Of a stretch of 64,000 nt of DNA, positions 1 to 64,000 are shown piece by piece. The notes beneath the pieces were generated by a model. It made no database searches, had not been told where the DNA came from, and saw only the letters and a program-made list of their open reading frames with translations. Numbering within the stretch: the first letter of the stretch is position 1; each line of letters begins with the position of its first letter. Location of the stretch: the NCBI GenBank assembly GCA_018268595.1, contig JAFDWH010000009.1, positions 62,001-126,000 on the forward strand, given 5' to 3'. The position numbers and the translations under genes were made by a program. This DNA comes from Actinomycetota bacterium (GTDB lineage Bacteria; Actinomycetota; Thermoleophilia; Solirubrobacterales; Solirubrobacteraceae).

Positions 1-12
1 GATGTCTGCCAT

Positions 13-37
13 GGAGCCTCCGCGCGCCGGCGGCTCC
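13..37. terminator. possible hairpin terminator at window edge
   Basis: A 6-bp inverted repeat (GGAGCC / GGCTCC) encloses a further 3-bp stem (CCG/CGG) around a CGCGC loop. It lies downstream of the minus-strand methyltransferase gene that ends at 99. There is no T-run, as is usual for hairpins in this GC range. It could equally serve a gene lying outside the window. The rest of 1-98 shows nothing I recognise. Confidence 0.3.
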
Positions 38-98
38 GATCGCGCCGTGCCGCCGCGCGAGACCCATTAAACATCATTTCTGTGTATTGCGGGGCGCT

Positions 99-923
99 TC
101 AGCCGCCGGCCACGCGGACGACCGTCAACAGGTACGTCGGGTGGGCGAGCAGCGAGCCGTCCGTCGCCTCGTTGTGGCGGGCGTAGAGCGCGGCCAGGTC
201 CGCGCGCGCCGCCTCCCAGCCGCCCTGCGGCTCGAGCGCCCGCTTCGCCATGATCGTCGGCCCCAGCACGCGCTCGGTGTAGTCGATCCATGCGTCGACC
301 GACGGCGCGCGCACCGAGTCGCGCGCCGGCCGCAGCTCCGTCGTCACCTCCGCGGCGTCGGCGAACAGCTCGCGTACCACGGCGTCGCTGCCCCACGCGA
401 TCGGCGGTCTGAAGCCGTCCGGCGGCGGCGGCATGTGACGCCCGAGCGTGCCGAACATCTCGCCGTTGAGCCCGTCCGGCGCCCACGCCGCGACCGCGAC
501 CGTCCCACCGGGACGGCAGACGCGCAACAGCTCCGCGGCGGTGCGCGCCTGGTCGGGCGCGAACATCGCGCCGAACACGGAGGTGACGCGGTCGAAGCTG
601 TCGTCGGGGAACGGCAGCGCCTGCGCGTCGCCCTCCACGAGCGCCAGCTCGACGCCCTCCTCGGCGGCGCGCCGCTCGGCGACGAGCAGCAGCTCCGGCG
701 TGAGGTCGAGCCCGGTCACGCGCGCCCCGCGGCGCGCGGCCTCGAGCGCGGCGTTGCCGGTGCCGGTCGCGACGTCGAGCACGGCCTCGCCCGCCTGCAC
801 GCCGGCCGCGTCGAGCAGCTCGTGCGAGACGCGCTCGATCGTCCGCGCGATGTCGGAGTAGTCGCCCTCCGCCCACATGGCGCGCTGGCGCCGGGTCAGC
901 TCGGCTGGATCGAATGTGGTCAT
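99..923 (-). CDS. class I SAM-dependent methyltransferase
   Basis: This 274-residue protein has a Rossmann-fold methyltransferase core of the UbiE/Methyltransf_11 kind. Motif I reads LDVATGTGNAALEA at about residues 48-61, followed by an acidic end of strand 2 (VTGLDLTPE), motif II around GDAQALPFPDDSFD, and a post-motif RPGGTVAVAAW. The C-terminal third is variable and probably shapes the acceptor site. It would methylate a small molecule or lipid in the cytoplasm, but the substrate cannot be read from sequence. It is a single gene, not overlapping its neighbour. A TAGGGT box lies 7 nt before the ATG and there is no Shine-Dalgarno sequence, which suggests a leaderless transcript. Confidence 0.85.
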   Translation of the reverse strand: MTTFDPAELTRRQRAMWAEGDYSDIARTIERVSHELLDAAGVQAGEAVLDVATGTGNAALEAARRGARVTGLDLTPELLLVAERRAAEEGVELALVEGDAQALPFPDDSFDRVTSVFGAMFAPDQARTAAELLRVCRPGGTVAVAAWAPDGLNGEMFGTLGRHMPPPPDGFRPPIAWGSDAVVRELFADAAEVTTELRPARDSVRAPSVDAWIDYTERVLGPTIMAKRALEPQGGWEAARADLAALYARHNEATDGSLLAHPTYLLTVVRVAGG

Positions 924-930
924 GCGGACG

Positions 931-936
931 ACCCTA
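931..936 (-). promoter_or_regulatory. -10 box, leaderless methyltransferase promoter
   Basis: TAGGGT on the minus strand is followed by 7 nt and then the ATG at 923. It fits the TANNNT-N6/7-start pattern that recurs through this window. No clear -35 box is visible. Confidence 0.4.
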
Positions 937-975
937 CTCCACGCGCCCGCGCGGGAGATGAACGGCTCGTGACGC

Positions 976-3066
976 TCAGGCGACGGCGGCGCCGGTGGCG
1001 ACCACCGGCTCGATAATCGCCGCCGGCTGCGGGACGCGGGCCGGCTCGCCCGCCGGACGCGCGGGGACGGGCTCGCCGGGACGGCGCCCGCGCACCTCGT
1101 GGTGGCTGCAGACGACGTAGCACCACTCCATCAGCGCCACGCGCGCCGCCGGCTCGAGCTCGACGATGCGCGTCCCCAGCACGAAGCCCTCCGCGGCCGG
1201 ACGGCACGAGCGCACCTCGGCCACGACGTGCACGTCGCGCACGCAGCCCTCGCTGTCCTCCAGGTCCAGGCGCACCGGCATGCGCACGCCGGCGTCGACC
1301 GGCGCGGTCGCCAGCAGGCCGAGGCCGGCAGCGTTCGCATCCAGCAGGCGCGCGGAGACCGAGCCGCCGGGCGTGAGGCAGACAGCGGGCGCGTCGCCCT
1401 CGAAGCGGTAGATCAGGCGGCGCTGGCGGCGACCGGCCACCAGCACGAGCGTGCGCAGGACGCGCCGCAGCTCGATCACCGCCAGAAGCGGGATCAGGAC
1501 GTCGGCGATCGGCGGCAGGTCCGGCAGCGGGCCGACGCCCCACAGGTCGAGCACGCGCATCACGATCCCGGCCGTCAGCGCGAACGCCAGGAAGCAGGCG
1601 ATCTTCAGCCGCGCGAGCGCGTGCGTCCCGCCGAGGTCGATCCCCTCCTTGGGCGTGACCTTGAAGGCGGTCTTCGCCGGCACGATCGCGCAGCGCAGCG
1701 CGCGCGCGTAGATGCCCATCGTCATCAGCTCGTAGTGCGTCGTCTCGGCGATCCGCATGTAGCCGCGCGCGAGCGCCGAGCCGGCCGCGAGGTTGAGCAC
1801 GAGCGCGGGCGCCCACAGCGTCGCGAGCGCGAGCCAGTCGACGCGCATCGGCAGCCAGCCGGACCACAGCACGAGCGCGAGCGTCAGCAGCAGCAGCAGG
1901 CGCATCGGCGGCGCGAGGTAGGAGGCGAGGCTGACGAAGTAGGAGAGCCGCTGGAGCGGTCTCAGCTCGCGCGCGCGCAACGGCGACTCCCGCAGCGTGA
2001 AGACGGCGAGGTTCCCGCGCGACCAGCGGTCGCGCTGCAGCAGGTAGCCGTCGAGGTCGTGCGGCGCGAGGCCCTGCACGAGCACCTCGTCGTGGTAGCG
2101 GGACGTCCAGCCGTGGCGCTGCAGGCGGATCGTCGTGTGGAAGTCCTCCGCGATCGTCTCGGTCGCGACGCCGCCGATTCCCAGCAGCGCGTCGCGGCGG
2201 ATGACGGCCGCCGAGCCGCACCAGAAGGCGGCGCCGTGGCGGTCCTTGCCGGGGCAGATCACGTGGTAGAAGAGCGACTGCTCGTGACGCCCGACGGCGT
2301 AGTGCTGGACGGAGTCCTGGTTGGAGAAGTCGTGCGGGCTCTGCACGAGCGCGACCTGCGGGTCCTCGAAGTAGCCGACGAGCGCGTCGAGCGCGTCCGG
2401 CATCGGCACGTGGTCGGCGTCGAGCACGAACACGAGCTCGCCGTCGGTGCGCGGCAGCGCGGCGTTGATGTTGCCCGCCTTCGCGTGGCTGTTGTCGGGG
2501 CGCGTGAGGTAGCGCGCGCCGGTCAGCTCCGCGAGCGCGCGCATGTTCTCGCGGCGGCCGTCGTCGAGCAGGTAGGTCGTGTGCGGGTAGCGCAGCGCAC
2601 GGCAGCCGGCGAGCGTCGCGAGCACGACCTCCTCCGGCTCGTCGTAGGTGCAGACGTAGACGTCGACCGGCGGGTGGCTGACGATCGGCGGGCGCGTCAC
2701 GGGCGTGCGCCTCCAGGAGAACCACGTGAGCGTGCCGAGCGCCCAGATGCCGTACAGCTCGGTGACGAGCAGCATCGCGAAGGTGACCGGGCTCGCGCCC
2801 GCGCCCGTCCAGCCGACGCGCCACGTCAGGTAGACGGCGCCCCACGCCAGCGCGGCGAGCGCGATCGTGCGCGTGAGGCGGTGGTGGCGCTCGAAGAAGC
2901 GCCCGTAGCGCGGGCGCGCGTCGCGCCCGCGCGCCTCGGTGCCGACGCGCCCGGCGATCCAGGCGGTGCCGAGCGCGAGCCGCAGCAGGCGGCCGGCGTC
3001 GGGGTGGAGGCGGTTGCGGAGGCGGCCGACCATGGCGGTTGGATCGGCGCGCCGACGTTCGTCCAC
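976..3066 (-). CDS. membrane family-2 glycosyltransferase with PilZ-like domain
   Basis: This 696-residue processive glycosyltransferase resembles bacterial cellulose synthase (BcsA-like). Two N-terminal membrane segments (about 65-115) precede a GT-A domain with DDG at 168-170, DAD at 216-218, the general-base motif AED at 306-308 and QRDRW at 344-348. Four or so membrane helices follow, then a C-terminal PilZ-like domain (about 560-680). It would polymerise a beta-linked glycan across the membrane, probably under cyclic-di-GMP control. The PilZ second motif reads DANAAG instead of D/NxSxxG, so binding is uncertain. No bcsB or bcsC homologue is nearby, so the polymer may not be cellulose. 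The GTG at 3066 gives the longest frame; ATG at 3033 is an alternative start. Confidence 0.85.
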   Translation of the reverse strand: MDERRRADPTAMVGRLRNRLHPDAGRLLRLALGTAWIAGRVGTEARGRDARPRYGRFFERHHRLTRTIALAALAWGAVYLTWRVGWTGAGASPVTFAMLLVTELYGIWALGTLTWFSWRRTPVTRPPIVSHPPVDVYVCTYDEPEEVVLATLAGCRALRYPHTTYLLDDGRRENMRALAELTGARYLTRPDNSHAKAGNINAALPRTDGELVFVLDADHVPMPDALDALVGYFEDPQVALVQSPHDFSNQDSVQHYAVGRHEQSLFYHVICPGKDRHGAAFWCGSAAVIRRDALLGIGGVATETIAEDFHTTIRLQRHGWTSRYHDEVLVQGLAPHDLDGYLLQRDRWSRGNLAVFTLRESPLRARELRPLQRLSYFVSLASYLAPPMRLLLLLTLALVLWSGWLPMRVDWLALATLWAPALVLNLAAGSALARGYMRIAETTHYELMTMGIYARALRCAIVPAKTAFKVTPKEGIDLGGTHALARLKIACFLAFALTAGIVMRVLDLWGVGPLPDLPPIADVLIPLLAVIELRRVLRTLVLVAGRRQRRLIYRFEGDAPAVCLTPGGSVSARLLDANAAGLGLLATAPVDAGVRMPVRLDLEDSEGCVRDVHVVAEVRSCRPAAEGFVLGTRIVELEPAARVALMEWCYVVCSHHEVRGRRPGEPVPARPAGEPARVPQPAAIIEPVVATGAAVA

Positions 3067-3096
3067 GAGCGCTGTGGACGGATGTCCGGGATCTCG

Positions 3097-3121
3097 CGGC
3101 CGGCGCTCAAGGCGCCGGCCG
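3097..3121 (-). terminator. hairpin terminator of ssrA
   Basis: A perfect 10-bp GC-rich stem (3097-3106 with 3112-3121) encloses the 5-nt loop TCAAG and begins 4 nt beyond the tmRNA 3' end. No U-tract follows. It separates ssrA from the glycosyltransferase gene downstream. Confidence 0.6.
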
Positions 3122-3124
3122 GAG

Positions 3125-3490
3125 TGGAGACGCCGGGAATCGAACCCGGGTCCGCGGTCGCGTGAAAGGCAGCGTCTACGAGCGTAGCCGGCGCTCTGGT
3201 CTCGTCCCCCGCTCGCCTCGCCGGCGGGGTTGCGGGGGGCCAGCCTCCTGAAGTTGTCCCCGGTTCGGCGGAGGCGGGCCTCGCCGGGTGAGCCTGCGTT
3301 CTGATTCCGGCGAAACCCCGCGGCAGGCTGGCGGGGGCCGAAACCTCACGGCTTAGCTAGGTGCTAAGCGGCGAGGGCGTACTCGTGAGAGTCCGCACGT
3401 ATGGTTTTCCCGGTGGTTTTACGAGGCCTACCGGGACCTCGGCTCGCAACCACCCCCACGAGAACAACCACGTCGAAGCCTGTCGTCCCC
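3125..3490 (-). ncRNA. ssrA: transfer-messenger RNA (tmRNA)
   Basis: This tmRNA rescues ribosomes stalled on broken mRNA and tags the nascent chain for proteolysis, together with SmpB (6199-6681). The 5' end GGGGACG pairs with the 3' CGTCTCC to form a 7-bp acceptor stem with one G-U pair, and the discriminator A is at 3125. The T-arm GGTTCGATTCC is intact. The CCA end is not encoded. The tag frame starts at a GCG resume codon and reads A-D-S-H-E-Y-A-L-A-A before TAG, ending in the usual ALAA degron. The tRNA-like ends and the mRNA-like core between them give about 366 nt, a normal length. A TACACT box about 20 nt upstream of the mature end may be the -10 element of a precursor. Confidence 0.95.
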
Positions 3491-3534
3491 TGGGGTTTAC
3501 TGCGCCCTCAAGTGTAGCTGCCACACTCCCTTCC

Positions 3535-4389
3535 ATGGATCAGCGCGTCGAGTGGCTGCCGCCCGCAACGCCCACGCCGGCCACGCCGGAGGACGTCGGG
3601 CTGCCGCCCGCCCGCCCGCGCAGCGGCGTCAAGCGCCTCGCCGGCCCGCTCGCCGTGCTCGCGGCCGCCGCGGCGAAGCTCAAGGGCCTGCTCCTGCTGC
3701 TGCCGAAGCTGAAGCTGCTGACGACCTCCGGCACGATGCTCGTCTCGGTCGCCGCCTACAGCCTGATCTGGGGCTGGCGCTTCGCGGCCGGCTTCGTGCT
3801 GCTGCTGCTCGTGCACGAGCTGGGGCATGTGATCCAGCTGCGTCGTGAGGGCCTGGAGGCGAGCGCGCCGATGTTCATCCCGTTCCTCGGCGCGGTCGTC
3901 GCGGCGAAGTCGCTCGGCGACGACGCGGCGGCCGAGGCGCGCGTCGGCCTCGCCGGCCCGGTGCTCGGCTCGCTCGGCGCGGCGCTGCTGATCCCCGTCT
4001 GGCTCGCGACCGGGAACGAGCTGTGGCGGGCGCTCGCGTTCACCGGCTTCTTCCTCAACCTCTTCAACCTGCTGCCGGTCGTGCCGCTCGACGGCGGCCG
4101 CGCGATGGCGGCGATGGCGCCGTGGATGTGGTTCGCGGGGCTCGCCGCGATGGCCGCGCTCGCGATCGCCTTCCCCAATCCGATCATCCTGCTGATCCTC
4201 GCGTTTGCCGCGCTCTCGACGTGGCAGCGCTGGAAGGCGCGCCGCGCCGGCGGCGCAGAGGCCGCGGCCTACTACCGCGTGAAGCCGGCGCACCGCGCGG
4301 CGATCGCCGTCGTCTACGTCGGCCTGATCGCCGCGCTCGTGCTGGGCATGGACGCGACGCACATCGCGCGCACGTTCGCCGACGCCTGA
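3535..4389 (+). CDS. M50-type membrane metalloprotease
   Basis: This 284-residue site-2-protease-family membrane protein has the zinc-binding HELGH at residues 94-98 inside a hydrophobic helix. The partner motif PLDGG sits at 184-188, with Asp186 as the third ligand. At least five membrane segments are predicted by eye. The N-terminal 30 residues are Pro-rich. Enzymes of this fold cut membrane-embedded substrates, often anti-sigma factors, but no such partner lies adjacent. The frame is open from 3361, but that would run antisense through ssrA, so the ATG at 3535 is chosen. The gene diverges from ssrA and precedes the EACC1/caspase pair by 68 bp; a functional link is possible but unproven. 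Confidence 0.85.
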   Translation: MDQRVEWLPPATPTPATPEDVGLPPARPRSGVKRLAGPLAVLAAAAAKLKGLLLLLPKLKLLTTSGTMLVSVAAYSLIWGWRFAAGFVLLLLVHELGHVIQLRREGLEASAPMFIPFLGAVVAAKSLGDDAAAEARVGLAGPVLGSLGAALLIPVWLATGNELWRALAFTGFFLNLFNLLPVVPLDGGRAMAAMAPWMWFAGLAAMAALAIAFPNPIILLILAFAALSTWQRWKARRAGGAEAAAYYRVKPAHRAAIAVVYVGLIAALVLGMDATHIARTFADA

Positions 4390-4442
4390 GCGAGCGGCTC
4401 GGCCTCCCGTCTACGGGTCGGCTCGCCGGCCGGGGGCGGACT

Positions 4443-4448
4443 TAGACT
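4443..4448 (+). promoter_or_regulatory. -10 box upstream of EACC1/caspase pair
   Basis: TAGACT lies 9 nt before the ATG at 4458, and no Shine-Dalgarno sequence lies between. This implies a leaderless or very short-leader transcript, so the pair probably has its own promoter. No convincing -35 box is visible. Confidence 0.4.
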
Positions 4449-4457
4449 TTCCGCGCG

Positions 4458-4859
4458 ATGGAAAACGCCGGAAGCTCCAAGCTGCTGACCGTGCAGATCG
4501 GGCTCGGTCCAGACGCCGAAGCGGAGGACTTCGACGCCGCGGCACTCGCGCTTCGACGCGAGCTGCTGGAGCTTGACGCGGTCGACGCGCGTCGCGCGCC
4601 GGGCCCTCCGGCGCGCGACGGCGCACGCGCGCTCGACGGCCCGCTGCTCGGCGCCCTGCTCGTCACCGCCAGCGACGGTGCGATCCCGGCGATCCTCCAG
4701 CTGCTCGGCGCGTGGGCGCGCCGCGGGCCCGAGCGCAGCGTGAAGCTGAAGCTCGGCGACGATGCGATCGAGGTCACCGGCGTGACGGACGCGACGCAGC
4801 GCGAGCTGATCGACGCGTTCCTCGCGCGCAATCGCTCGCACCCGTCCGATCGGCGATGA
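4458..4859 (+). CDS. EACC1-like caspase-associated small protein
   Basis: This is a 133-residue soluble protein. The C-terminal half alternates beta-rich segments and an amphipathic helix: a helical stretch AIPAILQLLGAWARRG, then VKLKLGDDAIEVTGVT, then a helix ending the protein. That pattern (a helix followed by a strand giving the sense 'x-is-I-x-V', then a helix) matches the effector-associated constant component 1 (EACC1) proteins described next to bacterial caspase and trypsin effectors. It overlaps the caspase gene by 4 bp (ATGA), so the two are translationally coupled. In such systems the small component is proposed to regulate or link the effector. Family assignment is from memory of the pattern and would need a profile search. 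Confidence 0.6.
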   Translation: MENAGSSKLLTVQIGLGPDAEAEDFDAAALALRRELLELDAVDARRAPGPPARDGARALDGPLLGALLVTASDGAIPAILQLLGAWARRGPERSVKLKLGDDAIEVTGVTDATQRELIDAFLARNRSHPSDRR

Positions 4860-6211
4860 CCGACGGCTCGCGCCACGCGCTCGTCGTCGCCGGCTCCCGC
4901 TACGAGGACCCGAAGCTGCGGCAGCTGCGGTCGCCCGCGACAGACGCCGAGCGGCTCGCCGGCGTGCTCGGCGATCCGGCGATCGGCGACTTCGCCGTTG
5001 AGAGCGCGATCGACGAGTCGGAGGGAGCGCTGCGCCGGCGCATCGCCGCCTTCCTCGCCAACCGCCGCTCCGACGACCTGCTGCTGCTGCACTTCTCGTG
5101 CCATGGCGTCCAGGACGAGGGCGGCGAGCTGCATCTCGCCGCCCGCGACACCGAGATCGAGCTGCTGGGTGCGACGAGCATCGCCGCGTCGTGGCTGAGC
5201 GAGCAGATCGCGCGCAGCCGCTCGAAGCGGATCGTGCTGCTGCTGGACTGCTGCTTCAGCGGCTCGTTCCCGTTCGGCCTGCGAGCGCGGGCCGGAGAGA
5301 CGATCGCGGTGACGCCGCACCTCGACGGTCGTGGACGCGTGGTGATCACCGCCTCGAGCGCGATGGAGTACTCCTGGGAGGGGGATCACCTGTCCGCGGA
5401 GCCGTCGCCCTCGGTCTTCACGCAGGCGGTGCTGGAGGGCCTGGAGACGGGCGCAGCCGATCGCGACGGCGACGACTGGGTCTCCGTCGACGAGCTCTAC
5501 GACTACGTCTGCGACCGCGTCCACGAGCGGGCGCCGTACCAGCGGCCGCAGAAGAAGAGCGACGTCGACGGCGCGATCCTGCTCGCGCGGACGCCGGCCG
5601 TCCCGCCCGCGCCGAGCGTCCCCCGCACGCCGCCGCGCACGCAGACCGCGACGAGCACACGGCCGGCGCCACGTCCCGCCGCGACGCTGGCACCGGAGCG
5701 CATCGCGGCGACGAGCGATCTTGCCCAACCGCGCGTCGTGTTCCGCTGGCCGCAGCGGCGCGACCGGGTGCTGGCGACGCTCGTCGACGGGCCGCTCGTG
5801 CTGCTCGCCGGCCTGCTGCCGGCGCTGGCGGTCGCGCTGCCGCTCGACGCGCTGGCGTCGTCCACCGCGGCGGGCCTCGTCTTCTACGTCACGGTCCTGC
5901 CGCTCGGCGGCGCCGGCTATCTGACGCTGCTGGCGGCCTTCCACCGCGACCGCACGCTCGGCCAGCAGCTCCGCTCGCTGCGCGTCGTCGCGCCCGACGG
6001 CGGCGAGGCGTCGCTGCGACGACGGTCGCTGCGGGAGGCGCTGAAGTGGGCGGTGCCGATCGCCTCGCTGTTCACCCTGGGGCTGCTCGGGCGCCTCGCG
6101 TGGCGGCACGTCAAGCGTCGTCGGCGCCCGTTCTACGACCGCGTCGCCGGCACATCGCTCGTGCAGGCGGAGCTGCTGGCCGCGGAGCTGCCGCCGGCTC
6201 AGCGCATGTGA
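4856..6211 (+). CDS. caspase-like protease with C-terminal RDD membrane domain
   Basis: This 451-residue protein fuses two domains. Residues 1-240 form a C14/metacaspase-like protease: the first strand is HALVVAGSRY, the catalytic His83 sits in HFSCHG, and Cys133 in LLLDCCFSG. A Pro/Thr-rich linker spans about 250-300. The rest is an RDD membrane domain with RRDRVLATLVDG, TLGQQLRSLRVV and FYDRVAGTSLV and about three membrane helices. The protease would thus face the cytoplasm, tethered to the inner membrane. Bacterial caspases paired with EACC1 are predicted conflict or cell-death effectors. The ATG at 4856 overlaps the upstream stop. The 3' end overlaps smpB convergently by 13 bp. Confidence 0.85.
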   Translation: MTDGSRHALVVAGSRYEDPKLRQLRSPATDAERLAGVLGDPAIGDFAVESAIDESEGALRRRIAAFLANRRSDDLLLLHFSCHGVQDEGGELHLAARDTEIELLGATSIAASWLSEQIARSRSKRIVLLLDCCFSGSFPFGLRARAGETIAVTPHLDGRGRVVITASSAMEYSWEGDHLSAEPSPSVFTQAVLEGLETGAADRDGDDWVSVDELYDYVCDRVHERAPYQRPQKKSDVDGAILLARTPAVPPAPSVPRTPPRTQTATSTRPAPRPAATLAPERIAATSDLAQPRVVFRWPQRRDRVLATLVDGPLVLLAGLLPALAVALPLDALASSTAAGLVFYVTVLPLGGAGYLTLLAAFHRDRTLGQQLRSLRVVAPDGGEASLRRRSLREALKWAVPIASLFTLGLLGRLAWRHVKRRRRPFYDRVAGTSLVQAELLAAELPPAQRM

Positions 6212-6681
6212 TCGCGCAGCTCGCGCTGCACGTCGCGCGCCATCTCGCGACTCTTGATCGCCTCGCGCTTGTCGAAGCGGTCCTTGCCCTGCGCGAGCGC
6301 CAGCTCGACCTTCGCGTGCGGGCCTCTGAAGTAGATCCGCGTCGGCACGAGCGTCAGCCCGCGCTCTCTCGCTCTGCCCACGAGGCGGTCGATCTCGCGG
6401 CGTCTGAGCAGCAGCTTGCGGTCGCGCTCGGGCGCGTGGTTGTCGTGGTAGGCGGGCGCGTACGGCGGGATGTGCAGGTGGTGCAGCCACACCTCGCCTT
6501 CTCTGACGGTCGCGTACGCGTCCTTCATCTGCGCGCCGCCGGTGCGCAGCGACTTCACCTCGGTCCCCTTCAGGACGATCCCGCACTCGACCGTGTCGAG
6601 CAGGTTGAAACGGTGGCGCGCCTGCCGGTTGGTCGCCACGTCGCCCGGCGCGAACTTGCGCTTGCCCTTGCCCTTCGCCAT
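6199..6681 (-). CDS. smpB: SsrA-binding protein SmpB
   Basis: This 160-residue RNA-binding protein delivers tmRNA to stalled ribosomes. The conserved landmarks are present: ATNRQARHRFNLLDTVECG near the N-terminus, GTEVKSLR, the LHIPPY segment, KLLLRRREIDRLVG, and the C-terminal tail KSREMARDVQRELR that enters the mRNA channel. The ATG at 6681 (MAKGKGKRKFAPG) is chosen. The frame is open 52 codons further, but that extension is Arg-rich and lies inside rnr. The gene follows rnr with an 11-bp gap and lies about 2.7 kb from ssrA on the same strand, so the trans-translation partners are linked. Confidence 0.97.
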   Translation of the reverse strand: MAKGKGKRKFAPGDVATNRQARHRFNLLDTVECGIVLKGTEVKSLRTGGAQMKDAYATVREGEVWLHHLHIPPYAPAYHDNHAPERDRKLLLRRREIDRLVGRARERGLTLVPTRIYFRGPHAKVELALAQGKDRFDKREAIKSREMARDVQRELRDHMR

Positions 6682-6692
6682 GACGGACAGCC

Positions 6693-8459
6693 TTACATCT
6701 CGACGGGCAGCAGGTCGACCCGCCCGCGCGCCGTGTCGACGCGATCCACCTGCACGCGCACGCGGTCGCCGATGCGGATCGCCGCGCCGCTGCGCGTGCC
6801 TTCGAGGATCGTGCCCTCCTCGTTGAGCTCCCACCACTCGCCGCGCAGCTTGCGCACCGGCAGCATCCCCTCATGCCCGTCGCCGAAGACGACGAACGCG
6901 CCGGCGCCGATCACGCCCGTCACCTCGCCCTCGAAGTCCTGCTCCCAGCCGCGCTCGAACAGCTCGCGCTCGAGCAGGAACGCGCGCGCGACGTCGTCGG
7001 CGGCCCGCTCGACGCTCATCGCGTCGCGCTCGCGCGCGGAGCACCAGTCGCCCGCGCCGGGCAGCGCGCTCGCCTTCGGCGCCTCCTCCCCGCCGCCGAC
7101 GGCGCTCAGCAGCGCGCGGTGGCAGACGAGGTCGGGATAGCGCCGGATCGGCGAGGTGAAGTGGCAGTAGTGCGTCAGGCCGAGGCCGGCGTGGCCGAGG
7201 TTCGCGGGGTCGTAACGGGCCAGCTTGAGCGAGCGCAGCACGAGCCCGTTGAGCCCGATCATCCCCTGGCCGGTGCGCTGGACGTGCTGCTCGACGAGGT
7301 GCGAGCACTGCGCGATCGTCTCCGCCGCCTGCTGCGGCGTGAGGTACTCGGGCGTCGGCGGCGTCGCCACGTCGAGCGAGGCGAGCTGCGCGACGAGGCG
7401 CTCGGCGGCCTCCCCCTCGGGCCGCTCGTGGACGCGGTAGAGCGTCGGGACGCTGCGGTCGGACAGCAGCTTCGCGACCTGCTGGTTGGCGAGGATCATC
7501 AGGTGCTCGATCAGGCGATGCGCCTCCGTCTGCACGACGCGATGCTGCGCGGTCACGTGGCCCTGGGAGTCGAACGCGAAGTCGGGCTCGACCGACTCGA
7601 CCGCCAGCGCCCCGCCGCGCTCGCGCTCGGCCTGCAGCGCGGCCGACGCCTCGCGCGCCGCCGCGAGCGGCTCCGCCCACGGCGTCTCCGGATGCTCGCG
7701 CAGCGCGAAGATGCGGTCGACCTGGTCGTAGTCGAGCCGCTTGTCGGAGCGGATCAGCGAGCGGTAGAACGCGCTGCGCACGACGCTCACGCCGTCGAGG
7801 TCGAGCTCGACCGTGACGGCGTTGCGGTCCTCGCCGGGCCGCAGCGAGCAAGCGCCGTTGGAGAGCGCCTCCGGCAGCATCGGCTCGACCTTGCCGGGGA
7901 CGTAGACGCTCGTGCCGCGCCGGTAGGCCTCCTTGTCGACGAGCGACCCGGGCCGCACGTAGGCGGAGACGTCCGCGATGTGGACCCAGATGCGCCATCT
8001 GCCCTCGCCGCGCCGCTCGGCCGAGATCGCGTCGTCGAAGTCCTTCGCGGTCGCCGGGTCGATCGTGAACGTCGTCAGGTCGCGCAGGTCGCGGCGCGCG
8101 ACGTCCGGCACGCCGTCGCCCTCCGCTGCTTCGCGCGCGGCGCGCTCGACCGCCGGGTCGAAGCGGCGCCTGAGCCCGCGGTCGAGCATCAGCGCCTCCA
8201 GCACGTCGCGTGCGACGTCCGGGCGGCCGATCCGCCGCTCGACCTTGGCGTGGCCGCGACCGCCCTGTCCTCCCCGCCCGCCGGCCCGCAGCAGCACCAG
8301 GTCGCCGACGCGCGCTCTGCGGTCCGCGTCGACGATCAGCTGCGCGGCGCGCCCGAAGAACGGGTCGCCGACGAGGAAGCGCCCGCGCTTGTCGAGCACC
8401 GCGACGACGCTCGCACGGGGGGCGACGCGCTCCCCGTCGCGTGGCTGCCAGCGCGTCAC
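6693..8459 (-). CDS. rnr: ribonuclease R / RNase II family exoribonuclease
   Basis: This 588-residue 3'-5' exoribonuclease has an N-terminal cold-shock-like region, the RNB catalytic domain (about 115-450) and a C-terminal S1 domain with [15 protein letters not shown]. The RNB domain contains the metal-binding [15 protein letters not shown], with its Asp cluster, and [14 protein letters not shown], and further on [12 protein letters not shown]. It is shorter than E. coli RNase R (about 800 residues) because the N-terminal extension is missing. RNase R degrades the defective mRNA released by trans-translation, which fits its position immediately upstream of smpB. The GTG start overlaps the stop of the S41 peptidase gene by 4 bp. 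Confidence 0.93.
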
Positions 8460-9664
8460 CGTGGCTCGGCGGCCAGCTGTCTCAGCGCCGCGTCGAGCGC
8501 CTCGTCGCGCCGCGTCGTGTCGGGGTTGTCGGAGGCGCGCACGTCGGGCGCGATGCCTCTGCCCTCGGCGACGCCTCTGCCGCCGATGTTGCGCCCGCTC
8601 GGCAGGAAGTACTGGCCGACCGTCAGGTCGAGCGCGCCGCCGTTCGGCAGCTCGCGGATCTCCTGGAAGACGCCCTTGCCGTAGGTGTTGGTGCCGACGA
8701 CCTCGGCGCGTCTGCGGTCCTGCAGCGCGCCGGTGACGATCTCCGCCGAGGAGGCGGTCCCGCGGTCCACGAGCACGACGACGGGCACCTTGCCGGGGAT
8801 CGCGCCGCCCGTCGCGGTGTAGACGTGGCGGGCGCGGGCGCGCCCGTCGGTCGAGACGATCGTCCCGTCCGGGAGGAAGATCGAGGCGACGCCGACCGCC
8901 TCGTCGAGCAGCCCGCCGCCGTTGCCGCGCAGGTCGAGCAGGATGCCGTCGGCGCCGGCGCTCAGCAGCCGCTCGACGGTCGCGTGCACCTGTCCGGCCG
9001 AGCCCTGCGTGAAGCTCGTGTAGATCACGTCGCCGTAGCGCTTCCCGCGCCAGCGCACGATGCGGCCGGCGACGACCGGCTGCGTCACGCGCGCGCGTTC
9101 GATCGCCTGCGTCGTGCGTCTGCCGTGGCGCTCGATCGTGAGCGTGACCTTCGTGCCCGGCTGCCCCTTGATCAGCGCGATCGACGCGCTCGACGGGCGC
9201 CCGGCGAGCGATCTGCCCTCCACCGCGACGATGCGGTCGCCGCGCCGCAGGCCCGCTCTCGCGGCCGGCGTGCCGGCGATCACCGACTCGATCGTGAGCG
9301 GCCCGCTCGGGTCCGGCCGCACGGTCACGCCGATGCCGCTGAAGCTCGGGTTCGTGACCTGCTCGAAGCGCTTGTACGTGGTCGGGTCGAAGTAGTGCGA
9401 GAACTGGTCTCCGAGGCTCGCGACGGCGCCCTCGATGCCGCGGTCGACCAGCTGACTGCGGGAGACCTTGCGGTAGTAGATCCGGTCGATCGTGTCGACC
9501 GCCTGCTGCATGAGGCGCGTGTCGTCGTTGCCGGCGAAGGCGTCGCGGATCGGGCCGGGCAGCCCGCTGGGATGGCCGCCCAGGTAGATCCCCAGCAGCA
9601 GCACGGCGAGCGCCCCGAGCGCGACGGCGAGGGCGCGCCCGATGCGGGGGAAGCGGCGAGTCAC
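8456..9664 (-). CDS. S41 C-terminal processing peptidase, membrane-anchored
   Basis: This 402-residue serine protease of the CtpA/Prc family has an N-terminal membrane anchor (residues about 9-28) with the catalytic part outside. A PDZ domain spans about 105-190 ([21 protein letters not shown]). The catalytic dyad is Ser305 in [10 protein letters not shown] and Lys330 in NTYGKGVFQ, 25 residues apart as in E. coli Prc. Such enzymes trim or degrade envelope proteins; in other Gram-positives ctpB lies near ftsEX. It is the first gene of a ctp-rnr-smpB operon. The GTG start has TACGCT 6 nt upstream and no Shine-Dalgarno sequence, so it may be leaderless. Confidence 0.92.
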
Positions 9665-9670
9665 CGGGTC

Positions 9671-9713
9671 AGCGTACCGACCGGCGCCGCTCGCCCCGGT
9701 CGCTGGGTACGCT
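9671..9713. promoter_or_regulatory. divergent promoter dyad
   Basis: AGCGTACC (9671-9678) and GGTACGCT (9706-9713) are inverted. An inner pair GACCGG/CCGGTC (9679-9684, 9696-9701) can extend the hairpin past a GCTG bulge. Each outer arm carries an outward-facing TACGCT -10 box. The minus-strand box sits 6 nt before the S41 peptidase GTG; the plus-strand box would serve the aldehyde dehydrogenase, which has GGAGG at 9740-9744. Confidence 0.4.
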
Positions 9714-9748
9714 CGACGGAGCCGTCGATCCTCAGTCCTGGAGGCCCC

Positions 9749-11191
<1,443 letters not shown>

Positions 11192-11221
11192 GTGGGCTTG
11201 GCGAAACCCGCCGCGTCGCGC

Positions 11222-11244
11222 TAAAACACTCTATTCCGGTTTTA
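11222..11244. promoter_or_regulatory. AT-rich dyad upstream of RiPP promoter
   Basis: TAAAAC (11222-11227) and GTTTTA (11239-11244) form an inverted repeat with an 11-nt spacer, 4 nt upstream of the -35 box. Such AT-rich sequence stands out in this GC-rich DNA. It could be an operator or an UP-like element. A terminator of the aldehyde dehydrogenase gene is less likely, since the stem is only 6 bp. Confidence 0.4.
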
Positions 11245-11248
11245 TGGG

Positions 11249-11277
11249 TTGACCGGGGTGGGTCACCGGCTTATGCT
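11249..11277 (+). promoter_or_regulatory. sigma-70-type promoter of the RiPP operon
   Basis: The -35 box TTGACC (11249-11254) and -10 box TATGCT (11272-11277) are separated by exactly 17 nt. Transcription would start near 11284, leaving a leader of about 26 nt that carries a CAGGGGG Shine-Dalgarno sequence (11297-11302) before the ATG at 11310. It is the best consensus-like promoter I found in the window. Confidence 0.65.
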
Positions 11278-11309
11278 CGATCGATCCTGAGCACTCAGGG
11301 GGTGCGCGG

Positions 11310-12857
11310 ATGATCGAGTTGCCGATGGCCGGTGCGGCGAAGGGCCAGCAGGGCGCTGGCTGCCGGGCCGGTGCCAAGAGGACGGACTGCGGCGCAGGCG
11401 CCGGCGGCGACGGCGGGGTGATCGCCGAGCGCGCCGCGGCGCTCCAGGCCGAGATGACCGAGCGGCTGCGCGCGGTCCGCGCGCGTCGAGCTCTGCCGAC
11501 GCCATACGTCGAGCGGCCCCAAGTCGACGTCGACCTCGACTCCGCCGCCTCGCTCCCGCTGGTCGCGCCGCTCGCGCACCGGCGCGTCGACGGCGCGCAC
11601 CTGTGGGTCGCCGTCGAGCAGGGCGCCGTCCTCGTCTTCGACGACGCCGATGACGCGCGCTTTCGGCAGCTCGCGCAGGGCGCCTCCCCGCGTGCGATCG
11701 CCTCGCGCGAGCTCGGGCGCACAGCCGACGGCGACGACGTCGCGCGGCACCTCGGCGACCTGCTCGGCCGCATCGCCAGCGCCGGCTTCCTGACGTCCAC
11801 CAGCGGGCTCCACGGCAGCCGCGTGCCGACGCCCCACCGCTTCGCGCGGCTGCATCTGACGAAGGCGTGCCAGCTCCAGTGCGTGCACTGCTACGCGGAC
11901 TCCAGTCCGACGGTCGACCGCTCCGGCGAGCGCCCGCTCGCCTGGTGGCGCGCCCTGCTCGACGAGCTGGCGGAGGTGGGCACGGAGCGCGTCCTGTTCA
12001 CGGGCGGCGAGGCGCTCGTGCACCGCGGGTGCCTTGGGCTGATGGAGCACGCGAAGACGCTCGGACTGCACGTCACGCTGTTCACGAACGGCATCAAGGT
12101 GCCGAAGCTGATCGACCGGATCGCCGCAAGCTGCGATCAGGTCCAGGTCAGCCTCGACGGCCCGTCGCCGGAGATCAACGACCCGATCCGGGGCAAGGCG
12201 AGCTACAGCCGCGCCGTGCGCGCGCTCGACGCGCTGCTCGAGACGGACGTGCAGGTGCGCGTGGGCATCACGAGCATGGCGTCCAACTGGGAGGCGTGGC
12301 GCGAGCAGTTCGCTCGCTTCGCCGAGCGCTTCGCGCACACCGACCTCGAGTACAAGATGAGCTTCGGGATCACTGAGCACGGCCGCGCCGAGGGCATCGG
12401 CGAGCAGCTCGATCCAGAGGCCGCCAAGGCGCAGGTGGAGCGGCTCCTGTCCGGACGACGCGGCAGCCAGCTCGGTCCCCGCGTGACGCGCCGCACGACC
12501 GGATGCGGGTACTTCGAGCAGATCGTCGTCGGCCCCGACGGCACGCTCTACCCCTGCCATCTGCTGGACGCGCCCCTCGGCAACGCCGACGACAAGCCGC
12601 TGGGCGCGTGGGTGGAGGAGCTCACGCACCTGGCGACGCTCTTCAGCGTCGACTACACGGACGGCTGCGCGAGCTGCGACATCCGCTACCTCTGCGGCGG
12701 GACCTGCCGCGTCATGAACGCGAAGCGCACCGGCAGCCGGCTCATCACCACCTGCACGGACGCCGACAAGCAGCGGCGCTATCGCAACCTCGTCAAGTAC
12801 TACGCGGCGGACGCACGGCCGTCAGGCGCCGTCGCACTGCCAGTCCACCACGAGTAG
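11310..12857 (+). CDS. PqqD-like/radical SAM/SPASM peptide maturase
   Basis: This is a 515-residue enzyme. After a Gly/Cys-rich N-terminus (1-36), residues about 82-162 look like a PqqD-type RiPP recognition element (LWVAVEQGAVLVF, then DVARHLGDLLGRIASAGFL). The radical SAM core follows with Cys187, Cys191 and Cys194 in CQLQCVHC (CX3CX2C) and the SAM-binding TGGE at 231-234. A textbook SPASM domain closes the protein: Cys399, Cys416, then CX2CX5CX3C at 453-466, and Cys482, enough for two auxiliary Fe-S clusters. Such enzymes form thioether or carbon-carbon links in ribosomal peptides. The precursor gene begins 14 bp downstream. The ATG is supported by a good Shine-Dalgarno sequence. Confidence 0.9.
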   Translation: MIELPMAGAAKGQQGAGCRAGAKRTDCGAGAGGDGGVIAERAAALQAEMTERLRAVRARRALPTPYVERPQVDVDLDSAASLPLVAPLAHRRVDGAHLWVAVEQGAVLVFDDADDARFRQLAQGASPRAIASRELGRTADGDDVARHLGDLLGRIASAGFLTSTSGLHGSRVPTPHRFARLHLTKACQLQCVHCYADSSPTVDRSGERPLAWWRALLDELAEVGTERVLFTGGEALVHRGCLGLMEHAKTLGLHVTLFTNGIKVPKLIDRIAASCDQVQVSLDGPSPEINDPIRGKASYSRAVRALDALLETDVQVRVGITSMASNWEAWREQFARFAERFAHTDLEYKMSFGITEHGRAEGIGEQLDPEAAKAQVERLLSGRRGSQLGPRVTRRTTGCGYFEQIVVGPDGTLYPCHLLDAPLGNADDKPLGAWVEELTHLATLFSVDYTDGCASCDIRYLCGGTCRVMNAKRTGSRLITTCTDADKQRRYRNLVKYYAADARPSGAVALPVHHE

Positions 12858-12871
12858 GAGGCCCGACGCCG

Positions 12872-13159
12872 ATGCCCGACCCAGAGAACCCGGAGCTGCC
12901 CGAGATCCCGCAGCCGCAGGTCAAGCCGGAGTTCGCCAACGACGTCAAGACAAGGCTGCGCAGAGCGCCCGACGGAGAGCTGCACCATGCGACGACGGTG
13001 CACGTCGACCTGCCGGAACCGCTCGCGGAAATCCTCAAGAGACACGACCTCGCGGTGAAGTTCAAGAGCCGTGAGCTGTCCAGAATTCTGCTCGACCAGT
13101 CGGCCGGCATGGTGTCCACCGACGGGTGCATCTCCTCGCCCGGCGGCCCCGGCTGCTAG
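12872..13159 (+). CDS. candidate RiPP precursor peptide
   Basis: This 95-residue peptide is encoded between two modification-enzyme genes. It has an acidic, Pro-rich N-terminus (MPDPENPELPEIPQP), a middle segment with amphipathic helix (LPEPLAEILKRHDLAVKF) typical of a leader bound by a PqqD-like domain, and a C-terminal tail STDGCISSPGGPGC. The only two cysteines, Cys86 and Cys95, are in that tail, 9 apart, with the second as the final residue. The tail is low in complexity and unlike the rest, as expected for a core peptide. The ATG is preceded by GTAGGAGG at 12855-12862. The precursor role is inference from position, size and composition; I do not recognise the family. Confidence 0.75.
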   Translation: MPDPENPELPEIPQPQVKPEFANDVKTRLRRAPDGELHHATTVHVDLPEPLAEILKRHDLAVKFKSRELSRILLDQSAGMVSTDGCISSPGGPGC

Positions 13160-13163
13160 GCCG

Positions 13164-14345
13164 GTGAGCGCCCTCCCCGCCTCGCCGCCGGCCGCCGCAA
13201 GTGGCTCGGCCTGGTCCGACGACGTCCTCGTCGCGACGCTCGTCGCGCTGATGCGCGCGGGCGCGATCGCCTCCGAGACGAGCCACGACGACTATGCGGT
13301 CGCGCGCGCGATCGACGTGCCGAAGCTCGTCGCGACGCAGACGAAGGCAGTCGACTGGCTCAGCCTGGTCCGAGCGGGATCGGTCCTCGACGCGTCCGTC
13401 TGGTCACTTCCGGAGGGGTCGCCCGATGCGCGCCGCGTCGCATCCGCCTACCGCGCCGGGTACAGCCTCGTGATGCGCCGGCTGCATCTGCGCGTGCCGG
13501 CGGTCGCGGCGCTCGCGCGGCGGCTCGACCAGGCGCTCGCCGACGCCGGCGTGCTCTTGCGTCAGGCCATCCGCTCGAACCTGTTCGCCTCGCCGGCGGG
13601 CGCCACCGGCCTCGCGCTGCACTACGACGACCACGACGTGGCAGTGCTGCAGCTCTCGGGCGAGAAGCGCTGGACGGTCTACGAGCCCGTCTACCGCCAT
13701 CCGCTCGAGCACCCTGCCAAGCACCTGGAGCCGGAGGACTGCCGCGAGTGCGCGTTCGAGGGGGTGCTGCGACCAGGCGGGCTGCTGTTCATCCCGCGCG
13801 GCTGCCCGCATCGCGCGCACACCACCGAGGCGCCTTCGGTTCACATCACGCTCGGCGCGACGCGCTGCACGTGGCTGGACCTCGTGCAAGCCGCGGCGCC
13901 CCATGCGGAGGCGCTGCGCGCCGACCTGCCGCCGCTCGCGGGCGGGCGGCTCGACTCGGACGAGCGGCTTGCGCGGGCGCTCATGGACGACGAGGCCGTC
14001 GCGGCGGCGCTGGGAGATCTCGCCGAGCGCTGGACGCAGACCGCGACGGTCGGCGCGGGCCCGCCCGACTGGGACGTGCCGAGCGCCCCGCTCACGCCCG
14101 CGTCGCTGGTGCGCCGGACCGTCGCATCGCTCAGCGTCCTCGTCGAGCACGCCGACGGCGACGCGACGCTGTGCAACCAGTCGCTGCGGCTGCGCGGCGC
14201 GCGCGACGCCGCGCTGCTGCGCTTCCTGCATGAGCGCGAGCAGTTCGCCGTTCACGAGCTCCCGCTCGAGCCCGCACCCGTCGCGCAGCTCGAGCTCGTG
14301 GAGCGGCTGCTGTCCGACGGCGTCCTGGAACGCGTCGAGGCGTGA
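13164..14345 (+). CDS. JmjC/cupin Fe(II)-2-oxoglutarate oxygenase, RoxA/YcfD-like
   Basis: This 393-residue protein resembles ribosomal-oxygenase-type JmjC enzymes (Cupin_4). The facial triad is visible: His153 and Asp155 in ALHYDDHDVAVLQLSGEKRW, and His216 in IPRGCPHRAHTT. The strand pattern around them (L-Q-L-x-G-x-K-R-W-x-V-Y and G-G-L-L-F-I-P) matches the family. The C-terminal part (about 260-393) is helical, as in the winged-helix end of the family. Known members hydroxylate Arg or His in ribosomal proteins; here the location suggests hydroxylation of the precursor peptide, which is inference. GTG at 13164 starts 4 bp after the precursor stop. The 3' end overlaps the next gene by 1 bp (TGATG). 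Confidence 0.8.
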   Translation: MSALPASPPAAASGSAWSDDVLVATLVALMRAGAIASETSHDDYAVARAIDVPKLVATQTKAVDWLSLVRAGSVLDASVWSLPEGSPDARRVASAYRAGYSLVMRRLHLRVPAVAALARRLDQALADAGVLLRQAIRSNLFASPAGATGLALHYDDHDVAVLQLSGEKRWTVYEPVYRHPLEHPAKHLEPEDCRECAFEGVLRPGGLLFIPRGCPHRAHTTEAPSVHITLGATRCTWLDLVQAAAPHAEALRADLPPLAGGRLDSDERLARALMDDEAVAAALGDLAERWTQTATVGAGPPDWDVPSAPLTPASLVRRTVASLSVLVEHADGDATLCNQSLRLRGARDAALLRFLHEREQFAVHELPLEPAPVAQLELVERLLSDGVLERVEA

Positions 14346-15982
14346 TGCGCGCAGCGCACGGGGTCTTCGTCTGCGCCCCGTTCCACTCAACCGCCAACCC
14401 GCCGGTCGGGATCGCGTACCTGCGCGCGTCGCTCGCGCGCGCCGGCATCGAGTCGACCGTCGAGGACCTCAACATCGAGGCGCGCCGCGCGCTGCACGAG
14501 CTGCTCGCGGACGATCTCCGCGCCCGCGCGTCGGTCGACGAGCTGTTCATGCAGGCGCGCCGCTCCTATCTCGGCGAGGCGCTCGCGTGGTCGTGGCTCG
14601 ATCCCGACGGAGCCGAGGCGGTCGTCGCTCGCGCGATCCGTCATCCGTCGGCCGCGCTGCGCGCCTTCTGGCGCGCGGTGGGTGTCGAGCGCCTGACCGG
14701 CGACCCCGAGCTGACGCGGCTCGGCGAGCTGCTGCGCGGGTGGCTCGCGGAGCGGACGCTGATGCTCGCGGGCCGCGACGTCGGCTGGGTGGGCCTGTCG
14801 CTGACCGTCGGCAACCTCGCCGCCTCGTACTACGTGGCGGCGCTGCTGCGCGACGCGCGCCCCGATCTGCTCCTCGTCGCCGGCGGACCGCACGTCTCCC
14901 CCCGCAACGCCGCCGGCGTGCTGCGCGGATGCCCCGCCTTGGACGCGGTCGCCCTGAGCCCCGCCTACGACGCGCTCGCGCGCCTGCTGAGCGGCGAGGA
15001 GGACCGCCCGCGCGGGATCCTCACCCGTGCAGACGGCTCGCAGGCGGCGATCGCGCCGCCGCGCCATCCGCCGCTCGACGAGCTGCCGTTCGCCGACTGG
15101 TCCGGCATCGAGCTCGCGCGCTATGCGCCGTCGTTCGACGTCTCGTACGCGCGCGGCCGCGACTGCGCCGACGTCCGCACGATGCCCCTGCAGACCTCGC
15201 GCGGCTGCGCCTACGCGCGCTGCGAGTTCTGCCACAACGTCGTCGACTATCCGCGGCTGCTGATGCAGACGCCGGCACGCGTCGCGGCGGAGGTCGAGGA
15301 GCAGCACAGCCGCCACGGCGTCGTGAACTTCTTCTTCACCGACGACGAGTTCAACAGCTCGCGCCGTCGCGTGCGCGAGATCGGCGCGCGGCTCCTCGCC
15401 GGCGGACTCGACGTCCGCTTCATGGCGTGGATGCGCATCGACAAGATCGACGAGGCGATGCTCGACGACCTCTATGCCGGCGGCTGTCGGCAGGGCTTCT
15501 TCGGCGTCGAGGCCGTCGACGACGAGCTGCTCGACGCGATGACGAAGGGCTACGACGCGGACCGGGCGCTCGCCGGCCTGCGGCTGCTGCGGCGCTTCGC
15601 GCAGGCGCAGCCGGACTTTCGCTTCGACTTCAACCTCATCGTCGATCATCCGCGTGAGCGGCTGCAGTCGGTCACAGCCACGTTGCGAACCGTCTGCGAG
15701 GAGCCCGACCTGTTCGTCGGGCACCTCGCGGCGCTGTGCCGCTACCACGTCTACGAGGGGACCCCGGCCTTCGCCCGCTACGGACGCGAAGCGGTCGGCT
15801 GCCTCGATCCGATCGTCCCGCCCGGCGTGCCCGTCGACAGCTTCCGGTATCTGCTGCCGATCGACGACGCGCGGGACCTCGAGGCCCGGATGGAGGCATG
15901 GTCCGCCGTCGAGCAGCTGGCGGCGCTCGGGCGGCGAGGCGGGGCCGCTGTGGGACCGTCCGGGGTCGGGATCTACGACTAG
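14345..15982 (+). CDS. B12-binding radical SAM protein
   Basis: This 545-residue protein has an N-terminal cobalamin-binding Rossmann-like region (about 1-230), opening with ANPPVGIAYLRASLARAGI and including VGLSLTVGN and LLVAGGPHVSPRN. The radical SAM barrel follows (about 275-480). The cluster cysteines are Cys288, Cys293 and Cys296 in GCAYARCEFC, a CX4CX2C spacing rather than CX3CX2C. B12-radical SAM enzymes often methylate unactivated carbons, and several act on RiPPs. It is the last gene of the locus, coupled to the oxygenase gene by a TGATG junction. It ends 7 bp from the convergent ftsX stop, with no terminator between. Confidence 0.88.
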   Translation: MRAAHGVFVCAPFHSTANPPVGIAYLRASLARAGIESTVEDLNIEARRALHELLADDLRARASVDELFMQARRSYLGEALAWSWLDPDGAEAVVARAIRHPSAALRAFWRAVGVERLTGDPELTRLGELLRGWLAERTLMLAGRDVGWVGLSLTVGNLAASYYVAALLRDARPDLLLVAGGPHVSPRNAAGVLRGCPALDAVALSPAYDALARLLSGEEDRPRGILTRADGSQAAIAPPRHPPLDELPFADWSGIELARYAPSFDVSYARGRDCADVRTMPLQTSRGCAYARCEFCHNVVDYPRLLMQTPARVAAEVEEQHSRHGVVNFFFTDDEFNSSRRRVREIGARLLAGGLDVRFMAWMRIDKIDEAMLDDLYAGGCRQGFFGVEAVDDELLDAMTKGYDADRALAGLRLLRRFAQAQPDFRFDFNLIVDHPRERLQSVTATLRTVCEEPDLFVGHLAALCRYHVYEGTPAFARYGREAVGCLDPIVPPGVPVDSFRYLLPIDDARDLEARMEAWSAVEQLAALGRRGGAAVGPSGVGIYD

Positions 15983-15989
15983 CTGGTCG

Positions 15990-16883
15990 TCAGACGCGCA
16001 GGAAGCGGCGCAGCGAGACGGCCGAGCCGATCGCGCTGATCGCGATGCCCGCGGCCATCATGACCGCGATCAGGATCGTGAAGGGCATCGTCTCGGGCGC
16101 GCTGATGAGCGAGAAGTCGCTCGCGAGCGGGTCGATGATCGCGATCTTGCCGACCGCGAGCAGCAGGATCGCGAGCAGCGTGCCGAGCGCGCCGACGATG
16201 ATCCCTTCGATCACGAACGGCCAGCGGATGAACCAGTCGGTCGCGCCGACGAGCTTCATCACCTCGACCTCGCGGCGGCGCGCGTAGAGCGACAGCCGGA
16301 TCGTGTTCGCGATCAGGAAGATCGAGGCGGCGATCAGCAGCGCCGCGAGCGTCCCCGCCATCAGCTTCACGAAGCGCGTGACCTCGAGAATCTTGGTCGT
16401 GTCGTCGCGGCGCGTGCGCACCTCGTCGATCGCGCGGTCGATCGGCGTGTGGCCGCCGCCGGCCGCCTCCGGCGCGAGCGCCGACGCGATCTTCAGCACG
16501 TCGTCGGGGTTCTCCGGCGTGATGCGGAAGGTGTCCGGCAGCGGGTTCGCGCCCAGCAGCGCGAACGCCTCCGGGTCCTTCTTGCGCTGCTGCTGGTAGG
16601 CCTCCTGCTTGGAGACGAACTCGACGCGCTTGACGTTCGTCGTGTCGAGCAACTGCTGGCGCACGCGCTCGACGTCGGATTGCGTCGCCCCTCTTACGAG
16701 GTAGACGTCGACCAGCACGCGCTTGCGCACGTCGTTGGCGGCGCCGGTCGTCGCCTGCACGATCGGGATGAAGACGCCGACCACGAGCATCGTCAACAGC
16801 ACGGTCGCGAGCGCCGCGAACGACGGGGCCGCGTTGCGCCGCAGCGCGCGCGACGACTCGCGCATGAAGAAGCCGAGCTTCAC
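15990..16883 (-). CDS. ftsX: cell-division permease-like protein FtsX
   Basis: This 297-residue membrane protein has the FtsX architecture: a short cytoplasmic N-terminus, a first membrane helix (about 22-45), an extracytoplasmic domain (about 46-170), then three helices ending at residue about 285 with the terminal SLRRFLRV. The typical segment between helices reads RRREVEVMKLVGATDWFIRWPF. With FtsE it relays a cytoplasmic signal to a periplasmic or wall hydrolase. GTG at 16883 overlaps the ftsE stop by 4 bp; further upstream the same frame runs out of phase through ftsE. The M23-type hydrolase gene often found next to ftsX is absent here. Confidence 0.93.
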   Translation of the reverse strand: MKLGFFMRESSRALRRNAAPSFAALATVLLTMLVVGVFIPIVQATTGAANDVRKRVLVDVYLVRGATQSDVERVRQQLLDTTNVKRVEFVSKQEAYQQQRKKDPEAFALLGANPLPDTFRITPENPDDVLKIASALAPEAAGGGHTPIDRAIDEVRTRRDDTTKILEVTRFVKLMAGTLAALLIAASIFLIANTIRLSLYARRREVEVMKLVGATDWFIRWPFVIEGIIVGALGTLLAILLLAVGKIAIIDPLASDFSLISAPETMPFTILIAVMMAAGIAISAIGSAVSLRRFLRV

Positions 16884-17737
16884 GACTTCTCGACGATCGG
16901 GGACGTCTCGGGCAGGCCGTCGCGCATGCGCACGGCGAACTCGCGCGTCGACTCGTCGCGCACGTAGGAGCCGCTCGCCTCGTCGCGCACGATTCGCCCC
17001 TGCGACAGCTCGATCACGCGGCGGCGCATCTTGTCGACCATCGCGTTGTCGTGCGTGGCGATCACGACGGTCGTGCCGGCGCGGTTGATGCGGTAGAGCA
17101 GCTGCATGATCCCGATCGACGTCTCGGGGTCGAGGTTGCCGGTCGGCTCGTCGGCCAGCAGCAGCGGCGGGTGGTTCACGAACGCGCGCGCGATCGCGAC
17201 GCGCTGCTGCTCGCCGCCGGACAGCTGGTCCGGGTAGTTGTGCAACTTCGTCGAGAGGCCCGTGAGGCGCAGGATGTCCGGCACCTTCGCGCGGATCTCC
17301 CTGCGCGAGCCGCCGGTCACCTGCAGCGCGTAGGCGACGTTGTCGTGCACGGTGCGGTTCGGCAGCAGCTTGAAGTCCTGGAAGACGACGCCGATGTTGC
17401 GGCGGTAGTACGGCACCCGCTTGCGCGTGATCTCCGCGAGGTCCTTGCCGGCGACGCGGATCGTGCCGGCGGTCGGCTCCAGCTCCTTGATCAGCAGGCG
17501 CATGACGGTCGACTTGCCGGAGCCGGTCGAGCCGACGAGGAAGACCCACTCGCCCCGCTGGATCGAGAAGGTCGCCTGGTCGAGGCCGACGGCGCCGACG
17601 TCGTAGCGCTTCTCGACGCCGCGGAACTCGATCACGGACGGCGCGGCGCGCCGCGCTCTGTGCGGCACGGCGACCGCCGGCGTGGGCTCGGCGTCGGCGC
17701 TGGGCGGCGTGCTGGAGGGGCCGGTCTTCACGGGCAT
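16880..17737 (-). CDS. ftsE: cell-division ATP-binding protein FtsE
   Basis: This 285-residue ABC ATPase partners FtsX. The Walker A is GSTGSGKST, the Q-loop lies in [15 protein letters not shown], the signature is [15 protein letters not shown], the Walker B is [13 protein letters not shown], and the H-loop is VIATHD. The FKLLPNRTV segment is typical of FtsE rather than other exporters. Compared with the usual 220-230 residues, it has an N-terminal extension of about 35 residues rich in Pro and Ala and a C-terminal tail of about 25. An internal start near the strand [12 protein letters not shown] is possible but no good start codon was found there. TACTGT on the minus strand, 11 nt upstream of the ATG, may be its -10 box. 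Confidence 0.94.
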
Positions 17738-17792
17738 GAGGCTCCGGGACAGTAGCGCGCACCCAGGCGAAGCGACCAGGCCCAGGCATCTG

Positions 17793-17810
17793 CTGCAAGC
17801 AGTTTTGCAG
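17793..17810. promoter_or_regulatory. dyad in ftsE/M16 divergent region
   Basis: CTGCAA-N6-TTGCAG is a perfect 6-bp inverted repeat in the 161-bp gap between the divergent ftsE and M16 peptidase genes. It has the size of a dimeric repressor site. No regulator is encoded beside it, so the assignment is tentative. Confidence 0.3.
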
Positions 17811-17886
17811 GGATTTCCTCGCTGCGGCGCGTGGCGCGCGGGCGCTCGCGCACGCCGGCGGGCGCGGGATCGGGGCGATTCGCCGC

Positions 17887-17892
17887 TATCGT
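17887..17892 (+). promoter_or_regulatory. -10 box, leaderless M16 peptidase promoter
   Basis: TATCGT is followed by exactly 6 nt and the ATG at 17899, with no Shine-Dalgarno sequence. The transcript would begin at or next to the start codon. Confidence 0.5.
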
Positions 17893-17898
17893 CGCGGC

Positions 17899-19167
17899 AT
17901 GACCGCGATCTCCACCTCCGTCGCCCCGAACGGGCTCCCGCTCCACCGTGTCTCGCTTCCCGGCACGCGCGCCGTCACGGCGCTCGTCGCGTTCGACGCG
18001 GGGGCGCGCACCGAGCGCCCGGAGGAGAACGGGATGGCGCACTTCCTCGAGCATCTCGTCTTCAAGGGCGGCGAGAAGTTCTCCGACTACAGAGCGGTCA
18101 ACGAGACGGCCGAGCGGATCGGCGGCCAGCTGAACGCGTACACGAGCCACGACCTCGTCGCCTTCCACATCACCGTGCGGGCCGAGCGCGCGCTGGAGGC
18201 GATCGACCTGCTGACCGACTTCGTGGGGCGCCCGCGGCTCGACGGCGAGGAGCTGGAGCGCGAGCGCGGCGTCGTGATCCAGGAGATCGCACGCGCGAAC
18301 GACCAGCCCGCGACGGTCGCCGAGCACCTGATCGACCACGCGGCGTTCGGCGACCATCCGCTCGGGCGCACGGTGCTGGGGCCGGTCGAGCACCTGCGCG
18401 ACACGTTCACGCGCGAGGGGATCGTGGCGTTCCGCGAGCGGCGCTGGGGCGGCGCGCGCGGCGGCGCGTTCGTGGTCGGGAACCTGGAGCACCTGCCTGA
18501 TGACAACGATCCCACCCACCCCGCGCTGGACGAGCTGTTCGGCCGCTTTCCCACGCTGCCGGAGCCGGAGCCGTACGAGGCGGCGCCGCCGCTGCACGTG
18601 CGCACCCTGGTGGAGGAGCGCGACTCGAACCAGTCGCATCTGCGGATGTCCTACCGGCCGGCGATCGACACGCGCTCGCGCGCCCAGCGCGCCGCGCTGA
18701 CGATCTACGCGACGCTGCTCGGCGGCTCGATGGGCTCGCGCCTGTTCGACGAGATCCGCGAGCAGCGCGGGCTGGCGTACTCGGTCTACGCGCTCTCCCA
18801 CAACAGCGCCGACGTGCCGATCCTGCAGCTGTCGGCCGGGCTCGACTCGGCCAAGTGCGTCGAGGCGTACCGGCGCATGCGCGAGATCGTCACCGAGTTG
18901 CGCGACGAGGGCCCGCGCGAGGAGGAGGTCGAGCGGGCACGCGCGTACGCCGCCGGCGCGCGCGTGCTGGCGTTCGAGAACACGAACGCGGTCGCCCGCC
19001 ACGCGGCCCAGCAGACGATCCTGTTCGGCGAGGAGATCGACCCCGACCTCGCGATCGCCGCGCTCGACGCGGTCACCTACGACGACGTCCGCGCGGTCGC
19101 CCGCGACGTCGCCGACGAGCTGGCGATCGCCTGCGTCGGCCCGCACACGGCCGAGGACTTCGCGTGA
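17899..19167 (+). CDS. M16-family zinc peptidase
   Basis: This 422-residue pitrilysin-family protease (PqqL/YmxG-type) has the inverted zinc motif HFLEH at residues 48-52 and the distal Glu in ERERGVVIQEI near residue 129. The C-terminal half holds the second, non-catalytic M16 fold with the R/Y pair in SRLFDEIREQRGLAYSVYA. A full single-copy M16 protein of this size acts as a dimer of two-domain chains. Substrates are short or unfolded peptides. PQQ leader cleavage is done by M16 enzymes, so a link with the RiPP locus 1.9 kb away can be imagined, but M16 genes are also widespread housekeeping genes. Confidence 0.92.
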   Translation: MTAISTSVAPNGLPLHRVSLPGTRAVTALVAFDAGARTERPEENGMAHFLEHLVFKGGEKFSDYRAVNETAERIGGQLNAYTSHDLVAFHITVRAERALEAIDLLTDFVGRPRLDGEELERERGVVIQEIARANDQPATVAEHLIDHAAFGDHPLGRTVLGPVEHLRDTFTREGIVAFRERRWGGARGGAFVVGNLEHLPDDNDPTHPALDELFGRFPTLPEPEPYEAAPPLHVRTLVEERDSNQSHLRMSYRPAIDTRSRAQRAALTIYATLLGGSMGSRLFDEIREQRGLAYSVYALSHNSADVPILQLSAGLDSAKCVEAYRRMREIVTELRDEGPREEEVERARAYAAGARVLAFENTNAVARHAAQQTILFGEEIDPDLAIAALDAVTYDDVRAVARDVADELAIACVGPHTAEDFA

Positions 19168-20126
19168 CGCCCGTGACCGTCATCCGTCCTGCGCTCGCCG
19201 CACTTGCCGCCACGGCGCTCCTCGCCGCTGCCGCTCCGCCGTCCGACGCCGCCTTCCCCGGTCGCGACGGGAAGCTCGTGTTCGGCTGGTCGAGCTTCTC
19301 CGAGTCCGAGCTCGAGCCGTTCCCGAGCCGGACCGAGACGGCGATCCAGACGGTCCGGCCGCGTGGCGGGAGACCTGTCACGTTGCGCGGCTGCGTCAGA
19401 GAGACCGGCAAGGCGGACGTCGGCGACTGCTCGATCGCGTACGGCAGCCCCGCCGTCTCGCCCAGCGGACAGTGGGTCGCGTTCGACGCCGGCAACCGGC
19501 TCGGGCTGATGCGCGCCGACGGCACCCGCTTCCGCCTGCTCGCCTCGCACAGCGCGGACGACGGGCAGCCGGCGTTCGCGCCGAGCGGGAAGCGCCTCGC
19601 CTTCGCGGCCGGCGCGGTGGCCGTCGTGCAGCAGCCGGCGCCTCCGCGCGGCGTGTGGACGAGCGACCTCGCCGGCGGCGCCGCGCGGCAGCTCACCGCG
19701 AACGGCGACGCGCCGGCCTGGAGCACGCGCAACTGGATCGCCTTCCTGCGCGCAGACGGCGTCTACCGCGCCCGCCCCGACGGCCGCGGCCTCAGACGGC
19801 TCGTCCACCGCGCCCGGTGCAGCGACGTCGCCTGGTCCCCGCACGGCACCAAGCTCGCGTTCACGTGCGGCACCCCCCACTCCGGCGGCCGGCTCTACGT
19901 CGCGAACGGCGACGGCAGCCACGTGCGCCGGGTCCTGGTGCGCTACGCGAGCCCGCAGAGCGTCGCCTGGGCGCCCTCCGGCCGGCGCCTCGCGGTCGTC
20001 TCGTTCGACGGCAGCATCCTGATCGTCCGCCTCGACGGCAGACAGGAGCCGGGCGGGATCGGCGGCGGCAGCGGCGCCACCTACACCTTCGGCGCGGGCA
20101 GCGTCGACTGGCAGCCGCTGCGCTGA
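19164..20126 (+). CDS. secreted TolB/WD40-like beta-propeller protein
   Basis: This 320-residue protein opens with a signal peptide (VIRPALAALAATALLAAAAPPSDA). The rest consists of beta-propeller repeats of the PD40 type: SPAVSPSGQWVAFDAGN, QPAFAPSGKRLAFAAG, DVAWSPHGTKLAFTCG and SVAWAPSGRRLAVVSFDG, each with the P-S/H-G turn. Four clear repeats and two weaker ones suggest a six-bladed propeller. It would act outside the membrane as a binding or scaffold protein; no catalytic site is evident. Its GTG overlaps the M16 stop codon (GTGA), so the two are translated together. Two Cys pairs may form disulphides. Confidence 0.8.
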   Translation: MTPVTVIRPALAALAATALLAAAAPPSDAAFPGRDGKLVFGWSSFSESELEPFPSRTETAIQTVRPRGGRPVTLRGCVRETGKADVGDCSIAYGSPAVSPSGQWVAFDAGNRLGLMRADGTRFRLLASHSADDGQPAFAPSGKRLAFAAGAVAVVQQPAPPRGVWTSDLAGGAARQLTANGDAPAWSTRNWIAFLRADGVYRARPDGRGLRRLVHRARCSDVAWSPHGTKLAFTCGTPHSGGRLYVANGDGSHVRRVLVRYASPQSVAWAPSGRRLAVVSFDGSILIVRLDGRQEPGGIGGGSGATYTFGAGSVDWQPLR

Positions 20127-20195
20127 AGGAAGCTGGCCGGCCAGCCGAGCGGCCGGATTGCGCTCGCGCCGCCCGAACGGGGAGAATCCCCCGCT

Positions 20196-20564
20196 GTGCC
20201 GCCCGAGGACGTCGCCGAGCTGAACCTGCGCGAGCTGCGCCGCTACGTCGAGCGCGTCAGCGACCGCTGGCCGATCTCGCAGGCGCTCGTCGGCGGCGCG
20301 CGCGTCGACGACGCGAACGGCGCCCCGCCGCAGCGCGAGCGCGGCCCGGAGTGGGTCGTCGTGCTCGTCTCGGACTTCTTCGACGGCGTCCCCTGGCTCG
20401 AGCGCGTCTACCAGGCCGGCTCGCTGTGGGACCGCTCCGAGATGGGCGCCCCGGCCGACGTCCACTGCTACACCGAGCCGGAGTTCGCGCGCAAGCGCGA
20501 GCAGCTCAGGGCCGTCCGCGACGCCGCCGACAGAGGCATCGACGTGCTCGCCCAGTCGGCCTAG
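20196..20564 (+). CDS. degenerate nucleotidyltransferase-fold protein
   Basis: This 122-residue protein recalls the small MNT-type nucleotidyltransferases, which usually read as a G-S motif, a D-x-D strand, an 'F-x-G-x-x-W' helix start and a 'YTPEEF' end. Here the matching pieces are ALVGGARVDD, EWVVVLVSDFFDGVPWLERV and DVHCYTEPEF. The metal-binding Asp pair is not intact in the strand EWVVVLVSD, so catalysis is doubtful. It could be a binding or antitoxin-like remnant, but no HEPN partner lies next to it. The GTG at 20196 is used. The stop codon falls in the loop of a strong terminator hairpin. Confidence 0.55.
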   Translation: MPPEDVAELNLRELRRYVERVSDRWPISQALVGGARVDDANGAPPQRERGPEWVVVLVSDFFDGVPWLERVYQAGSLWDRSEMGAPADVHCYTEPEFARKREQLRAVRDAADRGIDVLAQSA

Positions 20565-20580
20565 CGCCGACCGGGCGAGC
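20546..20580. terminator. bidirectional hairpin terminator
   Basis: Two 15-nt arms (20546-20560 and 20566-20580) pair with a single A-C mismatch around the 5-nt loop CTAGC, which contains the plus-strand stop codon. It sits between the convergent ends of the nucleotidyltransferase-like gene and nadA and could stop transcription from both sides. Confidence 0.65.
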
Positions 20581-20594
20581 CGCCCGCAGCACGG

Positions 20595-21611
20595 CTAGGA
20601 GATCGCGACCATCCGCTCGATCGGCACGCGCGCGCGCTCGGCGAGGACCGGGTCGACCTTGACCTCGAACTCGTCGCGCAGCAGCGCGTCGCGCAGCTTC
20701 GGGAGCGTGATCATCTTCATGTACATGCAGCTCGCGCGCTCGTTGGCGGCGATGAACTCGACGTCGGGCGCCGCCTCGCGCAGCGGGTAGAGCATGCCGG
20801 TCTCGGTCGCGACGATCACCGCGCCGTCGCTGCCCTTCTTCGCCTGCGCGAATCTCAGCATCCCGCCGGTCGAGAGCATGTGCACGCCCTCCGCCGCGAC
20901 GTCGCCAGCGGCGACGTACTCCATCACGCTCGTCGAGCAGCCGCACTCCGGATGGATCAGGAAGTCCGCGCCCGGATGCGCCGCGCGCACGGCCGTGATG
21001 TCGTCCGGGCGGATGCCGGCGTGCACGTGGCACTCGCCGTCCCACACGTGCATCGTGCGGCCCGTGCGCTTCTCGACGTAGGCGCCGAGGAACATGTCGG
21101 GGCCGAACAGGATCTCCGTCTCCGGACCGTGCTCGCGGTAGATGTGCTCGACGACGGCGACCGCGTTCGACGAGGTCACGCAGTAGTCGGTCTCGGCCTT
21201 GACCTCGGCCGTCGTGTTGACGTACATCACGACGAGCGCGCCTGGGTGTCTCGCCTTCCACCCGCGGAGCTGCTCGGCGGTGATCGAGTCGGCGAGCGAG
21301 CAGCCGGCGTCGACGTCGGGGATCAGGACGCGCTTCTCGGGACACAGGACCGAGGCGGTCTCGGCCATGAAGTGCACGCCGCAGAAGACGATCAGGTCCT
21401 GCTCGGACCGGGCGGCGTGCTGCGAGAGCCCGAGCGAGTCGCCGACGTAGTCGGCCACGTCCTGGATCTCGGGCAACTGGTAGTTGTGCGCGAGGATGAC
21501 GGCGCCGCGCTCGGCGGCAAGCTCGCGCACCTCCGCCTGCAGGGCGGGGATGTTCTCGAGCATCAGAGGACCGGCATTCGCACTTGGTGTTTGCACCATT
21601 GGGAGGCTCAT
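20595..21611 (-). CDS. nadA: quinolinate synthase NadA
   Basis: This 338-residue Fe-S enzyme condenses iminoaspartate with dihydroxyacetone phosphate to quinolinate for NAD synthesis. It has the motif [22 protein letters not shown], and the three cluster cysteines in [17 protein letters not shown] and HPECGCS. The last third ([13 protein letters not shown]) is also conserved. The ATG at 21611 overlaps the nadC stop by 4 bp; a later ATG (residue 17, MLENIPALQ) is possible. It is the last gene of the prfB-decarboxylase-nadC-nadA run. No nadB is present in the window, so iminoaspartate must come from elsewhere. Confidence 0.96.
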
Positions 21612-22480
21612 GAGAGTGGCTCCAATATGAGGGACAGGTCGAGTGCGGGGGCCGAGTGCGTCAACGCCCCGATCGATATGAAGTCTATCCCTGTCTCCGC
21701 GATCTCCCCGAGCCGCTCCAGCGTCACGCCGCCGCTCGCCTCGAGCGACGCGCGGCCGGCCGTGCGCTCGACGGCCTCGCGCATCGTCGCGAGGTCCATG
21801 TTGTCGAGCAAGATCCGCGGCGCGCCTGCCGCGAGCGCCTCGTCCAGCTCCTCCAGGCTGCGCACCTCGACCTCGAGCGGCAGCTCCGGCCGCGCCGCGC
21901 GCGCTCTGCGGACCGCCTCCCCCACCCCGCCGGCCGCCGCCGCGTGATTCTCCTTGATGAGGATCTCGTCGAACAGGCCGATGCGGTGGTTCGTGCCGCC
22001 GCCGAAGTAGACGGCCGCCTTCTCCGCCATCCGCAGCCCCGGCGTCGTCTTGCGCGTGTCGATGATGCGGGCGCCGGTCCCCTCGACCGCTCTGACGCAG
22101 CGGGCCGTGAGCGTCGCGACGCCCGACAGGCGACCGAGGAAGTTCAGCGCCGTGCGCTCGGCGGCGAGCAGCGCGCGGGCGTTGCCGCGCACGAACAGCA
22201 CCGGGTTGCCGGCCGGATGCCAGACGCCCTCCGGGCACTCGGCACGGACCTTGGCGTCGGGGTCGAGCGCATGGAACGCCAGTTCCGCGTAGCCGATCCC
22301 GTAGACGACGCCGGGCGCCTTTTGGCGGACCAGCGCCTTCGCGCGAGCGTCGGCAGGGATCGTCGCCGCGGCGGTCACGTCGCCCTCCCCGATGTCCTCG
22401 GCGAGCGCGCGAGCGACGAGCTCGGCCGCGTCGTCGGGGAAGTCGGGCAGGACCCGCGGGCGGTCGGACTCAGGTCGCAT
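21608..22480 (-). CDS. nadC: nicotinate-nucleotide pyrophosphorylase NadC
   Basis: This 290-residue enzyme converts quinolinate and PRPP to nicotinate mononucleotide with loss of CO2. The N-terminal part holds the signature [13 protein letters not shown]. The barrel contains [18 protein letters not shown], the active-site [34 protein letters not shown], and the late [15 protein letters not shown] and LEASGGV strands. Length matches the family. Its start overlaps the decarboxylase gene by 11 bp and its stop overlaps nadA by 4 bp, so NAD synthesis genes are translationally coupled with the genes upstream. Confidence 0.96.
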
Positions 22481-23960
22481 CGCGCAACACCGTAACGGTC
22501 TCGAACGCGGGATCGCTCGCCCCGTGCAGGCGCGCGCCGGCGCGTGCCAGCTCGCGCAGGTAGGCGACCACCTCGGCGCGGATCCGCTCGCCCGGCAGCA
22601 GCGCCGGGATCCCCGGCGGATAGCCGGCGATCGCCTCGCACGAGACGCGCCCGAGCGCGTCGTCGACGGCGACGATCTCCGTCTCCCCGAGGAACGCGTC
22701 GCGCGGCGACACCGCCAGCGCGTCGCTCAGCTCCGGCGGCTTGACGAGCGGCGCCCGCGCCGGCTCGATCGGCCGCGCGATCTCGGCGACCGTCGCGCCG
22801 AGGTCGTGGACGAAGCGCTCGAGCGCCTCCGGCTGCTCGTGCACGCCCAGCACCATCACGAGCGTCGCGTGCGTCGCCAGCTCGAGGTGGATGTCGGAGC
22901 CGGCCCGCAGCTCGGCCGCGACGTCGTAGCCGCTGCGCCCGGTGCCGCGCACGTCGATCACGATCCGCAGCGGGTCCCACGCGTGCACGCCCGGCCGCCC
23001 GACGAGCCGCTCCCCGACGACGGCGCAGCCGGGCACCGCGTCGATCGCCTCGCGCGCCTGCGCGGCGGCGGCGAGCGTCCCGGCCAGCAGCGCCTGCCCG
23101 TGCAGCGCCAGCTGACGGCGCGCGGCGTCGAGCGAGGCGAGCAGCAGCGAGCTGGGGCTGGTCGAGCGCACGAGCCGCACCGCCCGTCCGACCGCGGCCC
23201 GGTCGACCCGCCCGCCCGGCGCGACGTGCAGCATCGCCGCCTGCGTGAGCGCGCCGACGATCTTGTGCGTCGAGGTGATGACGGCGTCGGCGCCGAGCGC
23301 GAGCGCCGAGCGCGGCACGCCGGGGTGGAAGCCGAAGTGCGGCCCCCACGCCTGGTCGACCACGAGCGCGGCGCCGGCGGCGTGCGCCACCTCGGCGAGC
23401 CCGGCCACGTCGGCCGCCATCCCGTAGTAGGTCGGCGAGACGACGAACACCGCGCGCGCGTCGGCGCAGCGCTCCAGCCCCGCGCGCAGCGCCTCCGGCG
23501 TGACGCCGTGCGCCATTCCCAGCTCGTCGTCGGTCTCCGGCGCGACGAACGCGGGCGTCCCGCCGGACAGCACGAGCCCGTCGATCAGGCTCGCGTGCGC
23601 GTTGCGCTGGAGGACGACGCGCGTGGCCGGCGAGGCCAGCGCGAGGCACAGCGCGTGATTGCCCTGCGTCGCGCCGTTCGTGAGGAACCACGACTGCTCC
23701 GCGCCGTAGGCGGCGGCGGCCAGCTCCTCCGCCTGCTGGTACGGCGTCGGCTCCGGTCCGACGTCGATCCCCTCGGTGTCCTGCGGCACGTCGAGCAGCA
23801 GCGCGCGCTCGCCGAGCGCCCAGCGCAGGCCCGGGTCGGCGCCCGAGCCGCCCTTGTGGCCGGGCACGTGGAAGCGCGTCGGGCCGCGGAAGCCGTAGGC
23901 GACGAGCGCGTCGAGGTAGGGCGCGGTCGGCTGGCGGCGGTCGGGCGCCGCCGGGCTCAT
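22470..23960 (-). CDS. Orn/Lys/Arg decarboxylase-family PLP enzyme
   Basis: This 496-residue protein belongs to the fold-type I group of arginine/lysine/ornithine decarboxylases, small form (like Bacillus SpeA/YaaO). The N-terminal FHVPGHKGG, AEELAAAAYGAEQSWFLTNG for PLP phosphate binding, the cofactor Asp in LVVDQAWGPHFGFHP, and the Schiff-base Lys in ITSTHKIVGALTQ are clear. The C-terminal domain has GYPPGIPALLPGE as in the family. Which amino acid is decarboxylated cannot be told; polyamine synthesis is a fair guess. The ATG at 23960 overlaps the prfB stop by 4 bp (ATGA). The frame continues upstream within prfB, but without matching the family. Confidence 0.9.
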   Translation of the reverse strand: MSPAAPDRRQPTAPYLDALVAYGFRGPTRFHVPGHKGGSGADPGLRWALGERALLLDVPQDTEGIDVGPEPTPYQQAEELAAAAYGAEQSWFLTNGATQGNHALCLALASPATRVVLQRNAHASLIDGLVLSGGTPAFVAPETDDELGMAHGVTPEALRAGLERCADARAVFVVSPTYYGMAADVAGLAEVAHAAGAALVVDQAWGPHFGFHPGVPRSALALGADAVITSTHKIVGALTQAAMLHVAPGGRVDRAAVGRAVRLVRSTSPSSLLLASLDAARRQLALHGQALLAGTLAAAAQAREAIDAVPGCAVVGERLVGRPGVHAWDPLRIVIDVRGTGRSGYDVAAELRAGSDIHLELATHATLVMVLGVHEQPEALERFVHDLGATVAEIARPIEPARAPLVKPPELSDALAVSPRDAFLGETEIVAVDDALGRVSCEAIAGYPPGIPALLPGERIRAEVVAYLRELARAGARLHGASDPAFETVTVLRDAT

Positions 23961-25073
23961 CTCCCCGCCGCCCGCAGCAGCTCCGCGCGCACGAAGCCGT
24001 CGAGGTCGCCGTCGAGCACGCGGCTCGCGTCGCCCATCTCGAAGCTCGTGCGGTGGTCCTTGACCATCGTGTACGGGTGCAGCACGTAGGAGCGGATCTG
24101 CGAGCCGAAGTTGACGTCCTGCGCCTCGCCGCGCTCCTGCGCGATCTCCTCGCGCCGCTTGCGCTCCTCCAGCTCGGCCAGCTTCGAGCGCAGCATCCCC
24201 ATCGCGGTGAGGCGGTTGGAGGACTGCGAGCGCTCGTTCTGGCACTGCACGACGATCCCCGTCGGCTTGTGCGTGATGCGCACGGCCGAGTCGGTCTTGT
24301 TGACGTGCTGCCCGCCGGCGCCGCTGGCGCGGTAGGTGTCGACCTGCAGGTCGTCGTCGTCGATCACGATCTCGCCGACGCCTTCGACGACCGGCGAGAC
24401 CTCGACGCCGGCGAAGCTCGTCTGGCGACGGTTGGCGGAGTCGAACGGGGAGAGGCGCACGAGCCGGTGCACGCCCTTCTCGGCGCTGTAGAGGCCGTAG
24501 GCGTTCTCGCCTCTGACGCGGAAGGTCGCCGACTTGATGCCGGCCTCCTCGCCCGGGCTCGCCTCCAGCAGCTCGACCTCGAAGCCTCTCTTCTCGGCCC
24601 AGCGCATCTCCATCCGCAGGACCATCTCGGCCCAGTCCTGCGCGTCGGTGCCGCCGGCGCCGGCGTTGATCGTCACGAGCGCGTCGCCGGCGTCGTACTT
24701 GCCGGAGAACAGCCGCTCCAGCTCGAGCGCCGCCAGGCGCTCCTCGACGGACGCGATCTGCTCCAACAGCTCGGCTTCGAGGTCGGGCTCCTCGGCCGCC
24801 ATCTCGGCGAGCGGGTCGAGGTCCTCGACGTCGCGCGCGAGCGACGCGTAGGTCTCCAGCTTCTTCGTGGCGCGCGCGTGCTCGGCGCTCGTCTTCGCCG
24901 CCCGCTCCTGGTCGTCCCAGAAGCCGGCCTCGCCCATCTCGCGCTCGAGCGCGTCGGCGCGCTCCTTCAGCCCAGCCGGGTCAAAGATAGTCCGCGAGCA
25001 GCTTCAGCTGGTCGCGGATCGCCGCAAGGCGCTGCGGCGTCGGCTCTGACGATGTGTTTGAGGCGGCGGACAC
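23957..25073 (-). CDS. prfB: peptide chain release factor 2, programmed +1 frameshift
   Basis: RF2 ends translation at UGA and UAA. The gene is read in two frames. A GTG start at 25073 opens a 30-codon frame ending CTT TGA (24986-24981). At CTTTGAC the ribosome slips +1 to read GAC, giving DPAGLKERADALER and the rest, 371 residues in all. E. coli RF2 is 365. The main body has the GGQ loop GAGGQHVNKTDSAVRITH. The decoding tripeptide-like region SPFDSANRR carries S-P-F, as expected for RF2. The stimulatory Shine-Dalgarno-like element before the slip site is weak (GCGGA). The upstream part is missed if only one frame is read. A TAGCCT box lies 7 nt before the GTG. Confidence 0.96.
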
Positions 25074-25083
25074 GCAGTGGAGG

Positions 25084-26004
25084 CTATCCAAGCGACCGTG
25101 AGAGCGCGGTGCGGACGACGCTCGCGTACGCGCGGGCCCGCGCGCGGTCGAGCGGCAGCCAGCAGGCGGCCCGCAGCAGCGCGAGCGCCGCCACCACCGC
25201 GCGCAGCGCGATCCGCTCGCGGCGCGGATGGTGCTTGTCGAAGTACCGCAGCAGGCTGCGATGGCGCGTCGCGATCGCCTGCGGTCGGGGCCAGCGCGCG
25301 AAGCTGGCGCCGCCGACGTGCTCGAAGCGCGCGTCGTGCACGTAGCCGACGCGCCCCAGCGCCCGCAGGCGCCGCACGAGGTCGACGTCCTCGAACCAGT
25401 AGTGGAAGCGCTCGTCGAAGCCGCCGAGCCGCTCGAACGCGTCCCGCCGGCACAGCAGGCAGGCGCCGGCCGGCTGCTCCGCGTCCTGCGTGCGCTCGTA
25501 GTCGAAGTCGAGCATCAGCTGGCGGCGCGAGACCGGGTTGCGCGCCCACATCCGCTCGAGACCGCACAGCAGCGCGACCTGCGCGCGGAGCGTCGGCAGG
25601 GCGCGCACCGTGAAGCCGACCTGCGTGCGCTCACTGCCGGCGTCGAGCAGGCGACCGCCGGCCGCGACGTGCCCGGGGCTCGCCGCGAGGAAGCCGACGA
25701 GCCGGTCGAGCGCGCCGGGCCGCGCGGTCACGTCGCTGTTGAGGATCAGCAGGTAGGGCGCGTCGCCGAGCGCCGCGCCGGCGTTGCAGGCGGCGCCGTA
25801 GCCGGGGTCGCGCTCGTTGCGCAGCACGGTGACGGACGGGTGGCGCGCGGCGACGGCCGCGGCCGTGCCGTCCCGCGAGGCGTTGTCGACGACGACGCAG
25901 CGCACCCGCGTCTGCGCCGCGTCCGCGCCGAGCAGCGAGTCGAGGCACGCGAGCGTCAGCTCGCGCGTGTCGCGCGTCGGGATGACGACGTCGACCGCGG
26001 GCAT
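25084..26004 (-). CDS. family-2 glycosyltransferase
   Basis: This 306-residue GT-A enzyme of the rhamnosyltransferase/WcaE-like group has VDVVIPTRDTRELTLACLDS at the N-terminus, VVVDNASRDGTA at about 38-49, and the metal-binding LILNSDV near residue 95. The acceptor-side motif GGFDERFHYWFEDVDL (about 207-222) is typical of O-antigen and exopolysaccharide glycosyltransferases. A weakly hydrophobic C-terminal stretch may touch the membrane. It is the last gene of the minus-strand polysaccharide operon that runs from 34.1 kb, and stops 10 bp before the prfB start. Confidence 0.9.
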   Translation of the reverse strand: MPAVDVVIPTRDTRELTLACLDSLLGADAAQTRVRCVVVDNASRDGTAAAVAARHPSVTVLRNERDPGYGAACNAGAALGDAPYLLILNSDVTARPGALDRLVGFLAASPGHVAAGGRLLDAGSERTQVGFTVRALPTLRAQVALLCGLERMWARNPVSRRQLMLDFDYERTQDAEQPAGACLLCRRDAFERLGGFDERFHYWFEDVDLVRRLRALGRVGYVHDARFEHVGGASFARWPRPQAIATRHRSLLRYFDKHHPRRERIALRAVVAALALLRAACWLPLDRARARAYASVVRTALSRSLG

Positions 26005-26009
26005 CGCGC

Positions 26010-27539
26010 TCAGGCCGCCTCGGCGTCCACCGCAGGCGCCCGGCGCAGCAGCGCGCGCGACGCCGGCAGCGCGATCGCACCGGCGCGCACGAGCGCGGAC
26101 GTGTAGAGGGCGGCGAACAGCAGCGCCTCGCCGGCGCCGAGCGCGAGCGCCTCCGGGCGCGCGAGCGAGCGCGTCGAGACGACGAGGTCGTTCAGCGCCG
26201 AGATCGCCGCGGCCAGCAGCGCCGCCGTCAGCAGCGGCACAGCCAGCGAGCGCCGCCAGCCGGACGCCCGCGGGAGCGCCGCGGCGGCGACGCGCCAGAA
26301 CGCGAGAGCGCCGAGCGTCAGCGCGGCGCTCGTGCCGAGCGCGAGCGCGTGCGCGCCGAAGACGGCCACGAGGACGCTCGTCGCGACCGCGTTGACCAGC
26401 ACGACGACGCCGGCCGCGCGCGCCTCGAGCGCCGGGCGGCCGAGCGACTGCACGAGCGCGAAGCCGGGATGCGCGACGACCCACATCGCGAAGCCGACGG
26501 CGAGGATCTGCATCAGGCGCTCGGTGCGCCCGAAGCCCGGGCCGAGCCAGGCGGCGACGAGCGGCCCCGCGCTGGCCGCGAGCGCCCCGAGCGCCCCCGC
26601 CGCGATCGCCGAGACGGCGCCGAGCGCGCGCGCGAACGCGTCGTCGAGCGCCTCCGGGCGCCGCACGTGGACGCGCGTGAGCAGCGGGACGAGCACGACC
26701 GTCGACTGCGCGAGCAGCGAGGCGAGCGCCGCCGCGACCGTGCTGGCGGCGCCGTACTCGGCCGCGACGCCGGCGCCGCACACGATCCCGATCAGCAGCC
26801 GCTCGTAGTGCATCGCGCCCGCGTAGGCGAAGCGAGAGCTCTGCTGCGGCAGCCCGTAGCGCAGGAGCTGGCGCAGGCTCGCGCGGCTCGGCCGAGCGCG
26901 CGCCGGGGAGCGCAGCAGCCGCCGGCACGCGAGCGCGCCGAGCGCGAGTGCGAGCGCCATCCCGCCGACCTGGCTCGCCGCCAGCCCGACGACGCCGTGG
27001 CCGCCGCGCAGCGTCGCGATCGCGCCGGCCGTGAACGCGAGCACGTAGCCGACGCGCATGCCCAGCAGCGCGCGGAAGCGCCGATGGCCGACGAGCACGC
27101 CCTCCCACACGGCCGCGAGCGTCGTCAGCGCGAACGCCGCGAACGCGAGCCGCAGCGCGTCGCGCGCGGGGTCGTGCAGCGCCGCCGGGACGTCGAGCAG
27201 ACCGGCGAGCACAGGCGCGAGCAGCCAGCCGCCGGCGAGCAGCGGCAGGTCGAGCGCGAAGCTCGCGAGCAGCGCCGTGGCGACCGTCGAGCGGATCGCG
27301 GCCGCATCGTCGCGCGCGGCGGCCGCTGCCACGACGCGCGAGACCGCCGGCCCGATGCCGACGTCGACCAGCCCGGCCAGCCCCGTGGCCGCGCTCACGA
27401 CGATCCACACCCCGTACGCCGGCTTGCCGAGCTGCGCCACGACGAACGGGGTCAGCGCGAGCAACGCGACCGCGGCGAGCGCACGCGAGAGGAACACCAG
27501 CGCGGCGTCCCCGCCGGCGCGCGAGCGGCGCTCAGGCAC
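26010..27539 (-). CDS. Wzx-like oligosaccharide flippase
   Basis: This 509-residue integral membrane protein of the MOP/PST superfamily has 12-14 hydrophobic helices throughout, with the N-terminal pattern SRALAAVALLALTPFVVAQLGKPAYGVW that is usual for lipopolysaccharide-type flippases ('lgp-e-yG-w'). It would move undecaprenyl-linked repeat units across the membrane. It lies between a glycosyltransferase and a Wzy-like polymerase gene in the same operon, and its start overlaps the end of the latter by 8 bp. Teichuronic acid or other exporters of this family are alternatives. No ABC exporter for surface polysaccharide lies in the window. Confidence 0.85.
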   Translation of the reverse strand: MPERRSRAGGDAALVFLSRALAAVALLALTPFVVAQLGKPAYGVWIVVSAATGLAGLVDVGIGPAVSRVVAAAAARDDAAAIRSTVATALLASFALDLPLLAGGWLLAPVLAGLLDVPAALHDPARDALRLAFAAFALTTLAAVWEGVLVGHRRFRALLGMRVGYVLAFTAGAIATLRGGHGVVGLAASQVGGMALALALGALACRRLLRSPARARPSRASLRQLLRYGLPQQSSRFAYAGAMHYERLLIGIVCGAGVAAEYGAASTVAAALASLLAQSTVVLVPLLTRVHVRRPEALDDAFARALGAVSAIAAGALGALAASAGPLVAAWLGPGFGRTERLMQILAVGFAMWVVAHPGFALVQSLGRPALEARAAGVVVLVNAVATSVLVAVFGAHALALGTSAALTLGALAFWRVAAAALPRASGWRRSLAVPLLTAALLAAAISALNDLVVSTRSLARPEALALGAGEALLFAALYTSALVRAGAIALPASRALLRRAPAVDAEAA

Positions 27540-28827
27540 GCGCGCCCTCCGGCCGGCGCGCCGGCGACGGCTGCGCGCCGGCCGGGGCGGGCGCGCGCTG
27601 CGCGAGCGTGCCGACGAGCAGCAGCGCCGGGCCGATCACGAGCCAGTCGAGGTACTGCGTGAAGAAGCTGTCGTAGATCGCGAACGTCGTCAGCACGACC
27701 GCGTAGGCGGCCGTCAGCCGCCAGCCGAGCGCGCCGCCGCGCGCGCGCGTCAGCAGCGCGCCGTTCAGCGCGCCGAGCAGCGCCGCGCCGACCCACACGA
27801 GCGCCAGCCCGCCGTCGGCCCACAGCGAGCCGGCGAACGTGGGCGCGGTGAACGGCGGGGTGATGCGCGCCGAGACGCTTCCCGTCAGCCGCGTGCCCGG
27901 GATCACGCGGTTGAAGGCGACCGTGCTGAAGGCGCCGTGCGCGAACGGCTCCACCGTCGGGAAGTGGCCGACGAGCCCGCGCACCACCTCGAAGTTCGGC
28001 GCGAGCGCGACGTACGCCGGCAGCAGCGGCCGCTCCCACAACGGCCGGCTCGGCACGACGCGATGCAGCAGGTCATGCTCGAACGGGCGGTCCGGGTGCT
28101 GCGCGACGCGCGCGTAGAACAGCCCGCAGAAGGCGGCGAGGCCCGCGAGCGCGAGCGCGACCAGCGTCCGCCGCGGCGGGATCCCCCACACCATCGCGCG
28201 CGCGACCGCCACCGTCGCGAGCGGCAGCAGCAGCGACCCACGGCTCGCCTGCAGCGCGAGCGCCGCGATCGCCGTCAGGCCGAGCGCCAGCTCGAAGCGC
28301 CACCCGGGCGCCGTCAGCCGCGGCGGCCGCACGAGCGCGACGACCGCGACGACGTCGAGCAGGTCGACCAGCAGGACCGTCGGGCCGCGCGGCTGCGCGA
28401 AGCGCGTCGCGTCGATGTTGCCCGACAGCAGCGGCACGCCGCCCGCGCCGGCGAACTGGTGGGCCAGCTCGGCGAGGCCCAGCAGCAGCAGCGCCAGCAG
28501 CAGCGGGCGCAGGCGCACGCCGGCGAGCGCCGCGGGAAGCCGGATCGCCCTTTCCCGCGCACGGCTGCGCACGACCGCCGCCGCGACCGCGGCGCCGAGC
28601 GCGAACGCGAGCGGCACCAGCAGCACGAGCAGCCACATCGTCCCCGACCACGGCCGCTGGATCGGGAACAGCGGGAACTGCGCGAGGCCGGCGCCGACGA
28701 GCCACAGCACCGGCAGCGGCAGCAGCCCGGCCAGCGGGCCGAGGCGGCGCGCGCCGCCGATAGCCAGCACGCCGCCCGCGGTCAGCAGCGCGAGGCCCGC
28801 CGCGTGGCTGAAGCCGGTCGCGATCAC
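27532..28827 (-). CDS. Wzy-like repeat-unit polymerase, membrane protein
   Basis: This 431-residue polytopic membrane protein has about 11 hydrophobic helices and one large hydrophilic loop (about 250-330) bearing FEHDLLHRVVPSRPLWERP and FNRVIPGTRLTG. That is the layout of oligosaccharide repeat-unit polymerases. Sequence similarity is always low in this family, so the call relies on topology and place in the cluster. Its function would be to join flipped lipid-linked units. The GTG at 28827 overlaps the upstream gene stop by 4 bp (GTGA). A second polymerase/ligase-type gene lies at 34628-36625. Confidence 0.7.
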   Translation of the reverse strand: MIATGFSHAAGLALLTAGGVLAIGGARRLGPLAGLLPLPVLWLVGAGLAQFPLFPIQRPWSGTMWLLVLLVPLAFALGAAVAAAVVRSRARERAIRLPAALAGVRLRPLLLALLLLGLAELAHQFAGAGGVPLLSGNIDATRFAQPRGPTVLLVDLLDVVAVVALVRPPRLTAPGWRFELALGLTAIAALALQASRGSLLLPLATVAVARAMVWGIPPRRTLVALALAGLAAFCGLFYARVAQHPDRPFEHDLLHRVVPSRPLWERPLLPAYVALAPNFEVVRGLVGHFPTVEPFAHGAFSTVAFNRVIPGTRLTGSVSARITPPFTAPTFAGSLWADGGLALVWVGAALLGALNGALLTRARGGALGWRLTAAYAVVLTTFAIYDSFFTQYLDWLVIGPALLLVGTLAQRAPAPAGAQPSPARRPEGARA

Positions 28828-29798
28828 GTGCCCGACGGCGCGGCGCCCAGCGGGAACACGCGCACGCTCGCGTGGCCAGCGGCCGGCTCGATCACCTGCA
28901 GGGCTGGCCGACCGGCCTCGAGCACCGCCACGTATGCCGCGCGGCGCGCGTCGGCCGCCGGCAGGTCGAGCCGCTGATGCAGCATGAACTGCCGGAAGCC
29001 GGACTCGCCGCTCAGCACGTGCACCTCGGGCTGGCGGCCGGCGCTGTGGCGGACGAGCACGAGGTCGGGCAGGGAGCCGCTCACGCGCGCGACGAGGATC
29101 GTCCAGTCGGCCGGGGCCTCGCTCGGCACGGGCAGGCCCGCCGTCAGCGCCGGCCGCCGCCAGCCCTCGTCCGCGCGCAGGACCTCGAGCCGCGGCAGCG
29201 GCTGCACGCCGGTCGCACGCTGGCCGGGGCGGAGATCGTTGCGTCGCGGCCAGACGACCGCGAACAGGTCGTCGGGGCGCCCGCCCCACGGCGCGAGCTG
29301 CGCGTCGACGGCGGCGCCGCGTGGCCCCGGCACGGCGACGTCGGCGTCGGCGAGCCGGCGCCCGCTGTCGAGCGAGGCGACCGAGACGGCGACCGACCGC
29401 GCGCTCGGCGTCACGCGCGCGACGGCGACCGCGTCGCCGTCCCAGCGCGTCAGCGCGGCGGCGCCCGCGCCGGCGCGCAGCGACAGCCGCTGCGTCGCGC
29501 GCACGCGCGCGCCGACGAGCACGCGCGCCTCGCTCGAGCCGGCCGCGGCGGGCGTCACGACGAGCAGCGGCGAGCTGCGCGCCTGCAGCGCCGGGTCGGC
29601 GCTGAACGTCGCGCCGGCCCGCAGCCAGGCACCGCGCAGCTCGTACGTGCGGCTGGCCGACAGCTCGTTCGGGTCCTTCGTCTCGCCGTACGGATAGGCC
29701 GCGAGCGCGATCGCCCCCAGCACGAGGACGCCGGCGGCGACGAGCGCCCAGCGCGCTCCGGCGCGCTCGCGAACGGATGTGGCCACGCTGCTCAACAT
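28824..29798 (-). CDS. membrane-anchored extracytoplasmic protein, unknown
   Basis: I do not recognise this 324-residue protein. It has one N-terminal membrane anchor (ARWALVAAGVLVLGAIALAA) after a short cytoplasmic tail, then an extracytoplasmic, beta-rich domain with few charged clusters. It contains several patterns like LAPWGGRPDDLFAVVWPRRND and LPDLVLVRHSAGRQPEVHVLSG, which resemble FG-GAP/propeller-style 'D-L-x-V-V' repeats. Its location inside the polysaccharide operon, overlapping the Wzy-like and GT4 genes on either side, suggests a role in surface glycan assembly or a lectin-like surface function. The ATG at 29798 is used; the frame is open much further but shadows the GT4 gene. Confidence 0.65.
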   Translation of the reverse strand: MLSSVATSVRERAGARWALVAAGVLVLGAIALAAYPYGETKDPNELSASRTYELRGAWLRAGATFSADPALQARSSPLLVVTPAAAGSSEARVLVGARVRATQRLSLRAGAGAAALTRWDGDAVAVARVTPSARSVAVSVASLDSGRRLADADVAVPGPRGAAVDAQLAPWGGRPDDLFAVVWPRRNDLRPGQRATGVQPLPRLEVLRADEGWRRPALTAGLPVPSEAPADWTILVARVSGSLPDLVLVRHSAGRQPEVHVLSGESGFRQFMLHQRLDLPAADARRAAYVAVLEAGRPALQVIEPAAGHASVRVFPLGAAPSGT

Positions 29799-31069
29799 GG
29801 GGCTCCCAGGGTCTCGGGGACGGGGGTGCCGGCGCACAGCTCGAGCAGCCGCTCGGCGATGCGCGGGAAGCTGTAGGCGTCGAGGTCGAAGTCGGGTGAC
29901 GGACGGTACGGCTCGCCGTCCACGACGCGACGGTCGGCGTACGCGCGCAGCGCGCGGGCGATCGCGGCCTCGTCGTCGGGCGGCGCCAGCTCGTGGCCGC
30001 CGCTGCGCCGCAGCAGCTCGGCGGCGGCGTTCGCGTGCGCGAGCGCGAGGATCGGCTTGCCCGCCGCGAGGTACTCGTACAGCTTCGCGGTCGCGACCTG
30101 CGTGACGCCGACCGAGGTGATCAGCAGCAGCCCGTCGGCCGCCTGCTGCAGGCCGAGCGCGCGGCGGTGCTCGACGCGGCCGAGCGGCCGCACGACGTCG
30201 GCCAGCGCCGGCGCGCGCAGCGCCGCCGTCTCCTGCTCGGTGAAGCTGCCGGCGGCGACCAGCTCGATCCGCTCGCGCAGCGCGGGGTCGGCGCCGAGGA
30301 CGCGCTCGAGCGCGCGCAGGAACGGCCGCGGGTCCTTGCCGTCCACCCCGCCGCTGCCGGTGTAGACGAGCGAGAAGCGCGACGGGTCGAGCGTGGCGCG
30401 CTCGTCCGTCGCGGCCGCGAGCGCGACCGGGTCGAAGCCGTTCGTCAGGTGCGCGACGCGCGCGCCGGGGTGGCGCCGCGCGAGGTCGGCGGCGATCGGC
30501 TCGGTCACGGCCGTGACGCAGGTGGCGCGCCGCACCACCGCGCCCTCCAGCCGGCGGTCGAGCGCAGTCGCGTACGGGCGCAGCGTCGGTGGCTCGAACG
30601 TCCAGCCGTCGCGCAGGTCGGCGAACCACGGGATGCCGCGCGCCTTCAGCGCCATCCCGACGAGATGGACCGACTCGGGCGGCGAGGTCGTGAAGACGAC
30701 GTCCGGGCGGTCCCGCGCGACGATCCGCCGCGCCGCGCGGATCGCGGCGGGCGCCCACGTGGCGGCGGTCGCGTCCGGCACGATCGCGCGCGTCCACCAG
30801 CGGCGCCGCGTGCGCGTCACCGCGCCGTCGGCGAGGCCCGCCACGACGCGGTGCTGCCCGTCGGCGTGGGCGCGCAGGTCGCCCGCGCGCACGACCCGCT
30901 GCGCCGCGTCGTCCGGCAGCGCCCCCGAGGCGGCGCTCATCAGCACCGTCGTGCGCACGTCGAGATCGTGCAGCGCGCGCCGCAGCGCGACGACGCGCCG
31001 CACCGCCGAGACGTCGCTCGGCGGGAACAGGTAGGAGACGAGCAGCACGTGAGCGGGCCGCTCAGCCAC
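29792..31069 (-). CDS. family-4 glycosyltransferase (GT-B)
   Basis: This 425-residue GT-B glycosyltransferase has an N-terminal acceptor domain beginning AHVLLVSYLFPPSDVSAVRR, where the P-P-x-x-x-x-x-x-R pattern is typical of GT4 proteins. The inner region includes DVVFTTSPPESVHLVGM and PWFADLRDGW. The C-terminal nucleotide-sugar domain contains LVYTGSGG, AAGSFTEQE and KLYEYLAAGKPILAL, the E-x7-E-like donor site. It would transfer a sugar from a nucleotide donor to the lipid-linked intermediate. It starts at GTG 31069, overlapping the upstream glycosyltransferase gene by 8 bp. Confidence 0.88.
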   Translation of the reverse strand: MAERPAHVLLVSYLFPPSDVSAVRRVVALRRALHDLDVRTTVLMSAASGALPDDAAQRVVRAGDLRAHADGQHRVVAGLADGAVTRTRRRWWTRAIVPDATAATWAPAAIRAARRIVARDRPDVVFTTSPPESVHLVGMALKARGIPWFADLRDGWTFEPPTLRPYATALDRRLEGAVVRRATCVTAVTEPIAADLARRHPGARVAHLTNGFDPVALAAATDERATLDPSRFSLVYTGSGGVDGKDPRPFLRALERVLGADPALRERIELVAAGSFTEQETAALRAPALADVVRPLGRVEHRRALGLQQAADGLLLITSVGVTQVATAKLYEYLAAGKPILALAHANAAAELLRRSGGHELAPPDDEAAIARALRAYADRRVVDGEPYRPSPDFDLDAYSFPRIAERLLELCAGTPVPETLGAPC

Positions 31070-32066
31070 GCGCCCCTCCCTCCGCGGCGGCGCGCGCAGG
31101 CGGGCGGCGCCGCAGCCGCGCGCGCCGCCGCAGGCGCCGCGCGAGCTCCCCGGCCAGCCCCGGGCCGCCGCCCGACTCGAGCAGGTCCCCCGGGTACGGG
31201 AACGACGGCGTCGCCGCACGCCAGCCGGCGAGCCGCCCGCCGACGCCGCTGACGTTGCGGTCGACGACCGCCTGGCCGGCGCAGATGACGAGCTCGCGCG
31301 CGAGCACGGCGGGCAGCCGGCGCGGGCGCAGCACGCCCCACGTGCGCAGCACGTAGCCGCGCCCGTAGCCCATCAGGCGGTTCTTCGCGCGCGAGCCGGA
31401 GCCGAGCGTCGCGGAGTGGTGGTGCACGCCGAGCGCGTCGCGCGCGAGCGCGCAGCAGCCGCCGGCGCGGCGCAGGCGCAGCACGAGGTCGACGTCCTCC
31501 CAGTAGGCGAAGATGCGCTCGTCGAAGCCGCCGACCGCGAGGAACGCCGCGCGGTCGAACGCGGCCGCGGCGGCCGACGGGCCGATCGGCGCCGGGAGCG
31601 ACGCGTCGAGCGCGGCGACCGGCCGGCCGTTGAGGTAGTCGAACACGAGCAGCGTCGCGTCGAGCTCCATGCCGGCGGTGTCGATCAGCTCCGGCGCGTG
31701 CTGGTCGCGCAGCACCCCGGCGGCCATCACGACCGCGGCGGCCGGGTCGAGCGCGCCGGCGAGCGCCTCCACGAAGCGCGGCTCGCACGTGCAGTCGTCG
31801 TTGAGCAGCACGAGCGCGTCGCCGGCGGCGCGTCGCGCGCCGGCGTTGACGGCGCGCGAGTAGCCGGCGTTCTGCTCGAAGCGCACGAGCGTGACGTGCG
31901 CGAGCCGCTCGCGCACCCACTCGACGCCCGGCGCCGGGACGCCGTTGTCGACGAGCACCAGCTCGAACGGGACGGTCTGGCGCACGAGCGACGCGACCAG
32001 CGGCTCGAGCCGGGCGCCCGGGTCGCACGTCGGCACGATGACGGAGATCGAGCGCGTCGCGCTCAT
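31062..32066 (-). CDS. family-2 glycosyltransferase
   Basis: This 334-residue GT-A enzyme has ISVIVPTCDPGARLEPLVAS, VLVDNGVPAPG and the metal motif VLLNDDCTCEP, followed by GGFDERIFAYWEDVDLVLRL, the common acceptor motif of rhamnosyl- and related transferases. The C-terminus is Arg/Ala-rich and probably membrane-associated. It is paralogous to the genes at 25084 and 37985 in the same locus. The ATG at 32066 overlaps the methyltransferase stop by 4 bp. Confidence 0.9.
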   Translation of the reverse strand: MSATRSISVIVPTCDPGARLEPLVASLVRQTVPFELVLVDNGVPAPGVEWVRERLAHVTLVRFEQNAGYSRAVNAGARRAAGDALVLLNDDCTCEPRFVEALAGALDPAAAVVMAAGVLRDQHAPELIDTAGMELDATLLVFDYLNGRPVAALDASLPAPIGPSAAAAAFDRAAFLAVGGFDERIFAYWEDVDLVLRLRRAGGCCALARDALGVHHHSATLGSGSRAKNRLMGYGRGYVLRTWGVLRPRRLPAVLARELVICAGQAVVDRNVSGVGGRLAGWRAATPSFPYPGDLLESGGGPGLAGELARRLRRRARLRRRPPARAAAEGGARG

Positions 32067-33010
32067 CTCGCGAGCACGACGATCGTGCCGCCGCGGCGCA
32101 GCAGGCCGGCGAGCAGCTCCAGCGCGACCGCGAGCGGCGCCAGCAGCGGGCCGGCCAGCAGCGTGAGCGCGACGTCCGCCGCGCCGCGCGCGCCGCAGCC
32201 GCGCCGCGCGCGCTTGAGCAGCCGGAAGGCGACGTCGCGCTCGCGCGTCAGGCGGTTGAGCAGCGTCAGCCACATCCCGAGCGCGTTGTGCTCGAGCAGC
32301 AGGTGGCGCGTGCGGGTCACGCGGAAGCCGCAGCGCTCCAGCAGCGCGGAGAGGCCGCGCGGCGTGAAGTGCGTGAGGTGGCGCGGCACGTCCTGGTGGA
32401 ACCAGCGGTCCCCGCCGAGCGACGCCTGCCAGCTCGCCCGGTTCGGCACCGCGATCACGAGTCGCCCGCCCGGCCGCAGCCACGCACGCGCGCGTTGCAG
32501 CGCGGCGGCGGGGTCGTCGAGGTGCTCGAGCACATGCCACAGCACGACCGCGTCGGCGCTCTCCGGCGCCCGCTCGGCGGCCTCTACGCCGACCGTCGCG
32601 ACGTCGAGCCCGCGCGCGCGGGCCGCAGCCGCGTACGGCGCGGACGGCTCGATGCCGCCGACGCGCTGCCCGCGCGCCGCCAGCGCCGCGAGCAGGCGCC
32701 CGTCGCCCGCGCCGACCTCGAGCACCTGCGCATGCGCCGGCAGCCGGCCGATCGCGCGCAGCCGGTCGCGGTCGATCAGCCGCCGCAGCGGCTCGAGCAG
32801 CGCGTCGAGCCGTCCGCGCATGCGGTAGGTCCCCTCGCTGTAGAGCGGTGCCGTCTCGCGCCCGCGCTGCGCCGGCGCGACGGCGGCGGTCCCGCACGCC
32901 GCGCAGCGCAGCAGCTCGTAGGCGGGCAGCGCGGCGAGCCGCGCGTCCGACGGCCGCGCCGCCCGCCACGGCAGCATGCTCGCGCGCCCGCAGGCGACGC
33001 ACGCGCTCAC
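32063..33010 (-). CDS. methyltransferase with N-terminal zinc ribbon
   Basis: This 315-residue protein has two CxxC pairs in the first 40 residues (CVAC near the start and CAAC near 36), forming a small zinc ribbon, then a class I methyltransferase core: LEVGAGDGRLLAALAARG, IEPSAPYAAAARARG, ADAVVLWHVLEHLDDPAAAL, LRPGGRLVIAVPN. The His in WFHQDVPRHLTHFT is also usual in this family. The same layout occurs in sugar- and polyketide-modifying C- or O-methyltransferases. It probably modifies a sugar of the surface polymer. The GTG at 33010 is chosen. The C-terminal 60 residues are hydrophobic. Confidence 0.85.
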   Translation of the reverse strand: MSACVACGRASMLPWRAARPSDARLAALPAYELLRCAACGTAAVAPAQRGRETAPLYSEGTYRMRGRLDALLEPLRRLIDRDRLRAIGRLPAHAQVLEVGAGDGRLLAALAARGQRVGGIEPSAPYAAAARARGLDVATVGVEAAERAPESADAVVLWHVLEHLDDPAAALQRARAWLRPGGRLVIAVPNRASWQASLGGDRWFHQDVPRHLTHFTPRGLSALLERCGFRVTRTRHLLLEHNALGMWLTLLNRLTRERDVAFRLLKRARRGCGARGAADVALTLLAGPLLAPLAVALELLAGLLRRGGTIVVLAR

Positions 33011-33018
33011 GCCTGTTG

Positions 33019-34092
33019 TCAAAGCGCGGACCCGCCGGTCAGGCCGACGAAGGCGCGCCATGCGGGCTTCGCCTTGCCGGCAAGCGTGAAGAGGCCCGTG
33101 TGCGGAGCCCACCAGTCGTGCTCGCCCGCGTAGAGCGCGCGATCGCGCCAGCTGAACCACACGACCGTCTCGACGCGGCAACGCTTGCGCAGCCGCAGGA
33201 CGCTCGCGTAGCTGCGCGTCAGCAGCGACGCCTGTGCGCGCAGCGACGTGCGGAACGGCCCCGGGGGCCCGCCGGTCGCCCAGCCGATCTCCGTGACGAT
33301 GATCGGCGTTCGGCGATCGCGATGGCGGTCCATGATCGCGCGCACGCGCCGGACCGCGCCGACGACGCCGCGCTCGTCGCGCGCGTACGGGTTCACGGCC
33401 ACGACCTCGAACAGCCGGCTGGCGCCGCGGACGTCGTAGAGGCGCCCGAGAAAGCGCGCGATCGGCATCCCGCCGCGGCTTTCCGGCAGCCCGGCGAGCG
33501 CGATCCGAGCGCGCGGGTCGACATGGCGGATCGGCCCGCGGACCGCGCGCACGAGCTCGAGGTACTGGCGCGGGTCGGGGTGGCCGTTCCAGTAGGCGGC
33601 GAAGTTCGGCTCGTTCCAGATCTGCCAGGTGAGGATCGGGAAGTACGGCAGCTCGGGGTGCAGGCGCCAGAACGCGCCGCCGCGCCCGTAGCGGCGCACG
33701 GCGTCGGCGGCGAAGCGCGTGAACGCGGCGCGCGCGGCGCGCGTCAGCGGCGGGTCGGTCGCGTGCGCCGCCGCGAACGGCGGCGAGCCGTAGAGCACCG
33801 GCAGCAGCCGGATCGCGTTGCGGGCCGCGCCCGCGACGAGGTCGTCGTAGCGGCCCCACACGCGTCTGCCGGGCAGCGGCTCGACGCTCGACCACTCCAG
33901 GTTGAAGCGGAAGACGTCGACGCGACTGCGCCCCATCGCGTCGAGCTCCGCGGAGGTCGGCGTCGCCCACGACTGCACGCCGAAGAAGCCGCGCGGCTGA
34001 CTGGCGGGCGCGGGCGGCGCCGACAGCGCGCAGGCCACGGCGGCGAGCGCGAGCGAGGCGCGGGCGGGGCGGACGAGCGTGCGGAGGTGCAT
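33019..34092 (-). CDS. secreted clan-A glycoside hydrolase
   Basis: This 357-residue protein has a signal peptide (RASLALAAVACALSAPPAPAS) and a TIM-barrel glycosidase fold of the GH5/GH39 kind. The acid/base Glu161 sits in WQIWNEPNF, and the nucleophile Glu268 in VTEIGWATGG. The early strand VDVFRFNLEWSSVEP also matches clan A. It would cleave or trim a polysaccharide outside the cell, perhaps the polymer made by this locus or a competing one. It is the first gene of the minus-strand operon leading to 25.1 kb, 8 bp before the methyltransferase gene. The precise GH family is uncertain. Confidence 0.82.
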   Translation of the reverse strand: MHLRTLVRPARASLALAAVACALSAPPAPASQPRGFFGVQSWATPTSAELDAMGRSRVDVFRFNLEWSSVEPLPGRRVWGRYDDLVAGAARNAIRLLPVLYGSPPFAAAHATDPPLTRAARAAFTRFAADAVRRYGRGGAFWRLHPELPYFPILTWQIWNEPNFAAYWNGHPDPRQYLELVRAVRGPIRHVDPRARIALAGLPESRGGMPIARFLGRLYDVRGASRLFEVVAVNPYARDERGVVGAVRRVRAIMDRHRDRRTPIIVTEIGWATGGPPGPFRTSLRAQASLLTRSYASVLRLRKRCRVETVVWFSWRDRALYAGEHDWWAPHTGLFTLAGKAKPAWRAFVGLTGGSAL

Positions 34093-34157
34093 CGGCTTGG
34101 GCGACCGCGGCGCATCGACGCACCGACGGGATGGCCTACGTCAGACCGTTCGCAAGC

Positions 34158-34616
34158 CTATTGGCGCGTCCGGCGGAGCCGCGCAGCGCGCAGGAGCGCA
34201 GCCGCCACGACGGCGACCAGCAGCAACGGCACGGCGAGCAGCGCGAGGCCGGCGCCGCTGCCGGCCGCCCCGAACAGCGCGGTGCCGGCGCCGACGGGTG
34301 GCGGCTCGCCGCGATGCCGCGTCCGCGCACGCGCGCTCGCCGGCGGCGCCCCGAGCGCTCGCGACTCGGCGACTGCCCGCAGCACCGCGCCGCCGGGCGC
34401 ACGCGCGAGGCGCCGGGCGAGCGCGCCGGGAAGCGGCGCCGTGCCGGCTGCGGACGGCCGCACATGCTCGCCGTCGGCGGACGGCATGCTCGGGACGTAC
34501 TGGTCGAGCGCCGGCTGCCCATCCGCGGGCGCCGCGGCCGGCGCCGCCAGCCCGCCGGCGACGAGCGCCGCGAGCGCCAGCAGGCCGGCGAGCGGGAGCC
34601 GTACGGAGCGGCTCAT
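34158..34616 (-). CDS. small secreted protein with C-terminal membrane anchor
   Basis: This 152-residue protein has a signal peptide (RLPLAGLLALAALVAGGLAAPAAAPA), a polar middle with LDQYVPSMPSADGEHVRPS, and a C-terminal hydrophobic helix (AGLALLAVPLLLVAVVAAALL) followed by basic residues (RRTRQ). That is the layout of a sorting-like or type I membrane protein, although no LPxTG is present. I do not recognise the family. It lies 65 bp upstream of the hydrolase gene and diverges from the polymerase/ligase gene. It could be a surface-tethered helper of the polysaccharide locus. Signal and anchor argue that it is a real gene. Confidence 0.5.
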   Translation of the reverse strand: MSRSVRLPLAGLLALAALVAGGLAAPAAAPADGQPALDQYVPSMPSADGEHVRPSAAGTAPLPGALARRLARAPGGAVLRAVAESRALGAPPASARARTRHRGEPPPVGAGTALFGAAGSGAGLALLAVPLLLVAVVAAALLRAARLRRTRQ

Positions 34617-34621
34617 ATGCT
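34616..34621 (+). promoter_or_regulatory. -10 box, leaderless promoter of the 34.6-38.9 kb operon
   Basis: TATGCT is followed by exactly 6 nt and the GTG at 34628. No Shine-Dalgarno sequence precedes the GTG. Transcription would begin at the start codon of the polymerase/ligase gene and run through the sugar transferase and glycosyltransferase genes. Confidence 0.5.
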
Positions 34622-34627
34622 TGCCCG

Positions 34628-36625
34628 GTGACGAGCCGGAAGATGGAGTGGGCTGCTCACGGGGTCGCGGCGGCAGTGGCGGTCGCACTCGTCGCCGGTG
34701 CCTTCGCCGGCGGCGGCTACGGTCCGGAGCGTAGTGCCGCGGCCGGCGTGATCGTCTGGTGCCTGGCCGCCGCCGCGCTGGTCGCGAGCTGGTCGAGCGG
34801 CCTGCGCCTGTCGCGTGCCGGCGCCTGGCTGGCGGCGCTGCTGGTCGCGCTCGCGGCGCTCGGCGTCGCCTCTGCGTGGTGGGCGGACGACCCCGGGCGC
34901 GCCGTCGCGAGCGCGCTGCCCGCGAGCCTCTACGCCGGCGTCGCGACGCTCGTGCTCGCGACCGCCCGCGTCGGGCGGCTCGCGTGGATCCGCGGCGTCG
35001 CGCTCGGGCTGGCGGCGGTCGCCGCCGTCGCGCTCGCGAGCCGCTTCCTGCCGGGCTCGTTCCCGGACCCGCTCGCCGGCGCGCTGCCGTCGGCGCGCGC
35101 GCGCCTCGCCTATCCGATCGGGTACTGGAACGCGCTCGGCTTCGCGACGGCGAGCGCGCTCGTCGCGCTCGGCTGGCTGTCATGCCGCGCCACAACCCGC
35201 GCCGGGCGCGTCGCCGCGCTGGCCGCCGTGCCGATCCCGGCGCTCGCGCTGTACCTCACCTCCTCGCGCGGAGCGCTCGTCGCGCTCGCCGCCGGCACGG
35301 CGCTGCTGATCGCGCTCGAGCGGCGACGCGTCGCGCTCGCGCTCGGCCTCGCGCTCGGCGGGGCCGCGGCGCTGCCGGTGATCGCCGTTGCCGCCGCTCG
35401 CCCCGCGTTCGCGGACGGCGCGACCGGCGCGGTGGCGCGCACGCAGGCGCACACGACGCTGGTAGCCCTGCTCGCCGCCGTGGCGCTGCTCGCGCTGGCG
35501 CGCGCGCTGCTCGACGGCCGGCTGGCGCGCTCGTCGGCGTGGCGGGTGCCGCGCCCGCTTACGTGGGCGCTCGCGGCCGCGGCGACGGCGGCGCTCGCGG
35601 CGCTGCTCGCGCTCCGCCTGCCGCACTGGGTCGACGCCTTTCGCGCCCCGCCCGCCGCGCCGGCGGACGGCGGCGCCGGGCTCGTGACGGGCCACCTGCT
35701 GAGCGCCGGCGGGAGCGGGCGCTACCAGTTCTGGGCAGCCGCCTGGGACGCCTTCCGCGCGCATCCGCTGCGGGGCCTCGGCGCAGGCGGCTACGAGGCC
35801 TGGTGGACACAGCACGGCACGCTCGCCTACCCCGTGCGCAACGCGCACTCGCTCGGCCTCGAGACGCTCGCCGAGCTGGGCGCGCTCGGAGGCCTGCTGC
35901 TGCTCGCGCCGGCGGCGCTGCTCGCGGTCGGCGCCGCGCACCGCCGCGCCGACGGGGACGGCGTTCTCGCGGCCGGCGTGGGCCTGGCCGCGTGCGGCCT
36001 CGTCGCGGTGGCGATCGACTGGACATGGCAGGTGCCCGCCGCGCTCGCGCCGGCAGTCGTCGGCGCGGCGATCGCGCTGCAGCCGCCGGCGCGCCGCCGG
36101 CGGCCGTCCGCCGCCTGGCGCGCGGTCGGCCTGGCCGGCGTCCTGCTGTGCGTGGCGCTCGCGGCCGTCGTGCTCGCGACCGAGGTGCAGCTCGACCGCA
36201 GCCGCGCCGCGGTGCGCGCCGGCGACTACGACGCCGCCGTGCGCGCCGCGCAGGCGGCCGCCGCCGTGCAGCCGTGGGCGGCTGCGCCGCGCCTCCAGCT
36301 CGCGCTCGTCGAGGAGCGGCGACGCGACCTGCCGGCGGCCCTCCGCGCGGCCTCGCAGGCGCTCGCGCGGGCCCCGAGCGACTGGCGCGCGTGGGTCGTC
36401 GCCGCCCGTCTGCGCGTGAAGGCGGGCGACCTGAGCGGCGCGCGCGCCGCCGTCATGCGCGCCGCGTGCCTGCAGTCGCCGACCGGATTCCGGCCTGTCG
36501 TGGCTATAGGTTTCCGCGCATCGATCCCCCCGAAGAGAGCCAGGTGTGTCGAGCGGACTGACAGACGCGACGGCAGGGCACGAGCTGAGCGCGCCGGGCA
36601 CCGCGTCGCTGCGGGCGCCGGATAG
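34628..36625 (+). CDS. O-antigen ligase/polymerase-like protein with TPR tail
   Basis: This 665-residue protein has about 12 membrane helices with the large extracytoplasmic loop expected of WaaL/Wzy-type enzymes (about 340-400). That loop contains GSGRYQFWAAAWDAFRAHP and GLGAGGYEAWW, which match the conserved 'F-x-x-x-P-x-x-G-x-G-x-x-x' segment of the O-antigen ligase domain; RNAHSLGLETLAELG follows. The C-terminus (about 515-625) is cytoplasmic or external helix pairs resembling tetratricopeptide repeats (AVRAGDYDAAVRAAQAAA, ALRAASQALARAPSDW). The GTG at 34628 is chosen from the leaderless promoter. Its 3' end overlaps the sugar transferase gene by 80 bp, longer than usual here, so that gene may start later. 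Confidence 0.8.
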   Translation: MTSRKMEWAAHGVAAAVAVALVAGAFAGGGYGPERSAAAGVIVWCLAAAALVASWSSGLRLSRAGAWLAALLVALAALGVASAWWADDPGRAVASALPASLYAGVATLVLATARVGRLAWIRGVALGLAAVAAVALASRFLPGSFPDPLAGALPSARARLAYPIGYWNALGFATASALVALGWLSCRATTRAGRVAALAAVPIPALALYLTSSRGALVALAAGTALLIALERRRVALALGLALGGAAALPVIAVAAARPAFADGATGAVARTQAHTTLVALLAAVALLALARALLDGRLARSSAWRVPRPLTWALAAAATAALAALLALRLPHWVDAFRAPPAAPADGGAGLVTGHLLSAGGSGRYQFWAAAWDAFRAHPLRGLGAGGYEAWWTQHGTLAYPVRNAHSLGLETLAELGALGGLLLLAPAALLAVGAAHRRADGDGVLAAGVGLAACGLVAVAIDWTWQVPAALAPAVVGAAIALQPPARRRRPSAAWRAVGLAGVLLCVALAAVVLATEVQLDRSRAAVRAGDYDAAVRAAQAAAAVQPWAAAPRLQLALVEERRRDLPAALRAASQALARAPSDWRAWVVAARLRVKAGDLSGARAAVMRAACLQSPTGFRPVVAIGFRASIPPKRARCVERTDRRDGRARAERAGHRVAAGAG

Positions 36626-37985
36626 GGGCCGGCAGCGCTGGACGAAGGACTCGCTGCGCCGCCGGATGCTCGCGCTGGCGGACCTGGGCGCCGCCGCGGC
36701 GGGGGTCGTCGCGCTCAGCGCCACCGCGCTCGACGCCGGCACGGCGCTGTCGGCGGCGGTCGTCGCGGCGCCGGTGTGGATCGTGCTGGCGAAGGTGCAG
36801 GGCCTCTACGACGCCGACCATCGGCGCCTGCGGCACCTGACGAGCGACGAGATCCCCTCGATCTTCATGTGGGTGACGCTGTCGGTGGCGACGACGGCGC
36901 TGCTGCTCTCGCTCGCGGGCCGTCCGGGACTCGACGGGGTGGCCGCGACGGCGATGTGGCTCGCCGCGTTCACGACCGCGGTCGCGCTGCGCGCAGCCGC
37001 GCGCGCCCTGTGGCGGCGCGTGGTCCCGCAGGAGCTGACGCTCGTGCTGGGCGACGGCGAGCTCGCGCGGACGCTCGTGCGCAAGCTGCGGCTGGAGCCG
37101 GGCCACCATGCGGCGCTGCTCTCCCCCGGGGTGCTCGACGAGCGCTCCCCGGGCGGCGACCTCGCGCTCGACGCGGTGATCCGCGTGCGTAGCGTCGAGC
37201 GCGTGGTGGTCGCGCGCGAGGACCTCGACGAAGCCGGCCTCCTGGCGGTCGTGCGCAGCTGCCGCGCCACGCGCACGAAGCTGTCCGTCACGCCGCCGCT
37301 GCCGGCGATGTTCGGCACGGCGGTGTCGCTCACGCATCTCGCCGAGCTGCCGCTGATCGAGCTTCGCACGTGGGACCCGTCGCGCTCGACGCTGCTGCTC
37401 AAGCACGCCTTCGACCGCACGGCCGCGGCGCTCGTGCTCGTGCTGCTCGCGCCCGCGATGGCCGCGATCGCGCTCGCGATCCGGCTCGACTCGCCGGGCC
37501 CCGTGCTGTTCCGCCAGCGGCGCGCCGGCGTCGACGGGCGCCCGTTCACGATGCTCAAGTTCCGCACGATGGTCGCGGACGCCGAGCGGCGACTCGCCGA
37601 GCTGGTCGACCTCGACGCGCTCGACGAGCCGATGTTCAAGCTGCGCGACGACCCGCGCGTGACGCGCACCGGCCGCTGGCTGCGCCGCCTCAGCCTCGAC
37701 GAGCTGCCGCAGCTGCTGAACGTCGTGGCGGGCCACATGAGCCTCGTCGGCCCCCGCCCCGAGGAGGTCCGCCTCGTCGAGCGCTACGGAGAGGCGGAGC
37801 GCGTCCGCATCCAGATGCGCCCGGGCATCACGGGGCCGATGCAGGTGCACGGGCGTGGTGAGCTGACGTTCGCCGAGCGCGTGGCGATCGAGCGCGAGTA
37901 CGTCGAGAACCACTCGCTGCGCAAGGACGCCTCGATCCTGCTCCAGACGGTCGGGGCCGTGGTGGCCGGCCGCGGCGCGTTCTGA
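36546..37985 (+). CDS. polyprenyl-phosphate sugar-1-phosphate transferase
   Basis: This 479-residue membrane protein begins polymer synthesis by placing a sugar-1-phosphate on undecaprenyl phosphate. N-terminal helices (about 40-145) and a CoA-binding-like domain precede the catalytic bacterial sugar transferase domain (about 275-479). The domain shows KHAFDRTAAALVLVLLAPAM, DSPGPVLFRQRRAGVDGRPF, MLKFRTMVADAE, RLSLDELPQLLNVVAGHMSL and VGPRPEE, all hallmark motifs. The GTG at 36546 overlaps the upstream gene; ATG at 36666 would remove about 40 residues before the first helix. Its stop overlaps the next start (TGATG). Which sugar is transferred (glucose, galactose or another) is not visible. Confidence 0.92.
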   Translation: MSSGLTDATAGHELSAPGTASLRAPDRGRQRWTKDSLRRRMLALADLGAAAAGVVALSATALDAGTALSAAVVAAPVWIVLAKVQGLYDADHRRLRHLTSDEIPSIFMWVTLSVATTALLLSLAGRPGLDGVAATAMWLAAFTTAVALRAAARALWRRVVPQELTLVLGDGELARTLVRKLRLEPGHHAALLSPGVLDERSPGGDLALDAVIRVRSVERVVVAREDLDEAGLLAVVRSCRATRTKLSVTPPLPAMFGTAVSLTHLAELPLIELRTWDPSRSTLLLKHAFDRTAAALVLVLLAPAMAAIALAIRLDSPGPVLFRQRRAGVDGRPFTMLKFRTMVADAERRLAELVDLDALDEPMFKLRDDPRVTRTGRWLRRLSLDELPQLLNVVAGHMSLVGPRPEEVRLVERYGEAERVRIQMRPGITGPMQVHGRGELTFAERVAIEREYVENHSLRKDASILLQTVGAVVAGRGAF

Positions 37986-38884
37986 TGCGCTCGCTCGACG
38001 TCGTGATCGTCTCCTACCGCTGCCGCGAGCTGCTCGAACGCTGCCTGCGATCGCTCGATCGCCATCCCTTCACGCACGGCGAGATGCGCGTGCACGTCGT
38101 CGACAACGCCAGCGGTGACGGCACCGCCGAGCTGGTCGAGCGGCGCTTTCCGCACGTGCGACTTCAGCGCCTGGAGCGCAACGTCGGCTTCTCCGTCGCG
38201 AACAACGCGGTGCTGCGCCACGCCGACGGCGACGCCGTCCTGCTGCTCAACCCGGACACCGAGATGACGGCCGGCGCGCTGGACGCGCTCGCGCTGAGGC
38301 TCGCGGCCCGGCCCGACGTCGGGATGCTCGGCTGCCGGCTCGTGCTCGACGACGGCTCCTTCGACCACGCCGCCAAGCGCTCGTTCCCGACGCCGCTGAG
38401 CGCGCTCGCGCACTTCGCCGGCGTCGGGCGGCGTGCCGGCGCTGACAGACGGCTGGCGCAGTACCGCGCGCCGCAGCTCGGCGAGCACGACAGCGGGGAG
38501 GTCGACGCCGTCAACGGCGCGTTCATGCTCGTGCGGCGCGAGGCGCTCGACGACGTCGGGCTGCTCGACGAGCGCTACTGGCTCTACATGGAGGACCTCG
38601 ACTGGTGCTACCGCTTCCACCAGCGCGGCTGGCGCGTCTGGTACGAGGGCGGCGTGACGGTCGTGCACGTGAAGGGCGGCACGAGCGGGCGCCACCGGCG
38701 GCTGCGCCAGAACGTCGCGTTCCATCGCGGGATGGCGCGCTTCTACCGCAAGTTCCACGCCGGCCGCAACCCGCTGCTCGACGGAGCGGTGCTGGTCGGG
38801 ATCGGGGCGAAGCTCGCGCTTGCCGTGTCCCGCAGCGCGCTTGCGCGCGCGCTCGCGCCGCGTGCGCGTCAGGCGCGCGCGTAG
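37985..38884 (+). CDS. family-2 glycosyltransferase, rhamnosyltransferase-like
   Basis: This 299-residue GT-A enzyme has LDVVIVSYRCRELLERCLRS, VHVVDNASGDGTAELVERRF, VGFSVANNAVLRHA and LLLNPDTEMTAGAL, followed by VNGAFMLVRREALDDVGLLD and WLYMEDLDWCYRFHQRGW. These are the usual motifs of rhamnosyltransferases and related enzymes that build O-antigen-like chains. It is translationally coupled to the priming sugar transferase gene (TGATG), so it could add the second sugar. The C-terminus is basic. It overlaps the convergent methyltransferase gene by 16 bp. Confidence 0.92.
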   Translation: MRSLDVVIVSYRCRELLERCLRSLDRHPFTHGEMRVHVVDNASGDGTAELVERRFPHVRLQRLERNVGFSVANNAVLRHADGDAVLLLNPDTEMTAGALDALALRLAARPDVGMLGCRLVLDDGSFDHAAKRSFPTPLSALAHFAGVGRRAGADRRLAQYRAPQLGEHDSGEVDAVNGAFMLVRREALDDVGLLDERYWLYMEDLDWCYRFHQRGWRVWYEGGVTVVHVKGGTSGRHRRLRQNVAFHRGMARFYRKFHAGRNPLLDGAVLVGIGAKLALAVSRSALARALAPRARQARA

Positions 38885-39638
38885 AGCGCGAGCAGCCACT
38901 GCCGCTTGCGGCGACCCGGCGGCAGGCGGCGGGTCGCGCGCACGCCGCGCGCGAGCGCACGGCGCCGCGACGGCTCGGTGCCGCGATGGCCGCAGCGCGG
39001 GCAGACCGCCGCCGCGCTGTGGTGCCAGCTTCCCAGCAGCCTGTGTTGGATCCACACGTCGAGCGGTCGCGGTGGGAGGAACGCGGGACCGAACGTGCTC
39101 CACCGCGCCAGCGAGAAGCCCGGCACGAGCTGCGCCAGCCGAGCGGCGTCGAAGCGCTGGTGGTGACGGAAGACGTGGAACGTCGCGCGGCAGTCAGGGC
39201 AGCGGCCCTCGGCGTTCGCGAGGCTTTCCTCGAACGGGACGCTCACCAGCACGAAGCGGCTCGCGACGCGGCTGAGCTCGCGCAGCGCGCACGCGAGCTG
39301 CTCGTCGTCCAGATGCTCCAGCACCTCGGTGCACAGCACGAGCTCGAACGCGCGGTCCTCGAACGGCAGCGCCGTGACCGGCGCGACGTGCGTCTCGGCC
39401 GCGACGTGGCGAAGCGCCTCGGCCGCGATGTCGACGCCGACGACGCGCTCGTGGCGCGCGACCAGCCGGTTCGTGAGGCGCCCGTCGCCGCAGCCCACAT
39501 CGAGCACGGTCGCGACGCCGTCGGGGATCGCCGCGAGCGTCTCGGCGACGCGCTCGCGCTCCATCGCGCTCAGCTCGTCGTCGCCCCAAAGGTCCGCCTG
39601 GTCGTAGTAGCGCAGCGCGCCGTCGCGCTCGTCCGGGA

Positions 39639-39654
<16 letters not shown>
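38869..39654 (-). CDS. class I methyltransferase with zinc-binding cysteines
   Basis: This 261-residue protein has a methyltransferase core: ATVLDVGCGDGRLTNRLVAR, VGVDIAAEALRH, AFELVLCTEVLEHLDDEQLA and SRFVLVSVPFEES. A later CPDC (about 153) and a CPRCGH pair further on may bind zinc. The type often modifies sugars or lipids in polysaccharide clusters. The GTG at 39654 overlaps the secA stop by 16 bp. It overlaps the glycosyltransferase gene convergently at its other end by 16 bp, so it fills the space between the polysaccharide locus and secA completely. Confidence 0.85.
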
Positions 39655-42545
<2,891 letters not shown>

Positions 42546-42552
42546 GCGGCCT

Positions 42553-42558
42553 AGCGTA
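42553..42558 (-). promoter_or_regulatory. -10 box, leaderless secA promoter
   Basis: TACGCT on the minus strand is followed by 7 nt and the ATG at 42545, with no Shine-Dalgarno sequence between. It lies in the 66-bp hpf-secA gap, so secA can be transcribed apart from hpf. Confidence 0.45.
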
Positions 42559-42611
42559 GCAGCGGCCGCATGCCGCGATGCAACCCTCCCGTGACCGTCC
42601 AGAGCAGGCGC

Positions 42612-42977
42612 TCAGGCGGCGCTCGCACCGCCTCCCGCGAGGCCGTTCGCCGACTGCTGGGCGGCCCGCGTGGCGCGTCGCTTGCGGCGCTGCTCGCGAT
42701 GTCGCTTGACCTGTCGCGCGAGCTGCTCCTCGCAGCAGACGATCGCGTGGTGCATGTCCGGGGCGGTGGCGCGCGCCCGCAGCGTGACGCCCTTCAGGTA
42801 GAGGGTCGCCTCGGCGACCTCGCGGTCGGAGATGGCCGGATTGCGCTCCTCGCTGAGCTCGACCTCGAGCTCCGCGAGCTCGGACACCTGGCGCGCGATC
42901 GCCCGAAAGCGACGCTCGACGTGATCCTGCAAGCCGTCGGTGACCGGGGTGTTCCGTCCCTTGACCGCGATGCGCAT
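42612..42977 (-). CDS. hpf: ribosome hibernation-promoting factor, short form
   Basis: This 121-residue protein has the beta-alpha-beta-beta-beta-alpha fold of HPF/RaiA: MRIAVKGRNTPVTDGLQDHV, LAELEVELSEERNP, VAEATLYLKGVTLRARATAP and DMHHAIVCCEEQLARQVKRH. It ends in a basic and then Gly/Ala-rich tail (RRKRRATRAAQQSA). The long form usual in Gram-positives has a further C-terminal dimerisation domain of about 60 residues, which is absent here. It would bind the 30S decoding site in stationary phase. An AAAGGGGG Shine-Dalgarno sequence precedes the ATG at 42977. Position beside secA is conserved in other Gram-positive bacteria. Confidence 0.9.
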   Translation of the reverse strand: MRIAVKGRNTPVTDGLQDHVERRFRAIARQVSELAELEVELSEERNPAISDREVAEATLYLKGVTLRARATAPDMHHAIVCCEEQLARQVKRHREQRRKRRATRAAQQSANGLAGGGASAA

Positions 42978-43019
42978 GATGCGCCCCCTTTGCGTCGTGT
43001 GGGGTTGGATCTTTCCCCG

Positions 43020-43049
43020 ATCGTAGATGCGCCAACGGTCGGCTTCCAA
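43020..43049 (-). promoter_or_regulatory. hpf promoter
   Basis: On the minus strand TTGGAA (43049-43044) and TACGAT (43025-43020) are spaced by 18 nt, giving a leader of about 35 nt with a strong Shine-Dalgarno sequence before the hpf ATG. The arrangement is leadered, unlike that of many genes in this window. Confidence 0.45.
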
Positions 43050-43066
43050 CCGTGGCTTGCCGCAGG

Positions 43067-43774
43067 TCAGCGCGGCAGCGTACGTGCGTAGCTGACGGCG
43101 GCCACATGGGCCACGCCGGCGGCCCGCAGCGCGCGGGCGCAGGCGTCGAGCGTGGCGCCCGTCGTGTGGACGTCGTCGACGAGCAGCGCGCGCGCCGGCG
43201 CGGCGCCCACGACCCGCAGCAGCTGGCGCGCCGCCGCGGCCCGGCGCGCGGCGCGGCCGGCCCCGAGTTGGCGGGTCGGCGCGCCGCGCCGGCGCAGGCA
43301 CGCGGCGACCGGCAGGCCGCTGCGGGCGGCGAGCGCCGCCGCGATCAGTGCCGCCTGGTCGAAGCCGCGGGCGCGGCGGCGGGCGGGGTGCGACGGGACC
43401 GGCACGAGCGTCGCGCCGTCCAGCAGCGCGGATGGCGCGGAGGCGGCGATCTGCGCCGCCATCAGCCGCGCGACCGGCAGCGCGCCGCGGAACTTCAGCG
43501 CCGCGACCAGCTCGCGCGCCGAGCCGTCGTGCGCGAGCGGGGCCCAGGCGCGCTCGAACGCCGCGCCGTCCGCCGGGCAGCGCGGCCCGCACGGCGCCGG
43601 CAGGCCGCAGCGCTCGCAGCGCGGCGCGACCAGCCACGGCAGCGCCCGCCGGCAGCCGACGCACAGCTCGGCGGCCGCGTCGCGCAGCGGCGCGCGGCAG
43701 GCGAGGCACGCGGGCGGGACGAGCGCGGCGCTCAGCTCGGCGCGCAGGCGGGCGAGCAGCTCGGAGGCGTCCAT
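43067..43774 (-). CDS. ComF-family phosphoribosyltransferase-like protein
   Basis: This 235-residue protein has an N-terminal four-cysteine zinc ribbon pair (CLAC, CVGCRR, CERCGLP, CPADG) and a C-terminal type I phosphoribosyltransferase fold with the PRPP loop ALLVDDVHTTGATLDACA (about 195-212). The central VPVPSHPARRRARGFDQA is the ComF hallmark. ComFC takes part in DNA uptake for transformation in competent bacteria, and comF genes often lie near hpf-secA. No other competence gene is in the window. The ATG at 43774 is chosen, since the longer frame reaches into the divergent ctaG region. It ends 89 bp before the hpf start. Confidence 0.88.
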   Translation of the reverse strand: MDASELLARLRAELSAALVPPACLACRAPLRDAAAELCVGCRRALPWLVAPRCERCGLPAPCGPRCPADGAAFERAWAPLAHDGSARELVAALKFRGALPVARLMAAQIAASAPSALLDGATLVPVPSHPARRRARGFDQAALIAAALAARSGLPVAACLRRRGAPTRQLGAGRAARRAAAARQLLRVVGAAPARALLVDDVHTTGATLDACARALRAAGVAHVAAVSYARTLPR

Positions 43775-43835
43775 CGCCGGGAGGCTCGCGCGGCGCCTGC
43801 TACACGACAGCACGCGAGTGCGACAATCCTGCGGC

Positions 43836-44642
43836 ATGTCTCCGGACGCATCGTGGACGTTCGATCCGGGCGTCGTCATCGCACTGGTCGTCTACTCCGG
43901 CCTCTACCTCGTGCGCTGGACGCGCGCCCGCGCGCCCGGTGAGCCGCACCCGCCGAGCGTCGGGCGGCTGCTCGTGTTCCTAGCCGGCATCCTCGTGCTG
44001 GTTGCGGCGCTCTGCTCGCCGATCGACCGCCTCGCCGAGCAGGTGCTCGCGATGCACATGGTCCAGCACGTGCTGTTGCTGGACGTCGCGCCGATCCTGC
44101 TGATCCTCGGCCTGACGAAGGTGCTGCTGCGGCCGGCGACGCGCCGCATCCACCGCATCGAGCAGCGCGTCGGCGTGCTGGCCTCCCCGGTCGTCGCCGT
44201 GATCCTCTACACCGCCGCGATGTGGGTCTGGCACGTGCCGGCGCTCTACGACGCGGCCGCACGCCACAGCGGCATCCACGTGCTGGAGCACCTCAGCTTC
44301 ACGCTCGCCGGCTTCCTCTACTGGTGGCACCTGCTGTCGCCGGTCAGCACACGGCTGCGGCGCGAGGGCACGACGCCGATCGTCTACATGGTCAGCACGA
44401 AGGCGACGGTCGGCTTTCTCGGCATCCTGCTCACGTTCGCGCCCAGCTCGCTCTTCGCCTACTACTCGAATCAGCCGCACTGGTGGGGCCTGACGCCCGA
44501 CGCCGACCAGGCGCTCGCGGGCGCGATCATGGCGCTCGAGCAGGCGATCGTGATGGGGATCGTCGTCGCCGTGCTGTTCGTGCGGATGCTCGCGCAGAGC
44601 GAGCGCGAGGAGCAGCGGGCGGAGCGCTACGGCGCCGTCTGA
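43836..44642 (+). CDS. ctaG: CtaG-like cytochrome c oxidase assembly membrane protein
   Basis: This 268-residue membrane protein of the caa3-type CtaG family has seven hydrophobic helices. The conserved His-rich motifs include LAMHMVQHVLLLDVAP at about 66-81, MWVWHVPALYDAAARH, VLEHLSFTLAGFLYWWHL and ALEQAIVMGIVVAVLF. These His residues are thought to handle copper for CuB assembly of cytochrome oxidase. The oxidase structural genes are not in the window. The ATG at 43836 diverges from the comF-like gene 61 bp away. The 3' end overlaps the convergent sugar nucleotidyltransferase gene by 16 bp. Confidence 0.88.
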   Translation: MSPDASWTFDPGVVIALVVYSGLYLVRWTRARAPGEPHPPSVGRLLVFLAGILVLVAALCSPIDRLAEQVLAMHMVQHVLLLDVAPILLILGLTKVLLRPATRRIHRIEQRVGVLASPVVAVILYTAAMWVWHVPALYDAAARHSGIHVLEHLSFTLAGFLYWWHLLSPVSTRLRREGTTPIVYMVSTKATVGFLGILLTFAPSSLFAYYSNQPHWWGLTPDADQALAGAIMALEQAIVMGIVVAVLFVRMLAQSEREEQRAERYGAV

Positions 44643-45625
44643 CGCGGCGCGAGCCCGTCGAGCACGCCTCTGTGCCCGAGGATCGCGCCGATCGCGATCG
44701 CGTCGGGGGCGACCTCGGTGCCCGGCAGCACGACGGAGTCCTTCAGCGCGGCGCCGTCGCCGATCACCGCGCCGTCGCCGATCGCGAGCGGCCCCTGCAG
44801 GCGCACGCCCTCGCCGATCCGCACGTCGCGGCCGATCCACACGGGCGGCTCGATCAGCGTCGCGTCGGTCAGCTCGGTGCCCGCGCAGATGCGCACGCCC
44901 TCCGCGACCTCCTCGCCGCGCAGCTCGACCGTCAGCGCGCCCTGCATCGCGTCGAACGTGCCCTGCTTCAGCTCGCCGAGCGAGCCGACGTCGTTCCAGT
45001 ACTCGTCGATCGCGTGGATGTGGAACGGCACGTCGTTCGCCAGCAGCGCCGGGAACACGTCGTTGGCCCAGTCGACGAACGGCTCTCTCGGGAAGTAGTC
45101 GAAGATCTCGGGCTCGAACAGGTAGATGCCGCAGTTGCCGAGGTCGGACAGCGCCTCGGCCGGGTCGGGCTTCTCCTGGAAGCCGGTGATGCGGCCGTCG
45201 GCGTCGTGCAGCACGACGCCGAACTCGCGCGTGTCCTGCACGCGCTTGACGGCCAGCGTGCCGATCCCGCCGGCCTGCTTGTGGCGTTCGACGAACTTCG
45301 TCAGGTCGATGTCGGTCAGCGCGTCGCCGGAGATGATCAGGAACGGGCCGCCGTCGAGGAAGTCGGCGCAGTTGCGCACGCCGCCGGCGGTGCCGAGCAG
45401 CTCGGGCTCCTCGCGGTAGGTGAGGCGGTCGCCGAAGTAGTCGCGGATCGTGTCCGGGAAGTAGTGCAGGTTCGCGACCACGTCGTCGTAGCCGTGCCGG
45501 TCGAGCAGGTCGACGATGTGCGCCATCACGGGCCGGTCGAGCACCGGCACCATCGGCTTCGGCAGCTCGTACGTGAGCGGGCGCAGACGCGTGCCGAGCC
45601 CGGCTGCGAGGACCATGGCCTTCAT
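44627..45625 (-). CDS. sugar-1-phosphate nucleotidyltransferase with left-handed helix
   Basis: This 332-residue enzyme makes an NDP-sugar from NTP and sugar-1-phosphate. The N-terminal signature is MVLAAGLGTRLRPLTYELPKP, with the metal/sugar motifs LIISGDALTDIDL and GNCGIYLFEPEIF. The C-terminal third (about 245-320) has hexapeptide left-handed beta-helix repeats such as VWIGRDVRIGEGVRLQGPL. Length and motifs match GDP-mannose or dTDP/UDP-glucose pyrophosphorylase-like proteins; the nucleotide and sugar cannot be fixed. A paralogue lies at 51971. The ATG at 45625 has TAGGGT 10 nt upstream on the minus strand. Confidence 0.9.
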   Translation of the reverse strand: MKAMVLAAGLGTRLRPLTYELPKPMVPVLDRPVMAHIVDLLDRHGYDDVVANLHYFPDTIRDYFGDRLTYREEPELLGTAGGVRNCADFLDGGPFLIISGDALTDIDLTKFVERHKQAGGIGTLAVKRVQDTREFGVVLHDADGRITGFQEKPDPAEALSDLGNCGIYLFEPEIFDYFPREPFVDWANDVFPALLANDVPFHIHAIDEYWNDVGSLGELKQGTFDAMQGALTVELRGEEVAEGVRICAGTELTDATLIEPPVWIGRDVRIGEGVRLQGPLAIGDGAVIGDGAALKDSVVLPGTEVAPDAIAIGAILGHRGVLDGLAPRQTAP

Positions 45626-46943
45626 GAGGCCGCGGACCCTAGCGAACGCGCGGTGGGCGGGTCAGGTGCCCTGCTCCCACGCCGTCAGGTAGGCGCGTTG
45701 GGCGTCGGTCAGCGCGTCGATCTCGACGGACAGCGCCGCGAGCGTGAGGCGCGCGACCTCGTCGTCGAGCTCGTGCGGCACGCCGTGGACGCGCGCCTCC
45801 AGCGTCTCGGCGCTGCGCACGAGATGCTCCGCCGCGAGCGCCTGGTTGGCGAACGACATGTCCATCACGGCGGCCGGGTTGCCCTCGGCCGCCGCGAGGT
45901 TGACGACGCGCCCCTCGGCCAGCAGGTTGATGCGCCGCCCGTCCGCCAGCACGTGCTGCTCGACGTGCGGGCGCACCTGGCGGCGCTCGGCCGCCAGCTC
46001 GCGCAGCGCCGCGAGGTCGCACTCGACGTCGAAGTGGCCCGCGTTGCACAGCACGGCCCCGTCGCGCATGACCGCGTAGTGCTCGCGGCGCACGACGTCG
46101 CGGTTGCCGGTCGCCGTGATCAGCACGTCGCCCTTCGCGGCGGCGGCGACGCCGGGCAGCACCTCGTAGCCCTCGAGCTTCGCCTCCAGAGCGCGCACCG
46201 GGTCGACCTCGCAGACGACGACCTGCGCGCCCGCGCCCTTCGCCCGCAGCGCGATCCCCTGTCCGCACCAGCCGTAGCCGAACACGACCACGACGCGCCC
46301 CGCCAGCAGCATGTTCGTCGCCCGCAGGATCCCGTCGAGCGCGGACTGGCCGGTGCCGTAGCGGTTGTCGAACAGCCGCTTTGTGCGCGCCTCGTTGACG
46401 GCGACGATCGGGAAGCCGAGCTGGCCGGCCGCCTCGAGCGCGCGCAGCCGTACGACGCCGCTCGTCGTCTCCTCCGTGCCGCCGAGGATGCCGCCGTCGG
46501 CCAGCAGGTCCGTGCGGGTCGCGTGGATCGTCGAGACGAGGTCCGCGCCGTCGTCCATCGTCAGCTGCGGACGCGTCTCCAGCACCGCCTCGATGTGGCG
46601 GTAGTAGGTCGCCATGTCCTCGCCGTGGATCGCGTGGACGGCGGCCCCGTGGCGCTCGACGAGCGCCGCCGCGACGTCGTCCTGCGTGTCGAGCGGGTTG
46701 GCGGCGCACAGCGCGACCTGCGCCCCGCCCGCGATCAGGGTGCGGACGAGGTTCGCCGTCTCGGTCGTGACGTGCAGGCACACGCCCACGCGCAGCCCCG
46801 CGAACGGCCGCTCGCGCGCGAAGCGCTCGCGGATCGCGCGCAGCACCGGCATCTGCGCGTCGGCCCACGCGATGCGCGCGTCGCCGGCCTCGGCCAGGCC
46901 GAGGTCGGCGACGTCGGATGCGCGCGGTCTTCTGGGGGGCGCT

Positions 46944-48391
<1,448 letters not shown>

Positions 48392-48395
<4 letters not shown>

Positions 48396-48772
48396 CGTGG
48401 CGCGGTCTCCATCAGTTGTGTGTTGAGCAGCCTCTGGTGCTTCTCCTGCTCCCAGCGCAGCCAGTCGGCGGCGGCGACGTCCTCCGGGCGGTGTGGCTGC
48501 GCGTCGAACCACTCTCCGACGGCCTCGCGCAGGTCGGCGTCGCGTCGCAGGCGCAGCGCGAAGCCGATCTCCGAGAGGCCGACGTCGAAGCGTTCGAGCA
48601 GCTCGCGCAGCGTGCGCAGGCGCTGCAGCTCGGCCGGCCCGTAGAGCCGGTAGCCCGAGCGCGAGCGCTCCGGCACGACGAGCCCGCTGCGCTCGACGTA
48701 GCGCAGCATCCGCGGGGACCAGCCGGTCGTCTCCGCGGCCTCGTGGATCGTCAGCGCGTCGCCCTCCGCCAT
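48392..48772 (-). CDS. MerR-family transcriptional regulator
   Basis: This 126-residue protein has a MerR winged helix: [25 protein letters not shown] at about 8-32, then [20 protein letters not shown] and a helical C-terminus ([17 protein letters not shown]) without the cysteine sensor of metal-responsive members. It probably controls the ahcY pair downstream and may bind a methyl-cycle metabolite, though that is inference. The ATG at 48772 is used; TTG at 48784 is an alternative. A TTGACA hexamer on the minus strand at 48804-48799 lies upstream, but no matching -10 box at 17-20 nt was found. The stop overlaps the ahcY start. Confidence 0.85.
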
Positions 48773-48816
48773 CAGAGCGGCCAACGTTACCAGAGGTGTG
48801 TCAAGGTTCGGCCGAG

Positions 48817-48822
48817 TAGATT
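48817..48822 (+). promoter_or_regulatory. -10 box, leaderless promoter
   Basis: TAGATT is followed by exactly 6 nt and the GTG at 48829, with no Shine-Dalgarno sequence. It lies in the 56-bp divergent gap to the MerR gene, so the two promoters overlap. Confidence 0.5.
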
Positions 48823-48828
48823 GCGAGC

Positions 48829-50904
48829 GTGTCGACCAGCGCCTCTGCACGGGGCCCGGTCGCTCGGGGGAATCGCGCTGCATCTGCTCGGGCGACGCAT
48901 GCCCTGACACCCGGCGAGTCCGCGTGGCTCGCGGCGCTCCCCTGCGCGCTCGCGACGCTGCTCGCGATCGTCGTGCTGGGGCCGCCGCTCGGGCGCGCGC
49001 TGCCGTCGGCGCAGCCGGCGATATGGCATGCATACGTCGCCGCGCAGTTCGTGCACGCGGAGCCGACTGAGCACGCGCGCTACCTGCTCGCGCTGCTGGG
49101 GCCGCCGCTGGCGATCGCCGGCATGCTGCTGCTGCGCGGGCGCCGCGTGCGCGCGAACGTCGCGGCGGCCGGCGCCGCCGTCGCGCAGACGGTCCTGCTG
49201 GCGCTCGTCGCGACGGCGCTCGTCGCGCAGCAGACGCACGTCTACGGCACGGCCTTCACGACCGAAGCGACGGGACATCGGATCGTCCTGCTGACGCCGG
49301 CGACGCTCGCCGCGGCGGTGGCGCTCGCGCTGCTCGCCGCCGCGCTGCTGCGGGACGGCCGGCTGCTCGCGCGCGCCGCCGAGTTGCTGCGCGAGACGTC
49401 GCGCACGCGCTGGGCGGCGAGCGCGCTCGCGGCGCTGCTCGTGCTGGTGTGGCTCGCGTCGGCGTTCCAGAGCGATGCGACGATCGACCGCGCGAACGCG
49501 GAAGTGGGGGAAAACCTCCCGTACTGGTCCGACGAGGCGTTCTCGGTCCTCAACGGCCACGCACCGCTCGTCGACTTCCACACCCAGTACGGGCACCTGT
49601 GGGCGTACCTGGCGGCCGCCGCGCTGAAGCTGCTCGGCACCTCGCTCGCGGCCTACGCGGCCGTGATGCTGGCCGGCACCGCCGGTGCGCTCGCCGCCGT
49701 GTTCGCGAGCTTCCGGCGCCTTGCCGGCGGCGCGCCGCGCGCGCTCGTGCTGTTCGCGCCGTTCGTCGCCACCAGCTTCTTCATGGAGGTCGGGCCGCTG
49801 TCGAACCGCTACGGGCCGGCGAACCTCTTCAGCCTCTTCCCGATCCGCTACGGCGGCCCGTACGTGCTGCTGTGGCTCCTCGTGCGCCGCGTCCAGCGAG
49901 GCGACGGCGGCACGACGGTGCCGCTGTTCGCGCTCGCCGGCGTGGTGGCGCTCAACAACCTCGAGTTCGGGCTGCCCGCGCTCGCGGCCACGCTCCTCAC
50001 GCTCGCCGCCGTCTCCGACCGCTCGCGCGCGACGCTCGCGCGGCTCGGCGCGGAGGCGCTCGCGGGCGCGCTCGCGGCGGTCGCGGCGGTCAGCGTCCTC
50101 ACGCTCGCGGTCGCCAGCTCGCTGCCGCACTTCGGGCTGCTGCTGACGTTCCCGCGCATCTACGCGAACGCCGGCTTCGGACTGCTGCCGCTGCCCGCGC
50201 TGGGCTTGCACCTCGTCGTCTACGCGACGTTCGCGGGGGCGCTCGTCCTGGCCGCCGTGCGACTCGCCTGCGGCGAGCGCGACGCCGCGCTGACGGGCGC
50301 GCTCGCGTGGGCCGGGATCTTCGGCCTCGGCGCCGGCGGCTACTTCGTCGGGCGCTCGCACCCGCACGTGCTGGTCGACCTCTTCTCCGCCTGGTCGCTC
50401 GCGCTCGCGCTGCTGCTGCTGGCGGTCGCGCGGGCGGTCGCCCGCCGCCCGTCGCGCCGGCCGCAGCTCGCGGAGCTGCTCGTGCTGGCCGGCTTCGGGG
50501 TGATGGTCTGCTCGCTCGCGCAGACGCCGGCGCCGTGGTCGCAGCTCGACCGCATGACGACCGCGACGCCGGCCGCCCGGCGCGCCTACCCGGCTGTGAA
50601 GGCGGTCGTCGCGCAGCTGACGCGCCGCGGTGAGCCGGTCGCGCTGCTGCTGCCGCTAGGGCACCGGATCGCGGTCGAGCTGGGCCTCGACGACGTCACC
50701 CCCTACGCCAACGCCGGCTCGATGATGACGCGCGGGCAGTGGGCCGAGGCGATCGCCGCGCTGCGCAGGGCGGGCGGCGTCCGCGTCATCACGGCGCGAC
50801 GCCTGCTGTTCCCCGAATGCGCCGCGTTCCTCGCGGCGCAGGGCTTCAGGCCCGGACGCCAGTCGCAGGCCGGCAACGGCGTGTACGAGTTCGTCGCGCG
50901 CTGA
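48829..50904 (+). CDS. large polytopic membrane protein, glycosyltransferase-like
   Basis: This 691-residue protein has about 14-16 hydrophobic helices. An extracytoplasmic loop after the fifth or sixth helix carries NAEVGENLPYWSDEAFSVLNGHAPLVDFHTQYGH (shown here as its key residues: the acidic D-E-A-F near residue 226 and the D-F-H-T-Q-Y-G near 243), which recalls GT-C glycosyltransferases with their loop acidic residue. The soluble C-terminal part (about 595-691) reads like a phosphate-binding or regulatory domain. I call it GT-C-like with moderate certainty; a polymer-synthesis partner of the neighbouring sugar-nucleotide genes is the natural guess. The GTG at 48829 is set by the leaderless promoter. 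Confidence 0.65.
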   Translation: MSTSASARGPVARGNRAASARATHALTPGESAWLAALPCALATLLAIVVLGPPLGRALPSAQPAIWHAYVAAQFVHAEPTEHARYLLALLGPPLAIAGMLLLRGRRVRANVAAAGAAVAQTVLLALVATALVAQQTHVYGTAFTTEATGHRIVLLTPATLAAAVALALLAAALLRDGRLLARAAELLRETSRTRWAASALAALLVLVWLASAFQSDATIDRANAEVGENLPYWSDEAFSVLNGHAPLVDFHTQYGHLWAYLAAAALKLLGTSLAAYAAVMLAGTAGALAAVFASFRRLAGGAPRALVLFAPFVATSFFMEVGPLSNRYGPANLFSLFPIRYGGPYVLLWLLVRRVQRGDGGTTVPLFALAGVVALNNLEFGLPALAATLLTLAAVSDRSRATLARLGAEALAGALAAVAAVSVLTLAVASSLPHFGLLLTFPRIYANAGFGLLPLPALGLHLVVYATFAGALVLAAVRLACGERDAALTGALAWAGIFGLGAGGYFVGRSHPHVLVDLFSAWSLALALLLLAVARAVARRPSRRPQLAELLVLAGFGVMVCSLAQTPAPWSQLDRMTTATPAARRAYPAVKAVVAQLTRRGEPVALLLPLGHRIAVELGLDDVTPYANAGSMMTRGQWAEAIAALRRAGGVRVITARRLLFPECAAFLAAQGFRPGRQSQAGNGVYEFVAR

Positions 50905-50910
50905 GCGCGA
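50894..50910. terminator. weak bidirectional hairpin
   Basis: TCGCGC-GCTGA-GCGCGA forms a 6-bp stem around the membrane-protein stop codon, in the convergent gap to the isomerase gene. It is short for a terminator, but another 5-bp pair (GAGCG/CGCTC, 50903-50920) overlaps it. Confidence 0.3.
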
Positions 50911-50918
50911 GCGGACGC

Positions 50919-51974
50919 TCAGCCGCCGATCAGCGCGCCCTTGAGCCGCTCGATCGCGTCGACCGGCGTCGGGTCGACGCCGCGCAGCACCGCCAGGTAG
51001 ACCGACACGAGGTCGCCGGCCAGCAGCAGCGACAGAAGCCGCTCCAACCGCGTCTCGCCGCGCGTCTCGACGCGGAACGAGGCCGCCGCGCTCGCGCCGA
51101 TCAGGCCGCGCGTCAGCTCGATCCGCTGGCGGATGCGCGGGTGCAGGTCGGAGTCGTCGAGAAAGACCGTGCTGAAGCGGCCCAGCTCCGCCGCGCCCGT
51201 CCAGCCGGCCACCTCGTTGTGGTCGAGCTCCGGGAGCTGCGACGAGTGCGCCGGGATCTTCGCGTTCTCGTTCAGCTGCGTCTTCCAGCGGTAGGCGATC
51301 GGCGCGGTCAGGCCGGCGCCTGCGATCTGCGGGATCGTGCCGAGCAGGCCGCGCGCGAGCTGCTTCGGCAGCGCGTCCTCGGCCCCCTCGGGGCCCCATT
51401 CGGCGACCAGCTCCTCGGTGTGCGCGGCGGCGACGTCGATCTCCGAGTGCAGCGACTCCGCGACGCCGCAGGCGGCGGCGACCTCGAGCGCGATCACGAG
51501 CATGTAGCCGACCGCGGCCCGCGGCTGGAACGCGCCCGGCAGCGGGACCACGGGCACGTCCTCCTCGCGCGCGGCGGCGGCGAGCTTGCCGCCGGTCGTC
51601 GCGACGACGCGCCGCGCGCCGAGCGCCCCGGCCGCCTCGAAGGCGGCCAGCGTCTCCTCCGTGTTGCCGGAGTAGCTCGCGCACAGCACGGTCGTGTCCG
51701 GCGTCGTCCACGACGGCACGCCGTAGTCGCGCATCACGATCAGCGGACGCGAGGCGCGGTCGCCGAGCGCGGCGCGCGCGAGCGCGCCGCCGATCGCCGA
51801 GCCGCCCATGCCGGCGACGATCAGCCCGCCGGGAGCGTCGTGCCGCTCGAGCTTGGCGGACTCGACACGCCAGAGGGCGTCGCGGAGATGCTCCGGCAGT
51901 CCGAGGATGTCGTCCACGTGCTTCGAGACGTCGACCGTGTCGACGGCCTCGCGGGTAAGCGCCTGATCGGTCAA
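50919..51974 (-). CDS. bifunctional phosphoglucose/phosphomannose isomerase
   Basis: This 351-residue SIS-domain enzyme interconverts glucose-6-, fructose-6- and mannose-6-phosphate, the branch that feeds GDP-mannose and related sugars. The first SIS domain has LIVAGMGGSAIGGALARAAL and LCASYSGNTEETLAAFEAA. The second has IAYRWKTQLNENAKIPAHSS, with the conserved E-N-x-K segment, and LPELDHNEVAGW. The start is a TTG at 51974 that overlaps the upstream nucleotidyltransferase stop (TTGA), so the two are coupled. TTG is rare in this window. It converges on the membrane-protein gene at 50904. Confidence 0.88.
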   Translation of the reverse strand: MTDQALTREAVDTVDVSKHVDDILGLPEHLRDALWRVESAKLERHDAPGGLIVAGMGGSAIGGALARAALGDRASRPLIVMRDYGVPSWTTPDTTVLCASYSGNTEETLAAFEAAGALGARRVVATTGGKLAAAAREEDVPVVPLPGAFQPRAAVGYMLVIALEVAAACGVAESLHSEIDVAAAHTEELVAEWGPEGAEDALPKQLARGLLGTIPQIAGAGLTAPIAYRWKTQLNENAKIPAHSSQLPELDHNEVAGWTGAAELGRFSTVFLDDSDLHPRIRQRIELTRGLIGASAAASFRVETRGETRLERLLSLLLAGDLVSVYLAVLRGVDPTPVDAIERLKGALIGG

Positions 51975-53071
51975 AACTTGATCGCTCCGTCGGGAAGGGA
52001 CACGTTCGGGGACAGCCGCGCGCCGGCGGCAAGCTGGTTGTCGGCGCCGAGCGTCACGCACTCGCCGAGCACGACGCCCTCGCCGAGCCGGCAGCGCGCG
52101 CCGATGCGCGCGCCGGGACCGACGATGCACTGCGTCAGATGGGCGTGCGGCCCGACGACCGCGCCGTCGAGCACGACCGAGCCGTCGACGTGCGCGCCCT
52201 CCGCCACCTCGACCCCGGGGCCGAGCACGCTGCGGCCGGTCACGAGCGCCCCGTCCGCGACGCGCGCGCGGGCGCCGACGAGCGCCGGGCCGACGACGCG
52301 GCCGTGCAGCTCGGCGCCGTCCGCGACCGCCAGGTGCGCGGCGTCGTAGGCGTCCGTGACGTGCGTCTCGACGGCGCCGTCGAGGATGTCGTACGTCGCC
52401 TGCAGGTAGCGCTCCGGCGTGCCGATGTCGAGCCAGTAGCCGGACGCCTCGTAGCCGTAGAGGCCGTCGTCCACGAGTCGTGGGAACAGCTCGCGCTCGA
52501 TCGAGACGTGCTGGCCGGCCGGCAGCTGCGCCAGCACGTCGCGGTGCAGCACGTACGCGCCCGCGTTGACGAGGTTCGTGTCGATCTGGTCGGGGCTCGG
52601 CTTCTCGAGGAACTCGGAGACGCTGCCGTCGCCGTTGCGGCGCACGAGCCCGTAGGCGGACGGGTCCTCGACCGGCACGAGCGCGAGCGTCGCGCGCGCG
52701 CCGGTGCGCTCGTGCTGCGCGATCTGCGCCGTCAGGTCGATGTCCGTCAGCACGTCGCCGTTGAGCATCAGGAAGCGCTCGTCGAGCAGGTCCTCGGCGA
52801 ACTTGACGGCCCCGCCGGTGCCGAGCGGTCTCGGCTCTTCCACGTAGCGCAGCCGCATCCCGTACGCCGAGCCGTCGCCCAGCACGTTGTGCACGCCCGA
52901 CGCGAGGAAGCCGCACGAGATGACGACGTCGTCGACGCCGTGCCCGCGCAGCCATTCGAGCATGAACGCGATGAACGGCCGGTCGACGAGCGGCACCACC
53001 GGCTTCGGCACCGTCGAGGTGAGCGGTCGCAGCCGCGTGCCCTCTCCGCCGGCGAGGATCAGGGCCTGCAC
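51971..53071 (-). CDS. mannose-1-phosphate guanylyltransferase-like enzyme
   Basis: This 366-residue sugar nucleotidyltransferase has MQALILAGGEGTRLRPLTST, VPKPVVPLVDRPFI, LMLNGDVLTDIDLTAQI, EFLEKPS and LVNAGAYVLHRDVL. The C-terminal half (about 230-366) is a left-handed beta-helix with hexapeptides such as VVGPHAHLTQCIVGPGARIG. Its coupling to the phosphomannose isomerase gene by a TTGA overlap suggests a GDP-mannose (or related hexose) product, which is inference. It is paralogous to the gene at 44627. The upstream gene, a nucleotide-sugar dehydrogenase, ends 1 bp away. Confidence 0.88.
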   Translation of the reverse strand: MQALILAGGEGTRLRPLTSTVPKPVVPLVDRPFIAFMLEWLRGHGVDDVVISCGFLASGVHNVLGDGSAYGMRLRYVEEPRPLGTGGAVKFAEDLLDERFLMLNGDVLTDIDLTAQIAQHERTGARATLALVPVEDPSAYGLVRRNGDGSVSEFLEKPSPDQIDTNLVNAGAYVLHRDVLAQLPAGQHVSIERELFPRLVDDGLYGYEASGYWLDIGTPERYLQATYDILDGAVETHVTDAYDAAHLAVADGAELHGRVVGPALVGARARVADGALVTGRSVLGPGVEVAEGAHVDGSVVLDGAVVGPHAHLTQCIVGPGARIGARCRLGEGVVLGECVTLGADNQLAAGARLSPNVSLPDGAIKF

Positions 53072-53072
53072 G

Positions 53073-54443
53073 TCAGGCCCCTGCTTCGCTGCGCTCCGCC
53101 GCGGTCGTCGTCGGACTGCCGTTGCTGCTCGGGGCGGCCGCCGCCGCGCGGTCGGCGCCGCGCCCGACGCCCTCGAACGCGAAGCCGGCCGCGCGGACCT
53201 GCTGCGGGTCGAGCGCGTTGCGGCCGTCGATCACCAGCCGGCCGCGCATGCGGCGCGCGGCGGTGTCCCAATCGAGCGCTCTGAACTCGGGCCACTCGGT
53301 CACGAGCACGGCGGCGTCGGCGCCGTCCAGCGCCTCGACCGCGCTGCCGGCGAAGTGGACGCCCGGCATCAGCCGCCGCGCCTCCTCCTCGGCGATCGGG
53401 TCGTACGCGCGCACCGTCGCGCCGTCGGCCTGCAGGCGCGCCGCCAGCACGAGCGAGGAGGCCTCGCGCATGTCGTCGGTGTCGGGCTTGAAGGCGACGC
53501 CGAGCAGCGCGACCGTCTTGCCGACGAGCGAGCCGAGGTGCTTCTGCAGCTTCGAGATGACGCGCCGCTTCTGCAGCTCGTTGACCTCGATCACGGCGGT
53601 CAGCAGCTGGAAGTGGTACCCCGAGTTGCCGGCGAGCTGCTTGAGCGCGCTGACGTCCTTCGGGAAGCAGGAGCCGCCGTAGCCGATCCCGGGGCGCAGG
53701 AAGTGCGCGCCGATGCGCCGGTCGAGCCCCATCCCCTTCGCGACCTCGCCGACGTCGGCGCCGGTCTCCTCGCAGACGTTCGCGATCTCGTTGATGAACG
53801 AGATCTTCGTCGCGAGGAACGCGTTGGAGGCCAGCTTGACCATCTCGGCGCTCGCGATGTCGGTGCGCACGAGCGGCGCGCCCAGCGGCGCGTACAGCTC
53901 GCAGACCGCGTCGCCGGCCCAGTCGTCGTCGTCGCCCACGACGACGCGGTCGGGGCGGCGGAAGTCGGCGAGCGCGGTGCCCTCCTTGAGGAACTCCGGG
54001 CAGGAGACGTAACGGAAGCCGGTCTTGCCGCGCTCCGCGAACGTGCGCTTGATCGAGGCGCCGGTGCCGACCGGAACGGTCGACTTCATCACGAGCGCGT
54101 GCCGGTCCGACGGCGGCATCGCGTCGACGACCGCGTGCACGGCCGACAGGTCGGCGTCGCCCGAGTAGGTCGGCGGCGTGCCGACCGCGACGAACAGCAG
54201 GCGCGCGTGCTCGAGCGCCGGCGCCAGCTCGGTCGAGAAGTGCAGCCGCTCGCGGTTGGCGGCGATCGACTCCGCCAGCCCGGGCTCGTAGATCGGGATC
54301 TCGCCGCGCTCCAGCCGGGCGACCTTGTCGGCGTCGATGTCGACGCACCAGACGTCGTTGCCCAGCTCCGCGAAGCCCGCCGCCGTGACGAGGCCCACAT
54401 AGCCGGTGCCGATCACGGCGATCGGTTCGCGCGGGGGAGTCAT
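53073..54443 (-). CDS. UDP-glucose/GDP-mannose 6-dehydrogenase
   Basis: This 456-residue NAD-dependent enzyme oxidises an NDP-hexose to the uronic acid. It has the NAD motif IAVIGTGYVGLVTAAGFAEL, VDIDADKVARLERGE, the mid-domain VPVGTGASIKR and ASNAFLATKISFINEIANVC, the catalytic Cys in GYGGSCFPKD, and LGVAFKPDTDDMREAS in the C-terminal domain. Motifs fit UDP-glucose dehydrogenase best. The tail after about residue 435 is low-complexity Ala/Ser. The ATG at 54443 follows a run of Gly/Arg-rich upstream codons and is preferred over the in-frame codon at 54488. A TAGTCT box lies 10 nt upstream. Confidence 0.9.
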   Translation of the reverse strand: MTPPREPIAVIGTGYVGLVTAAGFAELGNDVWCVDIDADKVARLERGEIPIYEPGLAESIAANRERLHFSTELAPALEHARLLFVAVGTPPTYSGDADLSAVHAVVDAMPPSDRHALVMKSTVPVGTGASIKRTFAERGKTGFRYVSCPEFLKEGTALADFRRPDRVVVGDDDDWAGDAVCELYAPLGAPLVRTDIASAEMVKLASNAFLATKISFINEIANVCEETGADVGEVAKGMGLDRRIGAHFLRPGIGYGGSCFPKDVSALKQLAGNSGYHFQLLTAVIEVNELQKRRVISKLQKHLGSLVGKTVALLGVAFKPDTDDMREASSLVLAARLQADGATVRAYDPIAEEEARRLMPGVHFAGSAVEALDGADAAVLVTEWPEFRALDWDTAARRMRGRLVIDGRNALDPQQVRAAGFAFEGVGRGADRAAAAAPSSNGSPTTTAAERSEAGA

Positions 54444-54480
54444 GAAGCGGCGAAGACTACTAGCGGATCGCGAAGCCGGC

Positions 54481-56019
54481 TCACCCACCGCCCAGACGCG
54501 TGAGCGAGCCTGCGATCGCGAGCATCTGGTCGTTGGTGAGTCTCTCCTGCAGCGTGTTCTGGACCCAGTAGACGGCCTTCGGCGTCCTCCACGCGACCGT
54601 CCGCAGGCGCGTGCCGTCGTAGAACAGCAGCAGCGGCTTGCCGTTGATCGTGCGCGTGTCGCTGGACGGATTGCTCAGGATCGGCGGGTCCGTCCAGGTG
54701 GTGCCCTCGATGCCGTAGTAGTTGCCGTCCTCCCCGTAGGACACGACGAGGCGGTAGGCGGCCTTCACCTTCCCGTCGGGCGCCTTGATGCGGTAGGCCC
54801 GCGGGTACTCGAGCTGACCGCTTGCGTCGCGCGCGGGCTGCATGTACTGCCCGCGGGCGGTGAGCAGCTTCGGGTAGTAGACGGGGAACTTCGTCGCGCC
54901 GAGCTGGATCGCGTAGTCCGCGCCCGTCTGCCCGGCGTCGACGAGGCCGGCGACGCTCGGCCCGCTCGGCTTGCGCCGCTTGCCGTGCCTGCCCTTGCCG
55001 CCGCCCGCGGACTGGCCCTTCGGCGGTGCCGGCGGCGGCGACAGGAACTCGTGGCGAATCTGCGCGAGCACCTCCGGCGTCGCGGTCACGAACGACCCGG
55101 CGGCGGTGTTCTCGTACGCCGCCGGAAAGTGCACCTCGCGGATCGGATGGCTGGCCGAGTAGGCGGCCAGGTAGAACAGCCGCAGGAACTCCTCCTTGCT
55201 CTGCAGCGAGGCGTCCGTGCGCACGTACTTGCCGATCTGCTTCGTCAGCTTGTGCGGGTCGGACAGGAACTGGCCGGCGCCGTACTGCGACTTCGCCTGG
55301 CGCAGGAAGTCCTGCTGGCGCGCGGCGCGCACGAAGTCGCTGTCGGCGTGGCGGAAGCGCACGTAGTCGAGCGCCTGCGAGCCGCACAGCTTCTGGTAGC
55401 CGGGCGAGACGTTGATCTCGGCGTACTGCTCGCTCGCCGGCAAGCCCAGGTTCGAGTGGTAGTACCAGCGGTCGACGTCGACGTAGACGCAGTGAATCGC
55501 GTCGACCGCGGCCTTGAAGCCTCTGAAGTCGATGTTGACGATGTGGTTGATCGGGATCTGCAGCAGGCGTCTGATCACCTTCGCCGTCAGCACCTCGCCG
55601 CCGTCGGTGTAGGTCTCGTTGATCTTCGCGCCGACGCGCAGGCCGCCGCCGGGGACGGTGAAGTCGACCTTCAGGTCGCGCGGGATCGACAGCACCGTCG
55701 TCGCGTTCGCGTCCGGGTCGAGCCGCACGAGGATCATCGTGTCCGAGCGCGCGTCTCTCGAGTCGTGGCCGTAGCGGTGGTCGGAGCCGATCAGCAGGAT
55801 CGTCTGCGGGTCGCCGGCCTGGGCGCGCGTGATGACGCTGCCGGCGCCCTTGATCGTGCCGCCCTGCTTGAGGTCGTCGACGAAGCCCTGGACCGTGTTG
55901 AGGCCGACGGTCGCGGTCACGCCGGCGCTCAGCACCACCAGCACGAAGCCGGCGAGCAGGAACTTCAGCCACAGGCCGCCGCGGCGCGGGAACTCGGGCG
56001 GAGGCGGGCCGACGCTCAC
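54481..56019 (-). CDS. LytR-CpsA-Psr family wall-polymer ligase
   Basis: This 512-residue protein anchored by one helix (LKFLLAGFVLVVLSAGVTATVG) has an extracytoplasmic LCP domain: QTILLIGSDHRYG, RSDTMILVRLDP, VLSIPRDLKVDF, and later NIDFRGFKAAVDAIHCVYVD and LDYVRFRHADSDFVRAARQQ, with the Arg/Asp residues that bind the polyprenyl pyrophosphate. LCP enzymes move lipid-linked glycans to peptidoglycan, which fits this surface-glycan setting. A basic, Gly/Lys-rich linker near residue 350 leads to a C-terminal domain of unknown role. The GTG at 56019 overlaps the M20 peptidase stop by 4 bp. Confidence 0.92.
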   Translation of the reverse strand: MSVGPPPPEFPRRGGLWLKFLLAGFVLVVLSAGVTATVGLNTVQGFVDDLKQGGTIKGAGSVITRAQAGDPQTILLIGSDHRYGHDSRDARSDTMILVRLDPDANATTVLSIPRDLKVDFTVPGGGLRVGAKINETYTDGGEVLTAKVIRRLLQIPINHIVNIDFRGFKAAVDAIHCVYVDVDRWYYHSNLGLPASEQYAEINVSPGYQKLCGSQALDYVRFRHADSDFVRAARQQDFLRQAKSQYGAGQFLSDPHKLTKQIGKYVRTDASLQSKEEFLRLFYLAAYSASHPIREVHFPAAYENTAAGSFVTATPEVLAQIRHEFLSPPPAPPKGQSAGGGKGRHGKRRKPSGPSVAGLVDAGQTGADYAIQLGATKFPVYYPKLLTARGQYMQPARDASGQLEYPRAYRIKAPDGKVKAAYRLVVSYGEDGNYYGIEGTTWTDPPILSNPSSDTRTINGKPLLLFYDGTRLRTVAWRTPKAVYWVQNTLQERLTNDQMLAIAGSLTRLGGG

Positions 56020-57158
56020 GCCAGCCCCCCCTCGATCGCCGTCAGGCCGCCCTGCCCGCCGGCGCGCTCGCGCGCGAGCCACTCCGGCAGCGTGCGCACG
56101 AAGCTCGCGAGCGCCTCGCGGTAGCGGCGCATCGAGGCGATCGAGACCCACTCCTCGGGGCCGTGGTGACCGCCGCCGGTCGGCCCGAACTCGACCGCCG
56201 GTATGCCCGCCTCGAGGAACGAGATCGCGTCCGAGGCGCCGTCGCGGCCGACGCTCAGCGCCTCCCCCTCCGTCGCACTCGCCGCGGCGTCGCGCAGCGC
56301 GCGCACGTAGGGGTTCGTGCGCTCGACGTGCGCGGGGGCCCGCATCAGCGTCTTCGTGACCTTCACGTCCGGCAGCGCGCGGATCTGCGCGAGGATCGCG
56401 CCCGGGTCCTGGCCCGGCAGGTACCGGACGTCCACGACCATCTCGCAGCGGTCCGGCACCTTGTTGAAGACGTCGCCGCCCTCGATCCGCCCGAGGTTGA
56501 TCGACGGCCGGTCGAACAGCTCGGAGGACTCGCGCGCGAAGTCCATCGCCTCGATCCGGCGGAAGACGTCGAACGCCTTCAGCACGGCGCTGTCGCCGAG
56601 CCAGGGGGTCGAGCCGTGCGCGGCGCGCCCGCGCACCTCGATCCGCATCGCCAGCACGCCCTTCGCCTCGATCCCGATGTGCAGGTCGGTCGGCTCGCCG
56701 GTGATCGCGAAGTCGGCGCGCATGCCGGCCCGCACCAGCTCGTCGGTCGAGCGTTCGTCGACGTCCTCGGCCTCCTCGTCCGGGACGCACAGGAGGCGCA
56801 CGCGCACGCGGTCCTGCGCGGCGCAGTCCTTCACCGCGCACATCATCGCGGCGAGGCCGCCCTTCATGTCGTAGGCGCCGCGGCCGATCAGGCGGTCGCC
56901 CTCGACGCGCGGCTCGTACTGCTCCTCGTGGCCGGGGACGACGTCGAGATGGCCGTGCAGCAGCACGGTCGGGCAGCCGTCGCCCTCCGCGCCGACGTCC
57001 GCGACCAGCACCGGCAGGCCGTTGTGCGCGTGCTCGCGCACCTCGATCTCGCGTGCCTCGAGCCACCCCTTCACGAACGCGGCCGCCGCCGCGAGCTCCT
57101 CGGGGCGGGACGTGTCGTAGGAGATCAGCCGCTCGGCGAGGGCGCGTTCGTCGACCAC
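56016..57158 (-). CDS. M20-family metallopeptidase/deacylase
   Basis: This 380-residue enzyme of the DapE/ArgE/CPG2 family has the zinc motifs VLLHGHLDVVPG (His and Asp), GRGAYDMKGGLAAMM, and the catalytic and metal Glu pair in VPDEEAEDVDE, then GEPTDLHIGIEAKG, GRAAHGSTPWLG of the dimerisation domain, and EFGPTGGGHHGPEEWVS with the last metal His. Substrate may be an N-acyl amino acid or succinyl-diaminopimelate. The link with the downstream LCP gene is a GTGA overlap, so perhaps a wall-related function. A TATCCT box lies 9 nt before the GTG. Confidence 0.9.
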   Translation of the reverse strand: MVDERALAERLISYDTSRPEELAAAAAFVKGWLEAREIEVREHAHNGLPVLVADVGAEGDGCPTVLLHGHLDVVPGHEEQYEPRVEGDRLIGRGAYDMKGGLAAMMCAVKDCAAQDRVRVRLLCVPDEEAEDVDERSTDELVRAGMRADFAITGEPTDLHIGIEAKGVLAMRIEVRGRAAHGSTPWLGDSAVLKAFDVFRRIEAMDFARESSELFDRPSINLGRIEGGDVFNKVPDRCEMVVDVRYLPGQDPGAILAQIRALPDVKVTKTLMRAPAHVERTNPYVRALRDAAASATEGEALSVGRDGASDAISFLEAGIPAVEFGPTGGGHHGPEEWVSIASMRRYREALASFVRTLPEWLARERAGGQGGLTAIEGGLA

Positions 57159-57167
57159 GGTCAGGAC

Positions 57168-57173
57168 AGGATA
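57168..57173 (-). promoter_or_regulatory. -10 box upstream of M20 peptidase gene
   Basis: TATCCT on the minus strand is followed by 9 nt and the GTG at 57158, without a Shine-Dalgarno sequence. It sits just beyond the ATP synthase terminator, so the M20-LCP pair has its own short-leader promoter. Confidence 0.4.
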
Positions 57174-57178
57174 AGTGG

Positions 57179-57203
57179 GCGCCCGGCCGCGGCGGCCGGG
57201 CGC
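57179..57203 (-). terminator. ATP synthase operon terminator
   Basis: An 11-bp perfect GC stem (57179-57189 with 57193-57203) closes on a 3-nt loop, 7 nt beyond the atpC stop. No U-run follows. It ends the operon before the M20-LCP genes on the same strand. Confidence 0.65.
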
Positions 57204-57210
57204 ATCTGTC

Positions 57211-57624
57211 CTACGCCCCGGCGGCGATCCGCTGGAACGCCTCCCAGCGACGTCTGTCGCGCGCGGCGAGGCGCTGCTCCTCCGAGCCGTCCTGCGCTCT
57301 CGCGTAGGCGTCCTCGGCGGCGCGCAGCTTCTCGGTCAGGTCGGCGGCGTCGAGCTGGCCGGGGGCGATCGCGTCCTCGACGAGGATCAGCGCCCGCCCG
57401 TCGGCCACCTGCAGGTAGCCCTCGCCCTGCGCGTAGCGGACGATCTCCGACTCGCTGCGGTAGAGCCGCAGCTCGGTCGGGTCGAGCATCGCGAGCAGCG
57501 GCGTGTGGTTGGCGAGGATGCCAATCGAGCCCGTCGCGGTGCGCGTCGAGACCATCTCGACCTCGTCGTTGAAGACCTCCCCCTCGGGGGTGAGGACCTC
57601 GACCGGGAACTTCGTGCGGGCCAC
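57211..57624 (-). CDS. atpC: ATP synthase epsilon subunit
   Basis: This 137-residue subunit of the central stalk has the N-terminal beta-sandwich (FPVEVLTPEGEVFNDEVEMV, GSIGILANHTPLLAML, GEGYLQVADG) and a C-terminal two-helix domain (LTEKLRAAEDAYARA, QRLAARDRRRWEAFQRIA) that can inhibit ATP hydrolysis. It ends the operon. GTG at 57624 lies 3 bp after the atpD stop. Confidence 0.95.
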   Translation of the reverse strand: MARTKFPVEVLTPEGEVFNDEVEMVSTRTATGSIGILANHTPLLAMLDPTELRLYRSESEIVRYAQGEGYLQVADGRALILVEDAIAPGQLDAADLTEKLRAAEDAYARAQDGSEEQRLAARDRRRWEAFQRIAAGA

Positions 57625-57627
57625 GCC

Positions 57628-59097
<1,470 letters not shown>

Positions 59098-59994
59098 TCA
59101 CGACAGCGCCTCGGCGCCGCCGACGACCTCCATGATCTCCTGCGTGATCTCCGCCTGACGCGCGCGGTTCATCTCGAGCGTGAGGTCCGTGATGATGTCG
59201 CCGGCGTTGTCCGAGGCGTTGCGCATCGCGGTCATGCGCGCGCCCAGCTCGGAGGCGGTCGACTCGAGCAGCGCGCGGTAGATCGAGATCTCGACGTAGT
59301 CGGGCACGAGCCGCTGGAGGATCTCCTCCGGCTCGGGCTCGTACTCGACGAGCGCGGTGTGGCCCGTCGGTCTGTCCGCCTCCTCGGGCGTCTCGGCCTC
59401 GAGGATCGTCGCCTGCTGGAGCGGCAGCAGCGTCTCGCGCCGCACCTCCTGCGAGATCGGCGAGATGTAGCCGTTGTAGAGGACCTCGACGCGGTCGACC
59501 TTGCCGTCGACGTACGCCGCCATCAGGCAGTGCGCGATCTCGCGCGCGTTCGCGTACGTCGGGCGCTCGGTGAAGCCGGTGAAGCCCTGCTCGGGCTCGG
59601 TGCCGCGGAACGTCAGCGACGAGACGCCGCGGCGCCCGGTCGCGTAGTAGACGATCTGCTTGCCGGCGGCCTGGTAGTCGGCCGCCGTGCGCACGCCCGC
59701 GCGGATGATCTGCGAGTTGAACGCGCCCGCGAGCCCGCGGTCGGCCGTCACGAGCAGCAGCGCGACGCGCTCCTCCGACTCGTGCTCGGCGAGGATCGGC
59801 AGCGCCGGCACGTTGCCGGCCGCCTCCGCCGCCTGCCGCGTCATGCGGCGGATCGCGCCCGCGTACGGCCGCAGCGCCTCGATGCGCTGCTCGGCGCGGC
59901 GCAGGCGCGCGGCGGCGACCATCTCCATCGCGCGCGTGATCTTCTGGATGTTCTTGACCGACGCGATGCGGTTCTTGACGTCGCGCTGAGCCAT
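59098..59994 (-). CDS. atpG: ATP synthase gamma subunit
   Basis: This 298-residue rotor-shaft subunit consists of long N- and C-terminal helices that enter the alpha/beta ring: KNRIASVKNIQKITRAMEMVAAARLR at the start (here the first residues KNRIASVKNIQ) and NASDNAGDIITDLTLEMN, ARQAEITQEIMEVVGGAEAL at the end. The middle has ADRGLAGAFNSQI, a Rossmann-like segment. Length is normal. It begins 3 bp after the atpA stop. Confidence 0.96.
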   Translation of the reverse strand: MAQRDVKNRIASVKNIQKITRAMEMVAAARLRRAEQRIEALRPYAGAIRRMTRQAAEAAGNVPALPILAEHESEERVALLLVTADRGLAGAFNSQIIRAGVRTAADYQAAGKQIVYYATGRRGVSSLTFRGTEPEQGFTGFTERPTYANAREIAHCLMAAYVDGKVDRVEVLYNGYISPISQEVRRETLLPLQQATILEAETPEEADRPTGHTALVEYEPEPEEILQRLVPDYVEISIYRALLESTASELGARMTAMRNASDNAGDIITDLTLEMNRARQAEITQEIMEVVGGAEALS

Positions 59995-59997
59995 GGG

Positions 59998-61623
<1,626 letters not shown>

Positions 61624-61662
61624 GAGAGGTTCAGTGGCTCCTTGACGTGACAGGCGCGGCGA

Positions 61663-62193
61663 CTACGCCTGCGCGACGTGCTTGCGAAGTTGGTCGAGGC
61701 GGTGCTTGATCGACGCGTCGAGGATCGAGTTGCCGACGCGCAGGACGATCCCGCCGAGAATCGACGGATCGACCTTGCTCGTCAGCTCGACGCGCTGGCC
61801 GGTCTGCTCCCCGATCCGCTCGCCGATCGACTTCACCGTAGCGTCGTCGAGGTCGACCGCGCTGGTGACCTCGACGGGCAGCAGCTGGTTCTCCCGGTCC
61901 CACAGGCGCCCGAACTCGTCGCGGATGCGGAAGATCACCGGCATCCGGTGACGCTCGAGCAGCGCCTCGAGGAAGTTGAGGATCGCCGGGTCGGCGTCGA
62001 CGAGTGCCCGCTTGAGGCCGTCCTTCTTCTCCTCCGTCGAGAAGTACGGCGAGAAGAAGAACACGCGCAGGTCGCCGTTCTCGTCGAGCGCCCCGGCGAA
62101 CTGCCCGAGCTGCTCGCGCACGAGGTCGAGCTTGTCCTGCTCCTTCGCGACCTCGAAGAGGGCGCGGGCGTAGACCTGGGCGATCTCCTCCAT
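61663..62193 (-). CDS. atpH: ATP synthase delta subunit
   Basis: This 176-residue subunit of the peripheral stalk has the N-terminal helical bundle IAQVYARALFEVAKEQDKLD, FLEALLERHRMPVIFRIRDEF in the middle, and the C-terminal VELTSKVDPSILGGIVLRVG, the most conserved part of the family. It is a separate subunit, not fused to a b-like domain as in mycobacteria. It lies 3 bp downstream of atpF. Confidence 0.94.
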   Translation of the reverse strand: MEEIAQVYARALFEVAKEQDKLDLVREQLGQFAGALDENGDLRVFFFSPYFSTEEKKDGLKRALVDADPAILNFLEALLERHRMPVIFRIRDEFGRLWDRENQLLPVEVTSAVDLDDATVKSIGERIGEQTGQRVELTSKVDPSILGGIVLRVGNSILDASIKHRLDQLRKHVAQA

Positions 62194-62196
62194 GGC

Positions 62197-62751
62197 CTAG
62201 TTCCGGCTCCCCTCGCCCGAGAGGGCGCTGAAGTCGAGCTCGGCGAGCGCGTCGTCGACGAGCCGGCGCTGGTCCGCGGGGTCGAGCGTCTTGCGCGTGA
62301 CCTTCTCCGTCGCCATCACGGTCAGGTCGGCGACCTCGCGGCGGATCTCCTGCAGCGCGCGGCGCGTCTCCGCCTCGACGTCGCGCTTGGTCTGCTCGAG
62401 CAGATCCTCGCGCTGCGCCTTCGCGGCGGCCAGCGACTCCTCCTTCGCGACCTCGCCGGCGCGCTCGGCTCTGGCGACGATCTCGTCCGCCTGCGCGCGC
62501 GCGTCCGTCAGCCGCTGGCGGTAGTCGGCCAGCAGCTGGTCGGCCTCCGCGCGGGTGCGCTCGGCGGCGTCGATCGACTCCTCGATCGCGCGCTGGCGCT
62601 TGTCGAGCGCGTCCCCGATCGCGGGGAACGCGTACTTGCGCAGGATGAAGAGCGTCACGAAGAACGCGAGCAGCAACCAGATCATCAGGCCCACGGAGGG
62701 CGAGACGAGGAAGTTGCCGCTCTCCTCCGCGGCTGCGATGACGGGCGTCAT
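62197..62751 (-). CDS. atpF: ATP synthase b subunit
   Basis: This 184-residue stator subunit has one N-terminal membrane helix (VGLMIWLLLAFFVTLFILRKYAFP) followed by a long Ala/Glu/Arg-rich coiled coil (about 45-165) that reaches up to F1. A single b gene is present, so the stalk is likely a b homodimer. The ATG at 62751 lies 4 bp downstream of the atpE stop. Confidence 0.95.
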   Translation of the reverse strand: MTPVIAAAEESGNFLVSPSVGLMIWLLLAFFVTLFILRKYAFPAIGDALDKRQRAIEESIDAAERTRAEADQLLADYRQRLTDARAQADEIVARAERAGEVAKEESLAAAKAQREDLLEQTKRDVEAETRRALQEIRREVADLTVMATEKVTRKTLDPADQRRLVDDALAELDFSALSGEGSRN

Positions 62752-62755
62752 GGCG

Positions 62756-63040
62756 CTAAGAGAGGAAGAACGCGATCAGGCCGAAGATGAAGGCGTAGAA
62801 GACGATCGCCTCGGTCAGGGCGAAGCCGAGCCACTGGATGCTCGTGATCTCGTCGCGCATCTCCGGCTGACGCGTCACCGACTCGATGACCTTGCCGAAG
62901 ATGTAGCCGACGCCGATGCCCGGACCGACGGTGCCGAGACCGGCGCCGACGCCCAGCGCGATCGCCTTGCCGGCCTTGCGGCCGATCGCCTCGTTCTCGG
63001 CGACCGTGGCGGCCAGCGTGTTGATGACGGAGAGGTCCAC
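62756..63040 (-). CDS. atpE: ATP synthase c subunit
   Basis: This 94-residue proteolipid forms the rotor ring. Helix 1 has the glycine repeat GAGLGTVGPGIGVG. The polar loop carries RQPE, and helix 2 holds the ion-binding Glu in ALTEAIVFYAF. The Glu is followed by Ala, and helix 1 has no Gln at the paired site, so it looks proton- rather than sodium-coupled, which is inference. An N-terminal extension of about 20 residues precedes helix 1. Confidence 0.96.
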   Translation of the reverse strand: MDLSVINTLAATVAENEAIGRKAGKAIALGVGAGLGTVGPGIGVGYIFGKVIESVTRQPEMRDEITSIQWLGFALTEAIVFYAFIFGLIAFFLS

Positions 63041-63058
63041 AGCAGATCTCCTGTGTCG

Positions 63059-63961
63059 TTAGTGAGACTCGGCGACCGCGCCGCCGAGGTAGATGGCAGT
63101 GAGCGTGGCGAAGATGAACGCCTGGAGGGTGGCGACCAGGCCCACCTCGAAGAGGAAGAACGCGATCGCCATCGTGCCGGTGACGAGGCCGAGGATCACC
63201 GAGCCGGCGACCGCCAGGTTCAGCAGCACGACGAGCCCGCCGCCCATGAAGAGGATCAGCAGGTGGCCGGCGAGGATGTTCGCGAACAGACGGACGGAGA
63301 GCGAGACGAGCCGCACGAAGTGGGAGATGACCTCGATCACGAAGATCGGGCCGGCGGCGGCGCCCTCGACACCCGCGGGAATCCAGGACTTCATGTACCC
63401 GACCGGGCCCTTCGCGCGCACGCCCTCGACGTGGTAGCTGACCCACACGACCAGCGTCAGCGCGAGCGGGACGGACAGGTTCGCGGTCGCCGCGTAGAGC
63501 GACAACGACGGGATCTGCGCGCCGAAGATGTTCACCGTGTGCTCGGTGTTCGTCGGCAGCGGCAGGTAGCCGAGCATGTTCGAGAACCAGATGAAGAGGA
63601 ACAGCGCGCCGACGAACGGGAACCACTTCTTCGCCATCGCGTCGCTCATGTTCCCGCGCGTGATGTTGTCGCGCATGAGCGTGAACGCGGCCTCGACGGC
63701 CGTCTGCACGCGGTTCGGGCGCGCCTGCATGCGTCTCGCGATCCACACCATCGTGAAGCAGGTGAAGATCGCGGCCAAGATCACGTAGAAGACGGCCTTG
63801 TTGATCGAGAGGTCGAGGCCGCCGATGTGGATCGAGATCCATGGGTCGAGCTTGAACTCGTTCTGCGGCTTGAAGTTCTCGTTGACCTGGAGCGCCGAGG
63901 CGCTGGCAGGCGTCAGCAGCAGAACGAGCGGGGCGAGCGCCGCGAGCAGGCGGGCCTTCAT
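63059..63961 (-). CDS. atpB: ATP synthase a subunit
   Basis: This 300-residue membrane subunit provides the ion half-channels. It has an N-terminal signal-like helix (LLAALAPLVLLLTPASA) before the usual helices. The essential stator Arg is in SLSVRLFANILAGHLLI, and the partner helix is VGLVATLQAFIFATLTAIYL. The amphipathic NMLGYLPLPT and WFPFVGALFLFIWFSN segments are typical. The ATG at 63961 overlaps an upstream stop by 4 bp, and GAAGGAGAA upstream is a strong Shine-Dalgarno sequence. Confidence 0.96.
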   Translation of the reverse strand: MKARLLAALAPLVLLLTPASASALQVNENFKPQNEFKLDPWISIHIGGLDLSINKAVFYVILAAIFTCFTMVWIARRMQARPNRVQTAVEAAFTLMRDNITRGNMSDAMAKKWFPFVGALFLFIWFSNMLGYLPLPTNTEHTVNIFGAQIPSLSLYAATANLSVPLALTLVVWVSYHVEGVRAKGPVGYMKSWIPAGVEGAAAGPIFVIEVISHFVRLVSLSVRLFANILAGHLLILFMGGGLVVLLNLAVAGSVILGLVTGTMAIAFFLFEVGLVATLQAFIFATLTAIYLGGAVAESH

Positions 63962-64000
63962 GGACGCGGGTTCTCCTTCTCGAACGGGCGCAGGATCATC
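63958..64000 (-). CDS. partial gene upstream of atpB (C-terminal end)
   Basis: The last 43 bases hold a minus-strand frame ending ILRPFEKENPRP and a TGA that overlaps the atpB ATG by 4 bp (ATGA). It is probably the end of the small AtpI-type protein gene that often precedes atpB, but too little is present to identify it. Confidence 0.4.
   Translation of the reverse strand, partial: MILRPFEKENPRP

Follow-up and report, generated by a model that had tools for sequence, protein, structure and literature searches.

A SPASM, JmjC and B12-radical SAM gene cassette with a predicted RiPP precursor in a 6.3-kb insertion of a Solirubrobacteraceae genome

The window analysed here is a stretch of 64,000 nucleotides from an actinobacterial contig (JAFDWH010000009.1), in which four closely spaced genes lie on the plus strand. 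Gene A (11310..12857), identified from its ORF, Pfam matches and motifs, encodes a radical SAM/SPASM peptide maturase of 515 aa. It is followed by gene B (12872..13159), a predicted precursor peptide of 95 aa, by gene C (13164..14345, GTG start), a JmjC_2 Fe(II)/2-oxoglutarate oxygenase of 393 aa, and by gene D (14345..15982), a cobalamin-binding radical SAM enzyme of 545 aa. The junctions A-B, B-C and C-D measure 14, 4 and -1 bp. The coordinates, strand, lengths and junctions given for this run by a first-pass annotation are all correct, and Pfam and motif searches bear out the order it proposed, namely SPASM enzyme, 95-aa peptide, JmjC oxygenase and B12-binding radical SAM protein. A consensus scan found a promoter-like site, TTGACC-17-TATGCT (11249..11277, plus strand), about 32 bp before gene A; this is a consensus match only, with one site found compared to 0.1 expected in shuffles. 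The Rfam scan of positions 9600-16100 returned no match, and the cassette in the window has neither a dedicated protease nor a transporter.

The four genes share a segment with an aldehyde dehydrogenase gene (9749-11191, plus strand; Pfam Aldedh 1.2e-164). This segment (9665..15989) separates ctpA (8456-9664) from ftsX (15990-16880), both on the minus strand. In five congeners ftsX and ctpA are neighbours, with no aldehyde dehydrogenase gene and no cassette at this site, from which we conclude that the cassette sits in a 6.3-kb insertion. The ftsX-ctpA spacing is about 137 bp in one congener (L084), while a methyltransferase gene lies between the two in others. The junction appears to be a hot spot for insertion, with another gene in L080 (the methyltransferase) and similar ORFs in L082 and L083.

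Gene A has a radical SAM core (11853-12272, plus strand; Pfam Radical_SAM 7.9e-22) with the cluster motif CQLQCVHC. The Pfam SPASM model scores 17.7 bits, under its gathering cut-off of 21.5, and all cysteines of the SPASM pattern are present (C399-x11-G-x4-C416, C453-x2-C456-x5-C462-x3-C466, C482; 12504-12755, plus strand). The radical SAM and SPASM parts of the earlier description of this protein are thus confirmed, while its PqqD-like N-terminus is not, neither Pfam nor hhalign giving support for such a domain. Residues 91-157 (11580..11780, plus strand) may tentatively be a RiPP recognition element, the beta3-alpha3 order being present in a low-confidence AlphaFold model; two models were made without alignments, and their mean pLDDT of 42 is too poor for a fold search. 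Among curated families, the best match of gene A is the StsB sactipeptide maturase at 108.4 bits, compared to a cut-off of 625. The C-terminal part of the protein also matches the PapB and SCIFF-maturase profiles weakly, below their cut-offs.

To find relatives, we searched the proteins of 72,556 plasmids with gene A and obtained two strong matches at 46 % identity, each with a JmjC gene nearby, in the fungal endosymbiont Mycetohabitans endofungorum strain B60 (NZ_CP062170) and on pSCAT of Streptantibioticus cattleyicolor (NC_016113), a relative of Streptomyces. In a comparison of the cassette enzymes, gene A is 41 % identical to the SPASM enzymes of these two cassettes, and StsB is the best curated match for all three enzymes (108, 116 and 141 bits). 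In Mycetohabitans, a 101-aa peptide annotated as 'hypothetical' lies between the SPASM and JmjC genes on a conjugative plasmid, amid IS elements. In S. cattleyicolor, the precursor precedes a JmjC-2OG fusion, and the plasmid table leaves its stretch unannotated; this larger unannotated cassette of the megaplasmid (L064, 7504-15853) comprises the precursor, the JmjC-2OG fusion, the SPASM enzyme, a second JmjC protein, a fused TfuA-YcaO and PhyH. The two relatives share the PhyH dioxygenase (53.8 % identical) and a 2OG-Fe(II) oxygenase, which is either stand-alone or fused to JmjC.

Other searches yielded no further cassette. At E 1e-30, gene A had no match outside its own genome among the 399 genomes of the class, and a three-sequence profile, run at E 1e-50 on 396 genomes of the phylum, recovered the window alone. 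For the class to which a Nonomuraea isolate belongs, 365 genomes searched at E 1e-40 yielded only distant enzymes, viral contigs and phages gave no relevant match, and a scan of genome contigs with P0001 alone, which relies on rigid octamers, returned only unrelated radical SAM proteins. Within the genome and plasmid samples searched, the cassette is rare and scattered, with three examples in total, all having the SPASM enzyme, the JmjC enzyme and a shared core peptide.

That core was identified by aligning the precursors, whose matching C-termini are STDGCISSPGGPGC in the window, SSDGCISNPGGPSC in Mycetohabitans and ASTGCFSNIGGPSC in S. cattleyicolor; the longer C-termini, each ending at a stop codon, are MVSTDGCISSPGGPGC, MTSSDGCISNPGGPSC and ITASTGCFSNIGGPSC. 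Window and Mycetohabitans align with a score of 98 compared to a maximum of 50 in 5000 shuffles, and Mycetohabitans and S. cattleyicolor with 80 compared to 63 in as many shuffles; the window and S. cattleyicolor reach 65, a score equalled by 1 shuffle in 5000. The leaders alone show no similarity above shuffles. A core that matches while the leader does not is the pattern to be expected from selection on the core. Seven core residues are invariant across the three precursors (G85, C86, S88, G91, G92, P93 and C95), and C95 is the C-terminal residue in each. Q76 and M80 are also invariant just before the core, which suggests cleavage of the leader after M80. Gene B would accordingly be divided into a leader to about M80 (12872-13111) and a predicted core V81-C95 (13112..13156), both on the plus strand. 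Aromatic residues are absent from two of the three cores (window and Mycetohabitans), and no F, W, Y or H occurs among the 16 C-terminal residues of the window precursor.

The GC content of gene B by codon position (0.67/0.44/0.89) is of coding type, like that of its neighbours. Judged from the recurrence of its C-terminus in two unrelated genomes beside the same enzymes, gene B is not a chance ORF. A core search of the source genome found such a core once, and profile searches of gene B gave no family match. Precursor-like matches in the 399 class genomes (L002-L030) were weak and were rejected as chance, the best two being ORFs in unrelated contexts with none of the enzymes.

Gene C matches Pfam JmjC_2 with an E-value of 1.3e-24 (86.6 bits, cut-off 22), and its nearest solved relatives are NO66 and MINA, then YcfD. 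The metal ligands H153, D155 and H216 are invariant in the four cassette JmjC proteins. Fusions of RRE folds to JmjC_2 proteins have been reported (PMC12710340). Chromosomal JmjC_2 homologues are found in a further 26 of the 399 class genomes (L037-L062), mostly in family f7; the few kb around these Thermoleophilia homologues contain neither the core nor a SPASM gene. In a tree with long branches, the four cassette proteins fall outside the clade of the 26 chromosomal ones (95/98). JmjC relatives hydroxylate protein side chains. By analogy, hydroxylation of the core by gene C is plausible, and Asp84, Ile87, Pro90 and Pro93 are candidate targets in the window. BipG, which has the same domain type as gene C, hydroxylates ornithine in a RiPP (PMC12707348), but this precedent does not fix the target since the window core lacks Arg and His.

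Gene D matches Pfam Radical_SAM (3.5e-11) and the B12-binding model (32.4 bits, cut-off 32.1). Its best NCBIfam model over residues 8-441 is TIGR03975, the RiPP radical SAM C-methyltransferases; the 82.3 bits obtained compare to a cut-off of 281.9, and we did not assign gene D to this family. The cluster motif CX4CX2C (CAYARCEFC, 15206-15232) is atypical compared to the usual CX3CX2C. C-methylation by gene D is plausible from its sequence. The B12-radical SAM enzyme of biphenomycin, BipD/PbsB, makes a cross-link instead of adding a methyl group (PMC12707348, PMC12257519), and the original scheme of a crosslinked, hydroxylated and C-methylated precursor is kept here in conditional form only. 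A B12-radical SAM gene is found in the window alone and is missing from both the Mycetohabitans and S. cattleyicolor cassettes. The four-enzyme set is therefore not the conserved unit, and on gene content the window set is one variant of a SPASM and JmjC theme.

The nearest known systems differ in several respects. Sactipeptides are defined by thioethers from Cys to an alpha carbon, made by SPASM enzymes (PMC5682303). In the wide sense their features are found in the window, with SPASM cluster ligands on a radical SAM enzyme and conserved cysteines in the core. The sts systems (StsA/StsB; NF045558/NF045559, NF045574) include the nearest curated family of gene A, but an assignment to the StsA/StsB type was rejected: the score of gene A is far below the StsB cut-off, and StsA-type models do not match gene B at E up to 10, whereas they score 132 bits with the precursor of an Actinomycetes StsB-like cluster (L068). 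Ranthipeptide (SCIFF/CteB, PapB) and QhpD-type systems resemble the window in that their SPASM radical SAM enzyme carries ligands for auxiliary clusters and their core contains Cys; however, the window precursor matches neither the SCIFF nor the PapA type and the enzyme is below all cut-offs. A cyclophane RiPP of triceptide or streptide type was rejected for lack of an aromatic residue in the window core.

In biphenomycin, a JmjC hydroxylase and a B12-radical SAM enzyme act on one precursor (PMC12707348, PMC12257519), making the enzyme mix less unprecedented than had been claimed. Unlike the window cassette, the biphenomycin systems (bip/bpm/pbs) have an MNIO, an arginase and an FRF-type aromatic core, with no SPASM enzyme in the described gene set. 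A biphenomycin-like assignment was rejected, the window cassette having neither MNIO nor arginase and a core without Phe and Arg. Within the literature searched, which covers only part of the subscription papers, we found no description of the core or of the SPASM and JmjC pairing, and only PMC12257519, on biphenomycin-like peptides, combines radical SAM, SPASM, RiPP and JmjC. The first-pass annotation knew of no described class with this enzyme set; that view holds for SPASM and JmjC with this core and fails for JmjC with a B12-radical SAM enzyme. What is new seems to be the core family and its SPASM/JmjC pairing, the radical SAM-modified kind of RiPP being already known.

Taken together, precursor and enzymes are linked and the core is conserved across distant genomes in three cassettes. 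The first-pass annotation had read gene B as a RiPP precursor and had named homologues of the peptide lying always apart from these enzymes as the finding that would speak against it. The relatives show the contrary: in Pseudomonadota as well as in Actinomycetota, homologous SPASM and JmjC genes accompany a precursor with the same core. The RiPP reading of the locus is independently supported by these two distant cassettes. The locus probably represents a small and hitherto undescribed family of natural products made from modified peptides.

We think it reasonably probable, as a joint statement, that the window contains a small, horizontally acquired RiPP cassette in which a SPASM-made thioether, JmjC hydroxylation and a change by the B12-radical SAM enzyme are brought to the core of gene B. 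The peptide would consist of a leader and the C-terminal 15-residue core VSTDGCISSPGGPGC. Gene A would bind it and, by means of a 5'-deoxyadenosyl radical and its auxiliary FeS clusters, would link C86 and/or C95 to carbons in the backbone or side chains of residues nearby, in the way of sactipeptide and ranthipeptide maturases. Gene C would hydroxylate a side chain of the core, gene D would add a lineage-specific change, most likely C-methylation, and release of the product would fall to a protease and an exporter whose genes lie elsewhere. Thioether cross-linking appears the likeliest chemistry of the core because two cysteines are invariant and the window core has no aromatics; for the same cysteines, and with two of three cores free of aromatics, cyclophane, Lys-Trp and biaryl chemistry are disfavoured.

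One alternative keeps the RiPP cassette and replaces the thioether by another SPASM reaction, such as a C-C or C-O linkage, desaturation, epimerisation or oxidation of the terminal Cys, with the B12 enzyme perhaps cross-linking. SPASM enzymes catalyse many reactions, the scores to thioether families are weak, C95 is terminal in all three precursors and BipD/PbsB sets the precedent of a cross-linking B12 enzyme. Against this, the nearest curated families form thioethers, and the two invariant cysteines stand in window and Mycetohabitans cores that offer no aromatic partner. We consider this alternative rather unlikely.

The product may also not be secreted at all. The core could be matured to a peptide-derived cofactor or redox group for a cellular enzyme, in the style of PQQ or mycofactocin, and the far better conservation of the core than of the leader across phyla, the missing transporter and dedicated protease, and the aldehyde dehydrogenase gene in the same insertion would all fit. 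This reading nevertheless seems very unlikely to us: the cassette is very rare and lies on mobile or accessory DNA, the tailoring differs among the three cassettes, and no aldehyde dehydrogenase was seen in the neighbourhoods of the two relatives' cassettes. Even less probable is that gene B encodes a small protein with a structural or regulatory role and that the enzymes act on other substrates, gene C being for example an ordinary ribosomal-protein hydroxylase. Enzymes of the YcfD/NO66-type JmjC_2 group modify ribosomal proteins and chromosomal homologues exist in the class, but the cassette JmjCs stand apart from the chromosomal clade, gene B lies among the enzyme genes of the operon, and its core is found again beside the same partners.

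Returning to the thioether-bridged RiPP, we would put a little short of even the chance that the three cassettes represent a new class, with the core SxxGC[IF]S[NS]xGGP[SG]C, the SPASM and JmjC pair, host-specific tailoring and an oxidised thioether-bridged product. If true, the tailoring would consist of the B12-radical SAM enzyme in the window and, in the other hosts, of PhyH and 2OG oxygenases that may or may not be joined by thioamidation, and a heavily oxidised thioether-bridged peptide would be common to actinobacteria and a fungal endosymbiont. The plasmid of that endosymbiont as one host hints at an ecological role. The locus also offers a testable set of precursor and enzymes for radical SAM and JmjC steps on a very short, aromatic-free core rich in Gly, Pro, Ser and Cys. 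Since the core is kept across two phyla and the tailoring enzymes vary, the products lend themselves to a natural comparison.

A TfuA-YcaO thioamidated RiPP was rejected for the window, as neither protein is encoded by its four genes; of the three cassettes, only that of S. cattleyicolor has them. With its fused TfuA-YcaO and PhyH, this relative resembles thioamidated clusters surveyed previously (PMC8120280): in Burkholderia thailandensis two radical SAM genes are reported together with a fused tfuA-ycaO, and the figure legend that describes this also names a phytanoyl-CoA dioxygenase. Compared by the survey's description, these clusters may be cousins of the cassette family. More distant relatives of the cassette SPASM enzymes are the StsB-like enzymes of Actinomycetes (L068, L071 and L072; 28-30 % identity). 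The L068 enzyme scores 895 bits to StsB and adjoins a StsA-related precursor and a stand-alone PqqD, whereas no stand-alone PqqD was seen in the window cassette. Like the S. cattleyicolor cassette, these clusters have TfuA, together with YcaO in L068 and L072. All three StsB-like clusters lie within about 8 kb of their TfuA genes, which suggests thioamidated sactipeptides.

Follow-up and report, generated by a model that had tools for sequence, protein, structure and literature searches.

Among described RiPPs, the closest counterparts of the locus analysed here, which lies in a 64 kb stretch of DNA that we call the window, are sactipeptides such as streptosactin (StsB/GggB) and SKF (SkfB), with CteB as a structural relative. 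These likewise combine a Cys-containing C-terminal core with an adjacent SPASM maturase that has a probable N-terminal RiPP recognition element (RRE). The streptosactin maturase connects Cys with Gly and Ser that lie three residues further downstream (PMC8172795). A second point of comparison is the biphenomycin pathway (bip/bpm/pbs), in which a single ribosomal precursor is the substrate of both a JmjC hydroxylase and a B12 radical SAM enzyme, the latter cross-linking rather than methylating it (PMC12707348, PMC12257519). However, biphenomycin is made from an FRF core with an MNIO and an arginase. Neither enzyme is encoded in the window cluster, where a SPASM enzyme and a Cys-containing core are found instead. 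In comparison with sactipeptides, in turn, the window cluster carries JmjC and B12 radical SAM tailoring as extras. Literature searches for the tail motif described below and for RiPPs combining JmjC and SPASM enzymes did not find this family described, and the precursor very probably belongs to a RiPP family without earlier description.

At this locus four genes, for a SPASM radical SAM enzyme, a precursor, a JmjC oxygenase and a B12-binding radical SAM enzyme, read as one tight operon. The features of the window are:

9767 to 11191, plus strand: aldehyde dehydrogenase, inside a 6.3 kb region missing from relatives; pathway membership uncertain
11310 to 12857, plus strand: radical SAM/SPASM maturase, 515 aa, with CX3CX2C at 187-194 and a seven-Cys SPASM at 399-482
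11535 to 11825, plus strand: predicted RiPP recognition element in the N-terminal maturase segment, three strands and three helices in a single-sequence model
12872 to 13159, plus strand: precursor peptide gene, 95 aa, translation MPDPENPELPEIPQPQVKPEFANDVKTRLRRAPDGELHHATTVHVDLPEPLAEILKRHDLAVKFKSRELSRILLDQSAGMVSTDGCISSPGGPGC and then stop
13124 to 13159, plus strand: conserved C-terminal motif GCxSxxGGPxC-stop, from the motif and the homologue alignment
13164 to 14345, plus strand: JmjC_2 (PF08007) Fe(II)/2-oxoglutarate-type oxygenase, 393 aa, with H153-X-D155 and H216
14342 to 15982, plus strand: B12-binding radical SAM enzyme, 546 aa, with B12 and radical SAM domains

The SPASM radical SAM stop is followed after 14 nt by the precursor ATG, which has a good ribosome-binding site, AGGAGG, upstream; the precursor gene ends 4 nt before the JmjC start, and the JmjC and B12 radical SAM genes overlap by 4 nt. 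As a preliminary description of the locus had stated, translation of 12872-13159 (plus strand) gives a peptide whose only Cys residues are 86 and 95, with Cys95 in the final position. Residues 1-80 would form the leader and the putative core comprises approximately residues 81-95, VSTDGCISSPGGPGC. The 64 kb window contains the pattern GCxSxxGGPxC-stop a single time, none of 100 dinucleotide shuffles reproduced it, and among 326 genomes of the phylum it falls at a plausible gene end in the window only. The three other pattern matches in the phylum were discarded, two being antisense to likely genes and the third ending in TGG, not a stop. The tail DNA pattern also turned up in two viral contigs, where we attribute it to chance in phage DNA.

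A tblastn search with the window precursor recovered a homologous precursor gene on a plasmid of Mycetohabitans endofungorum, and a search with the Mycetohabitans radical SAM protein led to a locus on the megaplasmid of Streptantibioticus cattleyicolor. In the latter the precursor is an unannotated ORF (4468-4746 of locus L011) ending in TASTGCFSNIGGPSC. The known family thus defined has three members, from two classes of Actinomycetota and from the Betaproteobacteria. The S. cattleyicolor-like genome is assigned to the phylum of the window genome but not to its class, which suggests that the window comes from Actinomycetota of a different class. Each of the three precursors contains exactly two Cys, 9 apart, the second being the last residue, and in their alignment GCxSxxGGPxC-stop is invariant, the constant residues other than Cys being Gly85, Ser88, Gly91, Gly92 and Pro93. 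Over the last 14 residues the two homologues are identical to the window peptide at 11 and 7 positions, against maxima of 4 and 6 in 2000 shuffles. The N-terminal halves, on the other side of the alignment, are nearly unrelated among the three, with leader scores close to those of shuffled controls. The preliminary description had proposed just such an alignment, expecting the tail to be conserved and the N-terminal half to vary, with the opposite pattern as an argument for an accessory role. The homologous tails do keep both Cys, the GG pair and the Pro, with the stop codon following the last Cys immediately, and conservation is not concentrated in the N-terminal part. In contrast, its suggestion of an Asp side chain as a modification site is weakened. 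Asp84 is replaced by Thr in S. cattleyicolor, so an obligatory Cys-Asp link is unlikely, and we rejected Asp84 as an obligatory acceptor. Weak precursor matches in two genomes of the same family (L007, L008) covered residues 20-80 only, without the tail, and were judged to be chance; that in L007 is situated among unrelated frames.

The neighbourhood is conserved together with the tail, in agreement with the earlier pairing of the precursor with a SPASM partner. Radical SAM and JmjC partners are present at all three loci. Overall, the radical SAM proteins are 41-42% identical (46% for that of Mycetohabitans when its catalytic part is compared), and the Mycetohabitans JmjC protein is 31% identical to the one in the window. 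In Mycetohabitans the precursor is flanked by the radical SAM gene and the JmjC gene. In S. cattleyicolor the precursor ORF is followed by a JmjC/2OG fusion, a radical SAM gene, a JmjC gene, a TfuA-YcaO fusion and PhyH. Since precursor, SPASM enzyme and JmjC enzyme are common to the three loci, these constitute, as judged from gene content, the minimal pathway; TfuA-YcaO, PhyH, the second 2OG oxygenase and the B12 radical SAM enzyme are optional tailoring. The TfuA-YcaO fusion of S. cattleyicolor recalls the TfuA-YcaO thioamidated RiPPs, and some Streptomyces plasmids also pair JmjC with TfuA and YcaO. However, the window genome lacks YcaO altogether (a control search was positive in 5 of 14 genomes), and the annotation of the Mycetohabitans stretch shows none either; thus, thioamidation is not the shared chemistry of the family.

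The SPASM motif of the maturase is complete (CX11GX4C...CX2CX5CX3C...C at 399-482), with ligands for two auxiliary clusters. The curated model that fits the maturase best is that of the sactipeptide maturase StsB (NF045574), with 108 bits where the cut-off is 625, and SkfB reaches 55 bits against 300; these are the nearest named RiPP models, and all NCBIfam matches lie far below their cut-offs, so that the chemistry cannot be assigned by homology. With a three-sequence profile the closest solved structures are SkfB and CteB, the CteB alignment beginning at residue 96, within the N-terminal domain. A model of residues 76-172, built from a single sequence and of modest confidence (mean pLDDT 61), has the order strand-strand-strand-helix-helix-helix, which is the signature of RREs (PMC12710340). 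Foldseek places this modest-confidence model nearest to the leader-binding RRE TbiB1 and the sactipeptide maturase CteB (E 0.03-0.8). An additional RRE sought at the C-terminus of the JmjC protein had no support, the model being all-helical and of low confidence.

The JmjC protein matches JmjC_2 (PF08007) with 86.6 bits against a gathering score of 22, and H153, D155 and H216 are invariant across five aligned relatives. It resembles the NO66/MINA protein hydroxylases, ribosomal oxygenases with which it has in common the JmjC_2 domain and the HxD...H metal site. However, the similarity is confined to the JmjC region, and the window protein is encoded with a peptide precursor in an operon. The B12-binding radical SAM enzyme is nearest to the NCBIfam model of a RiPP maturation C-methyltransferase (TIGR03975), at 82 bits, below the cut-off of 282. 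Its cysteines are arranged as C289-X4-C294-X2-C297, a CX4CX2C spacing that is unusual compared with the usual CX3CX2C. These two partners, which the preliminary description did not use, broaden the likely chemistry of the locus, with three types of metalloenzyme paired on a core of ~15 residues.

A variable leader, a conserved C-terminal core and adjacent modifying enzymes conserved across species together indicate a RiPP architecture. This layout, the constancy of the partners and the integrity of domains and motifs are evident from the sequences, which strongly support the role of precursor. We put forward, with a probability of about 0.8, that the 95-aa peptide is a RiPP precursor whose tail is modified by the radical SAM and JmjC enzymes. 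From leader binding through thioether formation, hydroxylation and methylation to cleavage, we infer the following course. The leader would be bound by the predicted RRE at the N-terminus of the SPASM enzyme, which would then abstract hydrogen from a conserved core residue, the candidates being Gly85, Ser88, Gly91 and Gly92. Coupling of that residue to Cys86, Cys95 or both as a thioether would enclose the GGP turn in one or two small rings. Hydroxylation of a side chain in the core might fall to the JmjC enzyme, and methylation or further cross-linking of the core to the B12 radical SAM enzyme; a protease encoded elsewhere would remove the leader.

Taken alone, thioether formation by the SPASM enzyme is a step that we favour slightly: it is the likeliest reaction, given that the nearest characterised RiPP maturases form thioethers and that both Cys are invariant. 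The acceptors of streptosactin are Ser and Gly, and the window tail offers both. Nevertheless, in the links of streptosactin and ruminococcin C that were examined the Cys lies upstream of its acceptor, while in the window family one Cys is the last residue. By analogy, Cys86 could act as in streptosactin, with a downstream acceptor, but Cys95 cannot. As nothing follows Cys95, a ring through it needs an upstream acceptor, or this residue serves another purpose, such as a disulfide, a cluster ligand or recognition. Its invariance raises the question of whether a SPASM enzyme is able to bond a C-terminal Cys with a residue that precedes it. It is conceivable, if rather doubtful, that the C-terminal Cys, with its free carboxylate, is a thioether donor of reverse polarity, which would make this a new RiPP class. 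In that scenario, tentative as a whole, a GGP-containing ring would be closed first and would then undergo JmjC hydroxylation and C-methylation by the B12 radical SAM enzyme; if true, the conserved stop behind the Cys would be required by the chemistry. Since the maturase scores far below the model cut-offs and a thioether is only inferred, we do not file the family as a sactipeptide, although it may still work like one.

The peptide might also be a RiPP precursor on which the SPASM enzyme makes something other than a thioether: a C-C or C-O link, or an epimerisation or dehydrogenation at Ser, Gly, Ile or Pro, with the Cys pair forming a disulfide or used by another enzyme. In its favour, Ser, Gly and Pro of the tail equal the Cys in conservation, the chemistry of SPASM enzymes is diverse, no NCBIfam model is matched above its cut-off, and the S. 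cattleyicolor TfuA-YcaO fusion could act on the backbone. We consider this the less probable course, as the closest named RiPP maturases and the profile-matched structures form thioethers, and both Cys are invariant, with exact spacing. More distant is a scenario in which the 95-aa product releases no peptide and is instead an accessory partner or a small structural protein, for example a subunit with a tail that is cross-linked without leaving the protein, quinohemoprotein amine dehydrogenase being the model. The window cluster contains no dedicated protease and no exporter or transporter gene, which speaks for such a role. Yet no dehydrogenase subunits are recognisable in the cluster either, and the homologues show no conservation ahead of the tail, where scores fall near those of shuffled sequences, which makes this scenario improbable. 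Finally, high GC yields many open frames, and the precursor ORF could in principle be one of these, its neighbours acting on something else. This idea is refuted by the homologues, with a tail conserved in another phylum beside the same enzymes, and by a motif that no shuffle reproduced; we give it practically no weight.

The genomic setting provides clues on the origin of the operon. The gap between ftsX and ctpA measures ~50 to 1000 bp in four congeneric genomes, without any cluster genes, and 6.3 kb in the window, and the four operon genes have deviant codon usage, with a third-position GC lower than that of their neighbours. From this absence in congeners and the codon usage, the operon looks acquired. 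The aldehyde dehydrogenase at the ftsX-ctpA junction (9767-11191) is also absent there in the four congeners; its codon usage is housekeeping-like. A search of genome contigs with the window radical SAM protein gave remote radical SAM matches only. Beyond the window genome, orthologues were found solely in S. cattleyicolor itself among the genomes searched from the order (232), the phylum (396) and the Streptomycetaceae (394). A sample of the class Actinomycetes (296 genomes, in a profile search with no known positive there) yielded none, which is weak evidence of absence, and phages gave no match. The tail motif GCxSxxGGPxC-stop defines a small, probable RiPP family, spanning two phyla and occurring on plasmids.

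The RiPP-like Mycetohabitans cluster (4060-9381 of locus L009) has an IS5 element on one side and an IS481 element on the other, and its plasmid is typed as conjugative. That of S. cattleyicolor (4468-12694 of L011), whose precursor probably has a GTG start, is unannotated in the plasmid record NC_016113.1; the strain, NRRL 8057 = DSM 46488, is a deposited culture-collection strain, which makes product searches practical. On Streptomyces vietnamensis pSVL1 (L015) and Streptomyces sp. WAC00288 p1 (L018), at ~2300-9800, a JmjC_2 cupin lies beside TfuA, YcaO, a methyltransferase and a carbamoyltransferase, with no precursor annotated and an intergenic 32-aa ORF near-identical in both plasmids. 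A JmjC-type cupin is again found in a RiPP context on Pseudanabaena galeata pPg_03 (L016), near a LanM lanthipeptide synthetase and an NHLP secretion gene.
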